Assembly (NCBI RefSeq): GCF_037892605.1
Contig: NZ_JBBKTU010000001.1
Coordinates: 3,968,001-4,032,000, forward strand
DNA: 64,000 nucleotides
Direction: 5' to 3'
Source of the DNA: Lacibacter sp. H407
Lineage (GTDB): Bacteria > Bacteroidota > Bacteroidia > Chitinophagales > Chitinophagaceae
Shown here piece by piece: positions 1 to 64,000 of this stretch. The notes beneath the pieces are model-generated. The model did not search any database, was not told where the DNA came from, and saw nothing but the letters and a program-made list of their open reading frames with translations. Position numbers and translations under genes: made by a program. The first letter of the stretch is position 1, and the number at the start of each line of letters is the position of its first letter.

Positions 1-1
1 G

Positions 2-883
2 AATGATTTGAAATTCAATATACTGCAGAATCCAAATGGTATTTTGTTTGAGCCTGTGAGTGTGTGCAGGAGTTTGGTATCTTATCTGCAAAATAAGCAA
101 TACGAAGCCGATGATCTGTTCCTTTATAATGAGCTTTGGCAAAGCTGGGATCACCATGGCCGGTTCTCAAATCCGGACAAGGAAACTGCACTTGCAAACA
201 TCAATGCATCGCAACAACAAGCGCATGTGTTTGTGAAAAAAGCCGATTGGCTGATCATAACGCTTGGCTCTTCTTTTGTTTATAGAATGCAGGAAGAAAA
301 CCGTTTTGTGACCAACTGTCACAAAGCACCCGGTCAATGGTTCGATAAATACCTGATGCCGATCGATGAGCAGATCGCATTGCTGGACAACTGTATTCAC
401 CAGCTATTTCATGCAAATCCAAAGCTGAAGATCATATTCACCATTAGTCCGGTAAGGCATTTACGGGATGGCGTTGTCGACAACAACCGCAGCAAGGCCC
501 GGCTGCTGGAAACGGTGCACCATTTGGTGAATAAATTCGACCGTTTGTTTTATTTCCCGGCGTACGAACTCGTGATCGATGTGCTACGGGATTACCGGTT
601 TTACGACATTGATCTGGCACATCCAAACTATACAGCCACGCAATTTGTGATGGAAAAATTTTCTGACTATGCTTTCCGTGAACCAACCAACCAACTGATC
701 AAAGAGATCCGCCAGATCGTAACAGCACGCAATCACAAACCATTTCATCCGGGCTCAAAACAGCACCAACAATTCCTCCAACAGCACCTTGAACTGGCCG
801 TACGGCTGCAAGCCGAGCATTCATATCTGCATCTATCTGAAGAAGTTAGCAATTTCCGGCAGCAACTTTTATCGTATAATTAA
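2..883 (+). CDS. GSCFA-domain protein, 5' end cut by window edge
   Basis: The frame is open to the first base, so the gene starts outside the window and the Gly-Ser-Cys-Phe-Ala motif that names the family is not visible. What remains starts with an NPNGILFEP segment, which in this family follows the GSCFA motif closely, so little is missing. Other landmarks are a GSSFVY strand-turn, an SPVRHLRDG block and a DLAHPN block that looks like the Asp-x-x-His site of SGNH-type hydrolases. The family is common in Bacteroidota and predicted to be an SGNH-like hydrolase or acyltransferase; its substrate is unknown. Family assignment is fairly secure, catalysis is inference. Confidence 0.8.
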   Translation, partial: NDLKFNILQNPNGILFEPVSVCRSLVSYLQNKQYEADDLFLYNELWQSWDHHGRFSNPDKETALANINASQQQAHVFVKKADWLIITLGSSFVYRMQEENRFVTNCHKAPGQWFDKYLMPIDEQIALLDNCIHQLFHANPKLKIIFTISPVRHLRDGVVDNNRSKARLLETVHHLVNKFDRLFYFPAYELVIDVLRDYRFYDIDLAHPNYTATQFVMEKFSDYAFREPTNQLIKEIRQIVTARNHKPFHPGSKQHQQFLQQHLELAVRLQAEHSYLHLSEEVSNFRQQLLSYN

Positions 884-922
884 TATTATGTTAAGCGCCC
901 ACGTCACACGCAATCCAAAAGA

Positions 923-938
923 CCCACGCACTCGTGGG
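923..938. repeat. Small perfect hairpin
   Basis: CCCACG-CACT-CGTGGG, a 6-bp perfect stem, lies between the GSCFA gene and the next gene. No T-run follows on either strand, so it is not a convincing terminator. It could be a weak stop signal or a repeat remnant. Confidence 0.4.
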
Positions 939-986
939 AACTACAACTACTCTGCACTATATTTAAGGCGAAACTAAAACTACTTT

Positions 987-1544
987 ATGAAGGAACATGC
1001 AAAGTTCGGCTTAGGCGCATCGTTGCTGAGGACTAAAAAACTTATTGATTTAGATTTCTTGCAAAAAAGGGAAAATATCAAATCCCCTTTCTATACATCC
1101 GTTTTTATCGAGGTTCTTGTTAATCTCAACCACATACTTCAATTCTGCCGACATGAAGAAAACGGATTTGAATTGAGTGGCTTTTTTAATGAAGATATTC
1201 CAGTTTTTACTACTAAGAAAGATAAGAACTCATACAACGATGCTGTAAGTCTAATAAGATTCATGAGAAACGTAGCATGTCATACAGATTCGGATTACAG
1301 AATCACAAAAAACGACAAACTATTTTCATTCGTTTTCGTTACAAAAGGAAATGAAAGCGCCCCGATTGAATTGCAGCATTGTAAATATGATGATGATATA
1401 GCGGCTGTTTTTGGCGACCACTTTATTTACATCAATCGGCATATTGTAAAATCCTATGAAAGAGTTTACGAGATAATATTATCAGATAAGAGATTTGGCC
1501 TTTACAAGAAACTGGCGGAGGTCGCCTTTAATGCCAAGAAATAA
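987..1544 (+). CDS. Small AT-rich protein with HEPN-like motif
   Basis: This 185-residue protein is not recognised as a named family. It is soluble, with no signal peptide or membrane segment. Residues 84-99 form a predicted helix ending R94-N-V-A-C-H99. That matches the Arg-(polar)-x3-His signature of HEPN domains, which occur in RNases of toxin-antitoxin, abortive-infection and CRISPR systems and in non-enzymatic helical proteins. The gene is AT-richer than its neighbours, has no operon partner, and is followed by a gene-poor stretch, which suggests acquisition. ATG at 987 is the first good start. The coding call is fairly sure; the HEPN relation rests on one motif and is only a hypothesis. 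Confidence 0.6.
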   Translation: MKEHAKFGLGASLLRTKKLIDLDFLQKRENIKSPFYTSVFIEVLVNLNHILQFCRHEENGFELSGFFNEDIPVFTTKKDKNSYNDAVSLIRFMRNVACHTDSDYRITKNDKLFSFVFVTKGNESAPIELQHCKYDDDIAAVFGDHFIYINRHIVKSYERVYEIILSDKRFGLYKKLAEVAFNAKK

Positions 1545-1890
1545 CTCTTTATTGTAATAGGTTTGAAAATCATCAAACAGTTGCCTAACAAATTCATTCT
1601 CTAATTTGTCAAGTTCAGAAACTCCGTTAGAGGCATCGTTCGATGCCTCGTTCTTAATATCAGTATTATTTAGATTTTCATCCACCCCAAAGTTTTGAGG
1701 CCTAGAAATACACAAGGGCTACGCCCTATTTCCCTAACGTCTTTTGTCTTACGTGTTCGCCATCCGAAACGTCTTTGTTTTATTCAACTTACAAATCCGT
1801 TTCCACAAATTCAACCGCTTAGACATAATATTGAGTTATCAGATTGTCGTACCGCTTATTCCAACCCGCCGTGGGAAGTCATAAGCTACA
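1545..1890. other. Gene-poor stretch, possible acquired debris
   Basis: No convincing gene is seen. A minus-strand frame (about 1482-1715, TTG start, 77 codons, acidic, ending in a plausible helical segment) overlaps the end of the HEPN-like gene by 62 bases. It may be a gene remnant, but it lacks an ATG and any recognisable motif. A perfect palindrome lies at 1630-1649. The rest, with short islands such as an ACGTTAGGG-like motif on the minus strand near 1735, looks like degraded or shuffled sequence. Confidence 0.4.
1630..1649. repeat. Perfect 9-bp palindrome
   Basis: GAGGCATCG-TT-CGATGCCTC is a perfect inverted repeat with a 2-base centre. No T-run flanks it, so it is not a standard terminator. 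It resembles a REP-type palindrome or a protein-binding dyad. Confidence 0.55.
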
Positions 1891-1921
1891 TAAAAACAAA
1901 AAGTCGCCCACTAAGAGCGAC
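1891..1921 (-). terminator. Rho-independent terminator of the HD-domain gene
   Basis: Read on the minus strand, a 7-bp stem (GTCGCTC / GGGCGAC, one G-T wobble) with a 5-base loop is followed by TTTTTGTTTTT. It lies about 45 bases past the stop codon at 1966. Confidence 0.8.
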
Positions 1922-1965
1922 AATCTTATAACAAATTTTTATGTTAAACAGCTGGCCGAGAACTT

Positions 1966-2565
1966 TCACGAGCACATTTGCTGCTTCTCGATAATGAACA
2001 ATATAATGCTATCCAGTTCAACCCCGGCCCTGTTCATAGCATCCATTATTTCAGCCCTGTTTACGTTGGCTGCAAAGCTTTTTTCTTTCAATCTTTTTTT
2101 CACTCCTTTCAGTTCCATGCCGGCATAACCTTCGGGACGCATCAGACTGTATGCATGGATCAGTCCGCTGAGTTCATCGAAGGCATACAGAATTTGATCC
2201 ATTCTTGTTACAGGTTCTACTCCAAAATGATTCGGTCCATGGCTGGCAATGGCTCTGATAATTTCCGGATCCGTTTGCCGTGCTTCCAACTCTTCAATGA
2301 TCTTTTTACAATGCTGCTCGGGCCATTGATCCCAATCGGCGTCATGCAGCAAGCCGGCCATTTCCCAGCGCCATTGATCGGCTTCCGGAAGCTGTTCTTT
2401 TTCAGCCGCCCAACATTTCATTAAATGCGCCACCTGTTTCATATGGAGCTGTAGTCGTTCATTCTTTACCCAATCTGCAAGCAGATCGTATGCATCTTCC
2501 CGACTCATAACATTGCCTGCATTTTTCGAATCTCCAAATATTGTTCTGTTCAATAATAACGACAT
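1966..2565 (-). CDS. HD-domain phosphohydrolase-like protein
   Basis: A metal-dependent HD-superfamily protein of about 199 residues. An early histidine in HMKQVAHLM is followed by the paired ligands in the LLHDADWDQWPEQH block, then an ASHGPNHFG segment carrying a further His. This order fits small HD proteins that act on nucleotides or phosphate esters; the substrate is unknown. Start choice: ATG at 2565 has the purine-rich stretch AAAGAAGA upstream and is used here. An internal ATG at 2508 (MSREDAYDLL) lies closer to where the conserved domain begins and could be the true start. It has its own terminator, and the upstream TPR gene is separated by another, so it looks monocistronic. Confidence 0.75.
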   Translation of the reverse strand: MSLLLNRTIFGDSKNAGNVMSREDAYDLLADWVKNERLQLHMKQVAHLMKCWAAEKEQLPEADQWRWEMAGLLHDADWDQWPEQHCKKIIEELEARQTDPEIIRAIASHGPNHFGVEPVTRMDQILYAFDELSGLIHAYSLMRPEGYAGMELKGVKKRLKEKSFAANVNRAEIMDAMNRAGVELDSIILFIIEKQQMCS

Positions 2566-2599
2566 AGCCAATTCTTCTTTGTTTGAATTAAATGTAATG

Positions 2600-2627
2600 A
2601 AAAAGGCTGTCCGTACGGACAGCCTTT
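2600..2627 (-). terminator. Rho-independent terminator of the TPR gene
   Basis: AAAGGCTGTCCGTACGGACAGCCTTT is a perfect palindrome about 25 bases past the stop at 2651. On the minus strand it runs into CTTTTTCATT. It separates the TPR gene from the HD gene. Confidence 0.85.
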
Positions 2628-2650
2628 CAGGTAATTCTATACAACCGGGC

Positions 2651-3916
2651 TTATTGATTCAATGCCTGGTATTTTGTATCGTATTCTTTTTCTTTGTCTT
2701 TGTTACCAAGAAAGCGATGAACTTCTGTTAACAGATACAAGGTTGACTTGTATTCATTTTTTGTACGCTTGTCTTTCATTTGATCAGCCGTCATAGCAGA
2801 ATAGATTGCGTTGGTACGATCAAGCGGAGCAATCGCTTCTTTCATACGATCTTCCATTTTCTTTTTCATATCGTTGCGCTTCTGTACATCGGCCGGTGCA
2901 GAACCCTTCACTTTCTTGATTTCTTCCTGAATAAAGGCAGCTTCGTTGAAATGTGTTTTACCCATCAACAAATGTGCTTCCGGTTTTTTAGGATCAATTT
3001 CAATGGCTGTATTCAGACTTGAGATCAATTTTTCAAAGTAAACTGTTTTCTGCTCAGGCGTTGCTTTTGTATCCATGTAGAGCCAGTTGAAAATTTCTGC
3101 AGCATAATCGTAACGTACATCATAATCTTTTGGATCAATTGCTACGATCTGCTCATACTTATTGAAAATGGTAACGGGATCTGCATCTTCTTTACGCATT
3201 TTATCAAGATCCAGTCTGTCGTAATAAGTATCTTTTGGATAGAGAGCACGACCCATATCTGCGTATTTCTTTGCCAGTGCTTCGTTCTTATTTGTGTTGT
3301 GGTGATACGTTAAGTAACGGTAGCAAACATCATAGCCTTCGCCACCAATATTTGCATCACAAATTTTTGTAAAGAACGATACAACTTCTTCTTTGTTTTC
3401 CAACTGCATGGCAGCAGCACCTGCATAATAATAAAGAATGGTATCTACTTCGCTGAGTGCCCATTTGTTTTTGAAAATGAAACGTCCCACTTTATCAGCA
3501 TTCTTATAACCATCCAATGCAGCCTGGTAGTTACCGCTGTTATACGATTGGTTAGCTTCCTTTTGCATTTCAAGGTAGTTTTCAAAAACCGGATACTGAC
3601 GTGTCATCATAAACACTTCCGATTGTTTTGGATCGAGTTCCATTGCTTTTTCATATGCCTGGAATGATTGCATCCATGCATCCGGCACAGTTGCTTTTAA
3701 ATTGGCATCTTTTGCGATTTGTCCATAGATCAATCCTTTATAATACCAAGCCTCCCAATTCTTCTGTTCTTTTTCATTGGCCAATGCAAGGTCAACCGAT
3801 TCTTTGGCCTTTGGCCAGTCTTTCTTGTCGAAAAAATTACGCACCTTCTTAATATCCTGTGCGGATAAACCGAGGCAAAACATTACAGCAATCGCTGCGA
3901 AAAGAAATTTTTTCAT
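2651..3916 (-). CDS. Secreted tetratricopeptide-repeat protein
   Basis: A 421-residue protein with a signal peptide (about residues 1-19, ending LGLSAQ) and helix pairs typical of TPR repeats. Clear examples are WEAWYYKGLIYGQIA with AYEKAMELDPKQSE, the EANQSYNSGNYQAALDGY unit, and AIEIDPKKPEAHLLMGKTHF near the C-terminus. Such periplasmic TPR proteins of Bacteroidota usually scaffold envelope complexes; no partner is visible. It lies 100 bases downstream of gyrA on the same strand and may be cotranscribed. An AAGGAG sequence abuts the ATG, closer than an ideal Shine-Dalgarno spacing. Confidence 0.8.
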   Translation of the reverse strand: MKKFLFAAIAVMFCLGLSAQDIKKVRNFFDKKDWPKAKESVDLALANEKEQKNWEAWYYKGLIYGQIAKDANLKATVPDAWMQSFQAYEKAMELDPKQSEVFMMTRQYPVFENYLEMQKEANQSYNSGNYQAALDGYKNADKVGRFIFKNKWALSEVDTILYYYAGAAAMQLENKEEVVSFFTKICDANIGGEGYDVCYRYLTYHHNTNKNEALAKKYADMGRALYPKDTYYDRLDLDKMRKEDADPVTIFNKYEQIVAIDPKDYDVRYDYAAEIFNWLYMDTKATPEQKTVYFEKLISSLNTAIEIDPKKPEAHLLMGKTHFNEAAFIQEEIKKVKGSAPADVQKRNDMKKKMEDRMKEAIAPLDRTNAIYSAMTADQMKDKRTKNEYKSTLYLLTEVHRFLGNKDKEKEYDTKYQALNQ

Positions 3917-4016
3917 CTCCTTATTTTTTGTTGTTTTTATTGTAAGATGTTGAACACCATAAACTGATCGTTTTTAATTTATGGCTCATTCCAGGTTTCG
4001 CTTTTACTATTTTTAA

Positions 4017-6554
4017 TTAGTCCTGTACATCAGATGGTTCAACCGGTACTTCCGTTGCATCCTCTTCGTCCGGCTCATCCATACGGGTAATGGCTGCAAT
4101 TTCATCGCCTTCATCTACCCTGATCAGTTTCACACCTTGTGTAGCCCTGCCTTGTTCGCTGATCTGGTTTACCTTCATACGAATGGTGATGCCACTTTTA
4201 CAACTGATCATCAGATCTTCTTTCTCCGTTACTTCGAGCATCCCAACCAACGGACCGGTTTTGTCGGTTACATTGATCGTCTTCACTCCTTTCCCTCCCC
4301 TGTTGGTCATGCGGTATTCATCGATCGGCGTACGCTTACCGTATCCTTTTTCACTCACAACTAAAACGGTTCTGGAAGTATCATCCTTATTTACACAAAT
4401 CATACCAACCACTTCATCGTTATCATCATCCACTTCAATACCGGCTACACCAATGGCTCCACGGCCCGTTGGTCGCACTTTTGCTTCAGGGAAACGAATA
4501 GCACGACCACTCTTCACTGCCATCATGATCTCACTGTTGCCATCGGTCATTTTTGCTTCCAGTAATTGATCACCTTCATTAATGGTAATTGCATTTACAC
4601 CGGTTGCACGACGTCTGCTGAAGTCTTCCAACAATGTTTTCTTGATGATACCCTTCTTTGTACAAAGTACAATGTAATGATTCTTCACAAATTCTTCATC
4701 ATCCAGGTTGGCCACGTCAATAATTGCACGCACCTTATCATCCGGTGGCAATTGCATCATATTCTGGATAGCACGTCCTTTACTTGTTTTATCACCTTCC
4801 GGAATTTCATAACTCTTCATCCAGTAACATCTTCCCTTTTCAGTAAAGAATAATAATGTATGATGGGTAGATGCAACAAAGAGATGTTCTACATAATCTT
4901 CTTCTCTTGTTTTACTGCCGATGGCTCCACGTCCGCCTCTGCGTTGCTGACGATATTCAGTTGCAGAAGTACGCTTGATATATCCATGATGTGAAATGGT
5001 GATCACCACATCTTCTTCTTTGATGAGATCTTCAATACGCACTTCATTATCCAGGTACGTAATTTCTGTTCTGCGCTCGTCGCCAAACTTATCTTTGATC
5101 TCTAATAATTCTGTTTTAATTAATTCATAACGCATAGGTTCATTTGATAAGAGTTCATTCAAATGATTGATCAACTTCATCAGTTCATCATATTCATTCT
5201 TGATCTTATCACGCTCCATGCCGGTTAAACGTTGCAAACGCAATTCAAGAATTGCTTTGGCCTGTATTTCATCGAGGCCCCAACCTGCATTGATCAGATT
5301 TTCTTTTGCCACATCAGGAGTTGCAGAACTGCGGATGAGTGCGATCACTTCATCAAGATGATCCAGTGCAATGAGATAGCCCAATAAAATATGTGCCCGT
5401 TCCTGTGCTTTGCGTAATTCGTATTTCGCACGGCGAACCACCACTTCATGACGGAATTCAACAAACTCAGAAATAAGATCTTTTAAATTGAGTGTACGTG
5501 GCCGTCCTTTTACCAATGCCACGTTGTTGATACCGTACGATGTCTGGAGTTCAGTGTATTTAAACAGTTGATTGATGATGACGTTTGCAACTGCATCACG
5601 TTTCAGATCAACAACAATACGTGTACCTTCTTTCTGGTTACTTTCATTGTTTACATGAACAATACCTTCGATCACTTTTGTATTTACAAGCTGACCGATC
5701 TTATCCGTCAACGCATCCCGGTTTACCTGGTAAGGAACTTCGGTAATAATGATCTGTTCACGACCACTTGTTTTTGTTTCAACCGTTAACTTACCACGCA
5801 ACACTACCCGTCCACGTCCAAAATGAAAACCTGCTTTGATACCTTCCATTCCAAAGATGGTACCTGCTGTTGGAAAATCGGGTGCTTTTACAAACTGCAT
5901 CAATTCATCGATGGTGATCTCACGGTTATCGATATACGCAATACAACCATCAATTACTTCACCAAGATTGTGCGGCATCATGTTCGTGGCCATACCAACA
6001 GCAATACCGCTGGAGCCATTCACCAATAATTGAGGAATACGTGATGGAAGTACAGATGGTTCCGATTCTGAATCATCAAAGTTGTTCTGGAAATCGACTG
6101 TTTCTTTATCAATATCATCCAGCATGCTTTCCGTCATACGTTGCATACGCACCTCCGTATAACGCATGGCCGCCGGGCCATCACCATCCTGGTTACCAAA
6201 GTTACCTTGTCCGTCAACCAATCTGTAACGCATACTCCACTCCTGTGCCATACGCACCATTGCATCGTACACGGAACTGTCACCATGCGGATGGTATTTA
6301 CCTAACACTTCACCCACAACTCTTGCACTCTTTTTGTAGGCTTTGTTGTAGTTCAATCCCAGTTCTTTCATCGCAAAAAGAATACGACGGTGAACGGGTT
6401 TTAATCCATCTCTTACATCAGGTAAAGCACGACCAACGATTACCGACATCGAATAATCGATGTAGGCCGTTTTCATTTGCTCTTCGATATTAACGGGAAT
6501 TATGCGGCCATTTCTATCCGGGCCGTTTTCCATTGCATTTTCAATTTGATCCAT
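4017..6554 (-). CDS. gyrA: DNA gyrase subunit A
   Basis: The breakage-reunion subunit of the ATP-dependent type II topoisomerase that introduces negative supercoils, working as A2B2 with GyrB. Its 845 residues are normal for the family. The catalytic tyrosine is Tyr132 in [10 protein letters not shown]. The quinolone-resistance region [10 protein letters not shown] has Ser93 and Asp97, the drug-sensitive state by E. coli numbering logic. The C-terminal half carries the GyrA box QRRGGRG and the repeated blades of the DNA-wrapping beta-pinwheel, which separates it from ParC. The last ~20 residues are acidic. A Bacteroidota-type promoter lies about 30 bases upstream of the start. Confidence 0.98.
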
Positions 6555-6584
6555 AGCTTATTTTGTGCCTTAAAATGAGGCGGC

Positions 6585-6613
6585 CAAAGATACCGAAAAG
6601 CAAGGGGAACAAA
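6585..6613 (-). promoter_or_regulatory. gyrA promoter
   Basis: On the minus strand TTTG, 17 bases, then TATCTTTG, an exact match to the Bacteroidota -7 consensus TAnnTTTG, about 30 bases upstream of the gyrA ATG. Confidence 0.65.
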
Positions 6614-6706
6614 GCAGAAACCCAGCCTTTATTTTGACTGTTTTTCAACAATTTACTGCCGTTTGTGGATAAGAAAAACGAGATAGAAAATAAGTAAAAA
6701 ATGGGG

Positions 6707-7594
6707 TTAGAAAACATTGGTTGGGCAACCTAATCCGGAGCGGCGTTTTCCACCAAAACGACTGCCACTTCCTGCACCTGATCGATCGCCTCCTGTTAAG
6801 CGGTACGTGAGTGTAAGACCAAGAAAATAGTAGTTGTCTTTGTATTGCGGACTGCCTCTTTTTTCAAGATCTACCGGATAGGGATCGTTTGAATGTGTTG
6901 GTAACTCGGGTGTGCGGAACGCCATTTCAACTGCTTTTGGACCACGTGCCAGTAACAATGCATTTTGATCGATATAGGAACGGCTTACATCATCCATGTA
7001 ATCTGTAAACGTTTTGCGATATCCAAATTCAAGCCCCACATCAACCCTGTCGGTTAAAACCATACGCACACCCACTCCAAAAGGAACGGCAAATTGAGTG
7101 AGACTGTAAGGCTGCCTGTCGGGATAACCAGCCACACCTTGTCCTTCAGTTGAAAGTGGTTTCAGAAATACTTTGTTCCCTCCCTGATCAAATGCATATG
7201 GATTGTTATAAAACCCTCCCAGCCCGCCAAAGACATATGGCGAAAAAACCCGGTTATCCATACCAAGGAAATGATATTCGGCTCCGGCATGGAGTTCAAT
7301 AATATTGGTTTGGAAACTGAGATTACGCAACTGGTTGGCCGGATTGGCTTGAAAGCGATCTTCGGCTCCCACTTTAGCCACATGCAATCCGCCACGTAAC
7401 ATCACAAAAGGATTGATATCATAACTGGCCCATAAGCCAATTGAATAACGGGCTTGTTGAAACGTAAGTGCTTTGTCTTGCAGATCGCCGCTATAATTTG
7501 CGAGCCCACCAAACAGATTCAAACGCAAGTCCTGGGCAATTGAGAAAACACTAACTGTAACGGCGAAAATTGATAAGATCAGTTTCTTTTGCAT
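6707..7594 (-). CDS. Outer-membrane protein, DUF6089 type
   Basis: A beta-barrel protein of about 295 residues with a signal peptide MQKKLILSIFAVTVSVFSIAQ, followed by LRLNLFGGLANYSGDLQ, the usual opening of the DUF6089 family. Alternating amphipathic strands run to a terminal YYFLGLTLTYRL strand, after which comes a Gly/Ser/Arg-rich tail. The family is restricted to Bacteroidota and resembles PorT-like barrels; a transport or assembly role is possible but unproven. The ATG at 7594 was chosen because it gives a clean signal peptide; an upstream TTG adds six residues without benefit. Confidence 0.8.
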   Translation of the reverse strand: MQKKLILSIFAVTVSVFSIAQDLRLNLFGGLANYSGDLQDKALTFQQARYSIGLWASYDINPFVMLRGGLHVAKVGAEDRFQANPANQLRNLSFQTNIIELHAGAEYHFLGMDNRVFSPYVFGGLGGFYNNPYAFDQGGNKVFLKPLSTEGQGVAGYPDRQPYSLTQFAVPFGVGVRMVLTDRVDVGLEFGYRKTFTDYMDDVSRSYIDQNALLLARGPKAVEMAFRTPELPTHSNDPYPVDLEKRGSPQYKDNYYFLGLTLTYRLTGGDRSGAGSGSRFGGKRRSGLGCPTNVF

Positions 7595-7608
7595 GATTGT
7601 TTTGTTTT

Positions 7609-7617
7609 GCAAAAATA
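7609..7617 (-). promoter_or_regulatory. -7 element before the DUF6089 gene
   Basis: TATTTTTGC on the minus strand matches TAnnTTTGC and lies about 15 bases upstream of the chosen ATG. No clear -33 TTTG is seen. Confidence 0.45.
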
Positions 7618-7765
7618 GAGCCAGTCTTACATGAGGTCGGAGATAAATGAAACGAACGGACTTACTTAAATCGTATGCAAGTTAGCAGATTGCTGTTGTT
7701 TTTTGTAATTGGCAGAAGTTCACTGAAAAATCTTTAACCTTGCCGCATATTAAATTGATTGCATT

Positions 7766-8821
7766 ATGAAACCCGATAACGGCCAATACTACCCTTCTTA
7801 TTTGCGGCTCGAAAGTATACTCGATAGTCAGCATCCCTTAAGTTTTGCAGAAGGACAGGAACCGGCGCATGATGAAATGCTGTTCATCATTATTCATCAG
7901 GCGTATGAACTTTGGTTTAAACAGATCTTGTTTGAACTGGACTTTGTAAAAAAGGTATTCAGTAAGGAAAAGGTGGATGATAACAGTGAAGACCTGAACC
8001 TTTGCCGCCATCGTCTGCAACGGGTAACACGCATACTTGCCTTGCTGAACCAGCAGGTAACGGTATTGGATACAATGACGCCACTCGACTTTCTTGAATT
8101 CAGGAACCTGCTTACTCCTGCCTCCGGTTTTCAAAGCAAGCAGTTTCGTTTAATTGAAGCAACGCTCGGGTTGAAGATGGAAAAGCGTCATCAACAGGAT
8201 TATTACAAACGCACCAACGAAGGAGGCTTTGCACAAAAAGATTTTGATGAGATCAATTCCATTGAAACCTCTTCTACCATTCTTCAACTGGTGAATCAAT
8301 GGCTGGAGCGGATGCCTTTTTTTGATGACAAATTCTGGCAGAGTTATAACAACGTATATCCTGCTACGCAAATGCATCCATTCTGGAATGATTACCGTTC
8401 GATTTATCAAAACAGCCTGACCGAAAGGGAACAACACAAGCTGTCCGATTTTGATGCACAGTTCATTGCAGAAAAACAAGCTGATGGATCGTTCAGTGAT
8501 GCAGCGATGCGAAGTGCATTGTTCATTATGCTGTATCGTGACTTTCCGGTTTTTCAAACTTCGTTTCAAATACTTGATACCTTAATTGAAATTGATCATT
8601 GGCTGGCAGGCTGGCGACATAAACATTATGTAATGGTGCGGCGTATGATCGGCATGCGTGTGGGCACAGGTAACACAACCGGTGCAGGTTACCTGGAAGG
8701 TGCGGTTCAACAGCATTATATATTTAAAGACCTCGCTGCTTTGTCAACCTATTTGATTGAACGGAAACGATTACCAAAGTTGCCGGATGAATTGATTAAG
8801 GCGTTGGGGTTTCTGAGTTGA
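7766..8821 (+). CDS. kynA: Tryptophan 2,3-dioxygenase
   Basis: A heme enzyme that opens the indole ring of L-tryptophan to N-formylkynurenine, the first step of the kynurenine pathway. Family signatures are clear: FIIIHQAYELWFKQ near the start (His44, the distal active-site residue) and WRHKHYVMVRRMIG with the proximal heme ligand His287, followed by the Gly/Thr-rich GTGNTTGAG segment that closes over substrate. At 351 residues it is longer than proteobacterial forms (about 280), as in other Bacteroidota. No kynureninase or formamidase is next to it, so it could feed degradation or NAD synthesis encoded elsewhere. It appears monocistronic. Confidence 0.95.
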   Translation: MKPDNGQYYPSYLRLESILDSQHPLSFAEGQEPAHDEMLFIIIHQAYELWFKQILFELDFVKKVFSKEKVDDNSEDLNLCRHRLQRVTRILALLNQQVTVLDTMTPLDFLEFRNLLTPASGFQSKQFRLIEATLGLKMEKRHQQDYYKRTNEGGFAQKDFDEINSIETSSTILQLVNQWLERMPFFDDKFWQSYNNVYPATQMHPFWNDYRSIYQNSLTEREQHKLSDFDAQFIAEKQADGSFSDAAMRSALFIMLYRDFPVFQTSFQILDTLIEIDHWLAGWRHKHYVMVRRMIGMRVGTGNTTGAGYLEGAVQQHYIFKDLAALSTYLIERKRLPKLPDELIKALGFLS

Positions 8822-8931
8822 TACTGATTCATAAAATAAAAATTGGAATCAAACCACCTGATGGGATGATGCAAGTATTTACTCTGGGAAAAGTTTGTAA
8901 ACAAAATACATTCTGTTTTGTTGCTTGATGG

Positions 8932-10395
8932 ATGCAGGAATTGATCAATATTGTTTGGTTTAAAAAGGATCTTAGACTTACTGATCATGCTCCATTGGCC
9001 GCTGCTGTGAAAAACGGTTTACCTGTATTGTTGCTTCATTTCTTTGAACCTGGCTTGATGGGTGCTGCCGACAGTGATGAACGGCACTGGCGTTTCATTT
9101 ATGAATCAATTGAAGAAATAAAAGCAAAGCTTCATTACAATCAAATTCACTTCTATTCGCTCCATGCCGAAGTAATACCTGTACTTCAGGAATTAAAAAG
9201 CATTTACAATATCAAAGCTGTTTTTTCACATGAAGAAACCGGAAATGCCATCAGCTACGAACGGGATAAAGCAGTTGCTGTTTTTTGTAAGCAACACAAC
9301 ATACAATGGATAGAGCATCCAACCAACGGCATCATACGCGGTTTAACAAATCGTAAAAACTGGAGTGAACGATGGACGGAAACCATGACGTCAGCAGAGC
9401 ACACGGTGGAGCTCTCTGCAATTCAAGCAGTGCAACTACCAGCATCGTTTGATGTGCATGATGCTTGTGAAACACTCCCAAAAAATCTGACAAAAAGGAA
9501 TCCGTTGTTTCAGCCAGGTGGAGAAACCGCAGCCTGGCGTTATCTGCATTCGTTTCTAAACGAACGCTACGTTACTTACAGCAGGCATATATCAAAACCG
9601 GAAGAAAGCAGAAAAAGCTGCAGCCGCATTTCGCCTTATTTAACATACGGCAATGTGAGTATGAAACAGGTATATCAGGCAACAGTAAAAGCGGCACAAG
9701 AAACATCGTATAAACGACCGCTGCATTTTTTTACCGCCCGTCTTCACTGGCATTGCCATTTCATTCAAAAATTTGAAAGCGAATGCCGCATGGAATTTGA
9801 AAACCTGAACAGAGGTTTTGATGTGATTCGTACAGAAGTCAATGAAGAATATCTGAAGGCATGGAAAAACGGCGTAACCGGTGTTCCGTTGATTGATGCC
9901 TGTATGCGTTGCGTTACGCAAACCGGCTATCTTAACTTTCGTATGCGCAGTATGCTGGCTTCATTTCTAACACATCATTTGTGGCAACCCTGGCAAGCGG
10001 GTGCGGCCCATTTAGCCAGGCAGTTTTTAGATTACGAGCCGGGCATTCATTATCCGCAATTTCAAATGCAGGCGGGAACCATGGGTGTGAATACCATTCG
10101 CATTTACAATCCGGTGAAGCAAGGGAAAGATCATGACCCTGAAGGTTTCTTCATAAGAAAATGGATACCCGAATTAATAGAAGTGCCTGTTGAGTTTATC
10201 CATGAACCTTGGTTGATGAGCAGTATGGAACAACAATTACATAAGCTGCAATTAGGTGTTGACTATCCCCTCCCGATTATTGATGTGCATGCAGCTGCGG
10301 CTTTTGCAAGGAAACATTTATGGGATACGAAAAAGTCGAAACCTGTTATTCATGATAATAAACGTGTGTTGGAAAAACATACGAAACGAAAGTGA
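8932..10395 (+). CDS. Photolyase/cryptochrome-family flavoprotein with unusual FAD site
   Basis: A 487-residue protein with an N-terminal Rossmann-like antenna domain (INIVWFKKDLRLTDH) and a helical FAD domain. FAD-binding landmarks are GGETAAWRYL, SRISPYLTYGNVS, RLHWHCHFIQKFE and GVPLIDACMR. In ordinary photolyases an Asp-Asn-Asn-Gly-Gly-Trp stretch contacts the flavin and starts the Trp electron chain. Here residues 367-379 read DYEPGIHYPQFQM, so the Asn and Trp positions appear replaced, then NTIRIYNPVKQGKD. The family is certain; whether it repairs CPD or 6-4 lesions, or senses light, is not. The stop codon is 12 bases from the convergent small membrane gene. Confidence 0.88.
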   Translation: MQELINIVWFKKDLRLTDHAPLAAAVKNGLPVLLLHFFEPGLMGAADSDERHWRFIYESIEEIKAKLHYNQIHFYSLHAEVIPVLQELKSIYNIKAVFSHEETGNAISYERDKAVAVFCKQHNIQWIEHPTNGIIRGLTNRKNWSERWTETMTSAEHTVELSAIQAVQLPASFDVHDACETLPKNLTKRNPLFQPGGETAAWRYLHSFLNERYVTYSRHISKPEESRKSCSRISPYLTYGNVSMKQVYQATVKAAQETSYKRPLHFFTARLHWHCHFIQKFESECRMEFENLNRGFDVIRTEVNEEYLKAWKNGVTGVPLIDACMRCVTQTGYLNFRMRSMLASFLTHHLWQPWQAGAAHLARQFLDYEPGIHYPQFQMQAGTMGVNTIRIYNPVKQGKDHDPEGFFIRKWIPELIEVPVEFIHEPWLMSSMEQQLHKLQLGVDYPLPIIDVHAAAAFARKHLWDTKKSKPVIHDNKRVLEKHTKRK

Positions 10396-10407
10396 ACTAT
10401 ACACACT

Positions 10408-10596
10408 TTAAAAAATGAGTTGTACCACTACAAGTGAAACAAAAAGAATTAAAAGAAAATAACCAGTCCAAAAATTTCTATTCTTCTTTTCATCAATCAA
10501 ATGATCACTATACTTTCCACGAAAACCGGACAGCAGCCAAAATGCAAACCCTCCAGTCATCATTGGAATTAAATATGCAATTGGTTTATCTCCCAT
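10408..10596 (-). CDS. Tiny two-helix membrane protein coupled to amylase
   Basis: A 62-residue protein with two predicted membrane helices (about residues 7-24 and 43-61) joined by a charged loop (RGKYSDHLIDEKKNRN). Its ATG follows the amylase stop codon after a single base (TAA-A-ATG), which indicates translational coupling. No family is recognised. The coding call rests on the tight coupling and the clean membrane-protein composition. Confidence 0.6.
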   Translation of the reverse strand: MGDKPIAYLIPMMTGGFAFWLLSGFRGKYSDHLIDEKKNRNFWTGYFLLILFVSLVVVQLIF

Positions 10597-10597
10597 T

Positions 10598-11956
10598 TTA
10601 GTAGCTATAAACCAAATACCCCCACGGCGCTAATGCAAAACTTTGTCCGTCGGTGAGCTGTTCTTTTTTATCAACAAATACATTTTGTGCTTCACCGGCA
10701 ATTGTGCCCTGCACTGTAAATGTTTGTGGTTTGTTTGAAAGGTTGAGTAACACCAACACTTTCTTTCCACCTTTCTCTCTTGTGTAAGCAAATACTGCAT
10801 CATCATTGGAAGATTGCAACTTGGTATACGCTGCATCTACTGCCAACGCAGGTGTGTTTTTACGCAGTGCCAATAATGTTTTATAAAACGGTGCACGTTG
10901 AAATTTGCCGAATGAAATGGTGTCTTTGTAGAAAAAAGAAATCGAATCCAGAAACGGTTCTTCCTGTCCGCTGTAAATTAATGGCAATGTATTTTTCCAT
11001 GTTTGTGATAACACAGCAAACGGTGCATGTACTGCACCGGGCATGGTGGCATAGTCGGCTTTGTTCCAGCTGTTCTCATCGTGATTGCTGGTGAAATACA
11101 TTTTAATATAGTTGGGCGGATAACTTTCATCCAAATGACGGATCACTGTGTCCAACACTTTTGCACTCACTTCTCCATTGGCAACTTTTTTCATCTTTGC
11201 AAATCCATCCCAGCCATAGCTGGCATGAAAGCCTGCATCATGCAACCAGGCTACATCACCTTCAGCCAATAAAAATATATCAGGCTTTACTGTTTTCAAC
11301 TCTGTAATGCATCGTTGCCAGAAACTGCGGGGTGCTTCTGCTGCCACATCGCAACGAAATCCATCAATATTTGTTTCTGTTAACCAAAACTTCATTGCAT
11401 TGATCATACTGTCGTGTAATAATGGATTCCAATAGTTGAGATCACGTGTATCACTCCAGTCGAATGCATATGCAAATTGTCCGTCTTTATTTTTCAGAAA
11501 AAAATCTGGGTTCGATTGCATCCAACGATTGTCTGCGCCTGTATGGTTGGCAACCCAATCCGTAATCACTTTAAAGCCCAGTTCGTGTGCTTTGTTCACC
11601 AGATTTTTCCAATCTTCTATTGTTCCAAACTCCGGATTCACCGCTGTGTAATCGGCCACTGCATAATAACTTCCCAATTCACCTTTGCGATCAACTTTGC
11701 TGATGGGTGTAATGGGCATGAACCAGAGAATCTCTGCGCCCATTTCTTTTAGCCTCGGCAAGTGAGCCTCGAAGGCTTTAAATGTTCCCTCCGGTGTGTA
11801 TTGCCTTACGTTCACTTCATAAATATTCGACTGCAAAACATAGTCCGGAACAGCAGGTGAAATGGTTCCCGTTGTTTTCTTTTCGACCGTTGTTGTACAT
11901 GAATTAAGTAAAAGAAATGCAGCGGGTGCAACAAGCAATAGTTGGCGGAGGGTCAT
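10598..11956 (-). CDS. Alpha-amylase-family (GH13) lipoprotein
   Basis: A secreted alpha-glucan hydrolase of about 452 residues. Starting at ATG 11956 gives a lipoprotein signal with lipobox LLNSC (Cys20), so it is probably anchored in the outer membrane. GH13 conserved regions appear in order: DWVANH (region I), GFRCDVA with the Asp nucleophile, LLAEGD with the Glu acid/base, and FTSNHDEN with the third carboxylate. A short C-terminal beta domain follows. Likely substrates are maltodextrins or starch; no SusC/SusD pair is nearby, so it is not part of a classic utilisation locus. An upstream in-frame start would bury the signal peptide and was rejected. Confidence 0.9.
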   Translation of the reverse strand: MTLRQLLLVAPAAFLLLNSCTTTVEKKTTGTISPAVPDYVLQSNIYEVNVRQYTPEGTFKAFEAHLPRLKEMGAEILWFMPITPISKVDRKGELGSYYAVADYTAVNPEFGTIEDWKNLVNKAHELGFKVITDWVANHTGADNRWMQSNPDFFLKNKDGQFAYAFDWSDTRDLNYWNPLLHDSMINAMKFWLTETNIDGFRCDVAAEAPRSFWQRCITELKTVKPDIFLLAEGDVAWLHDAGFHASYGWDGFAKMKKVANGEVSAKVLDTVIRHLDESYPPNYIKMYFTSNHDENSWNKADYATMPGAVHAPFAVLSQTWKNTLPLIYSGQEEPFLDSISFFYKDTISFGKFQRAPFYKTLLALRKNTPALAVDAAYTKLQSSNDDAVFAYTREKGGKKVLVLLNLSNKPQTFTVQGTIAGEAQNVFVDKKEQLTDGQSFALAPWGYLVYSY

Positions 11957-12053
11957 ATGCAAAAATTTAGAAAAGGGAAAGTAAGGACTTTTTTGATATC
12001 CTCCCATTTCTGAGTTAGACCTGTTGCAATTTTATTGAAATACTTTTGAACGA

Positions 12054-13181
12054 TCAGATCAACGTTTTCAGTTTCTCAACCACAATATCCACTTCTTCTT
12101 TTGTATTGTATTTGCTGAAAGAGAAACGAACAGGAATTTGATTGGGGTTGCTGTTGATGGCACGAATTACATGTGAACCTTGTTGTGCACCACTGGTGCA
12201 GGCGCTGCCACCCGATGCACAGATGCCCTCCATATCCAGATTCATCAACAACATTTCTGATTTTTCTGATTTTGGAAAACTTACATTCAACACTGTGTAG
12301 TTGCTTCTGCCCATTGGATCGCCATTGAAGCTGATACCCTTGATCTGCTTTTTCAATTGCTCGATCATATAGTATTTGATGCCTTGTATATGTGCACTTT
12401 CTTCTTCGAGTTTTTCAGTTGCGATCTGCAATGCTTTAGCAAAACCAACAATGCCATACACGTTCTCTGTTCCGGCACGCATGTTTCGTTCCTGTCCGCC
12501 ACCATGAATGTATGGTTTGATGTGAACATTCTCGTTGATATATAACAACCCTGCGCCTTTCGGGCCATGAAATTTATGTGCTGAACCGCTGATGAAATGA
12601 ACAGGTGTGCTGCGCAGATCAAGCGGAAAATGTCCGATGGTTTGTACCGTATCAGAATGAAAAATGGCATTGTATAATTTGCACAAATTTCCAACCGCAT
12701 GCAGATCGGTGATGTTGCCGATCTCGTTGTTTGCATGCATCAGCGTGACCAAAGTTTTTTCTTCGTTTGCTGCAAGCAGTTGCTCCAGATGTTCCAGATC
12801 AATATGGCCATTGGGAAGAACATCAACATAACTCACTTTGGCTTCGTCGAGATTATCTAAGTATTCTACAGTGTGCAACGTAGCATGGTGCTCAATACGT
12901 GATGTGATGATATGTTTGCAACCAAGATCACGAACCGATGCTGTGATCGCTGTATTGGAACTTTCTGTGCCTCCGCTGGTAAAGAAAATTTCTGCAGGAT
13001 GTGCATTGAGTGTTTTGGCTACGCTCTTGCGTGCATTTTCAATGGCTAGTCTTGTTTCCCGTCCGAATGAATAAATAGAAGATGGATTGCCAAAACCGTT
13101 TTGCAAATACGGAAGCATGGCATCTAAAACCTGCGGATCGATGGCCGTAGTGGCGGCATTGTCAAAATAAATACGGGTCAT
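12054..13181 (-). CDS. Cysteine desulfurase, NifS/IscS family
   Basis: A PLP enzyme that takes sulfur from L-cysteine as a protein persulfide for Fe-S clusters and thio-modifications. Its 375 residues start at MTRIYFDNAATTAIDP. Lys203 in SGSAHKFHGPKG is the expected Schiff-base lysine, RIEHHA holds the cofactor-stacking His, and the catalytic cysteine is Cys328 in GGSACTSG, on the loop of IscS/NifS-type (class I) enzymes. A longer frame to 13271 adds 30 unrelated residues. It lies about 90 bases downstream of glmM. No scaffold gene is adjacent; an A-type carrier is encoded 32 kb away at 45.1 kb. Confidence 0.93.
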   Translation of the reverse strand: MTRIYFDNAATTAIDPQVLDAMLPYLQNGFGNPSSIYSFGRETRLAIENARKSVAKTLNAHPAEIFFTSGGTESSNTAITASVRDLGCKHIITSRIEHHATLHTVEYLDNLDEAKVSYVDVLPNGHIDLEHLEQLLAANEEKTLVTLMHANNEIGNITDLHAVGNLCKLYNAIFHSDTVQTIGHFPLDLRSTPVHFISGSAHKFHGPKGAGLLYINENVHIKPYIHGGGQERNMRAGTENVYGIVGFAKALQIATEKLEEESAHIQGIKYYMIEQLKKQIKGISFNGDPMGRSNYTVLNVSFPKSEKSEMLLMNLDMEGICASGGSACTSGAQQGSHVIRAINSNPNQIPVRFSFSKYNTKEEVDIVVEKLKTLI

Positions 13182-13274
13182 AATAAGGGAAATGAGGCTG
13201 CAAAGATAAGGTGTTAGAGTTTGTGAAACTGAGCCGTTGAGCCCCTTCAATACAGGCGGGCGACTCACCACATC

Positions 13275-14645
13275 TTACATCAACCCCTTTATCACATTCA
13301 TTACCTCATTTGCCAATGCATCGGCTTTTTCAATTGTTGAAGCTTCCGAATAAACCCGGATGATGGGTTCTGTATTGCTGCTCCGCAAATGCACCCAACT
13401 TTTATCGAACTCAATTTTCACACCATCTATGGTATTAACAGGTTGTGAAGCATATTGATCTTTCACTTTTACCAGCAATGCTTTTACATCAGTCTCTTTT
13501 GGGAGATCGATCTTTTGCTTGCTCATGAAATAATCCGGATATGTTTTGCGAAGCTCTGCTGTTGTTTTACCGGTTTGTGCAAGATGTGTGAGGAATAAAG
13601 CAATGCCGATCAATGCATCCCTTCCATAATGCAATTGCGGATCGATGATACCACCGTTGCCTTCGCCACCGATCACTGCATTTACTTCCTTCATCATCGT
13701 TACCACATTCACCTCTCCTACTGCACTGGCAAAGTATTCACCACCATGTTTTTCTGTTACATCTTTTAAAGCACGTGTGGAAGAAAGATTTGAAACCGTA
13801 TTACCTTTTTGTTTTGATAATATATAATCTGCAACAGCAACCAATGTATATTCTTCACCAAACAAACTGCCATCATCACTTACAAAACACAGGCGATCTA
13901 CATCGGGATCAACTGCAATACCGAGATCGGCTTGCTGCTTTACCACTTCTGTGCAAAGATCGACGAGGTTTTCAGCAAGCGGCTCAGGGTTATGTGCAAA
14001 GTTGCCATGCATATCTGCATGCAAAACAGTATAGTTTGTTACGCCCAATGCTTCCAGCAAAGCGGGTACAGCAACAGCACCTGAACTGTTGATGGCATCA
14101 ATCACCACCTTGAATTTCTTTTCAGCGATCTTCTTTTTATTCACCAACGGATGCACAAGAATGGCATCAATATGTGTTTGTAATAAACTTTCATCGTAAG
14201 AATAGGAACCTAATTCATCCACTCCTGCAAAATCAAATGCTTCTTTTTCTGCAATGCCCAGCATTTGCAAACCAAGTTCAGCACTGATGAATTCTCCTTT
14301 TTCATTTAAGAGCTTTAGTGCATTCCATTGTTTTGGGTTATGCGATGCCGTTAAAATAATACCTCCCGCAGCTCCTTCAAACTTCACCGCCATTTCAACG
14401 GTGGGTGTTGTACTGAGGCCGAGATCGATCACATCCAATCCCATACCGATCAAGGTATTCACCACCAGGCTGCGCACCATTTCGCCACTCATCCGTCCAT
14501 CACGACCGACAATTACCTTTTTGCCTTTGCCAAGAATCGTTGCATATGCTGCCGTGAATTTTACAATATCAACAGGTGTTAAATTATCACCGGGTGCACC
14601 ACCAATGGTACCACGAATGCCGGAGATCGATTTCATTAAAGCCAT
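13275..14645 (-). CDS. glmM: Phosphoglucosamine mutase / phosphohexomutase
   Basis: An alpha-D-phosphohexomutase of 456 residues with all four domains. The phosphoserine is Ser101 in LTASHNPKQW, the Mg-binding loop is DPDVDRL (Asp246, 248, 250), the sugar-specificity loop is GEGNGG, and the C-terminal phosphate-binding loop is RSSNTEPIIRVY. The GEGNGG loop is typical of glucosamine- and mannose-type mutases. In Bacteroidota this family is taken as GlmM, converting glucosamine-6-P to glucosamine-1-P for UDP-GlcNAc; a phosphomannomutase activity cannot be excluded. A TACCTTCGC -7-like element lies about 40 bases upstream. Confidence 0.88.
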   Translation of the reverse strand: MALMKSISGIRGTIGGAPGDNLTPVDIVKFTAAYATILGKGKKVIVGRDGRMSGEMVRSLVVNTLIGMGLDVIDLGLSTTPTVEMAVKFEGAAGGIILTASHNPKQWNALKLLNEKGEFISAELGLQMLGIAEKEAFDFAGVDELGSYSYDESLLQTHIDAILVHPLVNKKKIAEKKFKVVIDAINSSGAVAVPALLEALGVTNYTVLHADMHGNFAHNPEPLAENLVDLCTEVVKQQADLGIAVDPDVDRLCFVSDDGSLFGEEYTLVAVADYILSKQKGNTVSNLSSTRALKDVTEKHGGEYFASAVGEVNVVTMMKEVNAVIGGEGNGGIIDPQLHYGRDALIGIALFLTHLAQTGKTTAELRKTYPDYFMSKQKIDLPKETDVKALLVKVKDQYASQPVNTIDGVKIEFDKSWVHLRSSNTEPIIRVYSEASTIEKADALANEVMNVIKGLM

Positions 14646-14685
14646 GACTGATTTATGATTTTAGATTTGCGATTGCAGATTTGCT

Positions 14686-14694
14686 GCGAAGGTA
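14686..14694 (-). promoter_or_regulatory. -7-like element before glmM
   Basis: TACCTTCGC on the minus strand, one base off TAnnTTTGC. The same TTCGC variant precedes the cystathionine beta-synthase and desaturase genes. Confidence 0.4.
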
Positions 14695-14740
14695 ATGCTT
14701 GTTGTTTGATTGAAATGTGTTGATGCAACCGTATGCGTTG

Positions 14741-14806
14741 AAGGATGTGTATCTCGACTGCGCTCGATACATATCAAAACACCCTTCGACTGCCGCTCAG
14801 GGCTAC
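14741..14806. repeat. REP-like double palindrome between holA and glmM
   Basis: Two GC-rich dyads lie side by side: GTATC-TCGACTGCGCTC-GATAC and CCC-TTCGACTGCCGCTCA-GGG. Both share the TTCGACTG-CGCTC core of REP-like intergenic elements. The right end touches the holA stop codon, so the element may act as an RNA 3'-end structure for holA. Confidence 0.55.
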
Positions 14807-15798
14807 ATCATCATCTTATAGATCATCTCTTTCAACAGTGAAGCATCTTCTGTACCCACATCACCTACGCCGACACTTCGCAAATTATAATGATGCATGA
14901 GTAATAAAGCTGATTGCACGCCTTCAAATCCGTAAATGTTTGCTGATGCCTTGTAATCTTTCAAAAACCAGGCATTGATCCCTGTTTGTGCTGCTACAGT
15001 TTTATCATCGCCCTGCGTTCCAAACAACATAAACACTTTGGAAAAATAACTGTAAAGTGATGGCAACACTAATTGAATGGGTGCAGCTTTTGGATTGCCT
15101 TCAAAATACTCAACGATCTGTAACGCTTTCGACAGGTTCTTTTTACCAACCGCATTCTGCAGTTCAAACACATTGTATTCCTTGCTAATGCCAACAAATT
15201 TTTCAATGTCGTCGTCGTTAATTGTTTTACGATCGCCGAGGTTTAAGATCACTTTATCTACCTCGTTGGCAATACGACTGAGATCGTTCCCGATATGATC
15301 AACTAACAAGTGAACCGCTTTTTGCGTTGGCTGATAACCTTTGTGTTCGATCAGGTCCTGGGTCCAGGCAGGCAGTTCATTATCGTACATTTTTTTTGTA
15401 CTGATCACTTCGCCTTTTTCTTTCAACAGTTTGGCCAGCTTACTTCTACCATCTACTTTTTTTTCTTTGTGCGCCACAACAAAAACGGTAGAGACCAGTG
15501 GATTGCCGATATAACTTTCCAGCTTGTCGATGTCTTTCATTTGCTGGGCTTCTTTCAATATCACCACCTGCTTATCAGAAAACATGGGATAACGCATGCA
15601 GGCATTCACAACATCGGCCCAACTGGAATCTTTGCCATAAAAAACGCTCAAATTAAACCCTGCTTCGGCTTCACTTAAAATTTTATGTTCAGCAGCGTCA
15701 ACCAATTGATCGATGTAATAATCTTCTTCTCCTTCAAACCAATAAACCGGTTTGAACTTTCCCTTTTTCCACTCATTCAGAATTTTATCAATATTCAT
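14803..15798 (-). CDS. holA: DNA polymerase III subunit delta
   Basis: The clamp-loader delta subunit, which opens the sliding clamp during replication. About 331 residues; the N-terminal segment IDKILNEWKKGKFKPVYWFE with GEEDYYIDQLV is the usual HolA start, followed by KQVVILKEAQQM and the helical collar domain. The ATG at 15798 lies three bases past the stop of the exonuclease gene (TGA at 15801-15803), so the two form an operon and are probably translationally coupled. The match is to the divergent Bacteroidota form of HolA, but order and motifs are clear. Confidence 0.9.
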   Translation of the reverse strand: MNIDKILNEWKKGKFKPVYWFEGEEDYYIDQLVDAAEHKILSEAEAGFNLSVFYGKDSSWADVVNACMRYPMFSDKQVVILKEAQQMKDIDKLESYIGNPLVSTVFVVAHKEKKVDGRSKLAKLLKEKGEVISTKKMYDNELPAWTQDLIEHKGYQPTQKAVHLLVDHIGNDLSRIANEVDKVILNLGDRKTINDDDIEKFVGISKEYNVFELQNAVGKKNLSKALQIVEYFEGNPKAAPIQLVLPSLYSYFSKVFMLFGTQGDDKTVAAQTGINAWFLKDYKASANIYGFEGVQSALLLMHHYNLRSVGVGDVGTEDASLLKEMIYKMMM

Positions 15799-15800
15799 AC

Positions 15801-16535
15801 TCAATCAGCAATGAAAATATTTTCCTGCGGCAGCAAAGGTAATTGTTGAAAGCGAAGAAAAACCTGTGCGGTAGCAATCACATCTTTCTGGCAATACTCC
15901 ACCAGTTTCTTCATATTTTTTTCATTGTAATAAATATCTTTTACCTGGCTTCCGTCAATTCCATCCTTTGGTGTTGGAATACCGAGGCAATTAGCCAGCA
16001 AGTGAAGCGATGTGTAGTTTTTGTAATCACCAAACTTCCAGAGTTGCATGGTATCAATAAGATTTGTTTCCCATGGCTTTTTGCCGCTTAATTGCAGAAA
16101 GGAAGGCAGCGGCAGGTTTTGCATCATCATCCGTCGGCTTATGTACGGTATATCAAATTCTTTAATGTTATGCCCGGCCAACTGCATGTGCGGAGCCGTT
16201 TTCGAAAATTTCTCAATTGCCTTACTGAATTCTGCTAACAGTTGTTTTTCGTCATCGCCGGCGTACGACTTTACCCGAAAACACAAACGGCTGCCTTTAT
16301 CAACATAAAAAAAGCCGGTGCTGATACAAATTATTTTACCGAATTCCGCCTGTATTCCGGCCTTTTGTACATACATTTCTGCAGCCGAAAAATTTTCTGG
16401 CATGGTTTTGGAAATTTTGTCTGCCCAGAGAACTTTCCATAATTCCGGCAGTTCTTCAAACGATGAATACTGTGGCACTGTTTCAATATCCAGTACCAGT
16501 ACTTGTTCGGGTTGATGGTGTTGCTGGTTAGTCAT
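15801..16535 (-). CDS. PolB-like 3'-5' exonuclease
   Basis: A DEDD-superfamily nuclease of 244 residues. Motif I is VLDIETVP (Asp/Glu pair), motif II AGHNIKEFDIPY, and motif III YCQKDVIAT with the Tyr of the DEDDy subclass. This layout matches predicted exonucleases related to the proofreading domain of family B polymerases, without the polymerase. A role in DNA repair or 3'-end trimming is inferred. It is the first gene of the pair with holA and is divergent from the coiled-coil gene with only 39 bases between. Confidence 0.85.
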   Translation of the reverse strand: MTNQQHHQPEQVLVLDIETVPQYSSFEELPELWKVLWADKISKTMPENFSAAEMYVQKAGIQAEFGKIICISTGFFYVDKGSRLCFRVKSYAGDDEKQLLAEFSKAIEKFSKTAPHMQLAGHNIKEFDIPYISRRMMMQNLPLPSFLQLSGKKPWETNLIDTMQLWKFGDYKNYTSLHLLANCLGIPTPKDGIDGSQVKDIYYNEKNMKKLVEYCQKDVIATAQVFLRFQQLPLLPQENIFIAD

Positions 16536-16574
16536 AACTTAAAAATAAATTTTTAAACTTTAAAATCAAACATT

Positions 16575-17561
16575 ATGTCTTATTCAAATTATCCTTCAGC
16601 AGCTCCTCAGGATACTCCTCCGCCAGCTCAAAAGAAAGACAGTCGTGGACTGATCTACGGTTTGTTGATCGCCGCATTACTTGGCACATGGGGTTATATT
16701 ATCTGGGACAAATCAAAAACCAAAGAAGTAACCACGCAACTGCAGGCGCAACTTAGCACAAGCGATAGCAGTAAAAGTGCAGTTCAAAACGAATACAATG
16801 CAGCATTGCAGCGTTTGGATGAATTGACCAGCATGAATGCAAGCATGGACAGTTTGGTGAAATCTAAGAACAGTGAAGTATCGAGTATGAAGAGTCGTAT
16901 TCAAACTTTGCTGAACAAGCAGAACAAAACAGCTGCTGATCTTGCAGAAGCAAAACGCCTGATCAATGAGTTGAATGAAAAAGTTAGCAGTTATGTAGTT
17001 GAAGTTGAAACATTGCGTGGCGAAAACCTGCAACTGAAAACAGAAAAGCAGGAAATAACTACACAAAAAGAAGCGTTACAGGTGCAGTACGATCAAACTA
17101 CAGCTGAGAAAATGGTTGTAGAATCAAAACTGGATGTAGCGTCTACATTGAATGCTTCAAACATCAACATCGTTACAATTGACGAGCGCAGAAATGGTAA
17201 AGAAAAAGAAAAAGATGTTGCAAAGCGTGTTGACAAGATCCGTTTAACATTCAACGTTTTCAACCGTGTGGGTGAAGAAGGTGCAAAAGATGTTTATGTA
17301 GTGATCACAGATCCTACAGGACAAGTAGTAAGTAACGAAGCATTAGGTAGCGGTCGTTTCACAACAAGAGATGAAGGTGAAAGAGTGTTTACAAAAATGA
17401 CCAACTTAACATTTACTCCCGGCAAATCAGTTCCTGTTTCAATTGAGTGGAAGCCAGGTGCAAAATTTGCAGAAGGTGCGTACAAAGTTGAAGTGTACAA
17501 CAACGGATTTAAAATTGGCGAAGGCAGCAAAACATTACGCAAAGGTGGATTGTTCAGCTAA
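16575..17561 (+). CDS. Membrane-anchored coiled-coil protein
   Basis: A 328-residue protein with a Pro/Ala-rich cytoplasmic start, one membrane helix (about residues 26-45, LIYGLLIAALLGTWGYIIW), a long coiled coil (about 52-185, heptads rich in Leu, Glu, Lys, Gln) and a C-terminal beta-rich domain (about 205-325) containing VYVVITDPTGQVVSN and VSIEWKPGAKFAEGAYKVEV. The last domain looks immunoglobulin-like. This suggests an envelope-spanning structural protein. No named family is recognised. It ends at a strong terminator. Confidence 0.75.
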   Translation: MSYSNYPSAAPQDTPPPAQKKDSRGLIYGLLIAALLGTWGYIIWDKSKTKEVTTQLQAQLSTSDSSKSAVQNEYNAALQRLDELTSMNASMDSLVKSKNSEVSSMKSRIQTLLNKQNKTAADLAEAKRLINELNEKVSSYVVEVETLRGENLQLKTEKQEITTQKEALQVQYDQTTAEKMVVESKLDVASTLNASNINIVTIDERRNGKEKEKDVAKRVDKIRLTFNVFNRVGEEGAKDVYVVITDPTGQVVSNEALGSGRFTTRDEGERVFTKMTNLTFTPGKSVPVSIEWKPGAKFAEGAYKVEVYNNGFKIGEGSKTLRKGGLFS

Positions 17562-17580
17562 GCATACATAAGCATACATA
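17561..17580. repeat. Tandem 10-bp repeat after a stop codon
   Basis: AGCATACATA occurs twice in direct tandem immediately after the stop codon of the coiled-coil gene. A small slippage-type duplication is the simplest reading. Confidence 0.6.
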
Positions 17581-17603
17581 CACGTTGATGGTTTATTAGT
17601 GAG

Positions 17604-17632
17604 GCGGCAGATTTATTCTGCCGCTTTTTTTT
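17604..17632 (+). terminator. Rho-independent terminator of the coiled-coil gene
   Basis: GCGGCAGA-TTTAT-TCTGCCGC, an 8-bp perfect stem, is followed by eight T residues. Confidence 0.92.
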
Positions 17633-17688
17633 GGTGGGCACGTCAGACCAAAAAAGGAGGTAAAATTTCGCAAAGAAAAATAAAGTAA

Positions 17689-20600
17689 TTAAAACAACGC
17701 CCTCACACTTGCTCTTCCTGTATGAATAGCTTTGGATTCGCCGGGCTTACGTCCTTCGTAGGTAAAATTAATTTCCATATTATTGGCAAGTCGGCGTGTA
17801 AGATCAAGATTCCAGATAAAATTTTTACCTGGCAACAATGCATCTAACATAATAAAAGCAACAGTTGTATTGGTAGCACCATCGAACCGGATATTACTGA
17901 ATTGAAATTTTCCATTCAGCGTACTGCTTGATAAAACATTGTAGCGCATCTCTGTAATGATGGAATTGATGGTTGCCCGTTCTTTTTGCCCTTCCTGATT
18001 TTGTTTATCTTCTAATTTGTAGTTGAGTGAAAGACGAAACTTTGTTCCTTTCTGAAAACTGATAGAAGGTTCCGTTACAAACTGTGCAAGGTTATAATTC
18101 CTGTTTCCAAACGAAGGCGTTTCCAATTGATTTTTAATTGACTTTACAGATACATTCGTTGAAAAACTTTTGCTCAGATTCCAGCGGATACGACCCGACA
18201 GATCACGAAGTGTTCTTGTTTCCAACCCATAGGTTAAAATAGAGCGTCCCTCGTTACGGATATGCGTAACATCAAATCCCCACACGGTGCTGGTGCGGTT
18301 AAAGAAAAGTGTATTGGTAAGAACAGAACTGAGTGAGATCAAACTGGTGTCCTGCGTTGGTTTGGAAAACGGATCAAGGTTGAAATTTTTATCAGAGATT
18401 TCTTTTTTGAAGATCTGCATTCCCGATTGCAAAGAAATACGAGTCAAAAATTTACTGAACCCTTTTGCTTTGTTGATATCGATCAATGCTCTCGGGCTGA
18501 GGTTGAAGCTGTAGTTGAATTGATTGTAATTCGCCCGTATAAAATCAAGTGTTGGTGTAAACACACGAATATATCGTGCCTGATCCTGGTACAAGGCTAC
18601 TTCAAATTCATTCAATTGCGGAATGCCATCGGAATTATAATCGTTCCATGTAAATTCACCTTGCCCGGCAGGTACTTCCAGAAAAGAATAATCCCTGCGT
18701 TGTTCCTGACCACTTCCTACTTCGTACAACACGTTTCCTGTTACCATGCCCTTCCATTCGTTGATAAAATATTCCGCACGGCTTAATAAGGTACGTTCCG
18801 GCTGCTGACCGGTAATTTGTGCATTGTACACTTTCAACTCTCTCACGGTGGCGTTTAAGCGAAACTGATGTTTTTCACTATTCATCAGTTCCACGTATGC
18901 ATTGTAGTTAAAGCTGCGGTCGGTTTGTTCGAGTGCTTTACCCAATGGAAGTTTATCACGACGTGTAAAAAAACTCACACCCCATTTATTGGCAGCTTCC
19001 TTTGAACGGAGAAATAGCGTCCATGTATCCCACATAAATGTAAGCGCCGATAATGAATCAGTTAAACGGTTACGTGTTTCGTTTTGTTCCAGATAGTATT
19101 GTCCACCGATCTCGATATTATCTAATTTTTCAAATCGTTTTTTAAGATCAACCGTTGGGCGAAGGAAGAATCCTTTGTTGAAACCACTATCGGTCGACGA
19201 ATAATTTATGTTTCCGGTCCAGGTCCATCCTTTCTGTTGAAAACTATGTTGCAGTATCTGGCGATAACCTTTGAATAAGGTTCCCCGCTGATAGTTCTGA
19301 ACAGTGTAACTGAATTTGTGCATGTTGGTTCGCATCAATTCCAACCCTGCAATTGCCAACAACTCTTTTTCCTGTTGCAGAAAAATGGGAAGCCCCCACT
19401 CTCTTGTAAACTCAACGGGGCGTAAGCGTTCCAATGCTCGAAAACTTTCCTGTACATATTCATAACTGCCCGTGAGTTTATATGTCAATGGCTTTTTTGG
19501 ATTGCCTTTGAATTTATTTGTGTATTGTAAGGCCATGCGACCTGCAACTCCATCATCATTACTTTTTTCTTTGCGTGAAAGTGTATTGATATCAAACCTG
19601 CTGATGGCCAGTTCGGATTTAATGAGAAAATTTTTGTTAAGCTGATAATCGGTTCCCACCGTCATCATTTGCTGTGTACGTGGGGCTACCAGCCGCACAG
19701 CCGGTGCATACCGTCCCAACCTTACACCATTCTCAGGAGCGATCCATTTGAAGGTTCGGCCATTTGCACCCGATTGCTCCAGTACATAATCACCATTGCC
19801 TTGTCCCACATCGGTAAACGATGCACTGAACACATCCGGCTGATCGATAGTTGTATATACCAACACCGAATCATAAGTAATACTGTTTACAGTTGAATCA
19901 GTCATGCGATACACAATTCGATTGGCAGCAAACGTATCACGCACAATCGATGGATACAATGCCGTTTCCACTCTGTCGCCCACATCAAAGAGAAATTGCT
20001 TTTGTTCTGTTGTGAGAAACTGGTTCACGGATGTGTTCTTTGAATCAGCATTTGAAAATGCATTGACCCTTACCGTTAGTTTTTCATTTAGTTTTAATTC
20101 GTTGCCAACAAAAAACTGTGAGTTGAGAAAATTCCTGTCGGCATATTCAAATTCCACTTGTATGCGTCTGTCTTTGTTGATCATTCTTCTTGGCGTGAAA
20201 GTGATCTCAGCCGTATTGTAATTGATCACATAATCCTGGTCTTCTCCACGCTGCATTAATTCGCCATCAATGAACACACGTTCTGTTCCTGCAAGTACAA
20301 TAAAGAACAGTTCACCATTTGGGCCCTGTAAACGATACGGCCCCTGGTTACCTTCCTGTCCTTGAAAAACATAGCGATTGAATTTCCCCTTTGCGATAGC
20401 GCCCGAAACCATCGTGGAATTTTTACCGCTCTTGAACACATTGCTTTCGTTTTGAAACGAGATCCCCTGCAGACGTTTGAAAAAGCTGAGGAAGTAAGCA
20501 TCGTTTCGTCGGATATCAATATCACCTAAGTTAAGTTGCCAGCCTTTCTTTTTGAGTTGGATCCACACACGGTCAAATTCATTCAACTGCTGCGTATTGC

Positions 20601-21123
20601 CTTCTGCCTGTACAGGAATATTATTATCAGTTAATGCAGCAGACAGCATCATACTATCGCCGATCATTCCATTGATCTGTAAATTCAATACACCATTCAC
20701 TACTGCATCCTGGTTATTGCCAAATGAAATGCCACGGCCAAAACTTCCGTTATAATTCACATTGCCAAAATCGAACATGCCTTTGCCAAATCCTGTATTC
20801 TGATCGATGGTGATGGGTGTTGTCATGAAGTTGTTCTTCACATCTTCAAAATTCATACGCTGTACCTGTGCATTCAGTTTGTAGGGAAATACCCTGTACG
20901 TTACCGTTACAGAATCCATAGCCGGAGGATTGATCCAGAACAGTTGTGCATTGATCGCATCTACACGGTAACTCTCCGCAGCTATTCCTGCAATAATGAT
21001 CGATTTGGGCACCAAACTCAGCGAATCAATTTTAACGGGAGTTGTTTTTGTGCTGATCTTTTTCGTCCGGAGATTCGATAAGGAGTTGGGCTGCTGTGCA
21101 AACGACAGCAGAGAGGATAGCAA
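17689..21123 (-). CDS. Giant outer-membrane beta-barrel protein, start codon unclear
   Basis: A protein of at least 1,144 residues made of alternating amphipathic strands over most of its length, ending in an aromatic-rich segment typical of outer-membrane barrels. Around residues 280-330 it has VFIDGELMQRGEDQDYVINY, a motif also seen in SprA-like and other large Bacteroidota outer-membrane proteins; overall it is not SprA-sized. The function is unknown; export or surface assembly is possible. From TTG at 21123 the signal peptide lacks its charged start. Upstream codons to 21153 encode I-R-K-L-V-F-F-I-A-V and complete a normal signal peptide, but no ATG, GTG or TTG lies there before the stop at 21157-21159. 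ATC at 21151-21153 is one base from ATG. Confidence 0.8.
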   Translation of the reverse strand: MLSSLLSFAQQPNSLSNLRTKKISTKTTPVKIDSLSLVPKSIIIAGIAAESYRVDAINAQLFWINPPAMDSVTVTYRVFPYKLNAQVQRMNFEDVKNNFMTTPITIDQNTGFGKGMFDFGNVNYNGSFGRGISFGNNQDAVVNGVLNLQINGMIGDSMMLSAALTDNNIPVQAEGNTQQLNEFDRVWIQLKKKGWQLNLGDIDIRRNDAYFLSFFKRLQGISFQNESNVFKSGKNSTMVSGAIAKGKFNRYVFQGQEGNQGPYRLQGPNGELFFIVLAGTERVFIDGELMQRGEDQDYVINYNTAEITFTPRRMINKDRRIQVEFEYADRNFLNSQFFVGNELKLNEKLTVRVNAFSNADSKNTSVNQFLTTEQKQFLFDVGDRVETALYPSIVRDTFAANRIVYRMTDSTVNSITYDSVLVYTTIDQPDVFSASFTDVGQGNGDYVLEQSGANGRTFKWIAPENGVRLGRYAPAVRLVAPRTQQMMTVGTDYQLNKNFLIKSELAISRFDINTLSRKEKSNDDGVAGRMALQYTNKFKGNPKKPLTYKLTGSYEYVQESFRALERLRPVEFTREWGLPIFLQQEKELLAIAGLELMRTNMHKFSYTVQNYQRGTLFKGYRQILQHSFQQKGWTWTGNINYSSTDSGFNKGFFLRPTVDLKKRFEKLDNIEIGGQYYLEQNETRNRLTDSLSALTFMWDTWTLFLRSKEAANKWGVSFFTRRDKLPLGKALEQTDRSFNYNAYVELMNSEKHQFRLNATVRELKVYNAQITGQQPERTLLSRAEYFINEWKGMVTGNVLYEVGSGQEQRRDYSFLEVPAGQGEFTWNDYNSDGIPQLNEFEVALYQDQARYIRVFTPTLDFIRANYNQFNYSFNLSPRALIDINKAKGFSKFLTRISLQSGMQIFKKEISDKNFNLDPFSKPTQDTSLISLSSVLTNTLFFNRTSTVWGFDVTHIRNEGRSILTYGLETRTLRDLSGRIRWNLSKSFSTNVSVKSIKNQLETPSFGNRNYNLAQFVTEPSISFQKGTKFRLSLNYKLEDKQNQEGQKERATINSIITEMRYNVLSSSTLNGKFQFSNIRFDGATNTTVAFIMLDALLPGKNFIWNLDLTRRLANNMEINFTYEGRKPGESKAIHTGRASVRALF

Positions 21124-21208
21124 TACGGCGATGAAAAAGACGAGTTTTCTGATAAGTCAGTGGTTTTCAGGATAAGAATGCATAAAAGTATAATTTATTG
21201 TGCTAACC

Positions 21209-21241
21209 AGCCCTTCAGGGTTTTTAAAAACCCGGAGGGCT
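21209..21241. repeat. Long hairpin after sdhB
   Basis: AGCCCT-TC-AGGGTTTTT / AAAAACCC-GG-AGGGCT pairs over about 14 bp with a 2-base internal mismatch. No T-run follows, but it lies just past the sdhB terminator and may protect the operon mRNA 3' end. Confidence 0.55.
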
Positions 21242-21245
21242 TCCC

Positions 21246-21282
21246 AAAAAAAAGAAAAGACCCCGGTGAGGAAGTCTCTTCT
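21246..21282 (-). terminator. Probable terminator of sdhCAB
   Basis: Read on the minus strand, GAAGAGAC-loop-GGTCTTTTC forms an imperfect stem running into CTTTTTTTTGGG, about 45 bases past the sdhB stop. Confidence 0.65.
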
Positions 21283-21324
21283 TGATTGTATGTTGAACAG
21301 TCACCCTGCGGGTGAACAGTCAAC

Positions 21325-22089
21325 TTATTTTGTAGCAGTTAAACTTGCAACAGCGTATTCAGCATTCAAACGTGCAATATTCGTCAATGAAATCTCTTTC
21401 GGACAAACAGCTTCACAGGCACCTGTGTTTGTACACGCACCAAAACCTTCTTTATCCATTTGCGCCACCATATTGAGCACACGTGTTTTCTTTTCCGGTT
21501 CACCCTGTGGCAGTTGGTTGAGATGCGCCACTTTCGCACTCACAAATAACATTGCTGAAGAGTTTTTACAAGCGGCAACACATGCACCGCAACCAATACA
21601 GGCTGCAGCAGCAAAGGCTGCATCGGCTTTTGCTTTATCAATAGGCAATGCATTTGCATCAACCGCATTACCGGTATTTACACTGATATACCCACCTGCC
21701 TGAATGATACGATCGAATGCTGAACGATCGACCATCAGATCCTTGATCACAGGAAATGCATTGGCTCTCCATGGTTCTACAACAATGGTATCACCTTCGT
21801 TAAACGCACGCATATGTAACTGGCAAGTTGTGTTTGCTTCCCAAGGACCGTGTGGACGTCCATTGATATACATACTGCACATACCACAAATACCTTCACG
21901 GCAATCGTGATCGAAAGCAATCGGGTCTTTCCCTTCGCCGATCAGCTCTTCGTTCAACACATCAAACATTTCAAGAAAACTCATCTCCTGCGAAATATTT
22001 TTTGCATCGTAGGTTTCAAACGAACCTTTATCGTTGCTGTTCTTCTGGCGCCAAACTTTCAGTTTTACATTGATATTTTTATGTTCCAT
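21325..22089 (-). CDS. sdhB: Succinate dehydrogenase / fumarate reductase iron-sulfur subunit
   Basis: The electron-transfer subunit of complex II, passing electrons from FAD to quinone. All three cluster sites are present in 254 residues: [2Fe-2S] [10 protein letters not shown] with Cys63, 68, 71 and 89; [4Fe-4S] [11 protein letters not shown] (Cys164, 167, 170, 174); and a second C-terminal set [12 protein letters not shown] (Cys219, 225, 229) for the third cluster. It is the last gene of sdhC-sdhA-sdhB, 21 bases after sdhA. A short hairpin (TCACCC-TGC-GGGTGA, 21301-21315) lies just past the stop codon. Confidence 0.97.
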
Positions 22090-22110
22090 AAAATCAAAAG
22101 CGATTTTAAA

Positions 22111-24081
22111 TTATTTATAAGAACGTTGACTCGGTTTCACCACTTCGTAATTCAACTCTTCTTTGTGTAGTTGCCATTCATGATCACCTTTCAGTTCCCA
22201 TGCAGCTACATACATATACTTATCATCATGACGTAATGCTTCACCATCTTCTGTCTGGTGCTCTTCACGGAAGTGACCACCACAACTTTCTTCACGGTTC
22301 AACGCATCAATACACATCAACTCGCCCAACTCAATAAAGTCAGCTACACGGTTTGCTTTATCTAACTCAGGATTCATTTCGTTGATTTCGCCGGGAATGC
22401 GCACATCACTCCAGAACTCATTCTTCAACTGCTGTACTTCTTTGATCGCCTGTTTCAAACCTTCGGCATTGCGGGCCATACCACATTTGTCCCAAATGAT
22501 CTTACCCAAACGCTTATGAAAACTTTCAACGGTTTTTGTTCCTTTAATATTCATGAGCATGTGAATGCGGTCACGAACTTTACTTTCTGCTTCAGCAAAT
22601 GCAGGATGATCAGTTGGAATTGCTTTGGTACGGATCTCGTCTGCGAGATAGTTACCGATCGTATAAGGAATTACAAAATATCCATCAGCCAAACCTTGCA
22701 TCAATGCACTTGCACCCAAACGGTTTGCACCATGGTCGCTGAAGTTTGCTTCACCTAATGCATACAAGCCGGGAATATTCGTCATCAGTTCATAATCAAC
22801 CCACAAGCCACCCATTGTATAGTGTACCGCAGGGTAAATGCGCATCGGTACTTCGTATGGATTTTCGCCTGTGATCTTTGCATACATGTCAAAGAGGTTA
22901 CCATACTTCTCTTTCACTACATCCTTCCCCATTTGGGTAATGGTTTCAGCATCGGCATTGATACCACGCTTACCAGCTTCAATTTTTCCATAACGTTGAA
23001 TAGCGGCTGCATAATCCAAATAAACAGCTTGCTTACTTGAACCAACACCGTAACCCGCATCGCAACGTTCTTTTGCTGCACGGCTTGCCACGTCACGTGG
23101 AACGAGGTTACCAAATGCAGGATATCTTCTCTCTAAATAATAATCTCTTTCTTCTTCGGGAATTTCATTGGCCTTGCGTGTATCGCCTTGTTTTTTCGGA
23201 ACCCAAATACGTCCATCGTTCCGGAGCGATTCACTCATCAATGTGAGCTTACTCTGATGATCACCACTTACAGGAATACAGGTCGGGTGAATTTGCGTAA
23301 AGCAAGGGTTGGCAAACATGGCACCTTTCTTATGTGCTTTCCACGCAGCAGTAACATTACTTCCCATCGCATTTGTAGAAAGATAAAATACGTTACCATA
23401 TCCACCGCTGCATAACAGTACCGCATGACCGAAGTGGCGTTCCAACTCACCTGTTACAAGGTTGCGTGCTATAATACCACGTGCCTTACCATCGATCATT
23501 ACAATATCCAGCATTTCATGACGTGAATATTGTGTTACATTACCCAATGCGATCTGGCGTTCCAATGCCTGGTAAGCACCTATCAATAATTGCTGTCCGG
23601 TTTGGCCTGCAGCATAAAATGTACGTTGTACCTGTGTACCACCAAATGAACGGTTGCTTAACAAACCACCATACTCACGTGCAAAAGGAACACCTTGTGC
23701 AACACATTGGTCAATGATGTTTGCACTCACTTCCGCTAAACGATGAACGTTTCCTTCACGTGCACGGTAGTCGCCACCTTTAATTGTATCGTAAAACAAA
23801 CGGTAGGTGCTATCACCATCGTTCTGGTAATTTTTTGCAGCGTTTATACCACCCTGCGCCGCAATCGAGTGTGCCCGGCGTGGGCTATCCTGGAAACAAA
23901 ATGTTTTCACCTTATAACCAAGTTCACCTAAAGCCGCAGCGGCAGATGCACCGGCCAAACCTGTACCAATCACAATCACTTCAAGACTGCGTTTGTTGGC
24001 AGGGTTCACCAGTTTACAACTGTTTTTATAATTAACCCATTTAGTATCTAACGGACCGGCAGGAATTTTTGAATTGAGCAT
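22111..24081 (-). CDS. sdhA: Succinate dehydrogenase / fumarate reductase flavoprotein subunit
   Basis: The catalytic subunit oxidising succinate to fumarate. Its 656 residues include the dinucleotide fold [18 protein letters not shown], the covalent FAD histidine His71 in [19 protein letters not shown] in the capping region, and [12 protein letters not shown] near the active site. The length and pairing with a single cytochrome b subunit are those of the Bacteroidota/epsilonproteobacterial type. It lies 112 bases after sdhC and 21 bases before sdhB in one operon. Confidence 0.97.
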
Positions 24082-24193
24082 ATCGTATCAAATTCGTTTA
24101 TCGTACAAATTATAAGGTATTTTTTTTGTAGCCAGCTTTTGTGTTATCTGTTCGGCTGTTGTTGCGTCGCACACTTCAACGTTCTGATCTGTT

Positions 24194-24901
24194 TTATTCG
24201 ATCCACTTCAAATACATTGCAACAGGCATCAATGCAAAGAGCACACTTACCAGCAAAGAAAAGCCAAGGCCAATCGTATTTAATAACAACAAATAGCGAT
24301 TGTTGTTTACTCCAATGGTACGGAAGGCGCTTTGGAAACCATGCAGCAGATGCCAGAACAATGAGATACATGCAACAATGTACACGATCACTACCCATAA
24401 TTCACTAAAGGTTACTTTCATTAAGCCAAACATATCGTGCATCAATACACCGTTGTATTCAACCGGAAATTCAAGACCGGCTTCTGTAAAACGGGCAGGC
24501 ACCCAAAAATGACTAAAGTGCAATACAAAAAACAAGAGCAACAGTGTGCCCAGCAATCCCATGCTGCGGCTGTACCACTTACTTCCTTTATTTCCCATCT
24601 CAACTGCATAGCCGGTAGACCGTGCTTTTTGATTTTGCAGTGTAAGCATATACCCCTGTACAATGTGCAATACAATACCCGCCATCAATCCAACTTCTAA
24701 TATCCTGATGAGGACGGTAGAAGCCATGAAATGCGCTGCTTTGTTAAACATCTGACCATTATCGTCGGGGTTAAACAAATCAGCAAAAATGGTCGCATTA
24801 ATACTTACGTGAATAATTAAAAAGGAAATAAGAAACAAGCCGGTAAGGCCCATCACTAATTTTTTACCAATAGAAGAAGTAAACATCTGCTTAAACGTCA
24901 T
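24194..24901 (-). CDS. sdhC: Succinate dehydrogenase cytochrome b558-type subunit
   Basis: The membrane anchor of complex II: 235 residues with five predicted helices. Histidines suited as heme ligands lie in LIIHVSIN, IVLHIVQGY, FVLHFSHFW and FWHLLHGF, consistent with a diheme, menaquinone-linked single-subunit anchor. No separate sdhD exists, as expected for this type. First gene of sdhCAB, with a perfect -7 element about 30 bases upstream. Confidence 0.95.
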   Translation of the reverse strand: MTFKQMFTSSIGKKLVMGLTGLFLISFLIIHVSINATIFADLFNPDDNGQMFNKAAHFMASTVLIRILEVGLMAGIVLHIVQGYMLTLQNQKARSTGYAVEMGNKGSKWYSRSMGLLGTLLLLFFVLHFSHFWVPARFTEAGLEFPVEYNGVLMHDMFGLMKVTFSELWVVIVYIVACISLFWHLLHGFQSAFRTIGVNNNRYLLLLNTIGLGFSLLVSVLFALMPVAMYLKWIE

Positions 24902-24926
24902 AACAAAATAGTTTTGGGAAGCCGTT

Positions 24927-24955
24927 GCAAATTTAGGGTATGAACAGTTCCAAAA
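24927..24955 (-). promoter_or_regulatory. sdhCAB promoter
   Basis: TAAATTTGC on the minus strand is an exact TAnnTTTGC match, with TTTTGG about 15 bases further upstream as a closely spaced -33 candidate. Confidence 0.6.
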
Positions 24956-24980
24956 TGCAGATAACTATGATTAATGCAAT

Positions 24981-25010
24981 AAAAAATGCCCTTGAAACAA
25001 GGGCATTTTA
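24981..25010 (-). terminator. Rho-independent terminator of the barrel-protein gene
   Basis: AAAATGCCCTTG-AAA-CAAGGGCATTTT, a 12-bp perfect stem, runs into TTTTTTATT on the minus strand, 24 bases past the stop at 25034. It also insulates the sdhC promoter. Confidence 0.9.
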
Positions 25011-25033
25011 ATTTATTTATGTATTTACTAAAA

Positions 25034-25855
25034 TTAAAAGCGGATACCGATTGTTAGTCCCGCCCTTACACCTGCCCACGGACCATCTACAATTGCCTTT
25101 ACATTGTTGGCGCTTACATCGGCTGTAATTTTTGTTAACGGAATATCGTTTTCGAAGTCGTTGATAATAGTTCTTATCTCATCTTGCTCATTTGCTGAAA
25201 GGCTAGAAGAAGGAACGCCACTCAAGGTTCCTTTACTTACTCCGTAATGACCGCCCAGTATCCACCAATCGAGTGAAACCATTTTACCAATTTGCCATTG
25301 TGCGCCAAACATCAATCCGCCGCTGTGAGTTGTTACATCGCCTTTTAGTTTAATGGTATTGGTACCACCTCCGTCAGTATCAAATTCAATTGGTAATTCT
25401 TCAGAACTAAACTTTGCAAAACGATAATAAGGGGCAATATAAAAACCACGGCCGTATCCTTTTTTGCTCAGGTAAAACCGCACTTCAGGTGTAATAGCGA
25501 AGTTGCCAACTTTCAAATCGTTGAGGGTTTGTGTTACATCGGGATTATCGGTACCAACAAGATCAATGATGGTGCTTTTGAGAGGTAAACCAACCGTTGG
25601 CATTGAACGTACACCTAATGCAACCGAAATATGTTTTGTAAGCACACGCTCGTACTGAAACGAATAATTTTTTAAACCCAATGCCATCAGGTTTACTTTT
25701 ATAATATTCTTTTTTATTTCGGCTTTTTCTTTTGGAGCTTCCGATGGCTGTTGCTTTGAACCACCCGACTGCTCATCCAATGTTGATTGAGCGTTCAGTA
25801 AGGTTGTACTGCTGCAAAGAATAGCGGCAAGCAGAATGAGGCGATTACGTTTCAT
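25034..25855 (-). CDS. Outer-membrane beta-barrel protein, DUF3575-like
   Basis: A 273-residue protein with a signal peptide ending near LLNAQ, a polar Gln/Ser/Lys linker (about 23-48), then a barrel beginning IIKVNLMALGLKNYSFQYER, the typical opening of DUF3575-like proteins, and ending in AGLTIGIRF with terminal Phe as in outer-membrane proteins. The role is unknown. It is monocistronic with its own terminator. Confidence 0.75.
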   Translation of the reverse strand: MKRNRLILLAAILCSSTTLLNAQSTLDEQSGGSKQQPSEAPKEKAEIKKNIIKVNLMALGLKNYSFQYERVLTKHISVALGVRSMPTVGLPLKSTIIDLVGTDNPDVTQTLNDLKVGNFAITPEVRFYLSKKGYGRGFYIAPYYRFAKFSSEELPIEFDTDGGGTNTIKLKGDVTTHSGGLMFGAQWQIGKMVSLDWWILGGHYGVSKGTLSGVPSSSLSANEQDEIRTIINDFENDIPLTKITADVSANNVKAIVDGPWAGVRAGLTIGIRF

Positions 25856-25961
25856 ACGTTTTTGTTTTTTTGAAATGTGGATTTGAGTTGACGGGTAAAA
25901 TTGCAGTTTCTTTTTGCACTAATCTATACCTACAAGGGGGTATTTTTCCCGAACAGGCAAA

Positions 25962-26528
25962 TTAAACTTCCAGGCGCTTATTCAATTCGCCATCAATTTT
26001 TTTGAACAGGTGATACGGTTTATAAATGCGCCAGTTATCCAGTTCCATTAATTCAAGATAGCGGTTGAGTTTAAGTTTCTTGAAATCGTATTGGGTTTGT
26101 TCAGGCATGTTGAGGATAATGGTCCACCCTTCTTCATCAATACATTCCTCATACCATTCCTCGTAATAATCTTTTTCGCTGCTGTGAAAGTTGAGAACGC
26201 TTTCTGCGATCAGAATAAACTTGTAAATCCCTTCTGCCATCAGTTTATCGATCACTTCACGCTTCAGTTCCATGATGTCGTTCTCAATGGCATCATTCCA
26301 TTCGCCGATCATTTCAATGATGGCATATTTCTCCGCATAATCAGCGATCAATATTTTGAGGTATAAGGTGCGGCTGCCAAACTCATCCCATTGCGGATGG
26401 ATATAATAATTGTAAACGGTATGTGTAAACTCAAATTCGGAATACTCCCGCCCGAAAAACGGCGAACGCTCATCTTCTTCTGTTACGTAAATGTGGCGCC
26501 AGTTATAAAAAGGTTCAATTGTATGCAT
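25962..26528 (-). CDS. Conserved hypothetical acidic protein
   Basis: An 188-residue protein starting MHTIEPFYNWRHIY, rich in Glu, Asp, Tyr and Trp, with no signal peptide or membrane helix. The start at 26528 is preferred because upstream in-frame residues are hydrophobic and unrelated. The sequence has the look of a conserved Bacteroidota cytosolic protein but no named domain is recognised. It lies on the same strand as the following small gene and the transglutaminase / ATP-grasp cluster and may be associated with it. Confidence 0.7.
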   Translation of the reverse strand: MHTIEPFYNWRHIYVTEEDERSPFFGREYSEFEFTHTVYNYYIHPQWDEFGSRTLYLKILIADYAEKYAIIEMIGEWNDAIENDIMELKREVIDKLMAEGIYKFILIAESVLNFHSSEKDYYEEWYEECIDEEGWTIILNMPEQTQYDFKKLKLNRYLELMELDNWRIYKPYHLFKKIDGELNKRLEV

Positions 26529-26602
26529 AGTTATAAGATGCCAGAGCAAAGCAGGCAACTATTGCAAAGTTGAAACTTGAACCGTTAAATAAAAAATTAA
26601 AA

Positions 26603-26866
26603 TCAGTTATCGCTGCTATCGTTGAAATAATTCACCAACTGCAGTATGGTACAGGGATGCACATAATTCAGCAAAGTTGCTTTAATGAGATCCTGCAGTT
26701 CATTACGGCTCATGCAAAATGCCTGATTTTGTAACGAAAGCTTGTACGCATTGATCTTGTGAAAAGCTAAACGGGCGAGTTGACTGGTGTGGTCTTCAAA
26801 AATGATAAACTCATCTGCGATGTGCGACTGATCGTCGAAGAATGGCTTTTTCATTGGATACATCAT
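26603..26866 (-). CDS. Small hypothetical protein next to the transglutaminase gene
   Basis: About 87 residues from the ATG at 26866; other possible starts are at 26863, 26854 and, giving 115 residues, 26950. It is a soluble, mainly helical protein with a C-terminal half LIKATLLNYVHPCTILQLVN. No family is recognised. It lies about 105 bases downstream of the transglutaminase gene on the same strand and could be the tail of that operon. Confidence 0.55.
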   Translation of the reverse strand: MMYPMKKPFFDDQSHIADEFIIFEDHTSQLARLAFHKINAYKLSLQNQAFCMSRNELQDLIKATLLNYVHPCTILQLVNYFNDSSDN

Positions 26867-26971
26867 TTTGGTTTTACAGTAATTGGATAAATTGGTAATG
26901 TGAATATAAGTGAAAACTTTTCGATTTACAATAGCTAATCTGGCCTTCACTTTATTTTTACGTGAAACTAC

Positions 26972-27910
26972 TTACTGCTGTGCGGCTTCTTCGGCCTGCT
27001 GTCGCTCTGCTTCCAAAGCCGATTCAGTAACGACCATTTGCACATCATTCAATTCTTCAAATACATGTCCATCCTCATAACCAACTGATACATACACCGA
27101 AAGTGTTTGCCGGGCCAAGCCTTTAAACGTTCCTTTTACAGGCGAGCAATCATTGAAATGCCGGCCAACAGCCAGCTTTACATGATGAGTTGTGGCCCAT
27201 ACGTTATTTGTAGGATCAATCCCCATCCAGCCGAGCTGCGGAATCCACGCTTCTACCCATGCATGCGTTGCGCCTTCACCCCGCATTCCATTTTTGTTAG
27301 GACAGATATAACCACTCACATAACGTGAAGGAATACCCATGGTACGCAACAACTGTAACAGCACATGTGCGAAATCCTGGCATACACCGCTGCGGTGTTC
27401 CAATATTTCATCCACCGTTGTTTCAATATTGGTGATGCCTTTGATGTACTTAAACCCGGAGAAAATAAAAGCTGAACATGCTTCCACGATCTGCTTCACT
27501 GTTTTTTGATCGCAATCAATTGATAAAAGTATTTCCTGTATTGCCTTAGCCGACTGTATTTCTTCGGGCCTCGCCAATTCAAGTAAATGAAAATCTTTTT
27601 CGATGTATTGTAAGAGATCGTTGACTGTTGGTGCAACATCAGAGACTACATCGTGTGCAATTGTACGAACCACCACCCGACTGTCAACCACAAGCGTTTT
27701 ATGTGCTTCCATTAAACTGAAATCGGCACAGCGGTTACCCCAATGATCTAAAAAGAAAAACATTTCAGGATCGGATGTGATGTTTACGTCGTGTTGTAAT
27801 ATTTCCTGCTGATCAGAAGCAACCGGATAAATACGTAACTGGTTCACACTTTCCTTTACAGGCCTGTTGTAAGTATATTTTGTAACGTGATGTATCTGAA
27901 AAACCGGCAT
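26972..27910 (-). CDS. Transglutaminase-like cysteine protease/ligase
   Basis: A 312-residue protein with an N-terminal beta domain (residues 1-90, FQIHHVTKYTYNRPVKESVN) and a transglutaminase core. The triad is Cys177 in RSGVCQDFAH, His216 in GATHAWVEAW and Asp232 in MGIDPTNN. It belongs to the bacterial transglutaminase-like family found next to alpha-E and circularly permuted ATP-grasp genes. It may cut or form isopeptide bonds. It is the third gene of that cluster, eight bases after the alpha-E gene. The last ~20 residues are Glu/Gln/Ala-rich. Confidence 0.88.
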   Translation of the reverse strand: MPVFQIHHVTKYTYNRPVKESVNQLRIYPVASDQQEILQHDVNITSDPEMFFFLDHWGNRCADFSLMEAHKTLVVDSRVVVRTIAHDVVSDVAPTVNDLLQYIEKDFHLLELARPEEIQSAKAIQEILLSIDCDQKTVKQIVEACSAFIFSGFKYIKGITNIETTVDEILEHRSGVCQDFAHVLLQLLRTMGIPSRYVSGYICPNKNGMRGEGATHAWVEAWIPQLGWMGIDPTNNVWATTHHVKLAVGRHFNDCSPVKGTFKGLARQTLSVYVSVGYEDGHVFEELNDVQMVVTESALEAERQQAEEAAQQ

Positions 27911-27918
27911 CCTTGAAT

Positions 27919-28860
27919 TTAAGCGTACGAGAAAAATTGTTGTCCCAATACATGTGAAAATTTCAACAGGTCCGTTTTGGTATCCTGCAAAAAGCGTTGC
28001 AATGTAATTTGTTTGATGGAGCTTTCATCAGCAAATTTTACACGGCTGTAAATACGGCCAAATTCACGGTACATCATTTCCATTTCAGGCGGTTCGTTTT
28101 CTTCCAACACTTCTTTCAGATATTTTTCCAAACGTGAAAGTGAATAAATGACCGAGCGAGGAAATTGCTGGTTAAACACAGCCTGGTTGAGCACATTACC
28201 ATTGATGGCATTGCTTTGGTAATGTTTGAGATGAAGTTCATAACCTGACAATGATAATAACAGGTTGCGCCAGTAAAAAATATCTTTATGTTCATCGAGT
28301 TCAAAATCTACCAACTCAAAATGTTTGTACGTAACATCAGCAGTCAATACAGCCCGTTCAATAAAACGTCCAAGACTCATAAAGTTCCAACCCATTCCAC
28401 GTGGCATGGTGGTATCGGTTACCCCAACATAGGTCAAACAAAGTTTCAACAACCGATCAATGGTTGGTAATGCTTCTGCTCCCGCCAGTTTTTTTTCTAA
28501 CCCCGATTGATTAACTGTATGATACAGCAGGTTTACTTCTTCCCACACTTCTTTGGTGATATGATCCTGCATGCCTCTTGCATTCTCCCTTGCTTTGTTA
28601 ATAATGTTACGCAGCGAATTTGGATTTGATTGCCTGAGAATTATGTATTGCAATGTACCCGCAGATGAATGTTCCAGTTCTTTTATTTCATCATTACTTA
28701 GATGACTGAATGTTTCCAATACCGGCCGCCATGAATACATGTCGTACGATCCTTTGTCGAGCGACAACACATAATTGGTAAGCAATACACGCAACAACCC
28801 TTCTGCCCGTTCCATATAACGGTTCATCCAGAACATTGAATCGGCAACACGAGATAGCAT
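27919..28860 (-). CDS. Alpha-E domain protein
   Basis: A 313-residue all-helical protein of the alpha-E (DUF403) family, starting MLSRVADSMFWMNRYMERAE, which is the family hallmark. The start at 28860 is chosen for this reason; the frame extends 11 codons further but through a repeat element. Alpha-E proteins almost always accompany a circularly permuted ATP-grasp enzyme, as here; they are thought to assist its ligation reaction, with no fixed biochemical role. Confidence 0.9.
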   Translation of the reverse strand: MLSRVADSMFWMNRYMERAEGLLRVLLTNYVLSLDKGSYDMYSWRPVLETFSHLSNDEIKELEHSSAGTLQYIILRQSNPNSLRNIINKARENARGMQDHITKEVWEEVNLLYHTVNQSGLEKKLAGAEALPTIDRLLKLCLTYVGVTDTTMPRGMGWNFMSLGRFIERAVLTADVTYKHFELVDFELDEHKDIFYWRNLLLSLSGYELHLKHYQSNAINGNVLNQAVFNQQFPRSVIYSLSRLEKYLKEVLEENEPPEMEMMYREFGRIYSRVKFADESSIKQITLQRFLQDTKTDLLKFSHVLGQQFFSYA

Positions 28861-28869
28861 AAATATTAG

Positions 28870-28904
28870 AGGCCCCCTTCCGACTTCCCCCAATGGGTGA
28901 AGCC
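28870..28904. repeat. Dispersed C-rich repeat before the alpha-E gene
   Basis: A stretch with runs of five C residues (GGCCCCCTTCCGACTTCCCCC) lies 10 bases upstream of the alpha-E start. Its base composition differs from its AT-rich surroundings and resembles short repeats spread through Bacteroidota genomes. Confidence 0.45.
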
Positions 28905-29029
28905 ATCATAGCACAGCCCAGGCTTTTTTAAGTTAATAATTTTTTGTTTCAGTTTTCATTACAATCAATTCGGCGAATGTTCAAGCTGCTCGTACTTCCT
29001 ACTTCTCACTTTCAATTTCCCACTTTCTC

Positions 29030-30478
29030 TTAATCCACCACCCACGTATCCTTACTCCCTCCACCCTGTGATGAGTTTACAACCAATGAACCTTCTTTCA
29101 ACGCAACACGTGTTAAACCACCGGGAACAATTTTTACTCCATCAGGTCCACATAATGCATACGGACGAAGATCAACATGGCGAGCACGTAACTGTCCATC
29201 AATAAAACAAGGAACCGTTGACAGTTGAATAATTGGTTGTGCAATAAATTCACGTGGACTTTTTTCAATTGCAGTTTTAAATAAACGCATCTCCTCCTCA
29301 GTTGCTTTGTTGCCCATCAGCATTCCGTAACCACCACTTTGATTGGTACGTTTCACCACCATCTTATGCATATTATCAAACACGTACATACGCTCATCTT
29401 CATTACTCATCTGATAGGTTGGAACGTTTGGCAAAATGGGATCTTCATTCAAATAATATTTTATCATGGCTGGTACATATGCATACACGGCTTTATCATC
29501 GGCCACTCCATTGCCCACCGCATTTGCCAATGCAACGGTACCTTTACGATACGCACCCATAATGCCGGGAACACCTAACATACTGTCGGGTTTGAACAAT
29601 AACGGATCCATATACTCATCATCAATCCGGCGATAGATCACATCTACCTGCTGCAAACCGCCGGTTGTTTTCATATACACTTTATGGTTATCGATCACAA
29701 GATCTCTCCCTTCCACCAATTGAATACCCATTTGGCGTGCAAGAAATGTATGCTCGTAGTAAGCAGAATTATAAATCCCCGGTGTTAATAATACAACTGT
29801 TGGATTGGAGACAGGTCGGGGTGATAACGCCATTAAATTATTATGCAATAACAACGGATAATTATTCACCATCCGGACTTTGGCATTTGAGAGCAGATCG
29901 GGAAACAATCGCTTGGTTACTTCCCTGTTCTCCAACATATAGGATACACCCGATGGTGTACGCAGATTATCTTCCAGGATATAAAATGTACCATCTTCAC
30001 CACGAATGAGATCAATGCCGGAAATGTGCACATAAATATCATGCGGCACTTTAATACCCGATACTTCACGCATGTAATGCTGGCAGGAAGCAATCAGCTC
30101 ACCGGGAATAATTCCATCTTTGATGATCTGCTGATCATGATAAATATCTTTCAGGAAAAGATTCAATGCTTTTAAGCGTTGCGTAATGCCGCTTTCTACA
30201 TGTGCCCATTCTGCTGCTGTGATGATGCGGGGAAGAATGTCGAATGGAAAGATGCGTTCAATCCCGGCATCATCACTATATACCGTGAAAGTGATGCCTT
30301 GGTTCATGAAGAGTTCACCCGCCAGTTTGTGTTTAAGATGCAGATCATCAACGCTGTGCTCCCGTATTGTATCAACCAGCTTTTGATAAGGCAGCCGGAT
30401 GTTGCCGCCTTGCTGCATTTCGTCAAATAATGCAGGGCCGGTCTGATAGTGCTGTATCAGTAGTTCGCTGTCCATCAT
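29030..30478 (-). CDS. Circularly permuted ATP-grasp type 2 protein
   Basis: A 482-residue ligase of the circularly permuted ATP-grasp family (DUF404/DUF407 type). Recognisable blocks are LFLKDIYHDQQI, GIDLIRGEDGTFYILEDNLR (split here as GIDLIRGEDG and ILEDNLRTPSG, the metal/ATP region), TPGIYNSAYYEHTFLARQMG and VKRTNQSGGYGML. It should activate a carboxylate with ATP and join it to an amine; substrates are unknown. Two tandem ATGs (30478, 30475) start it. It is first in the cluster with the alpha-E and transglutaminase genes, with a 169-base gap before alpha-E that holds a C-rich repeat and a pyrimidine-rich tract. Confidence 0.9.
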   Translation of the reverse strand: MMDSELLIQHYQTGPALFDEMQQGGNIRLPYQKLVDTIREHSVDDLHLKHKLAGELFMNQGITFTVYSDDAGIERIFPFDILPRIITAAEWAHVESGITQRLKALNLFLKDIYHDQQIIKDGIIPGELIASCQHYMREVSGIKVPHDIYVHISGIDLIRGEDGTFYILEDNLRTPSGVSYMLENREVTKRLFPDLLSNAKVRMVNNYPLLLHNNLMALSPRPVSNPTVVLLTPGIYNSAYYEHTFLARQMGIQLVEGRDLVIDNHKVYMKTTGGLQQVDVIYRRIDDEYMDPLLFKPDSMLGVPGIMGAYRKGTVALANAVGNGVADDKAVYAYVPAMIKYYLNEDPILPNVPTYQMSNEDERMYVFDNMHKMVVKRTNQSGGYGMLMGNKATEEEMRLFKTAIEKSPREFIAQPIIQLSTVPCFIDGQLRARHVDLRPYALCGPDGVKIVPGGLTRVALKEGSLVVNSSQGGGSKDTWVVD

Positions 30479-30496
30479 GATTTTGAGTGTTAATAA

Positions 30497-30549
30497 AGCA
30501 AAAAGAGTTGCATACGTACAGTTTGATGTACGGCAGGCAACTCTTTGCT
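30497..30549 (-). terminator. Long terminator-like hairpin after thrC
   Basis: On the minus strand an outer stem (AGCAAAGAGTTGC with GCAACTCTTTTTGC) encloses an inner GTAC/GTAC stem and runs into TTTATT. It ends the thr operon about 35 bases past the thrC stop. Confidence 0.65.
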
Positions 30550-30584
30550 CAATTTAGGGAAAACAGCTTAGTTGATAAAATAAA

Positions 30585-31907
30585 TTATACAGCTTTCAAT
30601 AAATAATCTCTCAATGCTTCAAATGAAACATCCATTACAGTTGAATTTTTCGGCAGATCAATAATTTCTTTTACTGCATCCGGCAACGGGATGGTTTGAT
30701 TCAACACAGGTTCCACCACATCATAAAATTTAACGGGATGAGCTGTTTCCAAGAAGATGCCTTTTAATGTCGAGTCACCAGCATTGTTTAAATATCGTTC
30801 CAATGCCAAGTAACCAACAGCACCGTGCGGATCGAGTGTATAACCTAATTCATCATACACACGTTTCATCGTTTGTTTTGTCTCCTCATCGGTAATACTT
30901 ACGCTGCTGAATTTTTCTTTCAACTGCGGAAACTGTTGATGAAACAATTCAAGAATGCGAACAAAGTTGCTGGGATTACCAACATCCATCGCATTGCTGA
31001 TGGTTGCAACGGCAGGCTTGGGTTGGTATTGCTGTGAATGCATAAAGTTGGGAACAATATCATTTGCATTACATGCTGCAAGAAAATGTTTCACCGGCAA
31101 ACCACTCATGTGTGCTAAAATACCGGCACAGATATTTCCGAAGTTGCCGCTGGGCACTGCAATAACAGGAGGCTGGCCACCATCCCCTAAAGGGGAACTG
31201 ATCCATTGCTTGTACGCAAAGAAATAATAGAACTGTTGCGGCAACCATCTTGCAACATTGATTGAATTAGCTGATGTAAGAAATAACTGCTTGTTGAGTT
31301 CTGCATCGGTAAACGCCTGCTTCACCAATTGCTGACAATCATCAAAAGTTCCGTTTACCTCCAATGCATGAATATTGTTGCCCAGTGTAGTTAATTGTTT
31401 TTCCTGCACACTGCTTACTTTACCGCTTGGGTAAAGAATCACCACCTCCACTCCTTCTACATTGTAAAAACCATTGGCAACTGCGCCACCGGTATCGCCG
31501 CTTGTAGCAACAAGTACCGTTACTTTTTTATCAGCACCTTTTACAAACTGACCAAGACAACGACTCATGAACCGTGCACCAACATCTTTGAAGGCGAGTG
31601 TTGGTCCATGAAATAATTCAAGTGATGCAATGTTTTCACTCACTTGTACTAATGGGATTGGAAAGTTGACTGTCTCTGACACAATGCGATACAATTCATC
31701 TTCTGCAATTTCATTACCGACATACGGTTCGATCACACGAAATGCAATTTCTTCGTTGCTGATGTTTTCGATATTGCGGATAAGATCTTTATCAACCTGG
31801 GGAATGCTCTCCGGAAAATACAATCCTTTGTCAGGGGCTTGTCCCAGAATGGTTGCTTCCTTGAATGAAACGATGGGTGATTGTTTGTTTAAACTATAGT
31901 AATTCAA
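30585..31907 (-). CDS. thrC: Threonine synthase
   Basis: A PLP enzyme converting O-phosphohomoserine to threonine, last step of the pathway. Its 440 residues have ELFHGPTLAFKDVG with Lys107 as the PLP lysine, TSGDTGGAV as the cofactor phosphate loop and VPSGNFGN in the core. Residues 237-247 (SSPLGDGGQPP), just before VPSGNFGN, are encoded by a palindromic repeat (CCCCTAAAGGGG) inserted in frame. The enzyme is last in the thrA-thrB-thrC operon, 117 bases after thrB. Confidence 0.96.
   Translation of the reverse strand: MNYYSLNKQSPIVSFKEATILGQAPDKGLYFPESIPQVDKDLIRNIENISNEEIAFRVIEPYVGNEIAEDELYRIVSETVNFPIPLVQVSENIASLELFHGPTLAFKDVGARFMSRCLGQFVKGADKKVTVLVATSGDTGGAVANGFYNVEGVEVVILYPSGKVSSVQEKQLTTLGNNIHALEVNGTFDDCQQLVKQAFTDAELNKQLFLTSANSINVARWLPQQFYYFFAYKQWISSPLGDGGQPPVIAVPSGNFGNICAGILAHMSGLPVKHFLAACNANDIVPNFMHSQQYQPKPAVATISNAMDVGNPSNFVRILELFHQQFPQLKEKFSSVSITDEETKQTMKRVYDELGYTLDPHGAVGYLALERYLNNAGDSTLKGIFLETAHPVKFYDVVEPVLNQTIPLPDAVKEIIDLPKNSTVMDVSFEALRDYLLKAV
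31183..31196. repeat. Palindromic repeat inside the thrC reading frame
   Basis: TCCCC-TAAA-GGGGA is a perfect 5-bp-arm dyad within the stretch 31167-31199 coding for SSPLGDGGQPP. The same C/G-rich core recurs between genes at 54.97 kb and 28.88 kb in degenerate form. Confidence 0.6.
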
Positions 31908-31939
31908 GTTGTTTTGTTTTAATGATTAAGATATGTACA

Positions 31940-32015
31940 TCATGTCGAGGAACGAGACATCTCTATAGTTGGAGACAGTTTTATTTTTAGAGACCTCTCC
32001 TTCGTCGAGGTGACG
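31940..32015. repeat. REP-like inverted repeat between thrC and thrB
   Basis: The arms 31946-31964 (CGAGGAACGAGACATCTCT) and 31989-32007 pair at 15 of 19 positions around a T-rich centre. Such GTCGAGG/AGACATCTC elements are typical of dispersed intergenic repeats. It lies within the thr operon and may lower thrC expression relative to thrA and thrB. Confidence 0.6.
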
Positions 32016-32024
32016 TGCCACCTC

Positions 32025-32948
32025 CTACGCTTTTATTTCTTTCACGCCTTCCTGTGCAATGGACGTTACATACGTTTTATATTCTATTCCCAAACGATGA
32101 AATACTTCCTGCATGATCGTTTCAACATTTTTTGCGGTTGTTTCTTCTTTACTCAACATAAAGATCGAGGGGCCACTACCAGAAATACCGCCACCTAATG
32201 CACCGGCCTCTTTACTTCTGGTTTTAATTTCATCAAAGCCGGGAATTAAAATACTGCGTACCGGTTCAATGATCACATCTTCCAGGCTTCTGCCGATCAG
32301 ATCTGTATCGCCTTTTTCAAAACCTGCAACAAGACCTGCAATGTTGCCCCATTGTTTGATCGCATCTTTCAACAATACTTCTTTGCGAAGGATCTGTCGT
32401 GCATCACTCGTCTTAACTTCAATTTGCGGATGTACCACCGTTACAAATAACGGAGGCGACTTGAGTTGTATAATATCCAATGGATGAATGGAACGGATCA
32501 ACGCAACACCACCGGTAATACAGGGCGTAATATTATCCGCATGCTTTACACCACTGGCAAGCTTTTCGCCATGCATGGCAAACTGCACCAACTCGTCGGT
32601 TGAAAAAATATTCTTCAGCAATTTGTTGGCAGCAACAGCAGCACCGGCAGCACTCGCCGCACTCGAACCTAACCCACTGCCGGGTTTGATCTGCTTTTCA
32701 ATTTCTACTTCAAAGCCAAATGCATTTCCCATTTTTTCCATGATCTCCAGCAGTACAACACCAGCAACATTCTTTGTTGCTTCTGTTGGAAGATCGTATG
32801 CATCTTTATTGGTAATGTACACCTTTGGTTCATCGATCAACTTCAGCTTCATGATATCAAATGGTTCCTGCAAGGCCATACCAAGAATGTCAAATCCACA
32901 AACGAGGTTAGCGACAGTAGCGGGACATTTTACAACAACTTCTTTCAT
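32025..32948 (-). CDS. thrB: Homoserine kinase
   Basis: A GHMP-family kinase phosphorylating homoserine, the fourth step from aspartate to threonine. Its 307 residues start MKEVVVKCPATVANLVCGFD, carry the GHMP ATP loop PGSGLGSSAASAAGA, and end with the GGGISGSGPSIFML motif near residue 250. The start is four bases past the thrA stop, indicating tight coupling in the operon. Confidence 0.96.
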   Translation of the reverse strand: MKEVVVKCPATVANLVCGFDILGMALQEPFDIMKLKLIDEPKVYITNKDAYDLPTEATKNVAGVVLLEIMEKMGNAFGFEVEIEKQIKPGSGLGSSAASAAGAAVAANKLLKNIFSTDELVQFAMHGEKLASGVKHADNITPCITGGVALIRSIHPLDIIQLKSPPLFVTVVHPQIEVKTSDARQILRKEVLLKDAIKQWGNIAGLVAGFEKGDTDLIGRSLEDVIIEPVRSILIPGFDEIKTRSKEAGALGGGISGSGPSIFMLSKEETTAKNVETIMQEVFHRLGIEYKTYVTSIAQEGVKEIKA

Positions 32949-32952
32949 ACAA

Positions 32953-35394
32953 TTATTTTTGAGCAGCTCTTAAAATATCTGCAAATACACCACTGGCAGT
33001 TACTTCTGCACCGGCACCGGCACCTTTTACCACCATCGGTTGCTCTTTGTAACGATCGGTGTAGAAGAGCACCACATTATCTTTTCCGTACAAATGATAG
33101 AGATCATGTTGCGGCGGTATATGCTGCAATCCAACGCTTGCTTTTCCTTCATTAAAGCTCGCAACAAATTTCAGTTTACAATCTTCTGCATGTGCTTTTT
33201 CGAAGATGGCTTTGAAATGTGCTTCTTCTTTTTTCATGGCCTCATAAAAATCATCCACACTTCCCTTCATACAACTATCGGGCAAAAATCCATTACATGC
33301 AATTTCTTCCATTTCCATTTGCACACCTGCTTCACGGGCAAGAATGAGAATTTTCCGCATCACATCAGTACCACTTAAATCCAAACGTGGATCTGGTTCT
33401 GTGTACCCTTCATCCTGTGCCTGCTTCACCACATCTGCAAATGGTTTTGTACCATCATAATGATTGAATACAAAATTGAGTGTTCCGCTTAACACCGCTT
33501 CCATACGATGTACCCGATCGCCGCTACGCATCAGATCATTTAACGAACCAATGATGGGCAATCCCGCTCCTACATTTGTTTCAAATAAGAAAGGCGCATT
33601 GTATTCTGAAGATAAATGTTTGAGTTTTTTATAATTGCTGAGCTTTGATGATGCAGCTACTTTGTTGCAGGCAACTACAGCGATACTTTTTTCAAGTAAT
33701 GATGCATACACATCTGCAATAGCAGCGTTGGCCGTTACATCCACAAAAACGGAATTACGCAAATTCTTTTGTGTGATGGCTTGCACAAACTGCGACAGAT
33801 CGGCGGCTTCACCTTGTTGTAAAAGATCTTCCCAGTTATCGAGGTTCACAGCATTATCGTTGACAAGCATTTTGCGACTGTTGCTCAACCCTGCGATATT
33901 GATCTGCAAACGCAGATGCTGCTCAAGAAACACAGCCTGCTGTTTGATTTGTGCCAGCAATTTTTTACCAACGTTTCCTGTACCAACCACATATAAATGG
34001 ATCTGCTTTTTGGTTGTTTCAAAAAACTCTTCGTGCAAAACGTTTACTGCTTTGCGCACATCAGCCGTTGCAACAACAGCAGAAATATTCCGTTCAGTTG
34101 AACCTTGTGCAATTGCACGGATGTTGACACCATTGCGACCTAGTGCCGCAAACATTCGTCCACTGATACCGGTGTGATGACGCATTTGATCACCTACCAA
34201 TGCAACGATCGAGAGATCTTTTTCAATCTGCAGCGGATCTACTTTCTGCGTTGCTATTTCGTATTCAAATGTTTTATCAACGGCTTCTTTTGCTCTTGCA
34301 GCAGATGCTACATCCACACCCACACAAATTGAATGTTCACTTGAACCTTGTGTAATCAGGATCACGTTGATCTGTGCATTGGCCAACGCAGCAAACAAAC
34401 GGCTACTGAAACCGGGAATACCGATCATACCACTTCCTTCCAAACTCAGCAATGCCAATGAATTGATACTGGAAATGCCCGTAATAATATTTGTCGAGTC
34501 AGGTTTGTTTTCAATCACCGTTCCATGATCAGCAGCAGCAAATGTATTCTTGATCCATACCGGAATATTCTTCACCAACACCGGTTGTATGGTTGGCGGA
34601 TAGATCACCTTGGCACCAAAGTGCGAAAGCTCCATTGCTTCCTGGTATGAAATGGATGGAATGATCCGTGCATTGGGAACCCAACGTGGATCGGCCGTCA
34701 TCATTCCACTTACATCGGTCCATATTTCCAATGCTTTTGCATGTACGGCAGCAGCAAGAATAGATGCCGTATAATCAGAACCACCACGGCCCAATGTTGT
34801 AGTGATATTGTTTGCATCGCTGGCAATAAAACCGGGAACAACGATCAGTTTACCGGATGTCTTTTTTATATAATCGCTCACTTGTTGATTAGTAACTGTA
34901 AAATCAACAGCCGCATTGCTGTAATTGGAATTGGTGCGGATGAGTTCACGTGCATCTTTCCATTCAGCCGGAGTTCCGTTGCTGTTAAAAGCTGCATGAA
35001 TAATAGCTGAGGACAACAACTCACCATAACTCACCAGTTTATCTTTGGTACGTAACGATGATTCGCCCAACAGAAAAATACCATTGCAGATATCTTCCAT
35101 TTCGTTACAGAATTTCTTTACCATACTCAACACTGCACTCTGTTGCTGTACAGGAATCAATGCTTTTACTGTATCAAGATGCCTTGTCTCCAGTTGCTTT
35201 AAAATGTCTTTGTACGTTTCGTCTGTAGCAGACGCTTTTGTGCCGCAGCTCAACAACAGATCGGTGGTGCCGCTCATGGCACTTACCACAACCATTACGG
35301 GGCTCTCGTTCAATTTATTCTTTACTATATCAGCAACCTGTTTGATTGCTTCTGCACTTCCCATTGAAGTGCCACCAAATTTTAAAACCAGCAT
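32953..35394 (-). CDS. thrA: Bifunctional aspartokinase / homoserine dehydrogenase
   Basis: A fusion catalysing the first and third steps of threonine synthesis. Of 813 residues, the N-terminal aspartokinase (LKFGGTSMGS, residues 3-12; GRGGSDYTASI) is followed by ACT regulatory domains that normally bind threonine (region VALVGDQMRHHTGISGRMF), then a homoserine dehydrogenase (VVGTGNVGKKLLAQI NADP loop; catalytic region GYTEPDPRLDLSGTDV). Domain order matches E. coli ThrA. First structural gene of thrABC, 86 bases after the leader peptide. Confidence 0.97.
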   Translation of the reverse strand: MLVLKFGGTSMGSAEAIKQVADIVKNKLNESPVMVVVSAMSGTTDLLLSCGTKASATDETYKDILKQLETRHLDTVKALIPVQQQSAVLSMVKKFCNEMEDICNGIFLLGESSLRTKDKLVSYGELLSSAIIHAAFNSNGTPAEWKDARELIRTNSNYSNAAVDFTVTNQQVSDYIKKTSGKLIVVPGFIASDANNITTTLGRGGSDYTASILAAAVHAKALEIWTDVSGMMTADPRWVPNARIIPSISYQEAMELSHFGAKVIYPPTIQPVLVKNIPVWIKNTFAAADHGTVIENKPDSTNIITGISSINSLALLSLEGSGMIGIPGFSSRLFAALANAQINVILITQGSSEHSICVGVDVASAARAKEAVDKTFEYEIATQKVDPLQIEKDLSIVALVGDQMRHHTGISGRMFAALGRNGVNIRAIAQGSTERNISAVVATADVRKAVNVLHEEFFETTKKQIHLYVVGTGNVGKKLLAQIKQQAVFLEQHLRLQINIAGLSNSRKMLVNDNAVNLDNWEDLLQQGEAADLSQFVQAITQKNLRNSVFVDVTANAAIADVYASLLEKSIAVVACNKVAASSKLSNYKKLKHLSSEYNAPFLFETNVGAGLPIIGSLNDLMRSGDRVHRMEAVLSGTLNFVFNHYDGTKPFADVVKQAQDEGYTEPDPRLDLSGTDVMRKILILAREAGVQMEMEEIACNGFLPDSCMKGSVDDFYEAMKKEEAHFKAIFEKAHAEDCKLKFVASFNEGKASVGLQHIPPQHDLYHLYGKDNVVLFYTDRYKEQPMVVKGAGAGAEVTASGVFADILRAAQK

Positions 35395-35470
35395 ATAAGA
35401 TTAACGTTAAATGATCAGAAGATTTTTCCTGTTCTGCAGCAATGATTGCCCGTGGGTTGATATGGTAATG

Positions 35471-35493
35471 TACAATCCGCTTAGCGGATCGTA
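35471..35493 (-). promoter_or_regulatory. thr leader RNA hairpin
   Basis: On the minus strand TACGATCCGC-TAA-GCGGATTGTA forms a 10-bp stem (one G-U pair) whose left arm is the last Thr-Ile-Arg codons of thrL and whose loop is the thrL stop codon. Part of its right arm (GATTG, 35474-35478) could instead pair with CAATC at 35444-35448, giving a mutually exclusive fold. No T-run terminator is obvious before thrA, so the exact mechanism is not clear. Confidence 0.6.
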
Positions 35494-35567
35494 GTTGTAA
35501 TAATAGTTGTGCCGTTAGCAGAGGATGCCAACGTGTTGAATGTAATATGTGCAACTATCTTATTCAT
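35481..35567 (-). CDS. thrL: thr operon leader peptide
   Basis: A 28-codon frame ATG...TAA encodes MNKIVAHITFNTLASSANGT followed by TIITTTIR. Its second half, residues 20-27, reads T-T-I-I-T-T-T-I: five Thr and three Ile in eight codons, just before the stop and 86 bases upstream of thrA. Clustered regulatory codons in a short frame ahead of the matching biosynthetic operon is the hallmark of transcription attenuation, as in E. coli thrL, whose sequence differs. The stop codon lies in the loop of a hairpin. A -7-like element ends only six bases before the ATG, so the mRNA may be leaderless. Scarce charged tRNA-Thr or tRNA-Ile would stall the ribosome on this run. Confidence 0.88.
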   Translation of the reverse strand: MNKIVAHITFNTLASSANGTTIITTTIR

Positions 35568-35572
35568 GTGGC

Positions 35573-35603
35573 CACAAGATAAACACGATGAATCATGCAA
35601 CAA
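35573..35603 (-). promoter_or_regulatory. thrLABC promoter
   Basis: On the minus strand TTG, 19 bases, then TATCTTGTG, one base from TAnnTTTG. It lies directly upstream of thrL and is the only promoter-like site before the operon. Confidence 0.5.
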
Positions 35604-35630
35604 GCGTTAGTCTTAAAATATTTTAGAAAA

Positions 35631-36059
35631 TTAGTCTATTTGAAAAGTATAGTGATAAGGATTGAATAAACGCTTGGTCACTTTTACATGATTCTTAATT
35701 TGCTCTGTTGACAAATTTTGAGAACTTCCATCAGTTAAAATGAAAATCCCATTAAATGAGTTTGGCGTTAAGAATTGGCCAACCAATGTAGTTGTATTGG
35801 CTGGTATTACAACAGACAAAGTACTATCATCAATAATTTGGTAAGTTAGAGTATCCGATAGCTCTAAAGCTGTTTGACCAGATGCAAAAGGCAATATATC
35901 TACAGAAGACGTCAGTTCTTTTACAGCCCCATTAAACTTCAAAAAGAGTTTGACCGGTTCCGCTTTCATATTTACAATATAAAACTCAGATAGAATTGTA
36001 CATCTCATCAAGCCAAAACAAATGACTAAAAAGATAAAGACTCTCCTAATAAAATTCAT
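35631..36059 (-). CDS. Small secreted protein of unknown family
   Basis: A 142-residue protein starting MNFIRRVFIFLVICFGLM, a membrane-targeting signal, with Cys20 in a non-canonical lipobox (LMRC). The rest is a beta-rich domain with no recognised motif. It is AT-rich and isolated, with no operon partner. Start at 36059 rather than the upstream frame start because it gives a clean signal sequence. Confidence 0.6.
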   Translation of the reverse strand: MNFIRRVFIFLVICFGLMRCTILSEFYIVNMKAEPVKLFLKFNGAVKELTSSVDILPFASGQTALELSDTLTYQIIDDSTLSVVIPANTTTLVGQFLTPNSFNGIFILTDGSSQNLSTEQIKNHVKVTKRLFNPYHYTFQID

Positions 36060-36092
36060 TTGGTAATGTGTTTGAAATTTCGAGATACGCAC

Positions 36093-36122
36093 AAAAAGAG
36101 CGGCTTTTCAACCGCTCTTTTT
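36093..36122 (-). terminator. Rho-independent terminator of the T9SS-substrate gene
   Basis: AAAAAGAGCGG / CCGCTCTTTTT, an 11-bp stem with an 8-base loop, about 20 bases past the stop at 36141, ending in TTTTTG on the minus strand. Confidence 0.88.
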
Positions 36123-36140
36123 TACTTTTTAACTGGTTAT

Positions 36141-37367
36141 CTATTGTACAATGAATTTCGATGTATAAACTGTTTTCTCATCCTGGTTCAACACCTTCAC
36201 TAAATACAATCCTTTCGTGATGGTTTGTTTTAACTCCACTCCTTCGTATTGACCGGGTCCGCTAACGTTGACTGTTTTATTGAACATTACCTTCCCGGAA
36301 AGATCGAGTACCTGAATGGTATGAATGCCTGTACCCGTTTCTTCAAAGTTCAATTGAAACCGATGTTCGGTTACCGGGTTTGGAAACATCGCAATTTTTT
36401 GATTCTCCAATGCGAATGGTGAACGGGCTACTATGTATTGTCCTTTGTTAATGGCGGGTCGTGTTGCAAGGTTTCCACTGGCAAGATCGGAAGCGTTAAT
36501 ACGTTTTGTATCTTCTTTATAAGCAGGTTGAGCAGTGAGTGTTTCAAGATCAAGATGATAATAAAGTTGGTTGCCAAAACTGCAACTCATCAACACCCGT
36601 CCTTCCTGATCAACTGCTGCACCATTTACATTGAAACTTTCAGGCAATCCTTTAATGATACCCATGTAAGTTGTCATTCTGCTTGAAGGATCAATGCTGA
36701 ATACATATTTGCGATGCGTGATCAAATACAATAATCCATCTGTACCTGCCACCATATCGCCACCCCAACTGCTGCATTGACTGTGTACAGAAACCTGTCC
36801 ATTACTTGCTACATCAACGAGATTTCCAAGATCAACTAGCACTGGTGTTTTACCTGTACTGAAACGGAATAAATGATTCCCGTCGTTTGTTGCAGCATAT
36901 CCATTACCATCGGCACCAATCACCATGCGGGTAATATGATTTGCAGCATCCTCCATATTCAATTGACTGAGCAATGGCGATGTAAGTGTAAAGAATTTAG
37001 GAGACGAAGGCTGACGCATATCGGCCCAACGTAATTCAGGAATACGTAACGGAACATAAAAGAAACGTTGCTTGGCCTCATCAAATGCCGCAGCAGCAAC
37101 AGTTGTTGCAGTAGGTCCAATTGGTTTTCCGTTGACTGTTCTGCTGATAGCTGTATTACTAACGGCGTCTATTACACTAAGTTTTTGTTTGGATGCATCA
37201 AATACCGTTTGCACTACCACTCCTTGTTTGCTGTTGAGCAACTGGATGTTCTCCCAATTGGCTTGCTGGTTGGGAGCACTGATGGCATAAATGAATGATG
37301 AACGTTGCGCAACTAAAGTGGACGTAACAAAAAACAGAAAAACAGGTAGTAGAATTTTCTTTTTCAT
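36141..37367 (-). CDS. Secreted protein with T9SS type A sorting domain
   Basis: A 408-residue protein with a signal peptide (MKKKILLPVFLFFVTSTLVA), a beta-propeller-like middle region (repeats resembling GNGYAATNDGNHLFRFSTG and DGLLYLITHRKYVFSI), and a C-terminal type A sorting domain with FPNPVTEHRFQLNF, ITKGLYLVKV and final FIVQ. The domain directs export by the type IX system and cell-surface attachment or release. The middle function is not recognised. The start at 37367 gives the signal peptide; a longer frame was rejected. Confidence 0.85.
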   Translation of the reverse strand: MKKKILLPVFLFFVTSTLVAQRSSFIYAISAPNQQANWENIQLLNSKQGVVVQTVFDASKQKLSVIDAVSNTAISRTVNGKPIGPTATTVAAAAFDEAKQRFFYVPLRIPELRWADMRQPSSPKFFTLTSPLLSQLNMEDAANHITRMVIGADGNGYAATNDGNHLFRFSTGKTPVLVDLGNLVDVASNGQVSVHSQCSSWGGDMVAGTDGLLYLITHRKYVFSIDPSSRMTTYMGIIKGLPESFNVNGAAVDQEGRVLMSCSFGNQLYYHLDLETLTAQPAYKEDTKRINASDLASGNLATRPAINKGQYIVARSPFALENQKIAMFPNPVTEHRFQLNFEETGTGIHTIQVLDLSGKVMFNKTVNVSGPGQYEGVELKQTITKGLYLVKVLNQDEKTVYTSKFIVQ

Positions 37368-37478
37368 AATCAGCGTTTTAATTGGAAGGTTGAAATGCAA
37401 ACTAAAAGTTACACTCATTTCACCACAATTCAAAGCGGCTGCTGTTACTATTTGATGAACGAATTGGGAACGATTCGG

Positions 37479-38300
37479 TTATTTACCAATAGCGTTGAGT
37501 GCTTTTTTTACAGTACCATGGGTAAGCAACAGATCCTTGGATGCTTCATAATCAGAAAGGCCGCTGCGGAGCATGAGCATTTTCACGCCACGGTCAACTA
37601 ATTTTTCGTTGCTGAGCTGCATATTTACCATGCGGTTGTCCTCTACCCGGCCCAATTGGATCATCACCGAAGTGGAGATCATGTTCAACACCAGTTTTTG
37701 TGCCGTTCCGCTTTTCATGCGGGTGCTGCCCGTTACAAATTCGGGACCCACCACTACTTCAATCGGGTAATCGGCTGCTTCTGAAACCGGTGAACCGGGG
37801 TTACAACTGATGCTGCCGGTAATGATATTCCGTTTCCGGCATTCTTCCAATGCGCCGATCACATAGGGCGTGGTGCCGCTTGCTGCGATACCGATCACCA
37901 CATCTTTTTCAGAAACCCGGTGAGCTTCCAAATCGGCCCAGCCTTGTTCTTTACTGTCTTCAGCAAATTCAACCGCATTGGTTATTGCCTTCTCGCCACC
38001 GGCAATAATGCCGATCACCAATCCATACGGGACGCCATATGTTGGCGGGCATTCGCTGGCATCTACAATTCCAAGTCGACCGCTGGTGCCGGCTCCGATA
38101 TAAAATAACCGTCCACCCATCAGCATTTTATCGCTGATGGCCGATACCAATGGTTCTATTTGGGGAATGGCTTTTGCAACAGCCGCCGGTACAACACTAT
38201 CTTCTTTATTTATATTCAGCAGCAGATCTGCCACACTCATGTCTTCGAGATGATGATAATTCGATTCCTGTTCTGTAATTCGTACAAATTGGTCTGACAT
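37479..38300 (-). CDS. murQ: N-acetylmuramic acid 6-phosphate etherase
   Basis: Cleaves the lactyl ether of MurNAc-6-P, giving GlcNAc-6-P and lactate, in peptidoglycan recycling. About 273 residues with the SIS sugar-phosphate fold: RLFYIGAGTSGRLGIVDASE, the GIAASGTTPYV loop and EFVTGSTRMKSGTA, all family signatures. The start MSDQFVRITEQESNY at 38300 fits homologues and leaves 10 bases after the kinase gene; a longer start would overlap it. Together they form a recycling operon. Confidence 0.94.
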   Translation of the reverse strand: MSDQFVRITEQESNYHHLEDMSVADLLLNINKEDSVVPAAVAKAIPQIEPLVSAISDKMLMGGRLFYIGAGTSGRLGIVDASECPPTYGVPYGLVIGIIAGGEKAITNAVEFAEDSKEQGWADLEAHRVSEKDVVIGIAASGTTPYVIGALEECRKRNIITGSISCNPGSPVSEAADYPIEVVVGPEFVTGSTRMKSGTAQKLVLNMISTSVMIQLGRVEDNRMVNMQLSNEKLVDRGVKMLMLRSGLSDYEASKDLLLTHGTVKKALNAIGK

Positions 38301-38310
38301 ATTTGCAAAA

Positions 38311-39156
38311 TTAGCTATGATATTCAATTAAACCCTGCATTGGATTTTTTAATATGCGCCCTACCTGCAGTTCGTACGAATGGCACATTGTTTTCAACAC
38401 ATCTCGGAAAGCGTAGGCTACCCCACCTGTAAAATGTATGGGGTACAGCCAGCTTTCCCTGAATTTGTAGAGATGATTAAAGAAAAATTCATTGAACGAA
38501 TCTTCAATAATATTCTCAACCATATAATGTCCCCGGTTTTCGGCCAGGAATAAGGCAAACGATGCCATGTACCGGTTGGGCAACGGTTTCCGGTACACAT
38601 GATCAAGTATCTCAACCCTGTTTGTATTGTATTTGCTGGTGAACCTTTCCTGCAGATCCACATCAAACGTGTTGTATAAAAAATGCTGGATCACCTTTCG
38701 TCCAAGGTAGGCACCGCTTCCTTCATCACCCAACACATAACCAAGCCCCGGACTGTTTTTTGTAATACGTATCCCGTTGAAGTAACAGGAGTTGGAACCC
38801 GTTCCTAAAATACAGGCCACTCCTTTTTCATGACCGCACAGTGCTTTTGCAGCCCCCATCATATCATGATCTACTTTAATTTTTGCGGCTGTAGGAAAAA
38901 CAAACTTCAATGCTTTTTTTACACTCTTGATATTGTGCTCGCTGCTGCAACCGGTACCATAGAAATAAATTTCATCGATCCGTTCTTTTTTCATCGAAGG
39001 TTTCAACTCCTTCATCAGCATGGCCGCTATTTCCTCACTGGTCATCAGGAACGGACTGATGCCTTGCGTGAAGAAGATGGTTCGCTTCTTTCCTTTCATC
39101 AAACACCATTCAGCCTTTGTTGCTCCACTGTCTGCTATTAGTTTATTCACACTCAT
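38311..39156 (-). CDS. N-acetylglucosamine kinase-like (BadF/BadG/BcrA/BcrD) ATPase
   Basis: A 281-residue sugar kinase of the ASKHA fold starting MSVNKLIADSGATKAEWCL, with ATP-site landmarks ACILGTGSNS and GYVLGDEGSGAYLGRK, and FTGGVAYAF near the C-terminus. The family includes GlcNAc kinases; pairing with MurQ suggests phosphorylation of GlcNAc or MurNAc recovered from cell wall. Exact substrate inferred from context only. Confidence 0.87.
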   Translation of the reverse strand: MSVNKLIADSGATKAEWCLMKGKKRTIFFTQGISPFLMTSEEIAAMLMKELKPSMKKERIDEIYFYGTGCSSEHNIKSVKKALKFVFPTAAKIKVDHDMMGAAKALCGHEKGVACILGTGSNSCYFNGIRITKNSPGLGYVLGDEGSGAYLGRKVIQHFLYNTFDVDLQERFTSKYNTNRVEILDHVYRKPLPNRYMASFALFLAENRGHYMVENIIEDSFNEFFFNHLYKFRESWLYPIHFTGGVAYAFRDVLKTMCHSYELQVGRILKNPMQGLIEYHS

Positions 39157-39273
39157 ACCGCTATTACTTTTTTCGGGCCTTTGCTGTAAAATATAAAAAA
39201 TGAAACAAAAGCGTGAAGGCAATATGCTTTATTTTCGTGAAATTCGCCGTTCTTTTTACACGAAAGCGTTTTC

Positions 39274-40872
39274 ATGAATCAAAAGAAAGTACAAGTCTGG
39301 TTGCCTGTTCTCCTATCCGTATCACTTATTATCGGAATGTTTTTTGGGTATAAACTCAAAGATAATATGGGTGCCTATGGCCCCTCTTTTTTTGGCAAAT
39401 CGCAACGCAACCCGGTGCAGGAAATTCTTGAATTGGTAAAACAGAAATATGTTGACACGGTGAACACCGATTCACTTGGTCAGTTTGCCATCCAGGATAT
39501 GCTCAATCAACTCGACCCCCATTCTATTTATATTCCGCCCGTTGAACTGCAAATGGTGAATGAAGAAATGGCTGGAAATTTTCAGGGTGTAGGAATTGAA
39601 TTCATGATGCTGAATGATACGTTGCATGTGTTACATGTGTTGCCAAAAGGACCAGCCGATAAAGCAGGTATACAAGTTGGTGATCGATTATTGAGTGCAA
39701 ACGATTCAATTGTATCCGGTGCAAAACGCAAATACGATGAGGTGCGAAAATTTTTCAGAGGACCAAAAGGAACAGAGGTAGCGGTGAAGTTGATACGCAA
39801 CGGAAAACCCGGTGAAGTAACCATTCAACGGGGCATCATTCCGATCAAGAGCGTAGATGCAGCTTACATGATCGAGCCAACAATTGCCTACATACGGGTG
39901 AATAAATTTTCAAGTACCACCTATGAAGAGTTTATGCAGAATCTTGAACGCCTGCAGAAAGAAGGAATGAAACAACTCATTCTTGATTTACGTGGTAATG
40001 GCGGTGGCATGCTGGATGATGCTGTTCAAATGGCCGATGAGTTTTTAGATGGCAATAAAGAAATTGTTTATACCGAAGGAAAATCATACCCCAAACAAAG
40101 TTATGCGGCACGCCGTCCGGGTTTGTTTGAAGAAGGAAAACTGATTCTTTTGATCGATGAAGGTTCTGCTTCTGCAAGTGAAGTGTTGGCAGGTGCATTG
40201 CAGGATTGGGACCGTGCCACCATTCTGGGACGCCGCTCGTTTGGTAAAGGATTAGTGCAGGAACAATTCAGTTTGAGCGATGGCAGCGCCATCCGTTTAA
40301 CAGTTTCCCGTTATTTTACACCTATTGGGCGCAGCATTCAAAAGCCCTACAGCCCTGGTGATAAATCGGGTTATCGCTCAGAGGTGAGTACACGTTTAAC
40401 CAACGGTGAACTATTGCATGGCGATTCAGCGGCACACAATGGCAAGAAATTCAAAACAAAAGGCGGACGAATTGTATACGGTGGTGGCGGCATTTCACCC
40501 GATGTATATGTACCGGTTGATACGTTGGATCAATTGCCAAAAAATAGCCGGATGGCAATAAGGGAACGCATCAGCGATGCAGCTTATTTGTATTTCCTTG
40601 CAAACAAAACAAGCCTTACAAAACTGAAGGCGCCGGCCGATCTGCAAAATTTTGTTGCGGCTGATCCTGCATCGATCGATACATATCTGAACAAAGCGGC
40701 AGAAAAAGACAGTGTTGGTTTTACTTCTCTTACAGCAATGCAACAGGCTACTGTAAAAAAGAATTTCATCAGCTCACTTAGCCGTTACATCTGGCACACA
40801 GAAGGATTTATTAAAATGCGAAACCTGTACGATCCGCTTGTTGTAAAAGCATTGCAGGAATTGAAAAAATAA
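39274..40872 (+). CDS. S41 carboxy-terminal processing protease
   Basis: A periplasmic serine protease of 532 residues. An N-terminal membrane segment (about 9-26) is followed by a PDZ domain (about 95-180, with GNFQGVGIEF and AGIQVGDRLLS) and the S41 core. The Ser-Lys dyad is Ser300 in IDEGSASASEVLAG and Lys325 in RRSFGKGLVQ, spaced as in Prc/CtpA. It trims or degrades envelope proteins by their C-termini. It is divergent from the MurQ operon and ends at a strong bidirectional terminator. Confidence 0.93.
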   Translation: MNQKKVQVWLPVLLSVSLIIGMFFGYKLKDNMGAYGPSFFGKSQRNPVQEILELVKQKYVDTVNTDSLGQFAIQDMLNQLDPHSIYIPPVELQMVNEEMAGNFQGVGIEFMMLNDTLHVLHVLPKGPADKAGIQVGDRLLSANDSIVSGAKRKYDEVRKFFRGPKGTEVAVKLIRNGKPGEVTIQRGIIPIKSVDAAYMIEPTIAYIRVNKFSSTTYEEFMQNLERLQKEGMKQLILDLRGNGGGMLDDAVQMADEFLDGNKEIVYTEGKSYPKQSYAARRPGLFEEGKLILLIDEGSASASEVLAGALQDWDRATILGRRSFGKGLVQEQFSLSDGSAIRLTVSRYFTPIGRSIQKPYSPGDKSGYRSEVSTRLTNGELLHGDSAAHNGKKFKTKGGRIVYGGGGISPDVYVPVDTLDQLPKNSRMAIRERISDAAYLYFLANKTSLTKLKAPADLQNFVAADPASIDTYLNKAAEKDSVGFTSLTAMQQATVKKNFISSLSRYIWHTEGFIKMRNLYDPLVVKALQELKK

Positions 40873-40909
40873 AAAGAAAGCGACCCGCCTCGGCGGGTCG
40901 CTTTCTTTT
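40872..40909. terminator. Bidirectional rho-independent terminator
   Basis: AAAAGAAAGCGACCCGCC / GGCGGGTCGCTTTCTTTT, an 18-bp perfect stem with a 2-base centre, between convergent genes. The A and T flanks serve both strands. Confidence 0.95.
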
Positions 40910-40935
40910 GAGATAAGGTTGTTTGGTAAAACGTT

Positions 40936-41280
40936 TTATTCTTTATCCAGTACTTCTTTCTTTTCAATGCGGTACGAAAGGATCAAACCAATACCTCCGC
41001 AAATCGCCAGCAAAGAGAAATACATCACCGGATTATCATCATCAATTTTCAATACATACGTGTGCATGATATAGGCAAGAAATAACCCTACACCAGCACC
41101 TACCAGTAACAATCCCCATTTGAGATTCCGATACGGAGCCGGGCGGTTGGCGAACTCTTTCGGATTCATGCCTTTTTCGATCATCGTCATATTTTCTTTG
41201 TTACGTAAGTAGTAAAGACCAAATGCCAATGCCATTGCACCCAGCGGAACCAGTATCGGAATTAAAATTTCAGGACCCAT
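40936..41280 (-). CDS. Small membrane protein, DUF6249 type
   Basis: A 114-residue protein with three predicted membrane helices (about 5-24, 55-74 and 84-102) and a conserved cytoplasmic loop NMTMIEKGMNPKEF between the first and second. The loop is typical of the Bacteroidota DUF6249 family. Function unknown. It is divergent from the sigma factor gene and may be linked to it in regulation. Confidence 0.75.
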   Translation of the reverse strand: MGPEILIPILVPLGAMALAFGLYYLRNKENMTMIEKGMNPKEFANRPAPYRNLKWGLLLVGAGVGLFLAYIMHTYVLKIDDDNPVMYFSLLAICGGIGLILSYRIEKKEVLDKE

Positions 41281-41452
41281 AGTATTTGTTTTTTTGTTTT
41301 AAAATGTGTTCAGCATCTATGACTACGTCTTGTTTGCGCCGGTTACAGGAATTGCTGATTTTTTTTAAAAAATTGTACGATCTGAAAATTCTCAGCAACT
41401 TTATAGAAACATTGTAACCATCCGCTAACAGGCGGCGTCTAAACCGGTAGAT

Positions 41453-42040
41453 ATGCAGGCAGGTCCATCGGATAAAGAGATCATCACACAGGTTTTACAG
41501 GGCGACCAACGGTCGTTTGAGGTATTAGTTACCCGTTACCAGTCGTTTGTATTTACCATTGCCCTGCGGTACACTAAGAACCGGGAAGATGCAGAAGAAG
41601 TGGCGCAAAATGCATTTGTAAAAGCCTATCGCTGTTTGAATGATTACCGGGGCGATGCAAAATTCAGTACCTGGCTGTTCACCATTGTTACGTCGTTATG
41701 CTTAACGTTCTTACGAAAAAAGAAACTGAATGTGCATTCGATCGATCAGGACGGAGTATTTGAATTGGCAGATCATCATGAATCAAGCATGCGGGCTGAC
41801 AGAGTGGAAGAGAAATCAAAAGTGAAATTGGTAAATGATGCCATTGCGATGTTGCCACCCGATGATGCCAGACTGTTATTGTTATTTTATAAAGCAGAGC
41901 AAAGCCTGGAAGAAATTGGTTTGATTTTAGGCATGCAGCCAAACACAGCAAAAGTAAAGCTGCACAGAGCAAGACAAAAGTTGAAAGAGAACATGCAGAA
42001 ATATTTTGCTATTGAGCTGGAAGACTATATTCAATCTTAA
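41453..42040 (+). CDS. ECF-type RNA polymerase sigma factor
   Basis: A 195-residue sigma-70 family factor with region 2 (FTIALRYTKNREDAEEVAQN; FSTWLFTIVTSLC) and region 4 (LPPDDARLLLLFYKAEQSLE, helix-turn-helix IGLILGMQPNTAKVKLHRAR). Regions 1 and 3 are absent, as in extracytoplasmic-function factors. It is followed after 12 bases by a membrane protein likely to be its anti-sigma factor, so it probably responds to an envelope signal. Confidence 0.93.
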   Translation: MQAGPSDKEIITQVLQGDQRSFEVLVTRYQSFVFTIALRYTKNREDAEEVAQNAFVKAYRCLNDYRGDAKFSTWLFTIVTSLCLTFLRKKKLNVHSIDQDGVFELADHHESSMRADRVEEKSKVKLVNDAIAMLPPDDARLLLLFYKAEQSLEEIGLILGMQPNTAKVKLHRARQKLKENMQKYFAIELEDYIQS

Positions 42041-42052
42041 AAAATCGTTTGT

Positions 42053-42556
42053 ATGAATACGCAACAAATGGATGAAACGATCTGGAACTATATTGATGGC
42101 ACTGCTAAGGCAGAAGAAATTGCATTTGTGGAACAGATGATCGCAACCGATGCAACCTGGCGCAGTAAATACCATGAGTTGAAAGAAGTGAATCAACTGT
42201 TGCAAACGGAATTGGAGCTGGAGCAACCTTCACTGCGTTTCAGTAAAAATGTAATGGAGCAATTGCATGGTTTAAAACCTGCACCTGCTACCAATCAATA
42301 TATCAACAAATCGATCATCCGTGGCATTGCAGTATTCTTCATCGTTAGCATTGTAAGTTTTTTGATCTATGGACTTACACTCATCGATTGGTCTACATCT
42401 TCAACAACATCCAATACTTCAAATTATAAATTGCCCGCTGTTGATTATTCAGCGCTGTTCAGCAGCACATGGATCAATGTGATCATGATGATTGCTGTTG
42501 TTATGGGTTTAATGTTAATGGATGGTTATCTCCGCCGTAACAGGAAGGCGGCATAA
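42053..42556 (+). CDS. Probable membrane anti-sigma factor
   Basis: A 167-residue protein with an N-terminal cytoplasmic helical region (MDETIWNYIDGTAKAEEIAF), two membrane helices (about 87-107 and 142-160) and a Ser/Thr-rich loop. Its position 12 bases after an ECF sigma gene supports an anti-sigma role. No His/Cys zinc motif is seen, so it is not a classical ZAS protein. Confidence 0.7.
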   Translation: MNTQQMDETIWNYIDGTAKAEEIAFVEQMIATDATWRSKYHELKEVNQLLQTELELEQPSLRFSKNVMEQLHGLKPAPATNQYINKSIIRGIAVFFIVSIVSFLIYGLTLIDWSTSSTTSNTSNYKLPAVDYSALFSSTWINVIMMIAVVMGLMLMDGYLRRNRKAA

Positions 42557-42577
42557 GTTCACTTCGGGGAATCATCG

Positions 42578-42586
42578 TAACTTCGC
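42578..42586 (+). promoter_or_regulatory. -7-like element before cystathionine beta-synthase
   Basis: TAACTTCGC, one base from TAnnTTTGC, ends 22 bases before the ATG at 42609. The same sequence (TAACTTCGC) precedes the desaturase gene. Confidence 0.4.
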
Positions 42587-42608
42587 CAACTCAAAGCCAA
42601 GTTGCGAT

Positions 42609-43967
42609 ATGAATATTAAAAACAATATACTTGAAACGATCGGCAACACGCCGATCATTCGTTTAAACAAGATCACTAAAAATTTACCCTGCACTGTTGC
42701 TGCCAAAGTAGACTATTTCAACCCCGGCAATTCGATTAAAGATCGTATGGCGTTGAAGATGGTGGAAGTTGCTGAACAGGAAGGCAAATTAAAACCCGGT
42801 GGCACCATCATTGAAGGCACCAGTGGTAATACCGGTATGGGATTGGCATTGGCGGCTGTGGTAAAAGGATACAAATGCATTTTTGTTACCACCGATAAAC
42901 AATCGAAAGAAAAAGCTGACATCTTAAAAGCAGTTGGTGCCGAAGTAATTGTTTGCCCCACTAATGTATTACCGGAAGATCCACGGAGTTATTACAGCGT
43001 TGCTGCACGTTTGGCAAAGGAAGTGCCAAATTCATTGCACATGAATCAATATGATAACCTTGCCAACCGGTTAGCACATTATGAAACAACCGGTCCTGAA
43101 ATTTGGGAACAAACCGATGGAAAGATCACACACTTAGTTTGTACAGCGGGTACGGGTGGAACCATTACCGGTGCAGCAAAATTTTTAAAAGAAAAAAATC
43201 CCAACATTCAGATATGGGCCATTGATGTGTACGGCTCTTTATTGACTAAGTATTTCCGTACCGGCGAAATTGATATGGGCGAAGTACATCCTTATATCAG
43301 TGAAGGATTTGGTGAAGACTTTGTGCCGAAGAATTATGATATGAGTGTGATCGATCATTTTGAACAGGTAACAGATAAAGACGGAGCAGTAATGGCCCGA
43401 CGTCTTGCAAAAGAAGAAGGCATGTTCTGCGGTTACAGTGCCGGCAGTTGTTTGCAGGGATTGATGCAGCTAAAAGACCGTTTGAAAAAAGATGATCTGG
43501 TGGTTTGTATTTTTCATGATCACGGCAGCCGCTATGTTGGAAAAGTGTACAACGATCAATGGATGATGGAGCGTGGTTTTCTCGATGTAAAAACATTCAA
43601 GGATCTTGTTTCATCACGTGCACACAACCGCCTGATCAGTATTGAACCAACACATACCGTAGCAGAAGCGGTAGAACTGATGAAAAAATATGATATTGAG
43701 CAAATACCGGTTATTAATGGAAGCGGTCAGATCGGCTCGATTTCTGAAAACGGATTGTTTGATAAAGTCTTCACCAACCCGGAAATTAAACATGCAAGCG
43801 TGGAAGCAGTTATGGAAGCTCCCTTACCAATTGTATCGTTCGACACACCTATTGAACGTTTAAGCACATTGATCACAAAAGAAAACGGTGCTGTTTTAAG
43901 CAAAGACGAAGCAGGGAATTTTCACATTGTTACCAAGTACGATATTATTCAATCGCTTGCGAAATAG
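42609..43967 (+). CDS. Cystathionine beta-synthase
   Basis: A PLP enzyme joining serine or an activated serine with homocysteine in transsulfuration. The catalytic domain carries IGNTPIIRLNKI, NPGNSIKDRMALKM with the PLP lysine, EGTSGNTGMG and CTAGTGGTITGAAK. A C-terminal pair of CBS domains (about 345-450, HTVAEAVELMKKYDIEQIPV and STLITKENGAVLSKD) separates it from plain cysteine synthase; it may bind an adenosyl ligand. The start at 42609 (MNIKNNILETIGNTP) avoids overlapping the anti-sigma gene. Length 452. A cysteine synthase activity cannot be excluded. Confidence 0.9.
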   Translation: MNIKNNILETIGNTPIIRLNKITKNLPCTVAAKVDYFNPGNSIKDRMALKMVEVAEQEGKLKPGGTIIEGTSGNTGMGLALAAVVKGYKCIFVTTDKQSKEKADILKAVGAEVIVCPTNVLPEDPRSYYSVAARLAKEVPNSLHMNQYDNLANRLAHYETTGPEIWEQTDGKITHLVCTAGTGGTITGAAKFLKEKNPNIQIWAIDVYGSLLTKYFRTGEIDMGEVHPYISEGFGEDFVPKNYDMSVIDHFEQVTDKDGAVMARRLAKEEGMFCGYSAGSCLQGLMQLKDRLKKDDLVVCIFHDHGSRYVGKVYNDQWMMERGFLDVKTFKDLVSSRAHNRLISIEPTHTVAEAVELMKKYDIEQIPVINGSGQIGSISENGLFDKVFTNPEIKHASVEAVMEAPLPIVSFDTPIERLSTLITKENGAVLSKDEAGNFHIVTKYDIIQSLAK

Positions 43968-43980
43968 ATTGCATCAATTG

Positions 43981-44024
43981 ATACAAATACGAACGCCGCT
44001 TTCCAGCGGCGTTCGTGTTTGTAT
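43981..44024. terminator. Bidirectional rho-independent terminator
   Basis: A 20-bp stem with one wobble (core ACGAACGCCGCT / AGCGGCGTTCGT, loop TTCC) between convergent genes, extended by ATACAAA / TTTGTAT. Confidence 0.9.
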
Positions 44025-44037
44025 TCGTTAGAATGAA

Positions 44038-44937
44038 TTATTTAAACCCGACCCATTTGCGTTTCTGTTTATCAAACACCCAATAAATACTGTTTGAAAA
44101 CGAGAAATTAAAATAAGTTTCAATTTCAAAATCGATTGGAAGCTTTATTACCTGGCTCATGTAACCGGTTTTACTGTCGTACAGTTCTACTTGCTTTTTC
44201 GCAATATTCAGCAATCCGATCTCTGCGTTTTTAATACCGGTATAAATCAATGAACGGGTGTTGTAGGTTTGTTCAAAATCGGCTTGGCTGAAGATTGCTA
44301 TATCGCCGGCATTCATTGCTCCAAAATGAATTTGAATGCTCTTTCGTTTATCGGTGCCATCGGTGCTGTAACAAACAACATTTAGTCCGTCTAAAAAAAG
44401 CACTTCGTTGGCATCAGTATTCAGTACACCTGCACTATTATCATCGGGTTGACTGGACCCTTCTTTTTTGATATTTATTTTTTCGGGAATTCCCTTTTTA
44501 TCCAGATCATAAGCAAACCAACCAAAATCTTTGTATCCGTTTCCTTCCAGTTGTTTTGTTTTCGGATTATACCAAAGTCCACGCACATCGATCAACGTTG
44601 CTTGCTCATCACCCGATACAACATCTCCGTCTTCATTAAAGATCACCAACGGAAAATTCATATTTCCCGCTTGCGCCGCATAATATAATTTCTCTTTTGG
44701 ATGATACGTCACCGCTGCTCCATTGGCACCACCTTCAGGAATTTTCATCTCCATTACTTTTTCAGCAGAAATGATCTTCAGTTCTTTATTACCGCCATTG
44801 TTTTTCTTTTCGTTGTTATCGCCACCAACATCACCAATAATACCTGCTACGGCTGCCGGCTTTTTCTTTTGTGCTGCAGTTTCAGCAGATAAGCCAAGTA
44901 AAATGAGAAGTAAAAAAGGGAGGACTGATTTTTTCAT
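44038..44937 (-). CDS. Secreted hypothetical protein
   Basis: A 299-residue protein with a signal peptide (MKKSVLPFLLLILLGLSAET, cleavage near TAAQ), a polar Lys/Asn/Gly segment (to about residue 50) and a domain of short beta strands such as EKLYYAAQAGN, KQLEGNGYKDFGWFAYD and NSIYWVFDKQKRKW. This suggests a beta-propeller-like fold. No enzyme motif is seen. Function unknown. Confidence 0.65.
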   Translation of the reverse strand: MKKSVLPFLLLILLGLSAETAAQKKKPAAVAGIIGDVGGDNNEKKNNGGNKELKIISAEKVMEMKIPEGGANGAAVTYHPKEKLYYAAQAGNMNFPLVIFNEDGDVVSGDEQATLIDVRGLWYNPKTKQLEGNGYKDFGWFAYDLDKKGIPEKINIKKEGSSQPDDNSAGVLNTDANEVLFLDGLNVVCYSTDGTDKRKSIQIHFGAMNAGDIAIFSQADFEQTYNTRSLIYTGIKNAEIGLLNIAKKQVELYDSKTGYMSQVIKLPIDFEIETYFNFSFSNSIYWVFDKQKRKWVGFK

Positions 44938-45002
44938 GCAAGTTATTTATAGATGCGAGTTACAACTTTTTTTCACATTTTTCAATACCCGCCACTGGGT
45001 AC

Positions 45003-45024
45003 AAAAAAGCTTCCTTCCGGAAGC
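45003..45024 (-). terminator. Rho-independent terminator of the Fe-S carrier gene
   Basis: On the minus strand GCTTCC-GGAA-GGAAGC is followed by TTTTTTG, about 27 bases past the stop at 45051. Confidence 0.8.
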
Positions 45025-45050
45025 AAAATCTTACCGAATTGATTTGATTT

Positions 45051-45389
45051 TTACACGGCAAAACTGGTGCCACAACCACAGGTTTTACTGGCATTCGGAT
45101 TACTGAATGTAAAGCCACGATTGCTCAATCCATTATCCCAATCGATCTGCATACCATACAGATACATTCCTTGTCCTTTATCCATGATGCAGGGAATACC
45201 ATCAATATCAAACAATTCATCACTGTCTTCTTTTGTATCAAAATCCAACACATAACTTAAACCGGAACAGCCTCCACCTTTTGCACCCACACGTAGAAAC
45301 TTACCGGGCGCCTGCTCTGCATGCAAACGCTGCAGCTCTGCAATTGCTGTTGCCGTAAAACTCACCGGTGTACTATTCATTGTTTCCAT
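45051..45389 (-). CDS. A-type iron-sulfur cluster carrier (IscA/ErpA-like)
   Basis: A 112-residue HesB/IscA-family protein with the three ligands Cys41 (GAKGGGCSGLSY), Cys104 and Cys106 (KTCGCGTSF). It receives Fe-S clusters from a scaffold and delivers them to apoenzymes. The start at 45389 (METMNST) is used; MNST at 45380 is also possible and upstream frame residues are unrelated. Divergent from a DUF7935 gene with back-to-back promoters. Confidence 0.93.
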   Translation of the reverse strand: METMNSTPVSFTATAIAELQRLHAEQAPGKFLRVGAKGGGCSGLSYVLDFDTKEDSDELFDIDGIPCIMDKGQGMYLYGMQIDWDNGLSNRGFTFSNPNASKTCGCGTSFAV

Positions 45390-45405
45390 ATCATTCTTAT
45401 TTGCT

Positions 45406-45439
45406 GCAAATTTACGCCGGAATGAGCATTCCTGCACAA
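45406..45439 (-). promoter_or_regulatory. Promoter of the Fe-S carrier gene
   Basis: On the minus strand TTG, 22 bases, then TAAATTTGC, a perfect -7 element, 17 bases before the chosen ATG. Confidence 0.6.
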
Positions 45440-45442
45440 TCC

Positions 45443-45472
45443 TTGTTTTCAACAGCAAAAACCTATTTTTGC
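45443..45472 (+). promoter_or_regulatory. Promoter of the DUF7935 gene
   Basis: TTG, 18 bases, then TATTTTTGC, a perfect -7 element, 17 bases before the ATG at 45489. It lies back to back with the promoter of the Fe-S carrier. Confidence 0.65.
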
Positions 45473-45488
45473 TGCAACTCAATCATTT

Positions 45489-46073
45489 ATGGATACCATC
45501 TACTATTATTTATTTGGAGGCGCTATTGTTGTTTTTGTAGCATTGGCACTTTATCTGCGTGCAAAAGGGAAAAAAGAATTAATGGAAGAACAACGGCAGT
45601 TGGCATTACAACAACAGGCCCTGCAACAACAGCAGGTAAATGCTCCGGCACCACAACGAAAAGCAACCGTATCAAGTAATCCTGAAATGCTTCGGTTACA
45701 ATTACAGGCGTATGAACGCATTACTATTCTTTGCGAACGCATTGGATTGAACAATTTGTTAGGGCGTTTACCTGTTGTACAACTTTCTGCGCCTGAGCTG
45801 CAGAACCTGATGGTGCAAAGCATTAAAACAGAATTTGAATATAACATCAGCCAGCAATTATATGTATCGGCTCCGGCATGGGATGGTGTTAAAAATCTGA
45901 AAGAGCAAAACATTTTTATTGTGAATGAACTGGCTTCAACCCTTCCACAGGGAGCAACCGGTGTTGATCTCAGTAAAAAAATTGTTGAGCTGTTATCGCA
46001 TGATGAACATGTATCGTTACAAAATATTGTAGCAACACTCATCAACAACGAAGCCAAACAACTGATGGGGTAA
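45489..46073 (+). CDS. DUF7935 membrane-anchored protein
   Basis: A 194-residue protein with one N-terminal membrane helix (about 5-24, [19 protein letters not shown]), a Gln-rich coiled segment (36-52) and a cytoplasmic helical domain containing [20 protein letters not shown], the family signature in Bacteroidota. Function unknown. It precedes the acyl-CoA mutase gene by 26 bases and may form an operon with it. Confidence 0.82.
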
Positions 46074-46099
46074 CCATCGCTAACGAACGAACTTGCTTT

Positions 46100-47647
46100 A
46101 TGGATGAAAAAAAGATAACTACTGATTCCGGTATTGAGGTGAAACCACTTTATACCGGACAAGGTGAACAGGAACTACCGGGCCAGTTTCCCTTTACACG
46201 TGGCGTACAGCCCGATATGTACAGAGGTAAACTGTGGACCATGCGCCAGTATGCAGGTTTTTCCACTGCTGAAGAAAGCAACAAACGCTATCATTATTTA
46301 TTATCGCAAGGCGTAAGTGGTTTAAGTGTAGCGTTTGATCTGCCTACACAAATTGGTTACGATAGCGATCATGCATTGGCGGAGGGTGAAGTTGGAAAAG
46401 TGGGTGTAGCCATTGACAGTATTGCAGATATTCAAACTTTGTTTGATGGCATTAAGCTGGAAGATGTTTCCACTTCAATGACGATCAACGCCACCGGTTT
46501 TATTCTCCTCTCCTTTTATGTTGCATTGGCAAAGCAACAAGGTGCTGATCTGAAAAAAATTACAGGCACTATACAGAATGATATTTTAAAAGAATACGCT
46601 GCAAGGGGAACATACATTTATCCTCCCAAACCAAGCATGCGCATCATCACTGATATTTTTGAATGGTGCAGTCATGAATTACCAAAGTGGAATACCATTT
46701 CTATCAGCGGTTATCATATCCGAGAAGCGGGCAGCACAGCAGTGCAGGAAATTGCTTTTACATTGGCTAACGGTAAGGCGTACGTGAAGGCAGCACTGGA
46801 AAAAGGATTAGACATTAATGTATTTGGCAAACGTCTCTCCTTCTTCTTTAATGCGCATAACAATTTGTTTGAAGAAGCAGCAAAATTTCGTGCCGCCCGT
46901 CGCATGTGGGCGCACATGATGAAAGAACTTGGTGCAACTGATCCTAAAGCCATGATGTTGCGTTTTCATACACAAACTGGTGGCAGCACGTTAACAGCAC
47001 AGCAACCACTCAATAATATTTCAAGAGTAACCATTCAAACATTAGCTGCAGTGTTGGGCGGCACGCAATCATTACATACCAATGGATATGATGAAGCGTT
47101 GAGTCTGCCTACGGAAGAAGCTGCACGTATTGCATTGCGTACACAGCAGGTGGTTGCATTTGAAAGCGGCGCTCCTGATACGGTTGATCCATTAGCAGGC
47201 AGTTATTATGTAGAAGCACTCACAAATGAAATTGAAAGAATGGCATGGGAACTCATTGCAAAAATTGATGTGATGGGTGGCAGTGTTTCAGCTATTGAAG
47301 AAGGTTTTATACAGGATGAAATTGCACGCAGTGCATACGAATACCAACGTAATATTGAAAACGGTTCGAAAATCATTGTGGGTGTAAATAAATTCGAAGT
47401 AAATGAACCCAATACAACACCTGTTTTCAGAATTGACGACAGTATCCGGGCCATACAAACTGCAAAGCTCAACCAATTAAAAAACAACCGTGATCCCGGC
47501 AAAGTGGATCAATGTCTGCAGGAGATCAACGACCGGGCCGGCAGCGGAGAAAACTTGATGCCAGCCGTTATTACAGCTGTTGAAAACAAATGTACTCTGG
47601 GTGAAATAGCTGATGAATTGAGAGCTGTGTACGGAGAGTATAAATAA
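46100..47647 (+). CDS. Methylmalonyl-CoA mutase-type large subunit without B12 domain
   Basis: The substrate-binding TIM-barrel part of a B12-dependent acyl-CoA mutase, 515 residues. Signatures: [17 protein letters not shown] (its Tyr is a methylmalonyl-CoA mutase hallmark), [54 protein letters not shown] and [15 protein letters not shown]. The C-terminal cobalamin-binding domain (DxHxxG) is missing; it must come from a separate small subunit, not encoded in this window. Substrate (methylmalonyl- or another branched acyl-CoA) is not fixed by sequence. Confidence 0.9.
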
Positions 47648-47731
47648 CCAACTTATCACAATCAGCCCTTCAGCTAATACAGGTTAGCCCGGCAATTTGT
47701 ATATTCATTCATCTTTATTAAAATTTCAACT

Positions 47732-48181
47732 ATGGCATCGAACGATACATCAGCTTCTCCGGTAATGAATGAACATATTGCGGCTTTCCTGAAAGAGCAA
47801 TCGGTTATTTCCATTGCAACTTCTGTAAATGAGGAACCTTATTGTGCCTCTTGCTATTATGCATTTGAGCCAACTGCAAATCTGCTCGTGTTTAAATCGG
47901 ATGCGGACACGAGACATATTGAAGATGCGTTAAAAAACAACCGTGTAGCCGGCACTATTCTTCCTGATAAAATCACAAAAGCCAAAGTGAAGGGCGTACA
48001 GTTTAGTGGAAACTTTTTAAAAGCTGAAGGGCCGATCGGTAAGAAAGCAAAGGAAACCTATCTCAAAAAATTCCCGGTTGCCGGTATCTTCCGTGGCGAT
48101 ATTTGGATGATTGAAATAACACGTGTAAAGTTTACAGATAACACATTGGTGTTTGGAAAAAAGTTGTTGTGGGAACGATAA
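47732..48181 (+). CDS. Pyridoxamine 5'-phosphate oxidase-family flavin-binding protein
   Basis: A 149-residue split-barrel protein: AAFLKEQSVISIATSVNEEP, then YCASCYYAFEPTANLLVFKS and later GVQFSGNFLKAEGPIGKKA. The fold usually binds FMN or F420; many members act on small molecules or heme. It is not the biosynthetic PdxH. Ends at a strong terminator. Confidence 0.8.
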   Translation: MASNDTSASPVMNEHIAAFLKEQSVISIATSVNEEPYCASCYYAFEPTANLLVFKSDADTRHIEDALKNNRVAGTILPDKITKAKVKGVQFSGNFLKAEGPIGKKAKETYLKKFPVAGIFRGDIWMIEITRVKFTDNTLVFGKKLLWER

Positions 48182-48198
48182 TTTTTTCAATATGATTC

Positions 48199-48236
48199 AG
48201 CGGATAACAGTTTTGTTATCCGCTTTTTATTTTTAT
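48199..48236 (+). terminator. Rho-independent terminator
   Basis: AGCGGATAACA-GTTT-TGTTATCCGCT, an 11-bp perfect stem, followed by TTTTATTTTTAT. Confidence 0.92.
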
Positions 48237-48248
48237 ACCTTTCCATAA

Positions 48249-49784
48249 ATGAACCGTTTTATGCTTTTCAAAAAATTGCTGTTTATTCTTCTTATCCTTA
48301 CTTCTGTCAGCACTTCTTTTTCACAACAACCACCTGCCTTCATTACCGATAGCCTTGAAAGCTATATTGAACGTGGCATGAAAGACTGGAATATCCCGGG
48401 GCTTGCCATCACCATTGTAAAAGATGGAAAAATCATTTTCATTAAAGGCTATGGCGTAAAAGAAGTGGGCAAACCTGAAAAAGTTGATGCCAATACATTA
48501 TTCATCATTGCATCAAATTCAAAACTGTTTACAGGCACAAGTCTTGCATTGGCCGAGCACGAAAAGAAATTATCATTGGATGATAAAGTAACAACACATA
48601 TCCCGTGGTTCAGGTTATACGATTCAACCTCAACTAAACTGGCAACGGTAAAAGACATGTTGTGTCATCGTTTAGGTACCAAAACATTTCAGGGTGATTT
48701 CACATTCTGGAACAGTAACCTACCAAAGGATTCTATCATCTGGAAAATGCGTTTACTGAAACCGGAAGGAGAATTTCGTCAGAACTATGGCTACTGTAAT
48801 GCAGGTTTTTTGGTGGCAGGTGAAATTCTGCAAAAGACAACCGGAATTAAATGGGAACAATATGTAAGCGATCGTATGTTGAATCCTATTGGCATGACGA
48901 ATACTTATATGAATACTGCAGGTATGGCTAACCGTAAGAATGTAGCTGTTCCCTACTCCAATTCATTCGGACCGTTAAGCAAACTTCCTTATGACGAAAT
49001 TGATAATCTTGGTCCGGCAACCAGCATGGTGAGTTGTGTGAATGACCTGAGCAAATGGTTGATGTTTCAATTGGACAGCGGCAAGATCAACGGACAAGCA
49101 GTAATTCCATGGCAAGTGTTGCAAAAAACAAGAGATGGAAATATTTTAACCGGCACACGTAAATCGGCTTACTACCCTACCCATTTCCGTGCGTATGGTT
49201 TAGGTGAATACATGACGGATTATAATGGCAAGCAAGTGTATTGGCATACAGGTGGTGCGTTTGGTTTTGTTACCAATGTATGTTTTATACCTGAAGAAAA
49301 ACTCGGCATCAGTATTTTGACCAACAACGATAACCAGAATTTCTTTGAAGCATTACGTTACCAGATCATGGATGCCTACCTAGGTGTTCCATATGTTGAC
49401 AGAAGTAAATTCTTACTACAGTTTCAACAGCAGGATCAGGTGTTGAACGATTCAAAAATGAAAGGCTGGGAAGAACGTGCTAAGAAAAAACCTTCGCTGC
49501 CTGTAAGTGCAGATGCATTTGTTGGGTCGTATTACAATCACGTGTATGGCAACATGCAGATCGTTAAAGAGAATAATGAGTTAACAGTGTTATTGAGTCA
49601 TCACCCAAAACTGAAAGGCAAACTTGAATACATTGACAATAAAAATTTCTTACTTACATGGAACCATCCATCCTACGGAAAGTTTGCAGTGCCATTTGAG
49701 ATCAAGAACAATAAAGTAAGTGCCATTGAAATCAAAGCTTCTGACTTTGTGGAGTATGATGGCTATGTGTTTCTTAAAAAATAA
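48249..49784 (+). CDS. Secreted serine hydrolase, beta-lactamase class C fold
   Basis: A 511-residue protein with a signal peptide (about 1-26, ending STSFSQ). The three penicillin-binding motifs are present: S-x-x-K as Ser89-Lys92 (IASNSKLFTG), Y-x-N as Tyr182-Asn184 (YGYCNAG) and HTGG (third motif, in WHTGGAFGF). A C-terminal beta domain of DUF3471 type follows (about 410-510). This layout fits D-amino-acid or peptide esterase/amidase types more than true beta-lactamases. It lies 27 bases before the M20 peptidase, so the two may act on the same peptides. Confidence 0.9.
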   Translation: MNRFMLFKKLLFILLILTSVSTSFSQQPPAFITDSLESYIERGMKDWNIPGLAITIVKDGKIIFIKGYGVKEVGKPEKVDANTLFIIASNSKLFTGTSLALAEHEKKLSLDDKVTTHIPWFRLYDSTSTKLATVKDMLCHRLGTKTFQGDFTFWNSNLPKDSIIWKMRLLKPEGEFRQNYGYCNAGFLVAGEILQKTTGIKWEQYVSDRMLNPIGMTNTYMNTAGMANRKNVAVPYSNSFGPLSKLPYDEIDNLGPATSMVSCVNDLSKWLMFQLDSGKINGQAVIPWQVLQKTRDGNILTGTRKSAYYPTHFRAYGLGEYMTDYNGKQVYWHTGGAFGFVTNVCFIPEEKLGISILTNNDNQNFFEALRYQIMDAYLGVPYVDRSKFLLQFQQQDQVLNDSKMKGWEERAKKKPSLPVSADAFVGSYYNHVYGNMQIVKENNELTVLLSHHPKLKGKLEYIDNKNFLLTWNHPSYGKFAVPFEIKNNKVSAIEIKASDFVEYDGYVFLKK

Positions 49785-49811
49785 TGTTCAATTCCAACTA
49801 AACAATAAAGC

Positions 49812-51101
49812 ATGATGAGAAAACTATTTTCCTTTATCGTTTTGTGCATTGCTGTTTCATCAGCATCGGCACAAAACATTCAACAACTGATCGATCAGAA
49901 AGCAAAAGCATTATTACCAAAAGTAATTGAGTGGCGCAGGCATCTACATCAAAACCCAGAACTCGGCAACCGTGAGTTTAAAACGATGGAGTACATCGCC
50001 AATCATTTAAGAAGTCTTGGATTGGAAGTTAAAACAGGTGTTGCTAAAACCGGTGTGGTTGCTATACTGAAAGGTGGAAAACCTGGTCCTGTGGTTGCGT
50101 TGCGTGCAGATATTGATGGACTGCCAATCAAAGAACGTGTTGATGTTCCTTACAAATCAACTGTGATGGCTGATTACCTTGGTCAACAAGTTCCCGTAAT
50201 GCATGCCTGCGGACATGATACGCATGTTGCCATTTTAATGGGTACTGCTGAAGTGTTATCGGCTATGAAAAAAGATGTAACAGGTACTGTGAAATTTATT
50301 TTCCAACCGGCAGAAGAAGGTCCTCCCGGCGATGAAGAAGGCGGCGCTGCCTTGATGGTAAAAGAAGGTGTAATGGAAAACCCGAAAGTAGATGCGATTT
50401 TTGGTTTGCACATTTCAGCTGACACAGAAATTGGAAAAATTACATATAAGAGCGGTGCATTTATGGCCAGCAGCGATTGGTTTACGATTAAAGTAAAAGG
50501 GAAAGGAGCACATGGTTCTGCTCCATGGACCGGTATTGATCCCATCATGATCTCCGCACAAATTATTAATGGTTTGCAAACCATCGTAAGCCGTAGTTCC
50601 GACTTAACAAAAGCGCCCGTTGTAATTACAGTAGGTAAATTCAATGGTGGTGTGCGTGAAAATATCATTCCTGAAGAAGTGAGCTTCAGTGGCACGATCC
50701 GCACACTCGACAGTAAAATGCAAAAAGAAGTACATGAAAAAATAAAACAAGTAGCACAAACGATTGCCAGTGCTTATGGTGCAACGGCAGAGGTGGTAAT
50801 CGATACCAAAACATTGGTGACCTATAATACACCTGCACTTGTTACAAATACATTGCCTTCTTTGCAACGGGCAGCAGGCAATGAAAATACAGCAGAAGAA
50901 ACCTGGACAACAGGAGCTGAAGACTTTTCCTATTTCGGTGAAAAGGCTCCCGCATTTTTCTTTAATCTTGGTGGTATGCCAAAAGGTGCACAACCAACCG
51001 GACATCACACACCTGATTTTGTAATTGATGACAGTATGCTTGATGTGGGCGTAAAAGCTTTTTGCAACATTGTATTTGATTATGGGAAGGTGAAGAAGTA
51101 A
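49812..51101 (+). CDS. Secreted M20 metal-dependent amidohydrolase
   Basis: A 429-residue dinuclear-metal hydrolase of the M20D/amidohydrolase type with a signal peptide (MMRKLFSFIVLCIAVSSASAQ). Metal residues: HACGHDTH (Cys133, His135), the catalytic Glu pair in PAEEGPPG, a later His in FGLHISA, and TGHHTPDF near the C-terminus. Relatives cleave N-acyl amino acids (e.g. hippurate, indole-acetyl amino acids). Substrate unknown. Second gene of a likely two-gene operon. Confidence 0.92.
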   Translation: MMRKLFSFIVLCIAVSSASAQNIQQLIDQKAKALLPKVIEWRRHLHQNPELGNREFKTMEYIANHLRSLGLEVKTGVAKTGVVAILKGGKPGPVVALRADIDGLPIKERVDVPYKSTVMADYLGQQVPVMHACGHDTHVAILMGTAEVLSAMKKDVTGTVKFIFQPAEEGPPGDEEGGAALMVKEGVMENPKVDAIFGLHISADTEIGKITYKSGAFMASSDWFTIKVKGKGAHGSAPWTGIDPIMISAQIINGLQTIVSRSSDLTKAPVVITVGKFNGGVRENIIPEEVSFSGTIRTLDSKMQKEVHEKIKQVAQTIASAYGATAEVVIDTKTLVTYNTPALVTNTLPSLQRAAGNENTAEETWTTGAEDFSYFGEKAPAFFFNLGGMPKGAQPTGHHTPDFVIDDSMLDVGVKAFCNIVFDYGKVKK

Positions 51102-51104
51102 GCT

Positions 51105-51134
51105 CTGGTCGGCTCGGCCCTTCGGCCGTCAGAC
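51105..51134. repeat. GC-rich palindromic element
   Basis: CGGCC-CTT-CGGCCG with outer GGTC/GACC arms just past the M20 stop. It looks like a REP-type unit and adjoins the large terminator. Confidence 0.5.
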
Positions 51135-51142
51135 CATGATTA

Positions 51143-51189
51143 TCTATATAAAGAAGCCACATCAAAGCGATGTGGCTTCTTTATATAGA
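51143..51189. terminator. 21-bp perfect-stem bidirectional terminator
   Basis: Arms TCTATATAAAGAAGCCACATC (51143-51163) and its exact complement (51169-51189) enclose a 5-base loop AAAGC between the convergent M20 and LytR-type genes. The AT-rich base of the stem supplies the T-tracts in both directions. Confidence 0.9.
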
Positions 51190-51222
51190 AGGGTTCAGGC
51201 CGCTCCAGCGTCCCGACCCAAA

Positions 51223-51942
51223 TTAGCGTTTCAAAAATTTATTCTTCAACAACTGTTCCATCACTTCATCTTTTTCACTTCGGCTGATGGGAATACGATG
51301 CTCACCAATTCGTATTTCGTTTCCATCAATCGCATCGATCTTAGCCGCATTTACAATAAACGATTTGTGTGTTTTAATAAATTGAACTGCAGGTAAATAT
51401 TCTTCAACCGATTTCATGGTGAGATAGCTGATGTATTTCTTTTCCTTTGTATAAATACATACATAATTCTGCAGCGCTTCCACATACTGTATATCATTGA
51501 AAGCGATGCGTACAAAACGGTTATCGGCCTTGATGTAGAAATCTGTTTGTTGCTCTGTAGTTTCAGCGGCTTTGTTTTGTTGACGCAGTTCGTAATATTC
51601 TTTTGCCTTCATCGCTGCTTTCAGAAAACGATCAAATGAAATGGGCTTCACCAAATAATCCAAGGCATTCAGTTCAAACCCATCCAATGCATATTGCGGA
51701 TATGCCGTTGTAAAAATAACAGGCGGTGCCTGTTGCAATGATTTGAAGAAATCAATGCCGGTGATCTTTGGCATTTGTATATCCAACAGCAACAACTGAA
51801 CTTCACCTTTGCTGATGAGATCGGCTGCTTTCAACGGATGATCAAAGTCTCCCACAAGTTGGAGAAAATCAACATCAGCCACATACTCTCTTAACCCCTT
51901 ACGGGCAAGCGGTTCGTCATCTATGATTACAACATTAATCAT
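51223..51942 (-). CDS. LytTR-family response regulator
   Basis: A 239-residue regulator with a receiver domain (IIDDEPLAR acidic pocket, phospho-acceptor Asp54 in LLLDIQMPKITG) and a C-terminal LytTR DNA-binding domain (about 135-235, FVRIAFNDIQYVEALQNYVC; FIKTHKSFIVNAAKI). Its ATG overlaps the kinase stop codon by one base (TAATG), so the pair is translationally coupled. Confidence 0.95.
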   Translation of the reverse strand: MINVVIIDDEPLARKGLREYVADVDFLQLVGDFDHPLKAADLISKGEVQLLLLDIQMPKITGIDFFKSLQQAPPVIFTTAYPQYALDGFELNALDYLVKPISFDRFLKAAMKAKEYYELRQQNKAAETTEQQTDFYIKADNRFVRIAFNDIQYVEALQNYVCIYTKEKKYISYLTMKSVEEYLPAVQFIKTHKSFIVNAAKIDAIDGNEIRIGEHRIPISRSEKDEVMEQLLKNKFLKR

Positions 51943-52964
51943 TACACTTTCAGTTTTAGATGAACAGAATAAATCTCCGCTCCATTTTGGATATTCAGAT
52001 CATACTTGCCGGGATATAACAATTCCAACCTGCGTTTTACATTCTGCAAGCCAATACCACCGTTTTTCTCTGTACTGATCGCATCTTCTTTTGAATTCTC
52101 TACCATAAAATCCATGGTGCCGTTTGCCTTTGAGAGTTTCACTTTTACATAATTCGTTTCATTACTCCGGTGTGAAATATGTTTGAATGCATTTTCAACA
52201 AAGGATACCAACAATAAAGGTTCAATTGAAAATCCTTTGACCTCGGGTGTTGCTGAAAAATCAACCTGGTATTGGTCATCCTTCCTTAATTTTTGTAACG
52301 CTACATAATCATTTAAAAAATCGATCTCTTTTTCAATGGGTATTTTATCGCCACCTGCTTCATATAACTGGTAACGCAACATATCTGAAAATTTATGCAG
52401 CGCTTCTCTCGCCTCTTTATTTTCTTTATCGATCAAAAAATAAACAGCGTTAATTGAATTGAACAGGAAATGCGGATTGATCTGCGATTTCAAAAAACTC
52501 AACTCTGCTTCTGCTTTTTCCTTTGCCATATCGGCCATCTTTTTTTGCATGGCCGTATAATCAAACATCAGCTTAAATGCAGCACCTGCCAGCACAAGAA
52601 AGAAATGCGGCAGTACATTGTCATACACTCTTCCTTTCCAGTTGCCCGATATATCCAGCAACGCCGGGTTGTTGGTCATGCGGCCAATGATATTCATCTT
52701 CAACAAACTACTTAAAACAATTAAGCTGATGAGTGTAACCGCAAACAAAACATATTTTTTACTGTACAGTAATTTAGGAATGAGAACATAGTTCGTGAAA
52801 TACACCAATGCTGCAAGATCGATCACTTTAATAAGTGTAACTTTAAATGCAGTGGCGGGCAAGCTATAACTTTCGTAACGGAACATGAACCATGTACCGA
52901 ATATGAGCATCCAGATTATTACGTGATGCAGATTATACTTCAAAAAGAATTTTGCATTATGCAT
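51942..52964 (-). CDS. LytS-type sensor histidine kinase
   Basis: A 340-residue membrane kinase: four predicted helices in residues 13-133, then a dimer/phospho-acceptor region with His165 in FLKSQINPHFLFNSIN, and an ATPase domain with N-box VSFVENAFKHIS and G-box KNGGIGLQNVKRRLE. There is no large periplasmic sensor domain, so the signal may act within the membrane. It sits upstream of the LytTR regulator. Confidence 0.93.
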   Translation of the reverse strand: MHNAKFFLKYNLHHVIIWMLIFGTWFMFRYESYSLPATAFKVTLIKVIDLAALVYFTNYVLIPKLLYSKKYVLFAVTLISLIVLSSLLKMNIIGRMTNNPALLDISGNWKGRVYDNVLPHFFLVLAGAAFKLMFDYTAMQKKMADMAKEKAEAELSFLKSQINPHFLFNSINAVYFLIDKENKEAREALHKFSDMLRYQLYEAGGDKIPIEKEIDFLNDYVALQKLRKDDQYQVDFSATPEVKGFSIEPLLLVSFVENAFKHISHRSNETNYVKVKLSKANGTMDFMVENSKEDAISTEKNGGIGLQNVKRRLELLYPGKYDLNIQNGAEIYSVHLKLKV

Positions 52965-53134
52965 ATTTCAAAATAAATGTACAAAATCCACCTGTTAAAA
53001 AGGATTACAGTTCCGGTTGGTTTTTGCTGACGAAATGCAAATCCACCGTTTGTCAAGAAAGAGCTGCAACAGGTGTAAAGAAATTGTGAGAACCGTTTAG
53101 TTTTTGCAAGCTTTGTGGTATTAAACCGTTTTGT

Positions 53135-53779
53135 ATGAATCATATCATCACATTCGTAATTGTTCTATTTATCCATTTGCCGGTAATTTCCTGCGCACAA
53201 CAGCAAACAACGAAGGACATAAAAGTTGATGTTGGTGGTTGCGAAGGATGTAAAGCCATTTACGAAAGCCCCATTCCATTTGAAAAATTAGAATCGATGG
53301 TGTGGCTACCCGATTGGACATTACCCGGACAAAAGCTGGCGGTGAATGGAACCGTTTATAAAGCTGACGGCAAAACACCTGCTGAAGGTGTGATCATCTA
53401 TATTTATCATACCGATCAAACGGGCATATATCCACAAAAGGGAGATGAAAAAGGTTGGGCCAAACGCCATGGTTATTTACGTGGCTGGATGAAGACTGAT
53501 AAGAATGGATTTTATAAATTCTTCACCCTTCGGCCGGGATCTTATCCCGACAGTAAGAATCCTGCACACATTCACATCACCATTAAAGAGCCGGGCAAAC
53601 AGGAATACTGGATCGATGAATTTGTATTTGACAATGATCCTTTTCTTACAACAGAAGAACGTAGCCGTTGCCGAAATCGTGGAGGCAGTGGAATACTTAC
53701 CATGAAACCTGGCGGCAGTTTGGTAAAAGCAGAAAGGAATATTTATTTGGGGAAAAATATTCCGGGTTATCCTTTGTAA
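53135..53779 (+). CDS. Intradiol ring-cleavage dioxygenase-like lipoprotein
   Basis: A 214-residue protein related to protocatechuate/catechol intradiol dioxygenases. The non-heme Fe ligands are visible: Tyr99 (TGIYPQ), Tyr137 (GSYPDSKNPAH), His145 and His147 (AHIHITI). The N-terminus is a lipoprotein-like signal with Cys20 (PVISCAQQ). Secreted intradiol dioxygenases of Bacteroidota are poorly characterised. No aromatic degradation genes are nearby. It may act on plant or humic phenols outside the cytoplasm. Confidence 0.88.
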   Translation: MNHIITFVIVLFIHLPVISCAQQQTTKDIKVDVGGCEGCKAIYESPIPFEKLESMVWLPDWTLPGQKLAVNGTVYKADGKTPAEGVIIYIYHTDQTGIYPQKGDEKGWAKRHGYLRGWMKTDKNGFYKFFTLRPGSYPDSKNPAHIHITIKEPGKQEYWIDEFVFDNDPFLTTEERSRCRNRGGSGILTMKPGGSLVKAERNIYLGKNIPGYPL

Positions 53780-53817
53780 ATGACGTTAACCATTAAACCT
53801 TTAAAAATATTTAAGCA

Positions 53818-54159
53818 TCAGTTGCTTTTAACTTTAGAATCGAATTTTAAGCTTGGATATTTTCTTTTGAACCACATTTCCCATTTGACTAAATCAGAAG
53901 ACGAGAACCGTCGCCAGCCTATATAGCTTCCATCAGGATGTGCTTTGATACTTGTAATTCGCTCCATGTATGTTATAGCAGTACCACAAACAATTGACTT
54001 ATCGTAACCAGCATTTTTTTTCGAAATTGAATCTAAAATATTGTAATAGTAATAAAAAGAATCTACGTCCGAAACTTTGCTTACTTATTGTGAAACTTTG
54101 GTTTGAGCATAGCCGTAAGCACTGAATAAAACAAATCCAGATATCAAAAGATATTTCAT
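53818..54159 (-). pseudogene. Secreted-protein gene broken by one in-frame stop
   Basis: A 114-codon frame starts at ATG 54157-54159 with a normal signal peptide (MKYLLISGFVLFSAYGYAQ), reads Q at codon 24, then has a TAA at codon 25 (54085-54087). It continues without another stop for 88 codons (VSKVSDVDSFYYYYNILDSI, later YIGWRRFSSSDLVKWEMWF) to TGA at 53818-53820. Codon use and residue content stay protein-like after the stop. A single point change, sequencing error or readthrough would explain it. The domain is unknown. Confidence 0.75.
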
Positions 54160-54205
54160 AAAATCGTATTGACCTACTAAAAGAAAGTTCGTATTTGCTG
54201 AATAA

Positions 54206-54889
54206 TTATTTCACCGGATTTCTAGCACCAAACAATAAGCTGCCGATCCGCACCATAGTACTTCCCTCTTCAATTGCAATTTTATAATCACCACTCATGC
54301 CCATCGAAAGAATGGAAAATTGGCTATTGACTATGGGCACATCAGCATACCAGTCAAACAATGATTTCAACGAACGAAGCTCACCTCTTACTTTTTCCAA
54401 ATCATCGCTGAACGATGCCATCCCCATAAAACCACAAACACGAACATTCTTCAGCTCATGCAATCCGTCTGAATTTTTATTATAGATCGTTTTCAACTCA
54501 TCTTCACTTAACCCGAACTTTGTTTCTTCCTGTGCAATATGCACCTGCAACAGTACATCGATCACACGGTTGTTCTTCCCTGCTTCTTTGTTGATCTCCT
54601 TGAGCAATTTGAAACTATCAACACCATGGATCAACTGCACAAACGGTGCAATGTATTTCACTTTATTGCTTTGCAGGTGTCCGATATAATGCCAACGGAT
54701 ATCCTTGGGCAGCCGGGCCTGTTTATCCACCAACTCCTGTACATAATTTTCGCCAAAGTCACGTTGACCTAATTCGTATAATGCAAGAATGTCTTCAACA
54801 GGTTTGATTTTACTAATGGCCACCAATGTAACCTGCTTTACTTCTAATTCCTGCTTGATCGATTGATATGCTTCTGTATTAACTGCCAT
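54206..54889 (-). CDS. yggS: YggS-family PLP homeostasis protein
   Basis: A 227-residue PLP-binding protein with the family start (LVAISKIKPVEDI, Lys27 as PLP lysine), RDFGENYVQELVDK, IRWHYIGHLQSNKVKYI and LSMGMSGDYKIAIEEGSTMV, ending MVRIGSLLFGARN. It buffers PLP and amino-acid pools; no catalysis is known. Confidence 0.96.
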   Translation of the reverse strand: MAVNTEAYQSIKQELEVKQVTLVAISKIKPVEDILALYELGQRDFGENYVQELVDKQARLPKDIRWHYIGHLQSNKVKYIAPFVQLIHGVDSFKLLKEINKEAGKNNRVIDVLLQVHIAQEETKFGLSEDELKTIYNKNSDGLHELKNVRVCGFMGMASFSDDLEKVRGELRSLKSLFDWYADVPIVNSQFSILSMGMSGDYKIAIEEGSTMVRIGSLLFGARNPVK

Positions 54890-54907
54890 TGTATTCGTAA
54901 GTGAGTT

Positions 54908-54943
54908 GCAAAAATAAAAGCTAATGAATTAACTCATTAGCTT
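54908..54943 (-). promoter_or_regulatory. Overlapping acyl-CoA dehydrogenase terminator and yggS promoter
   Basis: Read on the minus strand, AAGCTAATGA-GTTAAT-TCATTAGCTT (10-bp stem, 54918-54943) runs into TTTATTTTTGC. The T-run also contains TATTTTTGC (54908-54916), a perfect -7 element for yggS. Confidence 0.7.
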
Positions 54944-54956
54944 AATTAGGTTTGGG

Positions 54957-54992
54957 CCATGCTCCGTAGTTTCCCTTTGGGGAGATTTAGAG
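54957..54992. repeat. Dispersed C/G-rich repeat
   Basis: On the minus strand CCCTCTAAATCTCCCC-AAAGGG, a CT-rich arm with a short dyad. It resembles the palindrome inside thrC and lies just past the acyl-CoA dehydrogenase stop. Confidence 0.5.
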
Positions 54993-54997
54993 GGTTT

Positions 54998-56152
54998 TTA
55001 TTTCAAAATACTCCTGCTGATCACAATCCGCTGCACTTCGCTCGTTCCTTCATAGATCTGTGTAATTTTTGCATCACGCATCAAACGCTCAACATGGAAC
55101 TCTTTTACAAACCCATAACCGCCATGCACCTGCACTGCTTCCGTTGCTGTCCACATCGCTGCTTCACTGGCAAATACTTTTGCCATGGATGAGCTGAGTG
55201 TATAATCGATACCATTATCTTTTTCCCATGCTGCTTTTAAACAAAGCAAGCGTGCTGCTTCGATCTTTGTTGCCATATCGGCCAGTTTAAACTGAATGGC
55301 CTGGTGATGCATGATCTCTTTTCCAAATGCTTTGCGTTGTTTGGAATAAGCCAATGCTAATTCATAAGCGCCGCTTGCAATACCCAGCGCTTGTGAAGCA
55401 ATACCAATACGTCCACCTGCCAGTGTCTTCATCGCAAACTTGAAACCGAACCCATCTTCACCAATGCGGTTTTCCTTCGGCACTTTTACATCCTGAAACG
55501 AAATGCTGTGCGTATCACTGCCACGAATGCCGAGTTTATTTTCTTTCGCACCAACCGTTACACCAGGCCAGCTTTTCTCAACAATAAACGCATTAATGCC
55601 TTTACTGCCTTTGGATCGATCGGTTTGTGCAATTACAAGATAAACTGAAGCTGAATTACCATTGGTGATCCAATTCTTGATGCCGTTGATAACATAGTGA
55701 TCACCTTTATCTTCTGCAGTTGTTTGTTGGGACGTGGCATCGCTTCCAGCCTCCGGTTCGCTCAACAAAAATGCACCGATGTATAATTCGCCATCTTTCT
55801 TCCCCTGTGCAAGCGGCGTCAGGTATTTTTGTTTTTGTTCTTCACTTCCGTACTCTTGCAAGCCATAACAAACAAGACTGTTGTTAACGCTCATACACAC
55901 ACTTACGCTGGCATCAACTTTACTGATCTCTTCCATGGCCAGCACGTAACTCACCGTATCCATTCCCGATCCGCCGTATTCCGGTTTCACCATCATTCCC
56001 ATAAAACCGAGATCGGCCAGTTTGCTGATCTGCTCTTTCGGAAATTTTTGTAATTCATCCCGTTCAATAACGCCGGGTAAACATTCGGCCTGGGCAAAAT
56101 CACGAGCCGCTTTCTGAATCATCAACTGTTCTTCTGTGAATTCAAAATGCAT
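54998..56152 (-). CDS. Short-chain-type acyl-CoA dehydrogenase
   Basis: A FAD enzyme introducing a trans double bond into acyl-CoA in beta-oxidation or branched-chain catabolism. Its 384 residues include the FAD/substrate segment YIGAFLLSEPEAGSDATSQQ, NGIKNWITNGN, and QVHGGYGFVKEFHVERLMRD; the catalytic Glu is in IYEGTSEVQRIV. This position is that of short/medium-chain enzymes. Chain specificity is not fixed by sequence. Confidence 0.94.
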   Translation of the reverse strand: MHFEFTEEQLMIQKAARDFAQAECLPGVIERDELQKFPKEQISKLADLGFMGMMVKPEYGGSGMDTVSYVLAMEEISKVDASVSVCMSVNNSLVCYGLQEYGSEEQKQKYLTPLAQGKKDGELYIGAFLLSEPEAGSDATSQQTTAEDKGDHYVINGIKNWITNGNSASVYLVIAQTDRSKGSKGINAFIVEKSWPGVTVGAKENKLGIRGSDTHSISFQDVKVPKENRIGEDGFGFKFAMKTLAGGRIGIASQALGIASGAYELALAYSKQRKAFGKEIMHHQAIQFKLADMATKIEAARLLCLKAAWEKDNGIDYTLSSSMAKVFASEAAMWTATEAVQVHGGYGFVKEFHVERLMRDAKITQIYEGTSEVQRIVISRSILK

Positions 56153-56171
56153 AAAAGAATAAAATTTTGTC

Positions 56172-56180
56172 GCAAAGATA
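56172..56180 (-). promoter_or_regulatory. -7 element before the acyl-CoA dehydrogenase gene
   Basis: TATCTTTGC on the minus strand is an exact TAnnTTTGC match, about 20 bases upstream of the ATG. No -33 TTTG is evident. Confidence 0.5.
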
Positions 56181-56296
56181 AGGGGATACTAACAGTTGAC
56201 AGCTTTGGCAGTACTTTGCAAGGAATTAAATACCAACTTCAGGGTATTTGTATCTTTAGGAAGCTTTGTAACTTTCAACCCAAAATAACCCACACC

Positions 56297-58342
56297 ATGA
56301 AAGCAATTGGCTTTTTCACATTCTTTCTGTTTGCGCTTGCTTTTCAATCCACCGCCCAAAGTTGCCTGAGTGGCAATTGCAGCTCCGGTTTCGGAAAATT
56401 CAAATATGATAATGGCGACATCTACGAAGGCGAGTTCTACGATGATAAGCGGGAAGGCTTTGGCGTGTACACATGGAAAAGCGGCGAAAAATTTATTGGC
56501 GAAAGTCTTGGCAATGTATTTAGTGGCTTTGGTGTAATGGAGTTTGCGGATGGCACCAAGTACATCGGCGATTTTAAGAATGGTGAATTTGATGGTGAGG
56601 GTGAAAAAACTTCATCCAGCGGTACCAAACAAACCGGCATTTTTGAAAAAGGAAAATACCTTGGGAAAATATCTTATTATGGAAAAGCGGTTGGCACAAC
56701 GGGTTGTTTGAATGGCGATTGTTATGATGGCTATGGCATGAAATATTATAGTGGTAACGATCGCTATTTCGGTTATTTCAAAGACAGTTTACGAAACGGG
56801 TATGGTGCTTATTATTGGGATGATGGCACCCGTTGGGTAGGTCAGTTCGAGCGAAACCTGTTAACTGGTTATGGCACTTATTTTTTTATTACAGGCGAAA
56901 AATATGTAGGCTATTTCGTTGACAGTAAGCGGAACGGATGGGGAATTAACTACGACCCTACCAGTGGCGTTAAGAAAATAGGTTTTTGGAAAGATAATGT
57001 GCTGATTACACCGAAAAGCTCCATGGGAGTAGATGGAAATACTACAGGCTGCATCAGTGGCGATTGTAAGAATGGTTATGGAAAGTATGTTTACAACAAC
57101 GGTTACTATGAAGGGTATTTCAAAAATGGTTACCGGAATGGCCAAGGCAAATACTATTTTGACATTGGGGATTTTTATACAGGCAATTTTACTGATAATA
57201 AATTCGCCGGAAAAGGAACCTACTACTATACCAATGGCGAACGCTATACCGGCGAATGGAAAGATCAACGCACACACGGAAAAGGCGAGCTTGTTCAGTT
57301 TGACGGCACTTTAAAAATCGGTTACTGGCACGAAGGAAAATACCAGGACAAAACAACTAAGCCTCCCGGTTATGATGCATGGGTAAACAGCAATTACAAT
57401 TCGGGCACTACATCATCAAACACCACTGCCTCTAACACAAATACAAAACCGAACAATACAGTTGGCAACAATACAAACACTCCAACCACAAACAAACCGA
57501 ATACAACAAAACCAAACACCCCACCTGTTACAACTACAAACAAACCAAACACTCAGCCAAATAATACAAAGCCGAACAATACAACACCCACAAATACCAA
57601 CACTGGCAGTGCTACCGACTTTCTTGATAAAGTAAGTATCAAAAAAGGATTGGCATTGGTGATCGGGAATTCAAAATATACCTTCTTTGGAAAGCTAAGC
57701 AACCCTGGCAACGATGTTGTGTCTGTTACAAATGCATTACGTGGAAGCGGGTTTGATGTAATTGTTTTGAATGATGGCGACCGAAATAAAATGGTAGATA
57801 AATTAAGAGAATTTGCAGAGCGTTTGAAAGGATATGAAATGGGGCTCTTCTATTATTCCGGACATGGAGTAAAAAACGGAGCTGAAAATTATATGGTACC
57901 GGTTGATGCAAACATGAAAAATCCGGAAGATGTACCACTCAGTTGTTTGGGGTTATCAAACGTACTTACCCGTATGGCATTGGCGGGAACCAAGATGAAC
58001 ATTGTGATATTGGATGCCTGTCGCACACCGTTTAAAGAAGGTAAAGGATCAAGCGATGAGTTCGACCCCACACCAAGTCTAAACAGCAAATCACGCCCCG
58101 ATGAAACAGGTATTTACTTTGCAACGTCGGATGGTACGCCAGCATCGGATGGTGTGCCCGGCACCAATGGTATTTACACTGGAGAGCTGGTGAAATATTT
58201 AAAGTATATGTGCCAGGATATTAAGATCGAAGACATCTTTAAACGGGTGGCACGGGAAGTAAAATCAAAATCAAACAAAGTACAGGTGCCTGAGGCAAAC
58301 AGTAATATCACAAAAGATTTTTATTATCAGTGTAAGCAATAA
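56297..58342 (+). CDS. Secreted MORN-repeat / caspase-like protein
   Basis: A 681-residue protein. Signal peptide (MKAIGFFTFFLFALAFQSTA) is followed by MORN repeats in three tandem modules of about 115 residues, each opened by a Cys pair: CLSGNC (23-28), CLNGDC (137-142), CISGDC (252-257). A Thr/Asn/Pro/Lys linker (about 366-440) leads to a caspase-like (C14) domain with GLALVIGNSKY, His523 in YYSGHGV and Cys575 in ILDACRTPF. Start 56297 gives the signal peptide. Exported MORN-caspases are uncommon; substrate and role are unknown. Confidence 0.88.
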   Translation: MKAIGFFTFFLFALAFQSTAQSCLSGNCSSGFGKFKYDNGDIYEGEFYDDKREGFGVYTWKSGEKFIGESLGNVFSGFGVMEFADGTKYIGDFKNGEFDGEGEKTSSSGTKQTGIFEKGKYLGKISYYGKAVGTTGCLNGDCYDGYGMKYYSGNDRYFGYFKDSLRNGYGAYYWDDGTRWVGQFERNLLTGYGTYFFITGEKYVGYFVDSKRNGWGINYDPTSGVKKIGFWKDNVLITPKSSMGVDGNTTGCISGDCKNGYGKYVYNNGYYEGYFKNGYRNGQGKYYFDIGDFYTGNFTDNKFAGKGTYYYTNGERYTGEWKDQRTHGKGELVQFDGTLKIGYWHEGKYQDKTTKPPGYDAWVNSNYNSGTTSSNTTASNTNTKPNNTVGNNTNTPTTNKPNTTKPNTPPVTTTNKPNTQPNNTKPNNTTPTNTNTGSATDFLDKVSIKKGLALVIGNSKYTFFGKLSNPGNDVVSVTNALRGSGFDVIVLNDGDRNKMVDKLREFAERLKGYEMGLFYYSGHGVKNGAENYMVPVDANMKNPEDVPLSCLGLSNVLTRMALAGTKMNIVILDACRTPFKEGKGSSDEFDPTPSLNSKSRPDETGIYFATSDGTPASDGVPGTNGIYTGELVKYLKYMCQDIKIEDIFKRVAREVKSKSNKVQVPEANSNITKDFYYQCKQ

Positions 58343-58380
58343 AGTTGTACGGCATTTCAAGAAATAATCTTCTTCCAAAT

Positions 58381-58968
58381 ATGCAAGACAAAGAGATTCT
58401 AGATTTTTGGAGTTGGTTCGCAAAAAATTCGACTAACCTTCAGTCCGACAGATACGACAAGATAGTTTTGGATGAACTTGACAACCTTGTTTCCAATTGG
58501 GACTTGGGTTGGGAAATCGGCCCCGGAGAGTCAAAAGAAAACTCTTTGACAATTTCGCCAAATGGAAATAAGGATTTGTTGGGCAAAACAAACCGGATTA
58601 TCAGCAAGGCACCCAAGTTGGGCAATTGGGAATTTTACTCCACAAAACAGTCAAAAGAAAATTGGCATTTGGCAAGGCTGTTTAACGTGGGCTTTGAAAT
58701 TGATGCTTCTGATTGGAAATATGTACTGTTGAAGTATGAGGATGAAAAGGTTGAGATTTTAGTAAAGGCCGACACATTATCAGATCTTAATAAAGAAACA
58801 AAAGGAATTGCTGCTGATCTTGTTTTGACAAACTTGCTGGGAGAAAAACTAAAAATTCAAACAATTGATTTTATAACTATCGTTGATGATTTTGATGACG
58901 AAAACGGAATAACGGAGTTAAAATACTTACCAGAACACATCACTGACAAAAATTATTTTAATTCATAA
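58381..58968 (+). CDS. Small cytosolic protein of unknown family
   Basis: A 195-residue protein starting MQDKEILDFWSWFAKNSTNL, with WEIGPGESKENSLTISPNGN and AGDL-like repeats absent. Its pattern (FWxWFxxN, then a glycine-rich LTISPNGN turn and a mixed alpha/beta C-terminus) fits a widespread conserved family whose name I cannot give. Short, AT-rich and orphan, it could be an acquired cassette such as an immunity protein; this is a guess. The start at 58381 is chosen because the in-frame extension begins near the stop of the caspase gene. Confidence 0.65.
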   Translation: MQDKEILDFWSWFAKNSTNLQSDRYDKIVLDELDNLVSNWDLGWEIGPGESKENSLTISPNGNKDLLGKTNRIISKAPKLGNWEFYSTKQSKENWHLARLFNVGFEIDASDWKYVLLKYEDEKVEILVKADTLSDLNKETKGIAADLVLTNLLGEKLKIQTIDFITIVDDFDDENGITELKYLPEHITDKNYFNS

Positions 58969-59068
58969 AAGTATTTTATCCCACAACTAGTTGGCCTGCT
59001 GTTAATTTTCTTTCTGACTTCTGCTTTTTAAAGGCTGAATGGTTTCTTCACTTGTATTATTTTTACGC

Positions 59069-59653
59069 ATGTCACAAAATAAACTTGATGCAGATTACTG
59101 GAGCAATCGCTATCAACAACATCAAACCGGTTGGGATATTGGCTATGGCTCCACACCTCTTGTTGAATTTCTGCAATCGGTGACAGATAAAACAATTTCA
59201 GTTCTTATTCCCGGCTGTGGAAATGCGTACGAAGCTGAATGGTTAATGCAAAACGTTTTTACCAACGTTACTGTGCTGGATATCTCACCTGTATTAACAG
59301 CTGCATTGGAAGAGCGATTGAAAGATCAACCCATCAACATTGTTACAGCCGATTTTTTTGAGCATCAACAACAGTATGAGCTCATTCTTGAACAAACATT
59401 CTTTTGTGCACTTGATCCTGCATTCCGCAGCAAGTATGTTGAGCACATGCATCAATTGCTGAAACCCGGAGGCAGACTAGTTGGTGTATTATTTAATCGG
59501 GAATTTGACGGAGGCCCGCCCTTTGGCGGAACACAAGAAGAATACGAACCGCTTTTCAGCAAACATCTGCACATAAAAAAGATGGAGCTGTGTAACAACT
59601 CCATCCCGCCCCGCAAAGGGTCTGAACTATTTTTTATTGCTGAAAAGAATTAA
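59069..59653 (+). CDS. Class I SAM-dependent methyltransferase, TPMT family
   Basis: A 194-residue methyltransferase related to thiopurine/thiol methyltransferases. Signatures: YWSNRYQQHQTGWDIGYGST at the start, SAM-binding LIPGCGNAYEAEWL and VLDISPV, then FFCALDPAFRSKY and LKPGGRLVGVLF. Likely methyl acceptors are thiols, selenium or tellurium compounds. Its TAA stop overlaps the stop of the convergent desaturase by four bases. Start at 59069. Confidence 0.88.
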   Translation: MSQNKLDADYWSNRYQQHQTGWDIGYGSTPLVEFLQSVTDKTISVLIPGCGNAYEAEWLMQNVFTNVTVLDISPVLTAALEERLKDQPINIVTADFFEHQQQYELILEQTFFCALDPAFRSKYVEHMHQLLKPGGRLVGVLFNREFDGGPPFGGTQEEYEPLFSKHLHIKKMELCNNSIPPRKGSELFFIAEKN

Positions 59654-60717
59654 CCTCGTCCCATTTCACGCAGGTAAGCCACATGCGATGCAATGGCCAT
59701 CCGCATTTTCGGATACTCAATGTATTCTACATTAAACTCCTGACAGGTTTGTTTGATAATGCGGCTGATAGCAGGATAATGCACATGTGAAATTTTGGGA
59801 AACAAATGATGCTCTACCTGGAAATTTAAACCGCCTACCAACATTGAAATCAACTTATTTCTTGTAGCAAAGTTTGCAGTTGTCTTTAATTGATGAATCG
59901 CCCACTCATCTGCAAGACGACCATCTTCTTCACTCGGCATAGGGAAATGTGTGTGCTCAACGGTATGTGCCAATTGAAACACGATACTGATCACCACTCC
60001 GGCAAACAACGTCATTACAAGAAAACCTACTAACCAGGGAACAAATCCTGCAAAGTAAATTGGAATACCAACAAAAATGATCAGGTGCACTAACTTGAAT
60101 GACCAGAAAACAACATGATCTTTCACTTCCATTTTCTTCAATGGCATGTTACCTATCTTCTGCTTAAAATATTTTTGATAGTCCATTACGAAGATCCAAA
60201 GGATGTACAACAATGCATATAAGAACCAGAAATAGTAATGCTGGTATTTATGCAGCTTGTATTTCTTTTGAGTGTTGCTCATCCGTAACCACGGCTGAAT
60301 ATCGATATCATCATCCACACCATCAATATTGGTATAGGCATGATGAATAATATTGTGTTTGAAATTCCACATAAAGCTGCTGCCGCCTAACATGTTCAAT
60401 GAAAACGCAGCCATTGTATTTACAACCTTGTTTGTGCTGAAACTTCCATGTGATCCATCATGCATCACATTAAAACCAATGGCAGCGATCAATCCACCCA
60501 ATACTAATGATTCTACAATACCCAACCATAAAACCGGTGTAAAGAAAACCAGGTGAACATAAACTGCTATCAATGCAACACCAAACGCAATTGCTTTGAA
60601 ATAGAGATTAAAATTTCCGGTGGGCTTTTTCCTTTGTTCTTCGAAGTAAGAATTGACCCTTCTCTTTAATTCTGTGTGGAAGGATTGTGCTGTTACAGCA
60701 AATTTAGGAGTGCTCAT
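59650..60717 (-). CDS. Acyl-CoA / fatty-acid desaturase
   Basis: A membrane diiron desaturase of 355 residues with the three histidine boxes: HDGSH (His86-His90), HNIIHH (His121, His125, His126) and QVEHH (Gln300-His304), between membrane helices around residues 42-82 and 150-245. The QVEHH third box is typical of front-end desaturases, but no cytochrome b5 domain is present. It introduces a double bond in membrane fatty acids; position unknown. TAACTTCGC lies about 20 bases upstream as a -7-like element. Confidence 0.93.
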   Translation of the reverse strand: MSTPKFAVTAQSFHTELKRRVNSYFEEQRKKPTGNFNLYFKAIAFGVALIAVYVHLVFFTPVLWLGIVESLVLGGLIAAIGFNVMHDGSHGSFSTNKVVNTMAAFSLNMLGGSSFMWNFKHNIIHHAYTNIDGVDDDIDIQPWLRMSNTQKKYKLHKYQHYYFWFLYALLYILWIFVMDYQKYFKQKIGNMPLKKMEVKDHVVFWSFKLVHLIIFVGIPIYFAGFVPWLVGFLVMTLFAGVVISIVFQLAHTVEHTHFPMPSEEDGRLADEWAIHQLKTTANFATRNKLISMLVGGLNFQVEHHLFPKISHVHYPAISRIIKQTCQEFNVEYIEYPKMRMAIASHVAYLREMGRG

Positions 60718-60818
60718 GTACTAAAAAATAATTGGGCGAAGTTAACGATTATCAGCCGTTTAACCGTCAATCTGTTGAAGAATGACAATGGATTAACAGT
60801 TCGCCCTACAAACAAACA

Positions 60819-61553
60819 TTAGGTGCTCACCTGTATAATTGCATCGAACGTGTTGATACCTATACGTTTCTCCGTGATAAATCCTTCGCCGTATTCCACA
60901 CCAATGCGCTTGCCAAACATTTTATGCCGGGAGATAAGTGTATCAAAATAAGCAGGTGTGGAAATATATGTTTGTGGTTCATCGATCCCCGGATTTGGAT
61001 TGTGAAACTGTGTACCGTATGCTTTGATACTTTCAACTTTACGATCGAATACAGAAGTGATGTCAAAAATAAAATCAGGTTCTGCATAACGATCCTGAAT
61101 ATAATGAAACACATATTTAGGCCGCCATGCCTGTTGTGCTTCCCCATTAAAACTTGTTTCGATTTTGCGAAGTCCGGATAAAAAACTTGCATCCGATACA
61201 AGCTTTGATGAACGACCATGATCAGGATGACGATCGACCAATGCATTGCAAATAACGATCTCCGGTTGGTATTGACGAATTTTTTGAATGATCTGCAGTT
61301 GATGTGTTTCATCGTTCTGAAAAAATCCATCACGCATCCCTAAGTTTTCACGTACATGCACACCCATAATCTTTGCTGCTATTGCTGCTTCTTCTTTTCT
61401 TGTTTCGGCTGTTCCTCTTGTACCCAATTCGCCACGAGTAAGATCAATGACACCTACTTTTTTTCCGTTGTTGATTTCAACCATTAACGTTCCGGCACAA
61501 CTTAATTCCACATCATCAGGATGAACACCAAAGGCGAGTATATCTAATTTCAT
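60819..61553 (-). CDS. bshB1: Bacillithiol biosynthesis deacetylase
   Basis: A zinc-dependent PIG-L-type deacetylase removing acetate from GlcNAc-malate, second step of bacillithiol synthesis. Its 244 residues hold the zinc motif HPDD (His11, Asp13, Asp14) in FGVHPDDVELSCAGT and DRHPDHGRSS (His109, His112). The sequence starts like BshB1 homologues in other Bacteroidota. No bshA or bshC is adjacent. Confidence 0.92.
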   Translation of the reverse strand: MKLDILAFGVHPDDVELSCAGTLMVEINNGKKVGVIDLTRGELGTRGTAETRKEEAAIAAKIMGVHVRENLGMRDGFFQNDETHQLQIIQKIRQYQPEIVICNALVDRHPDHGRSSKLVSDASFLSGLRKIETSFNGEAQQAWRPKYVFHYIQDRYAEPDFIFDITSVFDRKVESIKAYGTQFHNPNPGIDEPQTYISTPAYFDTLISRHKMFGKRIGVEYGEGFITEKRIGINTFDAIIQVST

Positions 61554-61652
61554 GTTTTAAAATTTGGAGTGTGAAAGTAGGAAATAAGGATAGAACAACA
61601 AGAAAAGGAAAAGTTGATTAACGATGTGTTGACAAAGAAAACATGAAAGAAG

Positions 61653-62372
61653 TTAGCGGCTTCTGGAAGGTGGTGCGGCTTTGGAATAAGCAGGTGCACC
61701 TAAATACATCCGGTCATATTCCTGTACAATATCTTCGATTTGTTTATCGAATTTATCATCGTTCGGGTTCCAGCCTTGTTTTAAACTGCTACCCACAACA
61801 AACATCAGTGTTTGATAAAACCCTGCGGTAAATCCACCTTTCATTTCACGAACGATTTCAAAACAATTTTCGCCGGTTTGACGATGGATTAACTTCATCA
61901 ATACTTTACCCTGATAAATTGAAAGATCAGTTACTTTATTAGTAAAGGCAGCTCGTAATTCTTTTTCTCTTGATTTGATGTATTTCTTCCGCTCCGCTTT
62001 GCCTTTGATATGTTCCAGATTTTTATTTACATCAATCATCACAACGCCTGCTGAGCGTGCATACGGATACGTGAGATAAACAGCATTGCGAAGCCTCGTC
62101 CAACTGGCCCAGTATTTCGCCGCATCTTTCGGATTACCACCCCACACCAACACTTCGCCCATTTCCCTTCCGCCGATGATCTCTCCATCGATGATCATCG
62201 CTTTTACAAAAACGGTATCATTGGGACCGTACTCAACTTTGATGGTTTGTTTTGTGGGAATTGAATCCGGATGCGACGGTAACGGAGCTCCCTGCCCGAG
62301 TGCAGATAAACTGCCCAGCAGAAGAAACCCTAAGAGTACAGATAAATGTGATATTCGTTTCCGGCGATTCAT
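61653..62372 (-). CDS. DUF4294 secreted protein
   Basis: A 239-residue exported protein with an N-terminal signal sequence (residues about 8-26, ending LSALGQ) and the DUF4294 core: NAVYLTYPYARSAGVVMIDV, GKAERKKYIKSREKELRAAF, LSIYQGKVLMKLIHRQTGE, then AGFYQTLMFVVGSSLKQGWN. The family is restricted to Bacteroidota; no function is known. Confidence 0.85.
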   Translation of the reverse strand: MNRRKRISHLSVLLGFLLLGSLSALGQGAPLPSHPDSIPTKQTIKVEYGPNDTVFVKAMIIDGEIIGGREMGEVLVWGGNPKDAAKYWASWTRLRNAVYLTYPYARSAGVVMIDVNKNLEHIKGKAERKKYIKSREKELRAAFTNKVTDLSIYQGKVLMKLIHRQTGENCFEIVREMKGGFTAGFYQTLMFVVGSSLKQGWNPNDDKFDKQIEDIVQEYDRMYLGAPAYSKAAPPSRSR

Positions 62373-62508
62373 TGACAGTGTAAATTAAGCATTCTCACCT
62401 GTTAATACAACAGACAGGAAGAATGTAACCGAAGCTGCCTTGTGAAGATTTTCTTAAAAAAATTACCAGCTCTTGACTGCAAGCGAATACAGGAATCCGT
62501 TGCTGTAG

Positions 62509-62532
62509 CATACCGAAGGCCTCCGGCATTCG
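62509..62532. repeat. Small GC-rich palindromic repeat
   Basis: CCGAA-GGCCTCCGGCA-TTCGG between the DUF4294 gene and the next. REP-like, with no T-run. The surrounding 285 bases (62373-62657) contain no other feature I can support. Confidence 0.45.
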
Positions 62533-62657
62533 GCCATATTTTGCGCAATAACCGATTTATCTCTTTTTGTTGAGTTTAAGAACATGTTTTTCACGAAGAT
62601 GGAATGTATATTTAGATGCGTTAGCCAAGTCTAAAGGGCACTCTAATAACGACTATA

Positions 62658-63068
62658 TTGAATCTGAAAAATCTATTTGCAAAACTTTTTTCTTTAAAAA
62701 GACCTCATCCCGAGCCCAACAACTTGACCTCGGGAAAGACGTTTGATGAAAAATTAAATGATATTGGCTGTTTTCAATACGACGACGAAGGCTTCTCGAT
62801 CAACTACGGGGATTTTTCTAAAAAAATGAAATGGGATGAAATAACAGAGATAAACGTTTATAAAGCTGATTTAATGACAATTGACAGAATAGAAATGGAA
62901 ATTGTTTATACGGACAAAATGTTCATGATAAGTGAGGATTTGCCCGGCTGGTATCAATTTGTAATTAAAACAAAAAGCATATTCCCTTCAATTCCAAATG
63001 ACTGGGACATGGAAATTGTTCAACCGCCTTTTGCAACAAATTACAGAACCATTTACAGCAAGGGATAA
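62658..63068 (+). CDS. Small AT-rich hypothetical protein
   Basis: A 136-residue protein starting at a TTG (62658), since the first ATG lies within the domain. The core FQYDDEGFSINYGDF, then KKMKWDEITEINVYKADLMT and EDLPGWYQFVIKTKSIFP, looks like a conserved cytosolic family with beta strands and a WDEI motif. I cannot name it. AT-rich and without partners, it resembles acquired orphan genes such as those at 1.0 and 58.4 kb. Confidence 0.6.
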   Translation: MNLKNLFAKLFSLKRPHPEPNNLTSGKTFDEKLNDIGCFQYDDEGFSINYGDFSKKMKWDEITEINVYKADLMTIDRIEMEIVYTDKMFMISEDLPGWYQFVIKTKSIFPSIPNDWDMEIVQPPFATNYRTIYSKG

Positions 63069-63092
63069 CAAAACCTTACAACAACGATATAA

Positions 63093-63135
63093 AAAGCTGA
63101 AGCGAATTTGAAAAACACAAATCCGCTTCAGCTTT
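63093..63135. terminator. Bidirectional terminator
   Basis: AAAGCTGAAGCGAATTTG / CAAATCCGCTTCAGCTTT, an 18-bp stem with one mismatch and a 7-base loop. On the minus strand a TTTTT run follows, ending the cytochrome assembly gene; the plus-strand tract is weaker. Confidence 0.85.
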
Positions 63136-63160
63136 ACAATCAACTTCACCTTTACCTCCA

Positions 63161-64000
63161 TCAAACCTTCTTCAACTCAGACTTCCTGTTCTTCTGAATA
63201 TGATTCCAGGTGGCAAGCAGAAAACCGATTGTCATTACAAGTATACCCAACCACAACACATTGATGGCCGGGAATTGATACGCTTTTAAAGTCACATACT
63301 CCAGTACCGAGTTACTTTCTTTTACACCCAGGTTAATTCCATCTTTATCAGCACCTGTAAAGGCCAGAATGAGACTTTGTGAAATAACCGTATCTGCTAC
63401 CGGACGAATATTGTTACCACTTAATACAAGCAATGGCTCAGCAGTATACTTGCTGCTGTCTTTCGCATACACAGTGATCTTGGCAGCAAATACAGAATCG
63501 GTTGATTGATACGATACATTCTTCCGCTTAATATCCCGCCCCACTTCATCCAGCACAAGAAATCCCTGTGAATAGAAAACCGTATCGCCTGGTTTTATTT
63601 TGTTGTCTTTAAAAGTGGATGTATCCTTATTCTTATCAGGATTTGGCAATGACGTGATATAGGTAAACACATCTTTGTGGATGTAATGTTTACTGTCTGG
63701 ATTTGCCATGATGCCTTCGTTGCCTTTGAAGTTCACAAACGCATCTGGATACAATGTAAATCCTTCTTCTTTGTTCTTGTATTGAAAATGTATTTTGAAA
63801 TATTGCTTGGGATCAGATGGATGTGTGGAATCGCCTTGATAGGTAACCATGTAACGACCCATATCGGTTGCAATACCTTTTACAAGCGTTAAATTCTCAG
63901 CAGGATTTTCCTGGCTTTGCTCCCCAAAATTCACCATGATGCCGCTGGTGTTCCAACTCAATACTTCTTTCTTGGAAGCAGAAACAAGAATGCCCAAGAG
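63161..64000 (-). CDS. Cytochrome c assembly protein (CcmF/CcsA-type), C-terminal part
   Basis: The frame is open through the right edge; 279 codons of its C-terminal part are present. It contains a large periplasmic domain opening with a GILVSASKKEVLSWN segment, FTLYPDAFVNFKGNEGIMAN (heme-lyase family), SKHYIHKDVFTYITSL, and a final membrane helix INVLWLGILVMTIGFLLATW. This matches the end of CcmF-like heme lyases fused in Bacteroidota. The WWD heme motif is upstream of the window. Confidence 0.8.
   Translation of the reverse strand, partial: LLGILVSASKKEVLSWNTSGIMVNFGEQSQENPAENLTLVKGIATDMGRYMVTYQGDSTHPSDPKQYFKIHFQYKNKEEGFTLYPDAFVNFKGNEGIMANPDSKHYIHKDVFTYITSLPNPDKNKDTSTFKDNKIKPGDTVFYSQGFLVLDEVGRDIKRKNVSYQSTDSVFAAKITVYAKDSSKYTAEPLLVLSGNNIRPVADTVISQSLILAFTGADKDGINLGVKESNSVLEYVTLKAYQFPAINVLWLGILVMTIGFLLATWNHIQKNRKSELKKV

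Follow-up and report, generated by a model that had tools for sequence, protein, structure and literature searches.

A Thr/Ile leader peptide with a conserved stop-codon hairpin upstream of thrABC in Lacibacter: a candidate attenuator without a recognisable intrinsic terminator

The window, i.e. the whole analysed stretch of 64,000 nucleotides from Lacibacter sp. H407, carries on its minus strand thrA, a thrB-like gene and thrC, Table 1. Directly before them lies a frame of 28 codons, MNKIVAHITFNTLASSANGTTIITTTIR, with its stop 86 nt upstream of thrA. Such a Thr/Ile frame in front of thrABC is what the original prediction had claimed from the letters alone, and both the frame and the genes downstream are present. 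The operon is thus immediately preceded by a short frame in which codons for its end products form runs, as is expected of an attenuator. The range initially singled out, 35471-35603, reaches from the TTG of the -33 element to the 3' end of the hairpin P1; the CATATYA element and the hairpins P2 and P0 are features that had been missed. The Thr run is rich in C and poor in G (fractions 0.29 and 0.11). The RNA from 35570 to 35395 has a folding energy of -37.3 kcal/mol (z -3.44), and one of 200 shuffles folds as well. In the scripted comparisons below, shuffles preserve base composition only.

Table 1. Features of the thrABC locus in the window. Positions are those of the window.
Feature	Positions	Strand	Remarks
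Imperfect palindrome CTAACGCTTGTTG over the -33 region	35598..35610	minus	possible operator; motif excess
TTG of the putative -33 promoter element	35601..35603	minus	19 bases upstream of TATCTTGT
-7-like element TATCTTGT	35574..35581	minus	ends six bases before the ATG; imperfect compared with the strict form
Leader peptide frame MNKIVAHITFNTLASSANGTTIITTTIR with stop	35567..35481	minus	ATG at 35567, TAA at 35483-35481
P0 hairpin CGTTGGCA/TCCTC/TGCTAACG	35513..35533	minus	within the leader frame, upstream of the Thr/Ile run
Thr/Ile run ACA ACT ATT ATT ACA ACT ACG ATC, then CGC (Arg)	35484..35510	minus	read from the sequence
P1 hairpin TACGATCCGC (35493-35484) / loop TAA / GCGGATTGTA (35480-35471)	35471..35493	minus	10 bp
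CATATCA, instance of the conserved CATATYA	35458..35464	minus	fixed distance from P1
P2 hairpin GGCAA/TCA/TTGCT	35438..35450	minus	conservation and covariation
thrA, fused aspartokinase and homoserine dehydrogenase	32953..35394	minus	domain content
thrB-like GHMP kinase	32025..32948	minus	domain content
thrC, threonine synthase	30585..31907	minus	start codon as mechanically listed

To judge conservation we fetched relatives by their ThrA, keeping the best 80 of 584 matches, which are mostly named Chitinophagaceae, Bacteroidetes or related. With the window this gives 81 loci; L009 was left out, having only 107 nt upstream, so that 80 could be examined. In 78 of them a frame with 6-11 Thr or Ile among its last 12 codons precedes thrA, and in these same 78 a hairpin following or overlapping the frame, together with a CATAT, is also found before thrA. 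Two of the 80, L018 and L066, are thrA genes of close relatives with no such leader. Over 73 of the 78 loci, Thr or Ile accounts for 497 of 730 codons in frame, while reading in either shifted frame leaves 24 and 21 of 730; this contrast is inflated because the frames had been chosen for their Thr/Ile content. In the nearest relatives (L005-L007) many leader residues outside the Thr/Ile run are not those of the window. The frame is thereby conserved among relatives; this and the covariation of the hairpin, described next, are among the checks that had been proposed with the original prediction.

The hairpin P1 is just as had been described, 10 bp with the stop codon as its loop. It has a stem of 5-10 bp in all 78 loci, with a mean score of 18.1 compared with 9.5-10.3 in three control stretches. 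After removal of near-duplicates, 69 of 69 left arms prefer the right arm of their own locus over those of other species (p 2.6e-13), a test that is free of any model fit. RNAalifold run on a raw MAFFT alignment gave only 3 pairs, the P1 loops differing in length, and this alignment was replaced by one from a covariance model, which is biased towards its own model. In the resulting alignment A4 (71 distinct rows) 89.7% of the cells are paired, and of the 11 pairs 6 have changes in both partners; two-sided changes occupy 47 cells compared with 15.4 in shuffles, and none of 500 shuffles reaches 47. The inner helix of P1 is paired in 98.3% of the cells, the lower part in 77% and P2 in 85%, and sliding the partner by 1-3 columns lowers the pairing to 30-51%. 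In L061 and L079 P1 is kept although the stop codon sits past the loop. As in attenuators, a leader hairpin spans the last codons and the stop, where it would be covered by a ribosome reading the frame.

The model R1 was built from 16 loci, selected because their P1 loop has 5 nt with TAA at its end, GGGC is present and the P2 loop is short. The covariance model recovers 77 of the 81 sources at E <= 0.02, missing L009, L018, L066 and L031. The model's next four matches in the window genome (E 0.31-8.1) have no thrA match, and a second CATAT-GGGC-GCTG site in that genome (L085) falls within a coding frame and was put down to chance.

Downstream of P1, CATAT follows at a nearly fixed distance in 78 of 78 loci. 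Counted from the inner base of the right arm, the distance is 14 nt in 42 loci, 15 in 16, 16 in 18, and 13 and 17 in one each. The gap from the end of the stem is looser, 5-11 nt with 7 as the commonest value (29/78), so the loop-proximal base is the fixed point; a 7-nt gap places the second A and the last T of CATAT 11-12 nt beyond the stem. CATAT was anchored in a range from 6 nt upstream to about 38 nt downstream of the leader stop; the search patterns demanded ATA, with a preference for C or T ahead of it and TYA behind it. The base counts of the anchored motif (T+4 in 74/78, A+6 in 75/78) are thereby biased and are no independent evidence. Such evidence comes from the spacing relative to P1 and from the G's at positions +13 (78/78) and +14 (77/78), the G's having been used for anchoring in four loci only. 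In L011, L033, L050 and L077 two CATAT-like sites lie 8 nt from each other and the downstream one was taken, which regularises their distance, and in L031 the anchor was placed by hand.

P2 begins at these G's, about 13 nt after CATATYA, with the form GGC(N)...(N')GCY and an inner pair that varies between T-A, A-T and C-G. GCTG follows GGGC in 47 of 72 loci, where 3.4 are expected, and the hairpin at the place of P2 is above the shuffled mean in 65 of the 78 family loci. From P2 to the ATG of thrA the distance ranges over 37-131 nt, and this variation favours a step that acts before thrA translation.

The third hairpin, P0, was compared with a control in which synonymous codons are redrawn and the peptide is kept. 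It beats this control in 52 of 64 loci (p 3.7e-10), and 10 of 1000 control sequences do as well as the window. The position of P0 varies among loci, and fixed regions give a weak result in the matched/mismatched test (36/69, p 0.034, uncorrected for 36 tests). Judged from the sequences compared, the leader frame, P1, CATATYA, P2 and their rigid spacing are under selection, and P0 more weakly so.

How this arrangement would be read out is less clear. The original prediction had noted the absence of an obvious U-run terminator, and a terminator scan of the window indeed finds none between leader and thrA. As the same scan detects strong U-run terminators in the his, ilvE and trpE leaders of the window genome, we regard the thr leader of the window as one without a recognisable terminator. 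In the family, terminator-like sites occur in 14 of 78 loci compared with 7 of 156 shuffles, and eight of the 14 are P1 itself with broken U tracts. Neither P2 nor the hairpin downstream of it, P3, was retained as a terminator. By eye, most loci have no T tract after P2. The 45 nt after P2 are mildly more structured than shuffles (11.2 vs 9.4, p 2e-4, relatedness not removed), with few U tracts; 3.7 of the 10 bases after that hairpin are T, compared with 2.8 in shuffles.

The alternative pairing proposed earlier, GATTG of the right arm of P1 with a downstream CAATC, was rejected. CAATC lies at 35448-35444 as claimed, but the pairing is not conserved among relatives: a downstream CAATC is found in one of 15 loci with the GGATTG type of arm, the window itself, and in 6 of 48 with the GGGTTG type. 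In the loci that extend over 45 nt beyond CATAT, the right arms of P1 show no pairing preference for the downstream stretch of their own locus over those of others (p 0.52). Nine leader regions give 36 pairs, of which P1 alone survives correction; no conserved antiterminator was found. Seven leader regions were also compared with the start region of thrA, and none pairs preferentially with its own over those of other species (p 0.58-1.0); these matched/mismatched and thrA-start tests used the 69 of 78 loci left after removal of near-duplicates. At CATAT the column frequencies do not follow the elemental pause consensus (G-10, Y-1 G+1). Rho is said to prefer YC pairs, of which the Thr run has few.

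We then examined how far the element extends, reading the region upstream of thrA in 60 further Bacteroidota genomes that were hand-picked across families from 148 with a match. A strict finder, requiring the hairpin, a CATAT 11-19 nt away and a Thr/Ile-rich frame, recovers 72 of the 80 family loci. It matches 16 of the 60 genomes (15 of 59 outside the family of the window) and none of 1200 shuffles. The matches are in five families: f1, that of the window, with 1/1, f4 with 1/1, f5 with 7/11, f8 with 2/4 and f24 with 5/12. In the other families it matches 0 of 31, including 0 of 3 in f2, which belongs to the same order as the window; within the five element-bearing families it misses 14 of 29 loci. 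In the 16 matched loci the inner base of P1 is 13-16 nt from CATAT. This includes the two f8 genomes, in which the arms of P1 are swapped (ACGGG/CCCGT). P2 could not be made out in the loci of f5 and f8, and the single f4 locus has a weak one. Ten f24 loci have a hairpin of other sequence (TTGGC/GCCAA, TAGGA/TCCTA, GGCA/TGCC etc.) 11-14 nt after the C of CATAT, six of them with GG at +13.

A model scan of 395 genomes gave 15 matches at E <= 0.01: 10 of the 14 genomes of the family, two in f5 and three in f24. Of the four family genomes left unmatched, one (G033, L108) does carry the leader. Four of the five matches outside the family (L101, L102, L103, L105) are before thrA and the fifth, L104, is not; L104 and L106, with no thrA match, were set aside as chance.

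Other families show other arrangements. Two f3 loci (L145, L146) have a Thr/Ile-containing frame upstream of thrA together with classical terminators of -21.5 and -16.0 kcal/mol. The comparison suggests that one kind of sensor may be joined to different readouts across families. Upstream of thrA in L107 (f9), where the P1-CATAT finder is negative, there is a GC-rich hairpin of -19.7 kcal/mol with a T tract and a Thr-containing frame.

The leader had been predicted to be uncatalogued, and Rfam at the gathering threshold gives no match of any family, T-box included, for the window or eight relatives. The nearest known system is the thrL attenuator of E. coli, which we take to be the Rfam family Thr_leader (RF00506). 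It has in common with the window a Thr/Ile-rich leader peptide before thrABC and a hairpin at the leader end. The window differs in having no U-run terminator, no antiterminator that we could find and no match to Thr_leader, for which 35390-35640 is unmatched up to E 5. The original prediction of the same Thr/Ile logic without a match to the E. coli RNA is thereby supported. To our knowledge, CATATYA and P2 have no counterpart in E. coli thrL.

Within the window genome the his, ilvE and trpE leaders likewise encode peptides with runs of His, of Ile/Val/Leu and of Trp; they differ from the thr leader in their strong U-run terminators. In the hisG locus (L167) the stop of the His leader, MILNAHTHHHHTCPNR, is 94 nt before the start of the gene and the terminator has -13.1 kcal/mol. 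Upstream of ilvE (L168, start 309) an Ile/Val/Leu leader ends with TLIIVVVIIIPAINGGASCM, terminator -18.5 kcal/mol, and upstream of trpE (L170, start 1456) a Trp leader ends with NNQWWWHTTLRGL, terminator -13.3 kcal/mol. By eye, the ilvE and trpE leaders contain sequence able to pair with the left arm of the terminator.

Ribosome-gated Rho termination is known from tnaC and mgtL. Control of this type, without an intrinsic terminator, would fit the thr leader, for which the proposed signal is tRNA charging instead. In hairpin-stabilised pauses an RNA duplex lies 11-12 nt before the paused 3' end, according to PMC12288461. In the thr leader a hairpin would lie about 11-12 nt before the candidate 3' end at the commonest gap; the leader differs from such pauses in being off the pause consensus, with a candidate site that is conserved as CATATYA.

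Of the literature found, the sections covered report that leader peptides had earlier been shown only in Proteobacteria and Actinobacteria, to which Firmicutes were added (PMC2965389), treat leader genes in general (PMC4833913), mention possible leader peptides in B. thetaiotaomicron (PMC7366714) and give hints that amino-acid operons of F. psychrophilum are preceded by attenuating leader peptides (PMC9723704). The last case is from the same phylum and concerns amino-acid operons; the words threonine and thrA are absent from its main text. The thr element is undescribed in the sections covered of the openly available literature found on leader peptides and attenuation. Leader-peptide attenuation is a textbook switch, and for Bacteroidota these sections offer general remarks only.

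The sensing half of an attenuator is very probably what the frame and P1 represent. The polymerase-level readout that we attach to it, a pause near CATAT with perhaps Rho acting there, is much more tentative. Taken together, a ribosome attenuator that senses Thr and Ile and acts on the polymerase without an intrinsic terminator is the reading we prefer, with a confidence that stops a little short of even. When charged tRNA-Thr or tRNA-Ile is scarce, the leader ribosome would stall in the Thr/Ile run, cover it and hold P0 and P1 open, so that the polymerase would be unheld and enter thrA. With ample Thr and Ile the ribosome would run through to the stop, which sits in the loop of P1, and depart. 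P1 could then form behind the RNA polymerase, which would pause around CATAT, some 11-12 nt beyond P1. Transcription would end at the pause or soon after, perhaps because Rho acts on the Thr run, which is rich in C and poor in G. A hairpin-stabilised pause is proposed because the position of CATAT 11-12 nt past P1, at the commonest gap, matches the reported pause spacing. A wider claim can be considered, with rather more doubt: that this is a class of attenuators in several families, without terminator or antiterminator, in which a ribosome-gated P1 at a CATATYA pause, with P2 and a factor such as Rho or NusG, alone sets entry into thrABC.

A classical transcription attenuator, in which the ribosome would control a weak or odd terminator (P2 or P3) as in E. 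coli thrL, is unlikely in our judgement. The f3 leaders with their strong U-run terminators speak for it, as do the excess of structure and T after P2 and the terminator-like sites in 14 loci, but eight of these sites are P1 with broken U tracts, no conserved antiterminator pairing was found, and the window is blank in a scan that readily finds the his, ilvE and trpE terminators. The rigid spacing from P1 through CATATYA to P2, with near-invariant bases between covarying hairpins, exceeds what a ribosome switch would need and could point to one folded RNA that is bound by a protein (e.g. threonyl-tRNA synthetase or an elongation factor) and opened or closed by the ribosome. We hold this to be distinctly unlikely: a frame of Thr/Ile codons whose stop lies in the loop of P1 indicates the ribosome as the sensor, and there is neither an Rfam family match nor a known protein partner.

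Translational attenuation, where folding of the leader would hide or expose the start of thrA, would suit the short gap of 86 nt and the missing intrinsic terminator in the window. The absence, in seven leader regions, of any preference for the own thrA start and the spread of 37-131 nt between P2 and the ATG make it improbable. P1 is also an inverted repeat in the DNA, and another palindrome lies over the -33 region in 22 of 78 loci; P1 might thus be a site for a transcription factor that the Thr/Ile frame overlaps by chance. Compensating changes, GU pairs and the swapped arms in f8 are unexpected for a DNA-binding site, and the frame is conserved together with P1, which leaves this explanation very improbable indeed. 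The preferred ribosome attenuator with a polymerase-level readout makes the thr leader a test case of how a leader ribosome may control RNA polymerase without an intrinsic terminator. The element occurs in five families by the strict finder, has no match in Rfam and lacks a terminator, unlike three other leaders of the same cell.

The palindrome over the -33 region, TAACN3-5GTTR, is found in the window and 21 of its 77 relatives, compared with 1.1 of the 78 loci in shuffles, and may possibly provide a second, repressor-based control. A regulon built on it was not retained, the sole other site in the window genome overlapping listed frames. The promoter was read against the -33/-7 consensus of Bacteroidota. 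Of the 78 loci, 38 have a TAnnTTnG (17% in shuffles), and in 25 of the 78 a TTG precedes it at 17-22 nt (1.6 in shuffles). Of 73 loci, 37 have the strict TAnnTTnG followed within 40 nt by a start codon in frame, at 4-40 nt overall and at 8-20 nt in 31 of them. In the window and L005-L007 the strict element is unmatched and a -7-like element is 6-7 nt from the start; in the window TATCTTGT ends six bases before the ATG, exactly where the original prediction had put the -7 element. A leaderless transcript is thus possible for these four loci, judging by the spacing, and not in general. In the His leader of L167, TTATTTTTG is only 4 nt before the ATG.
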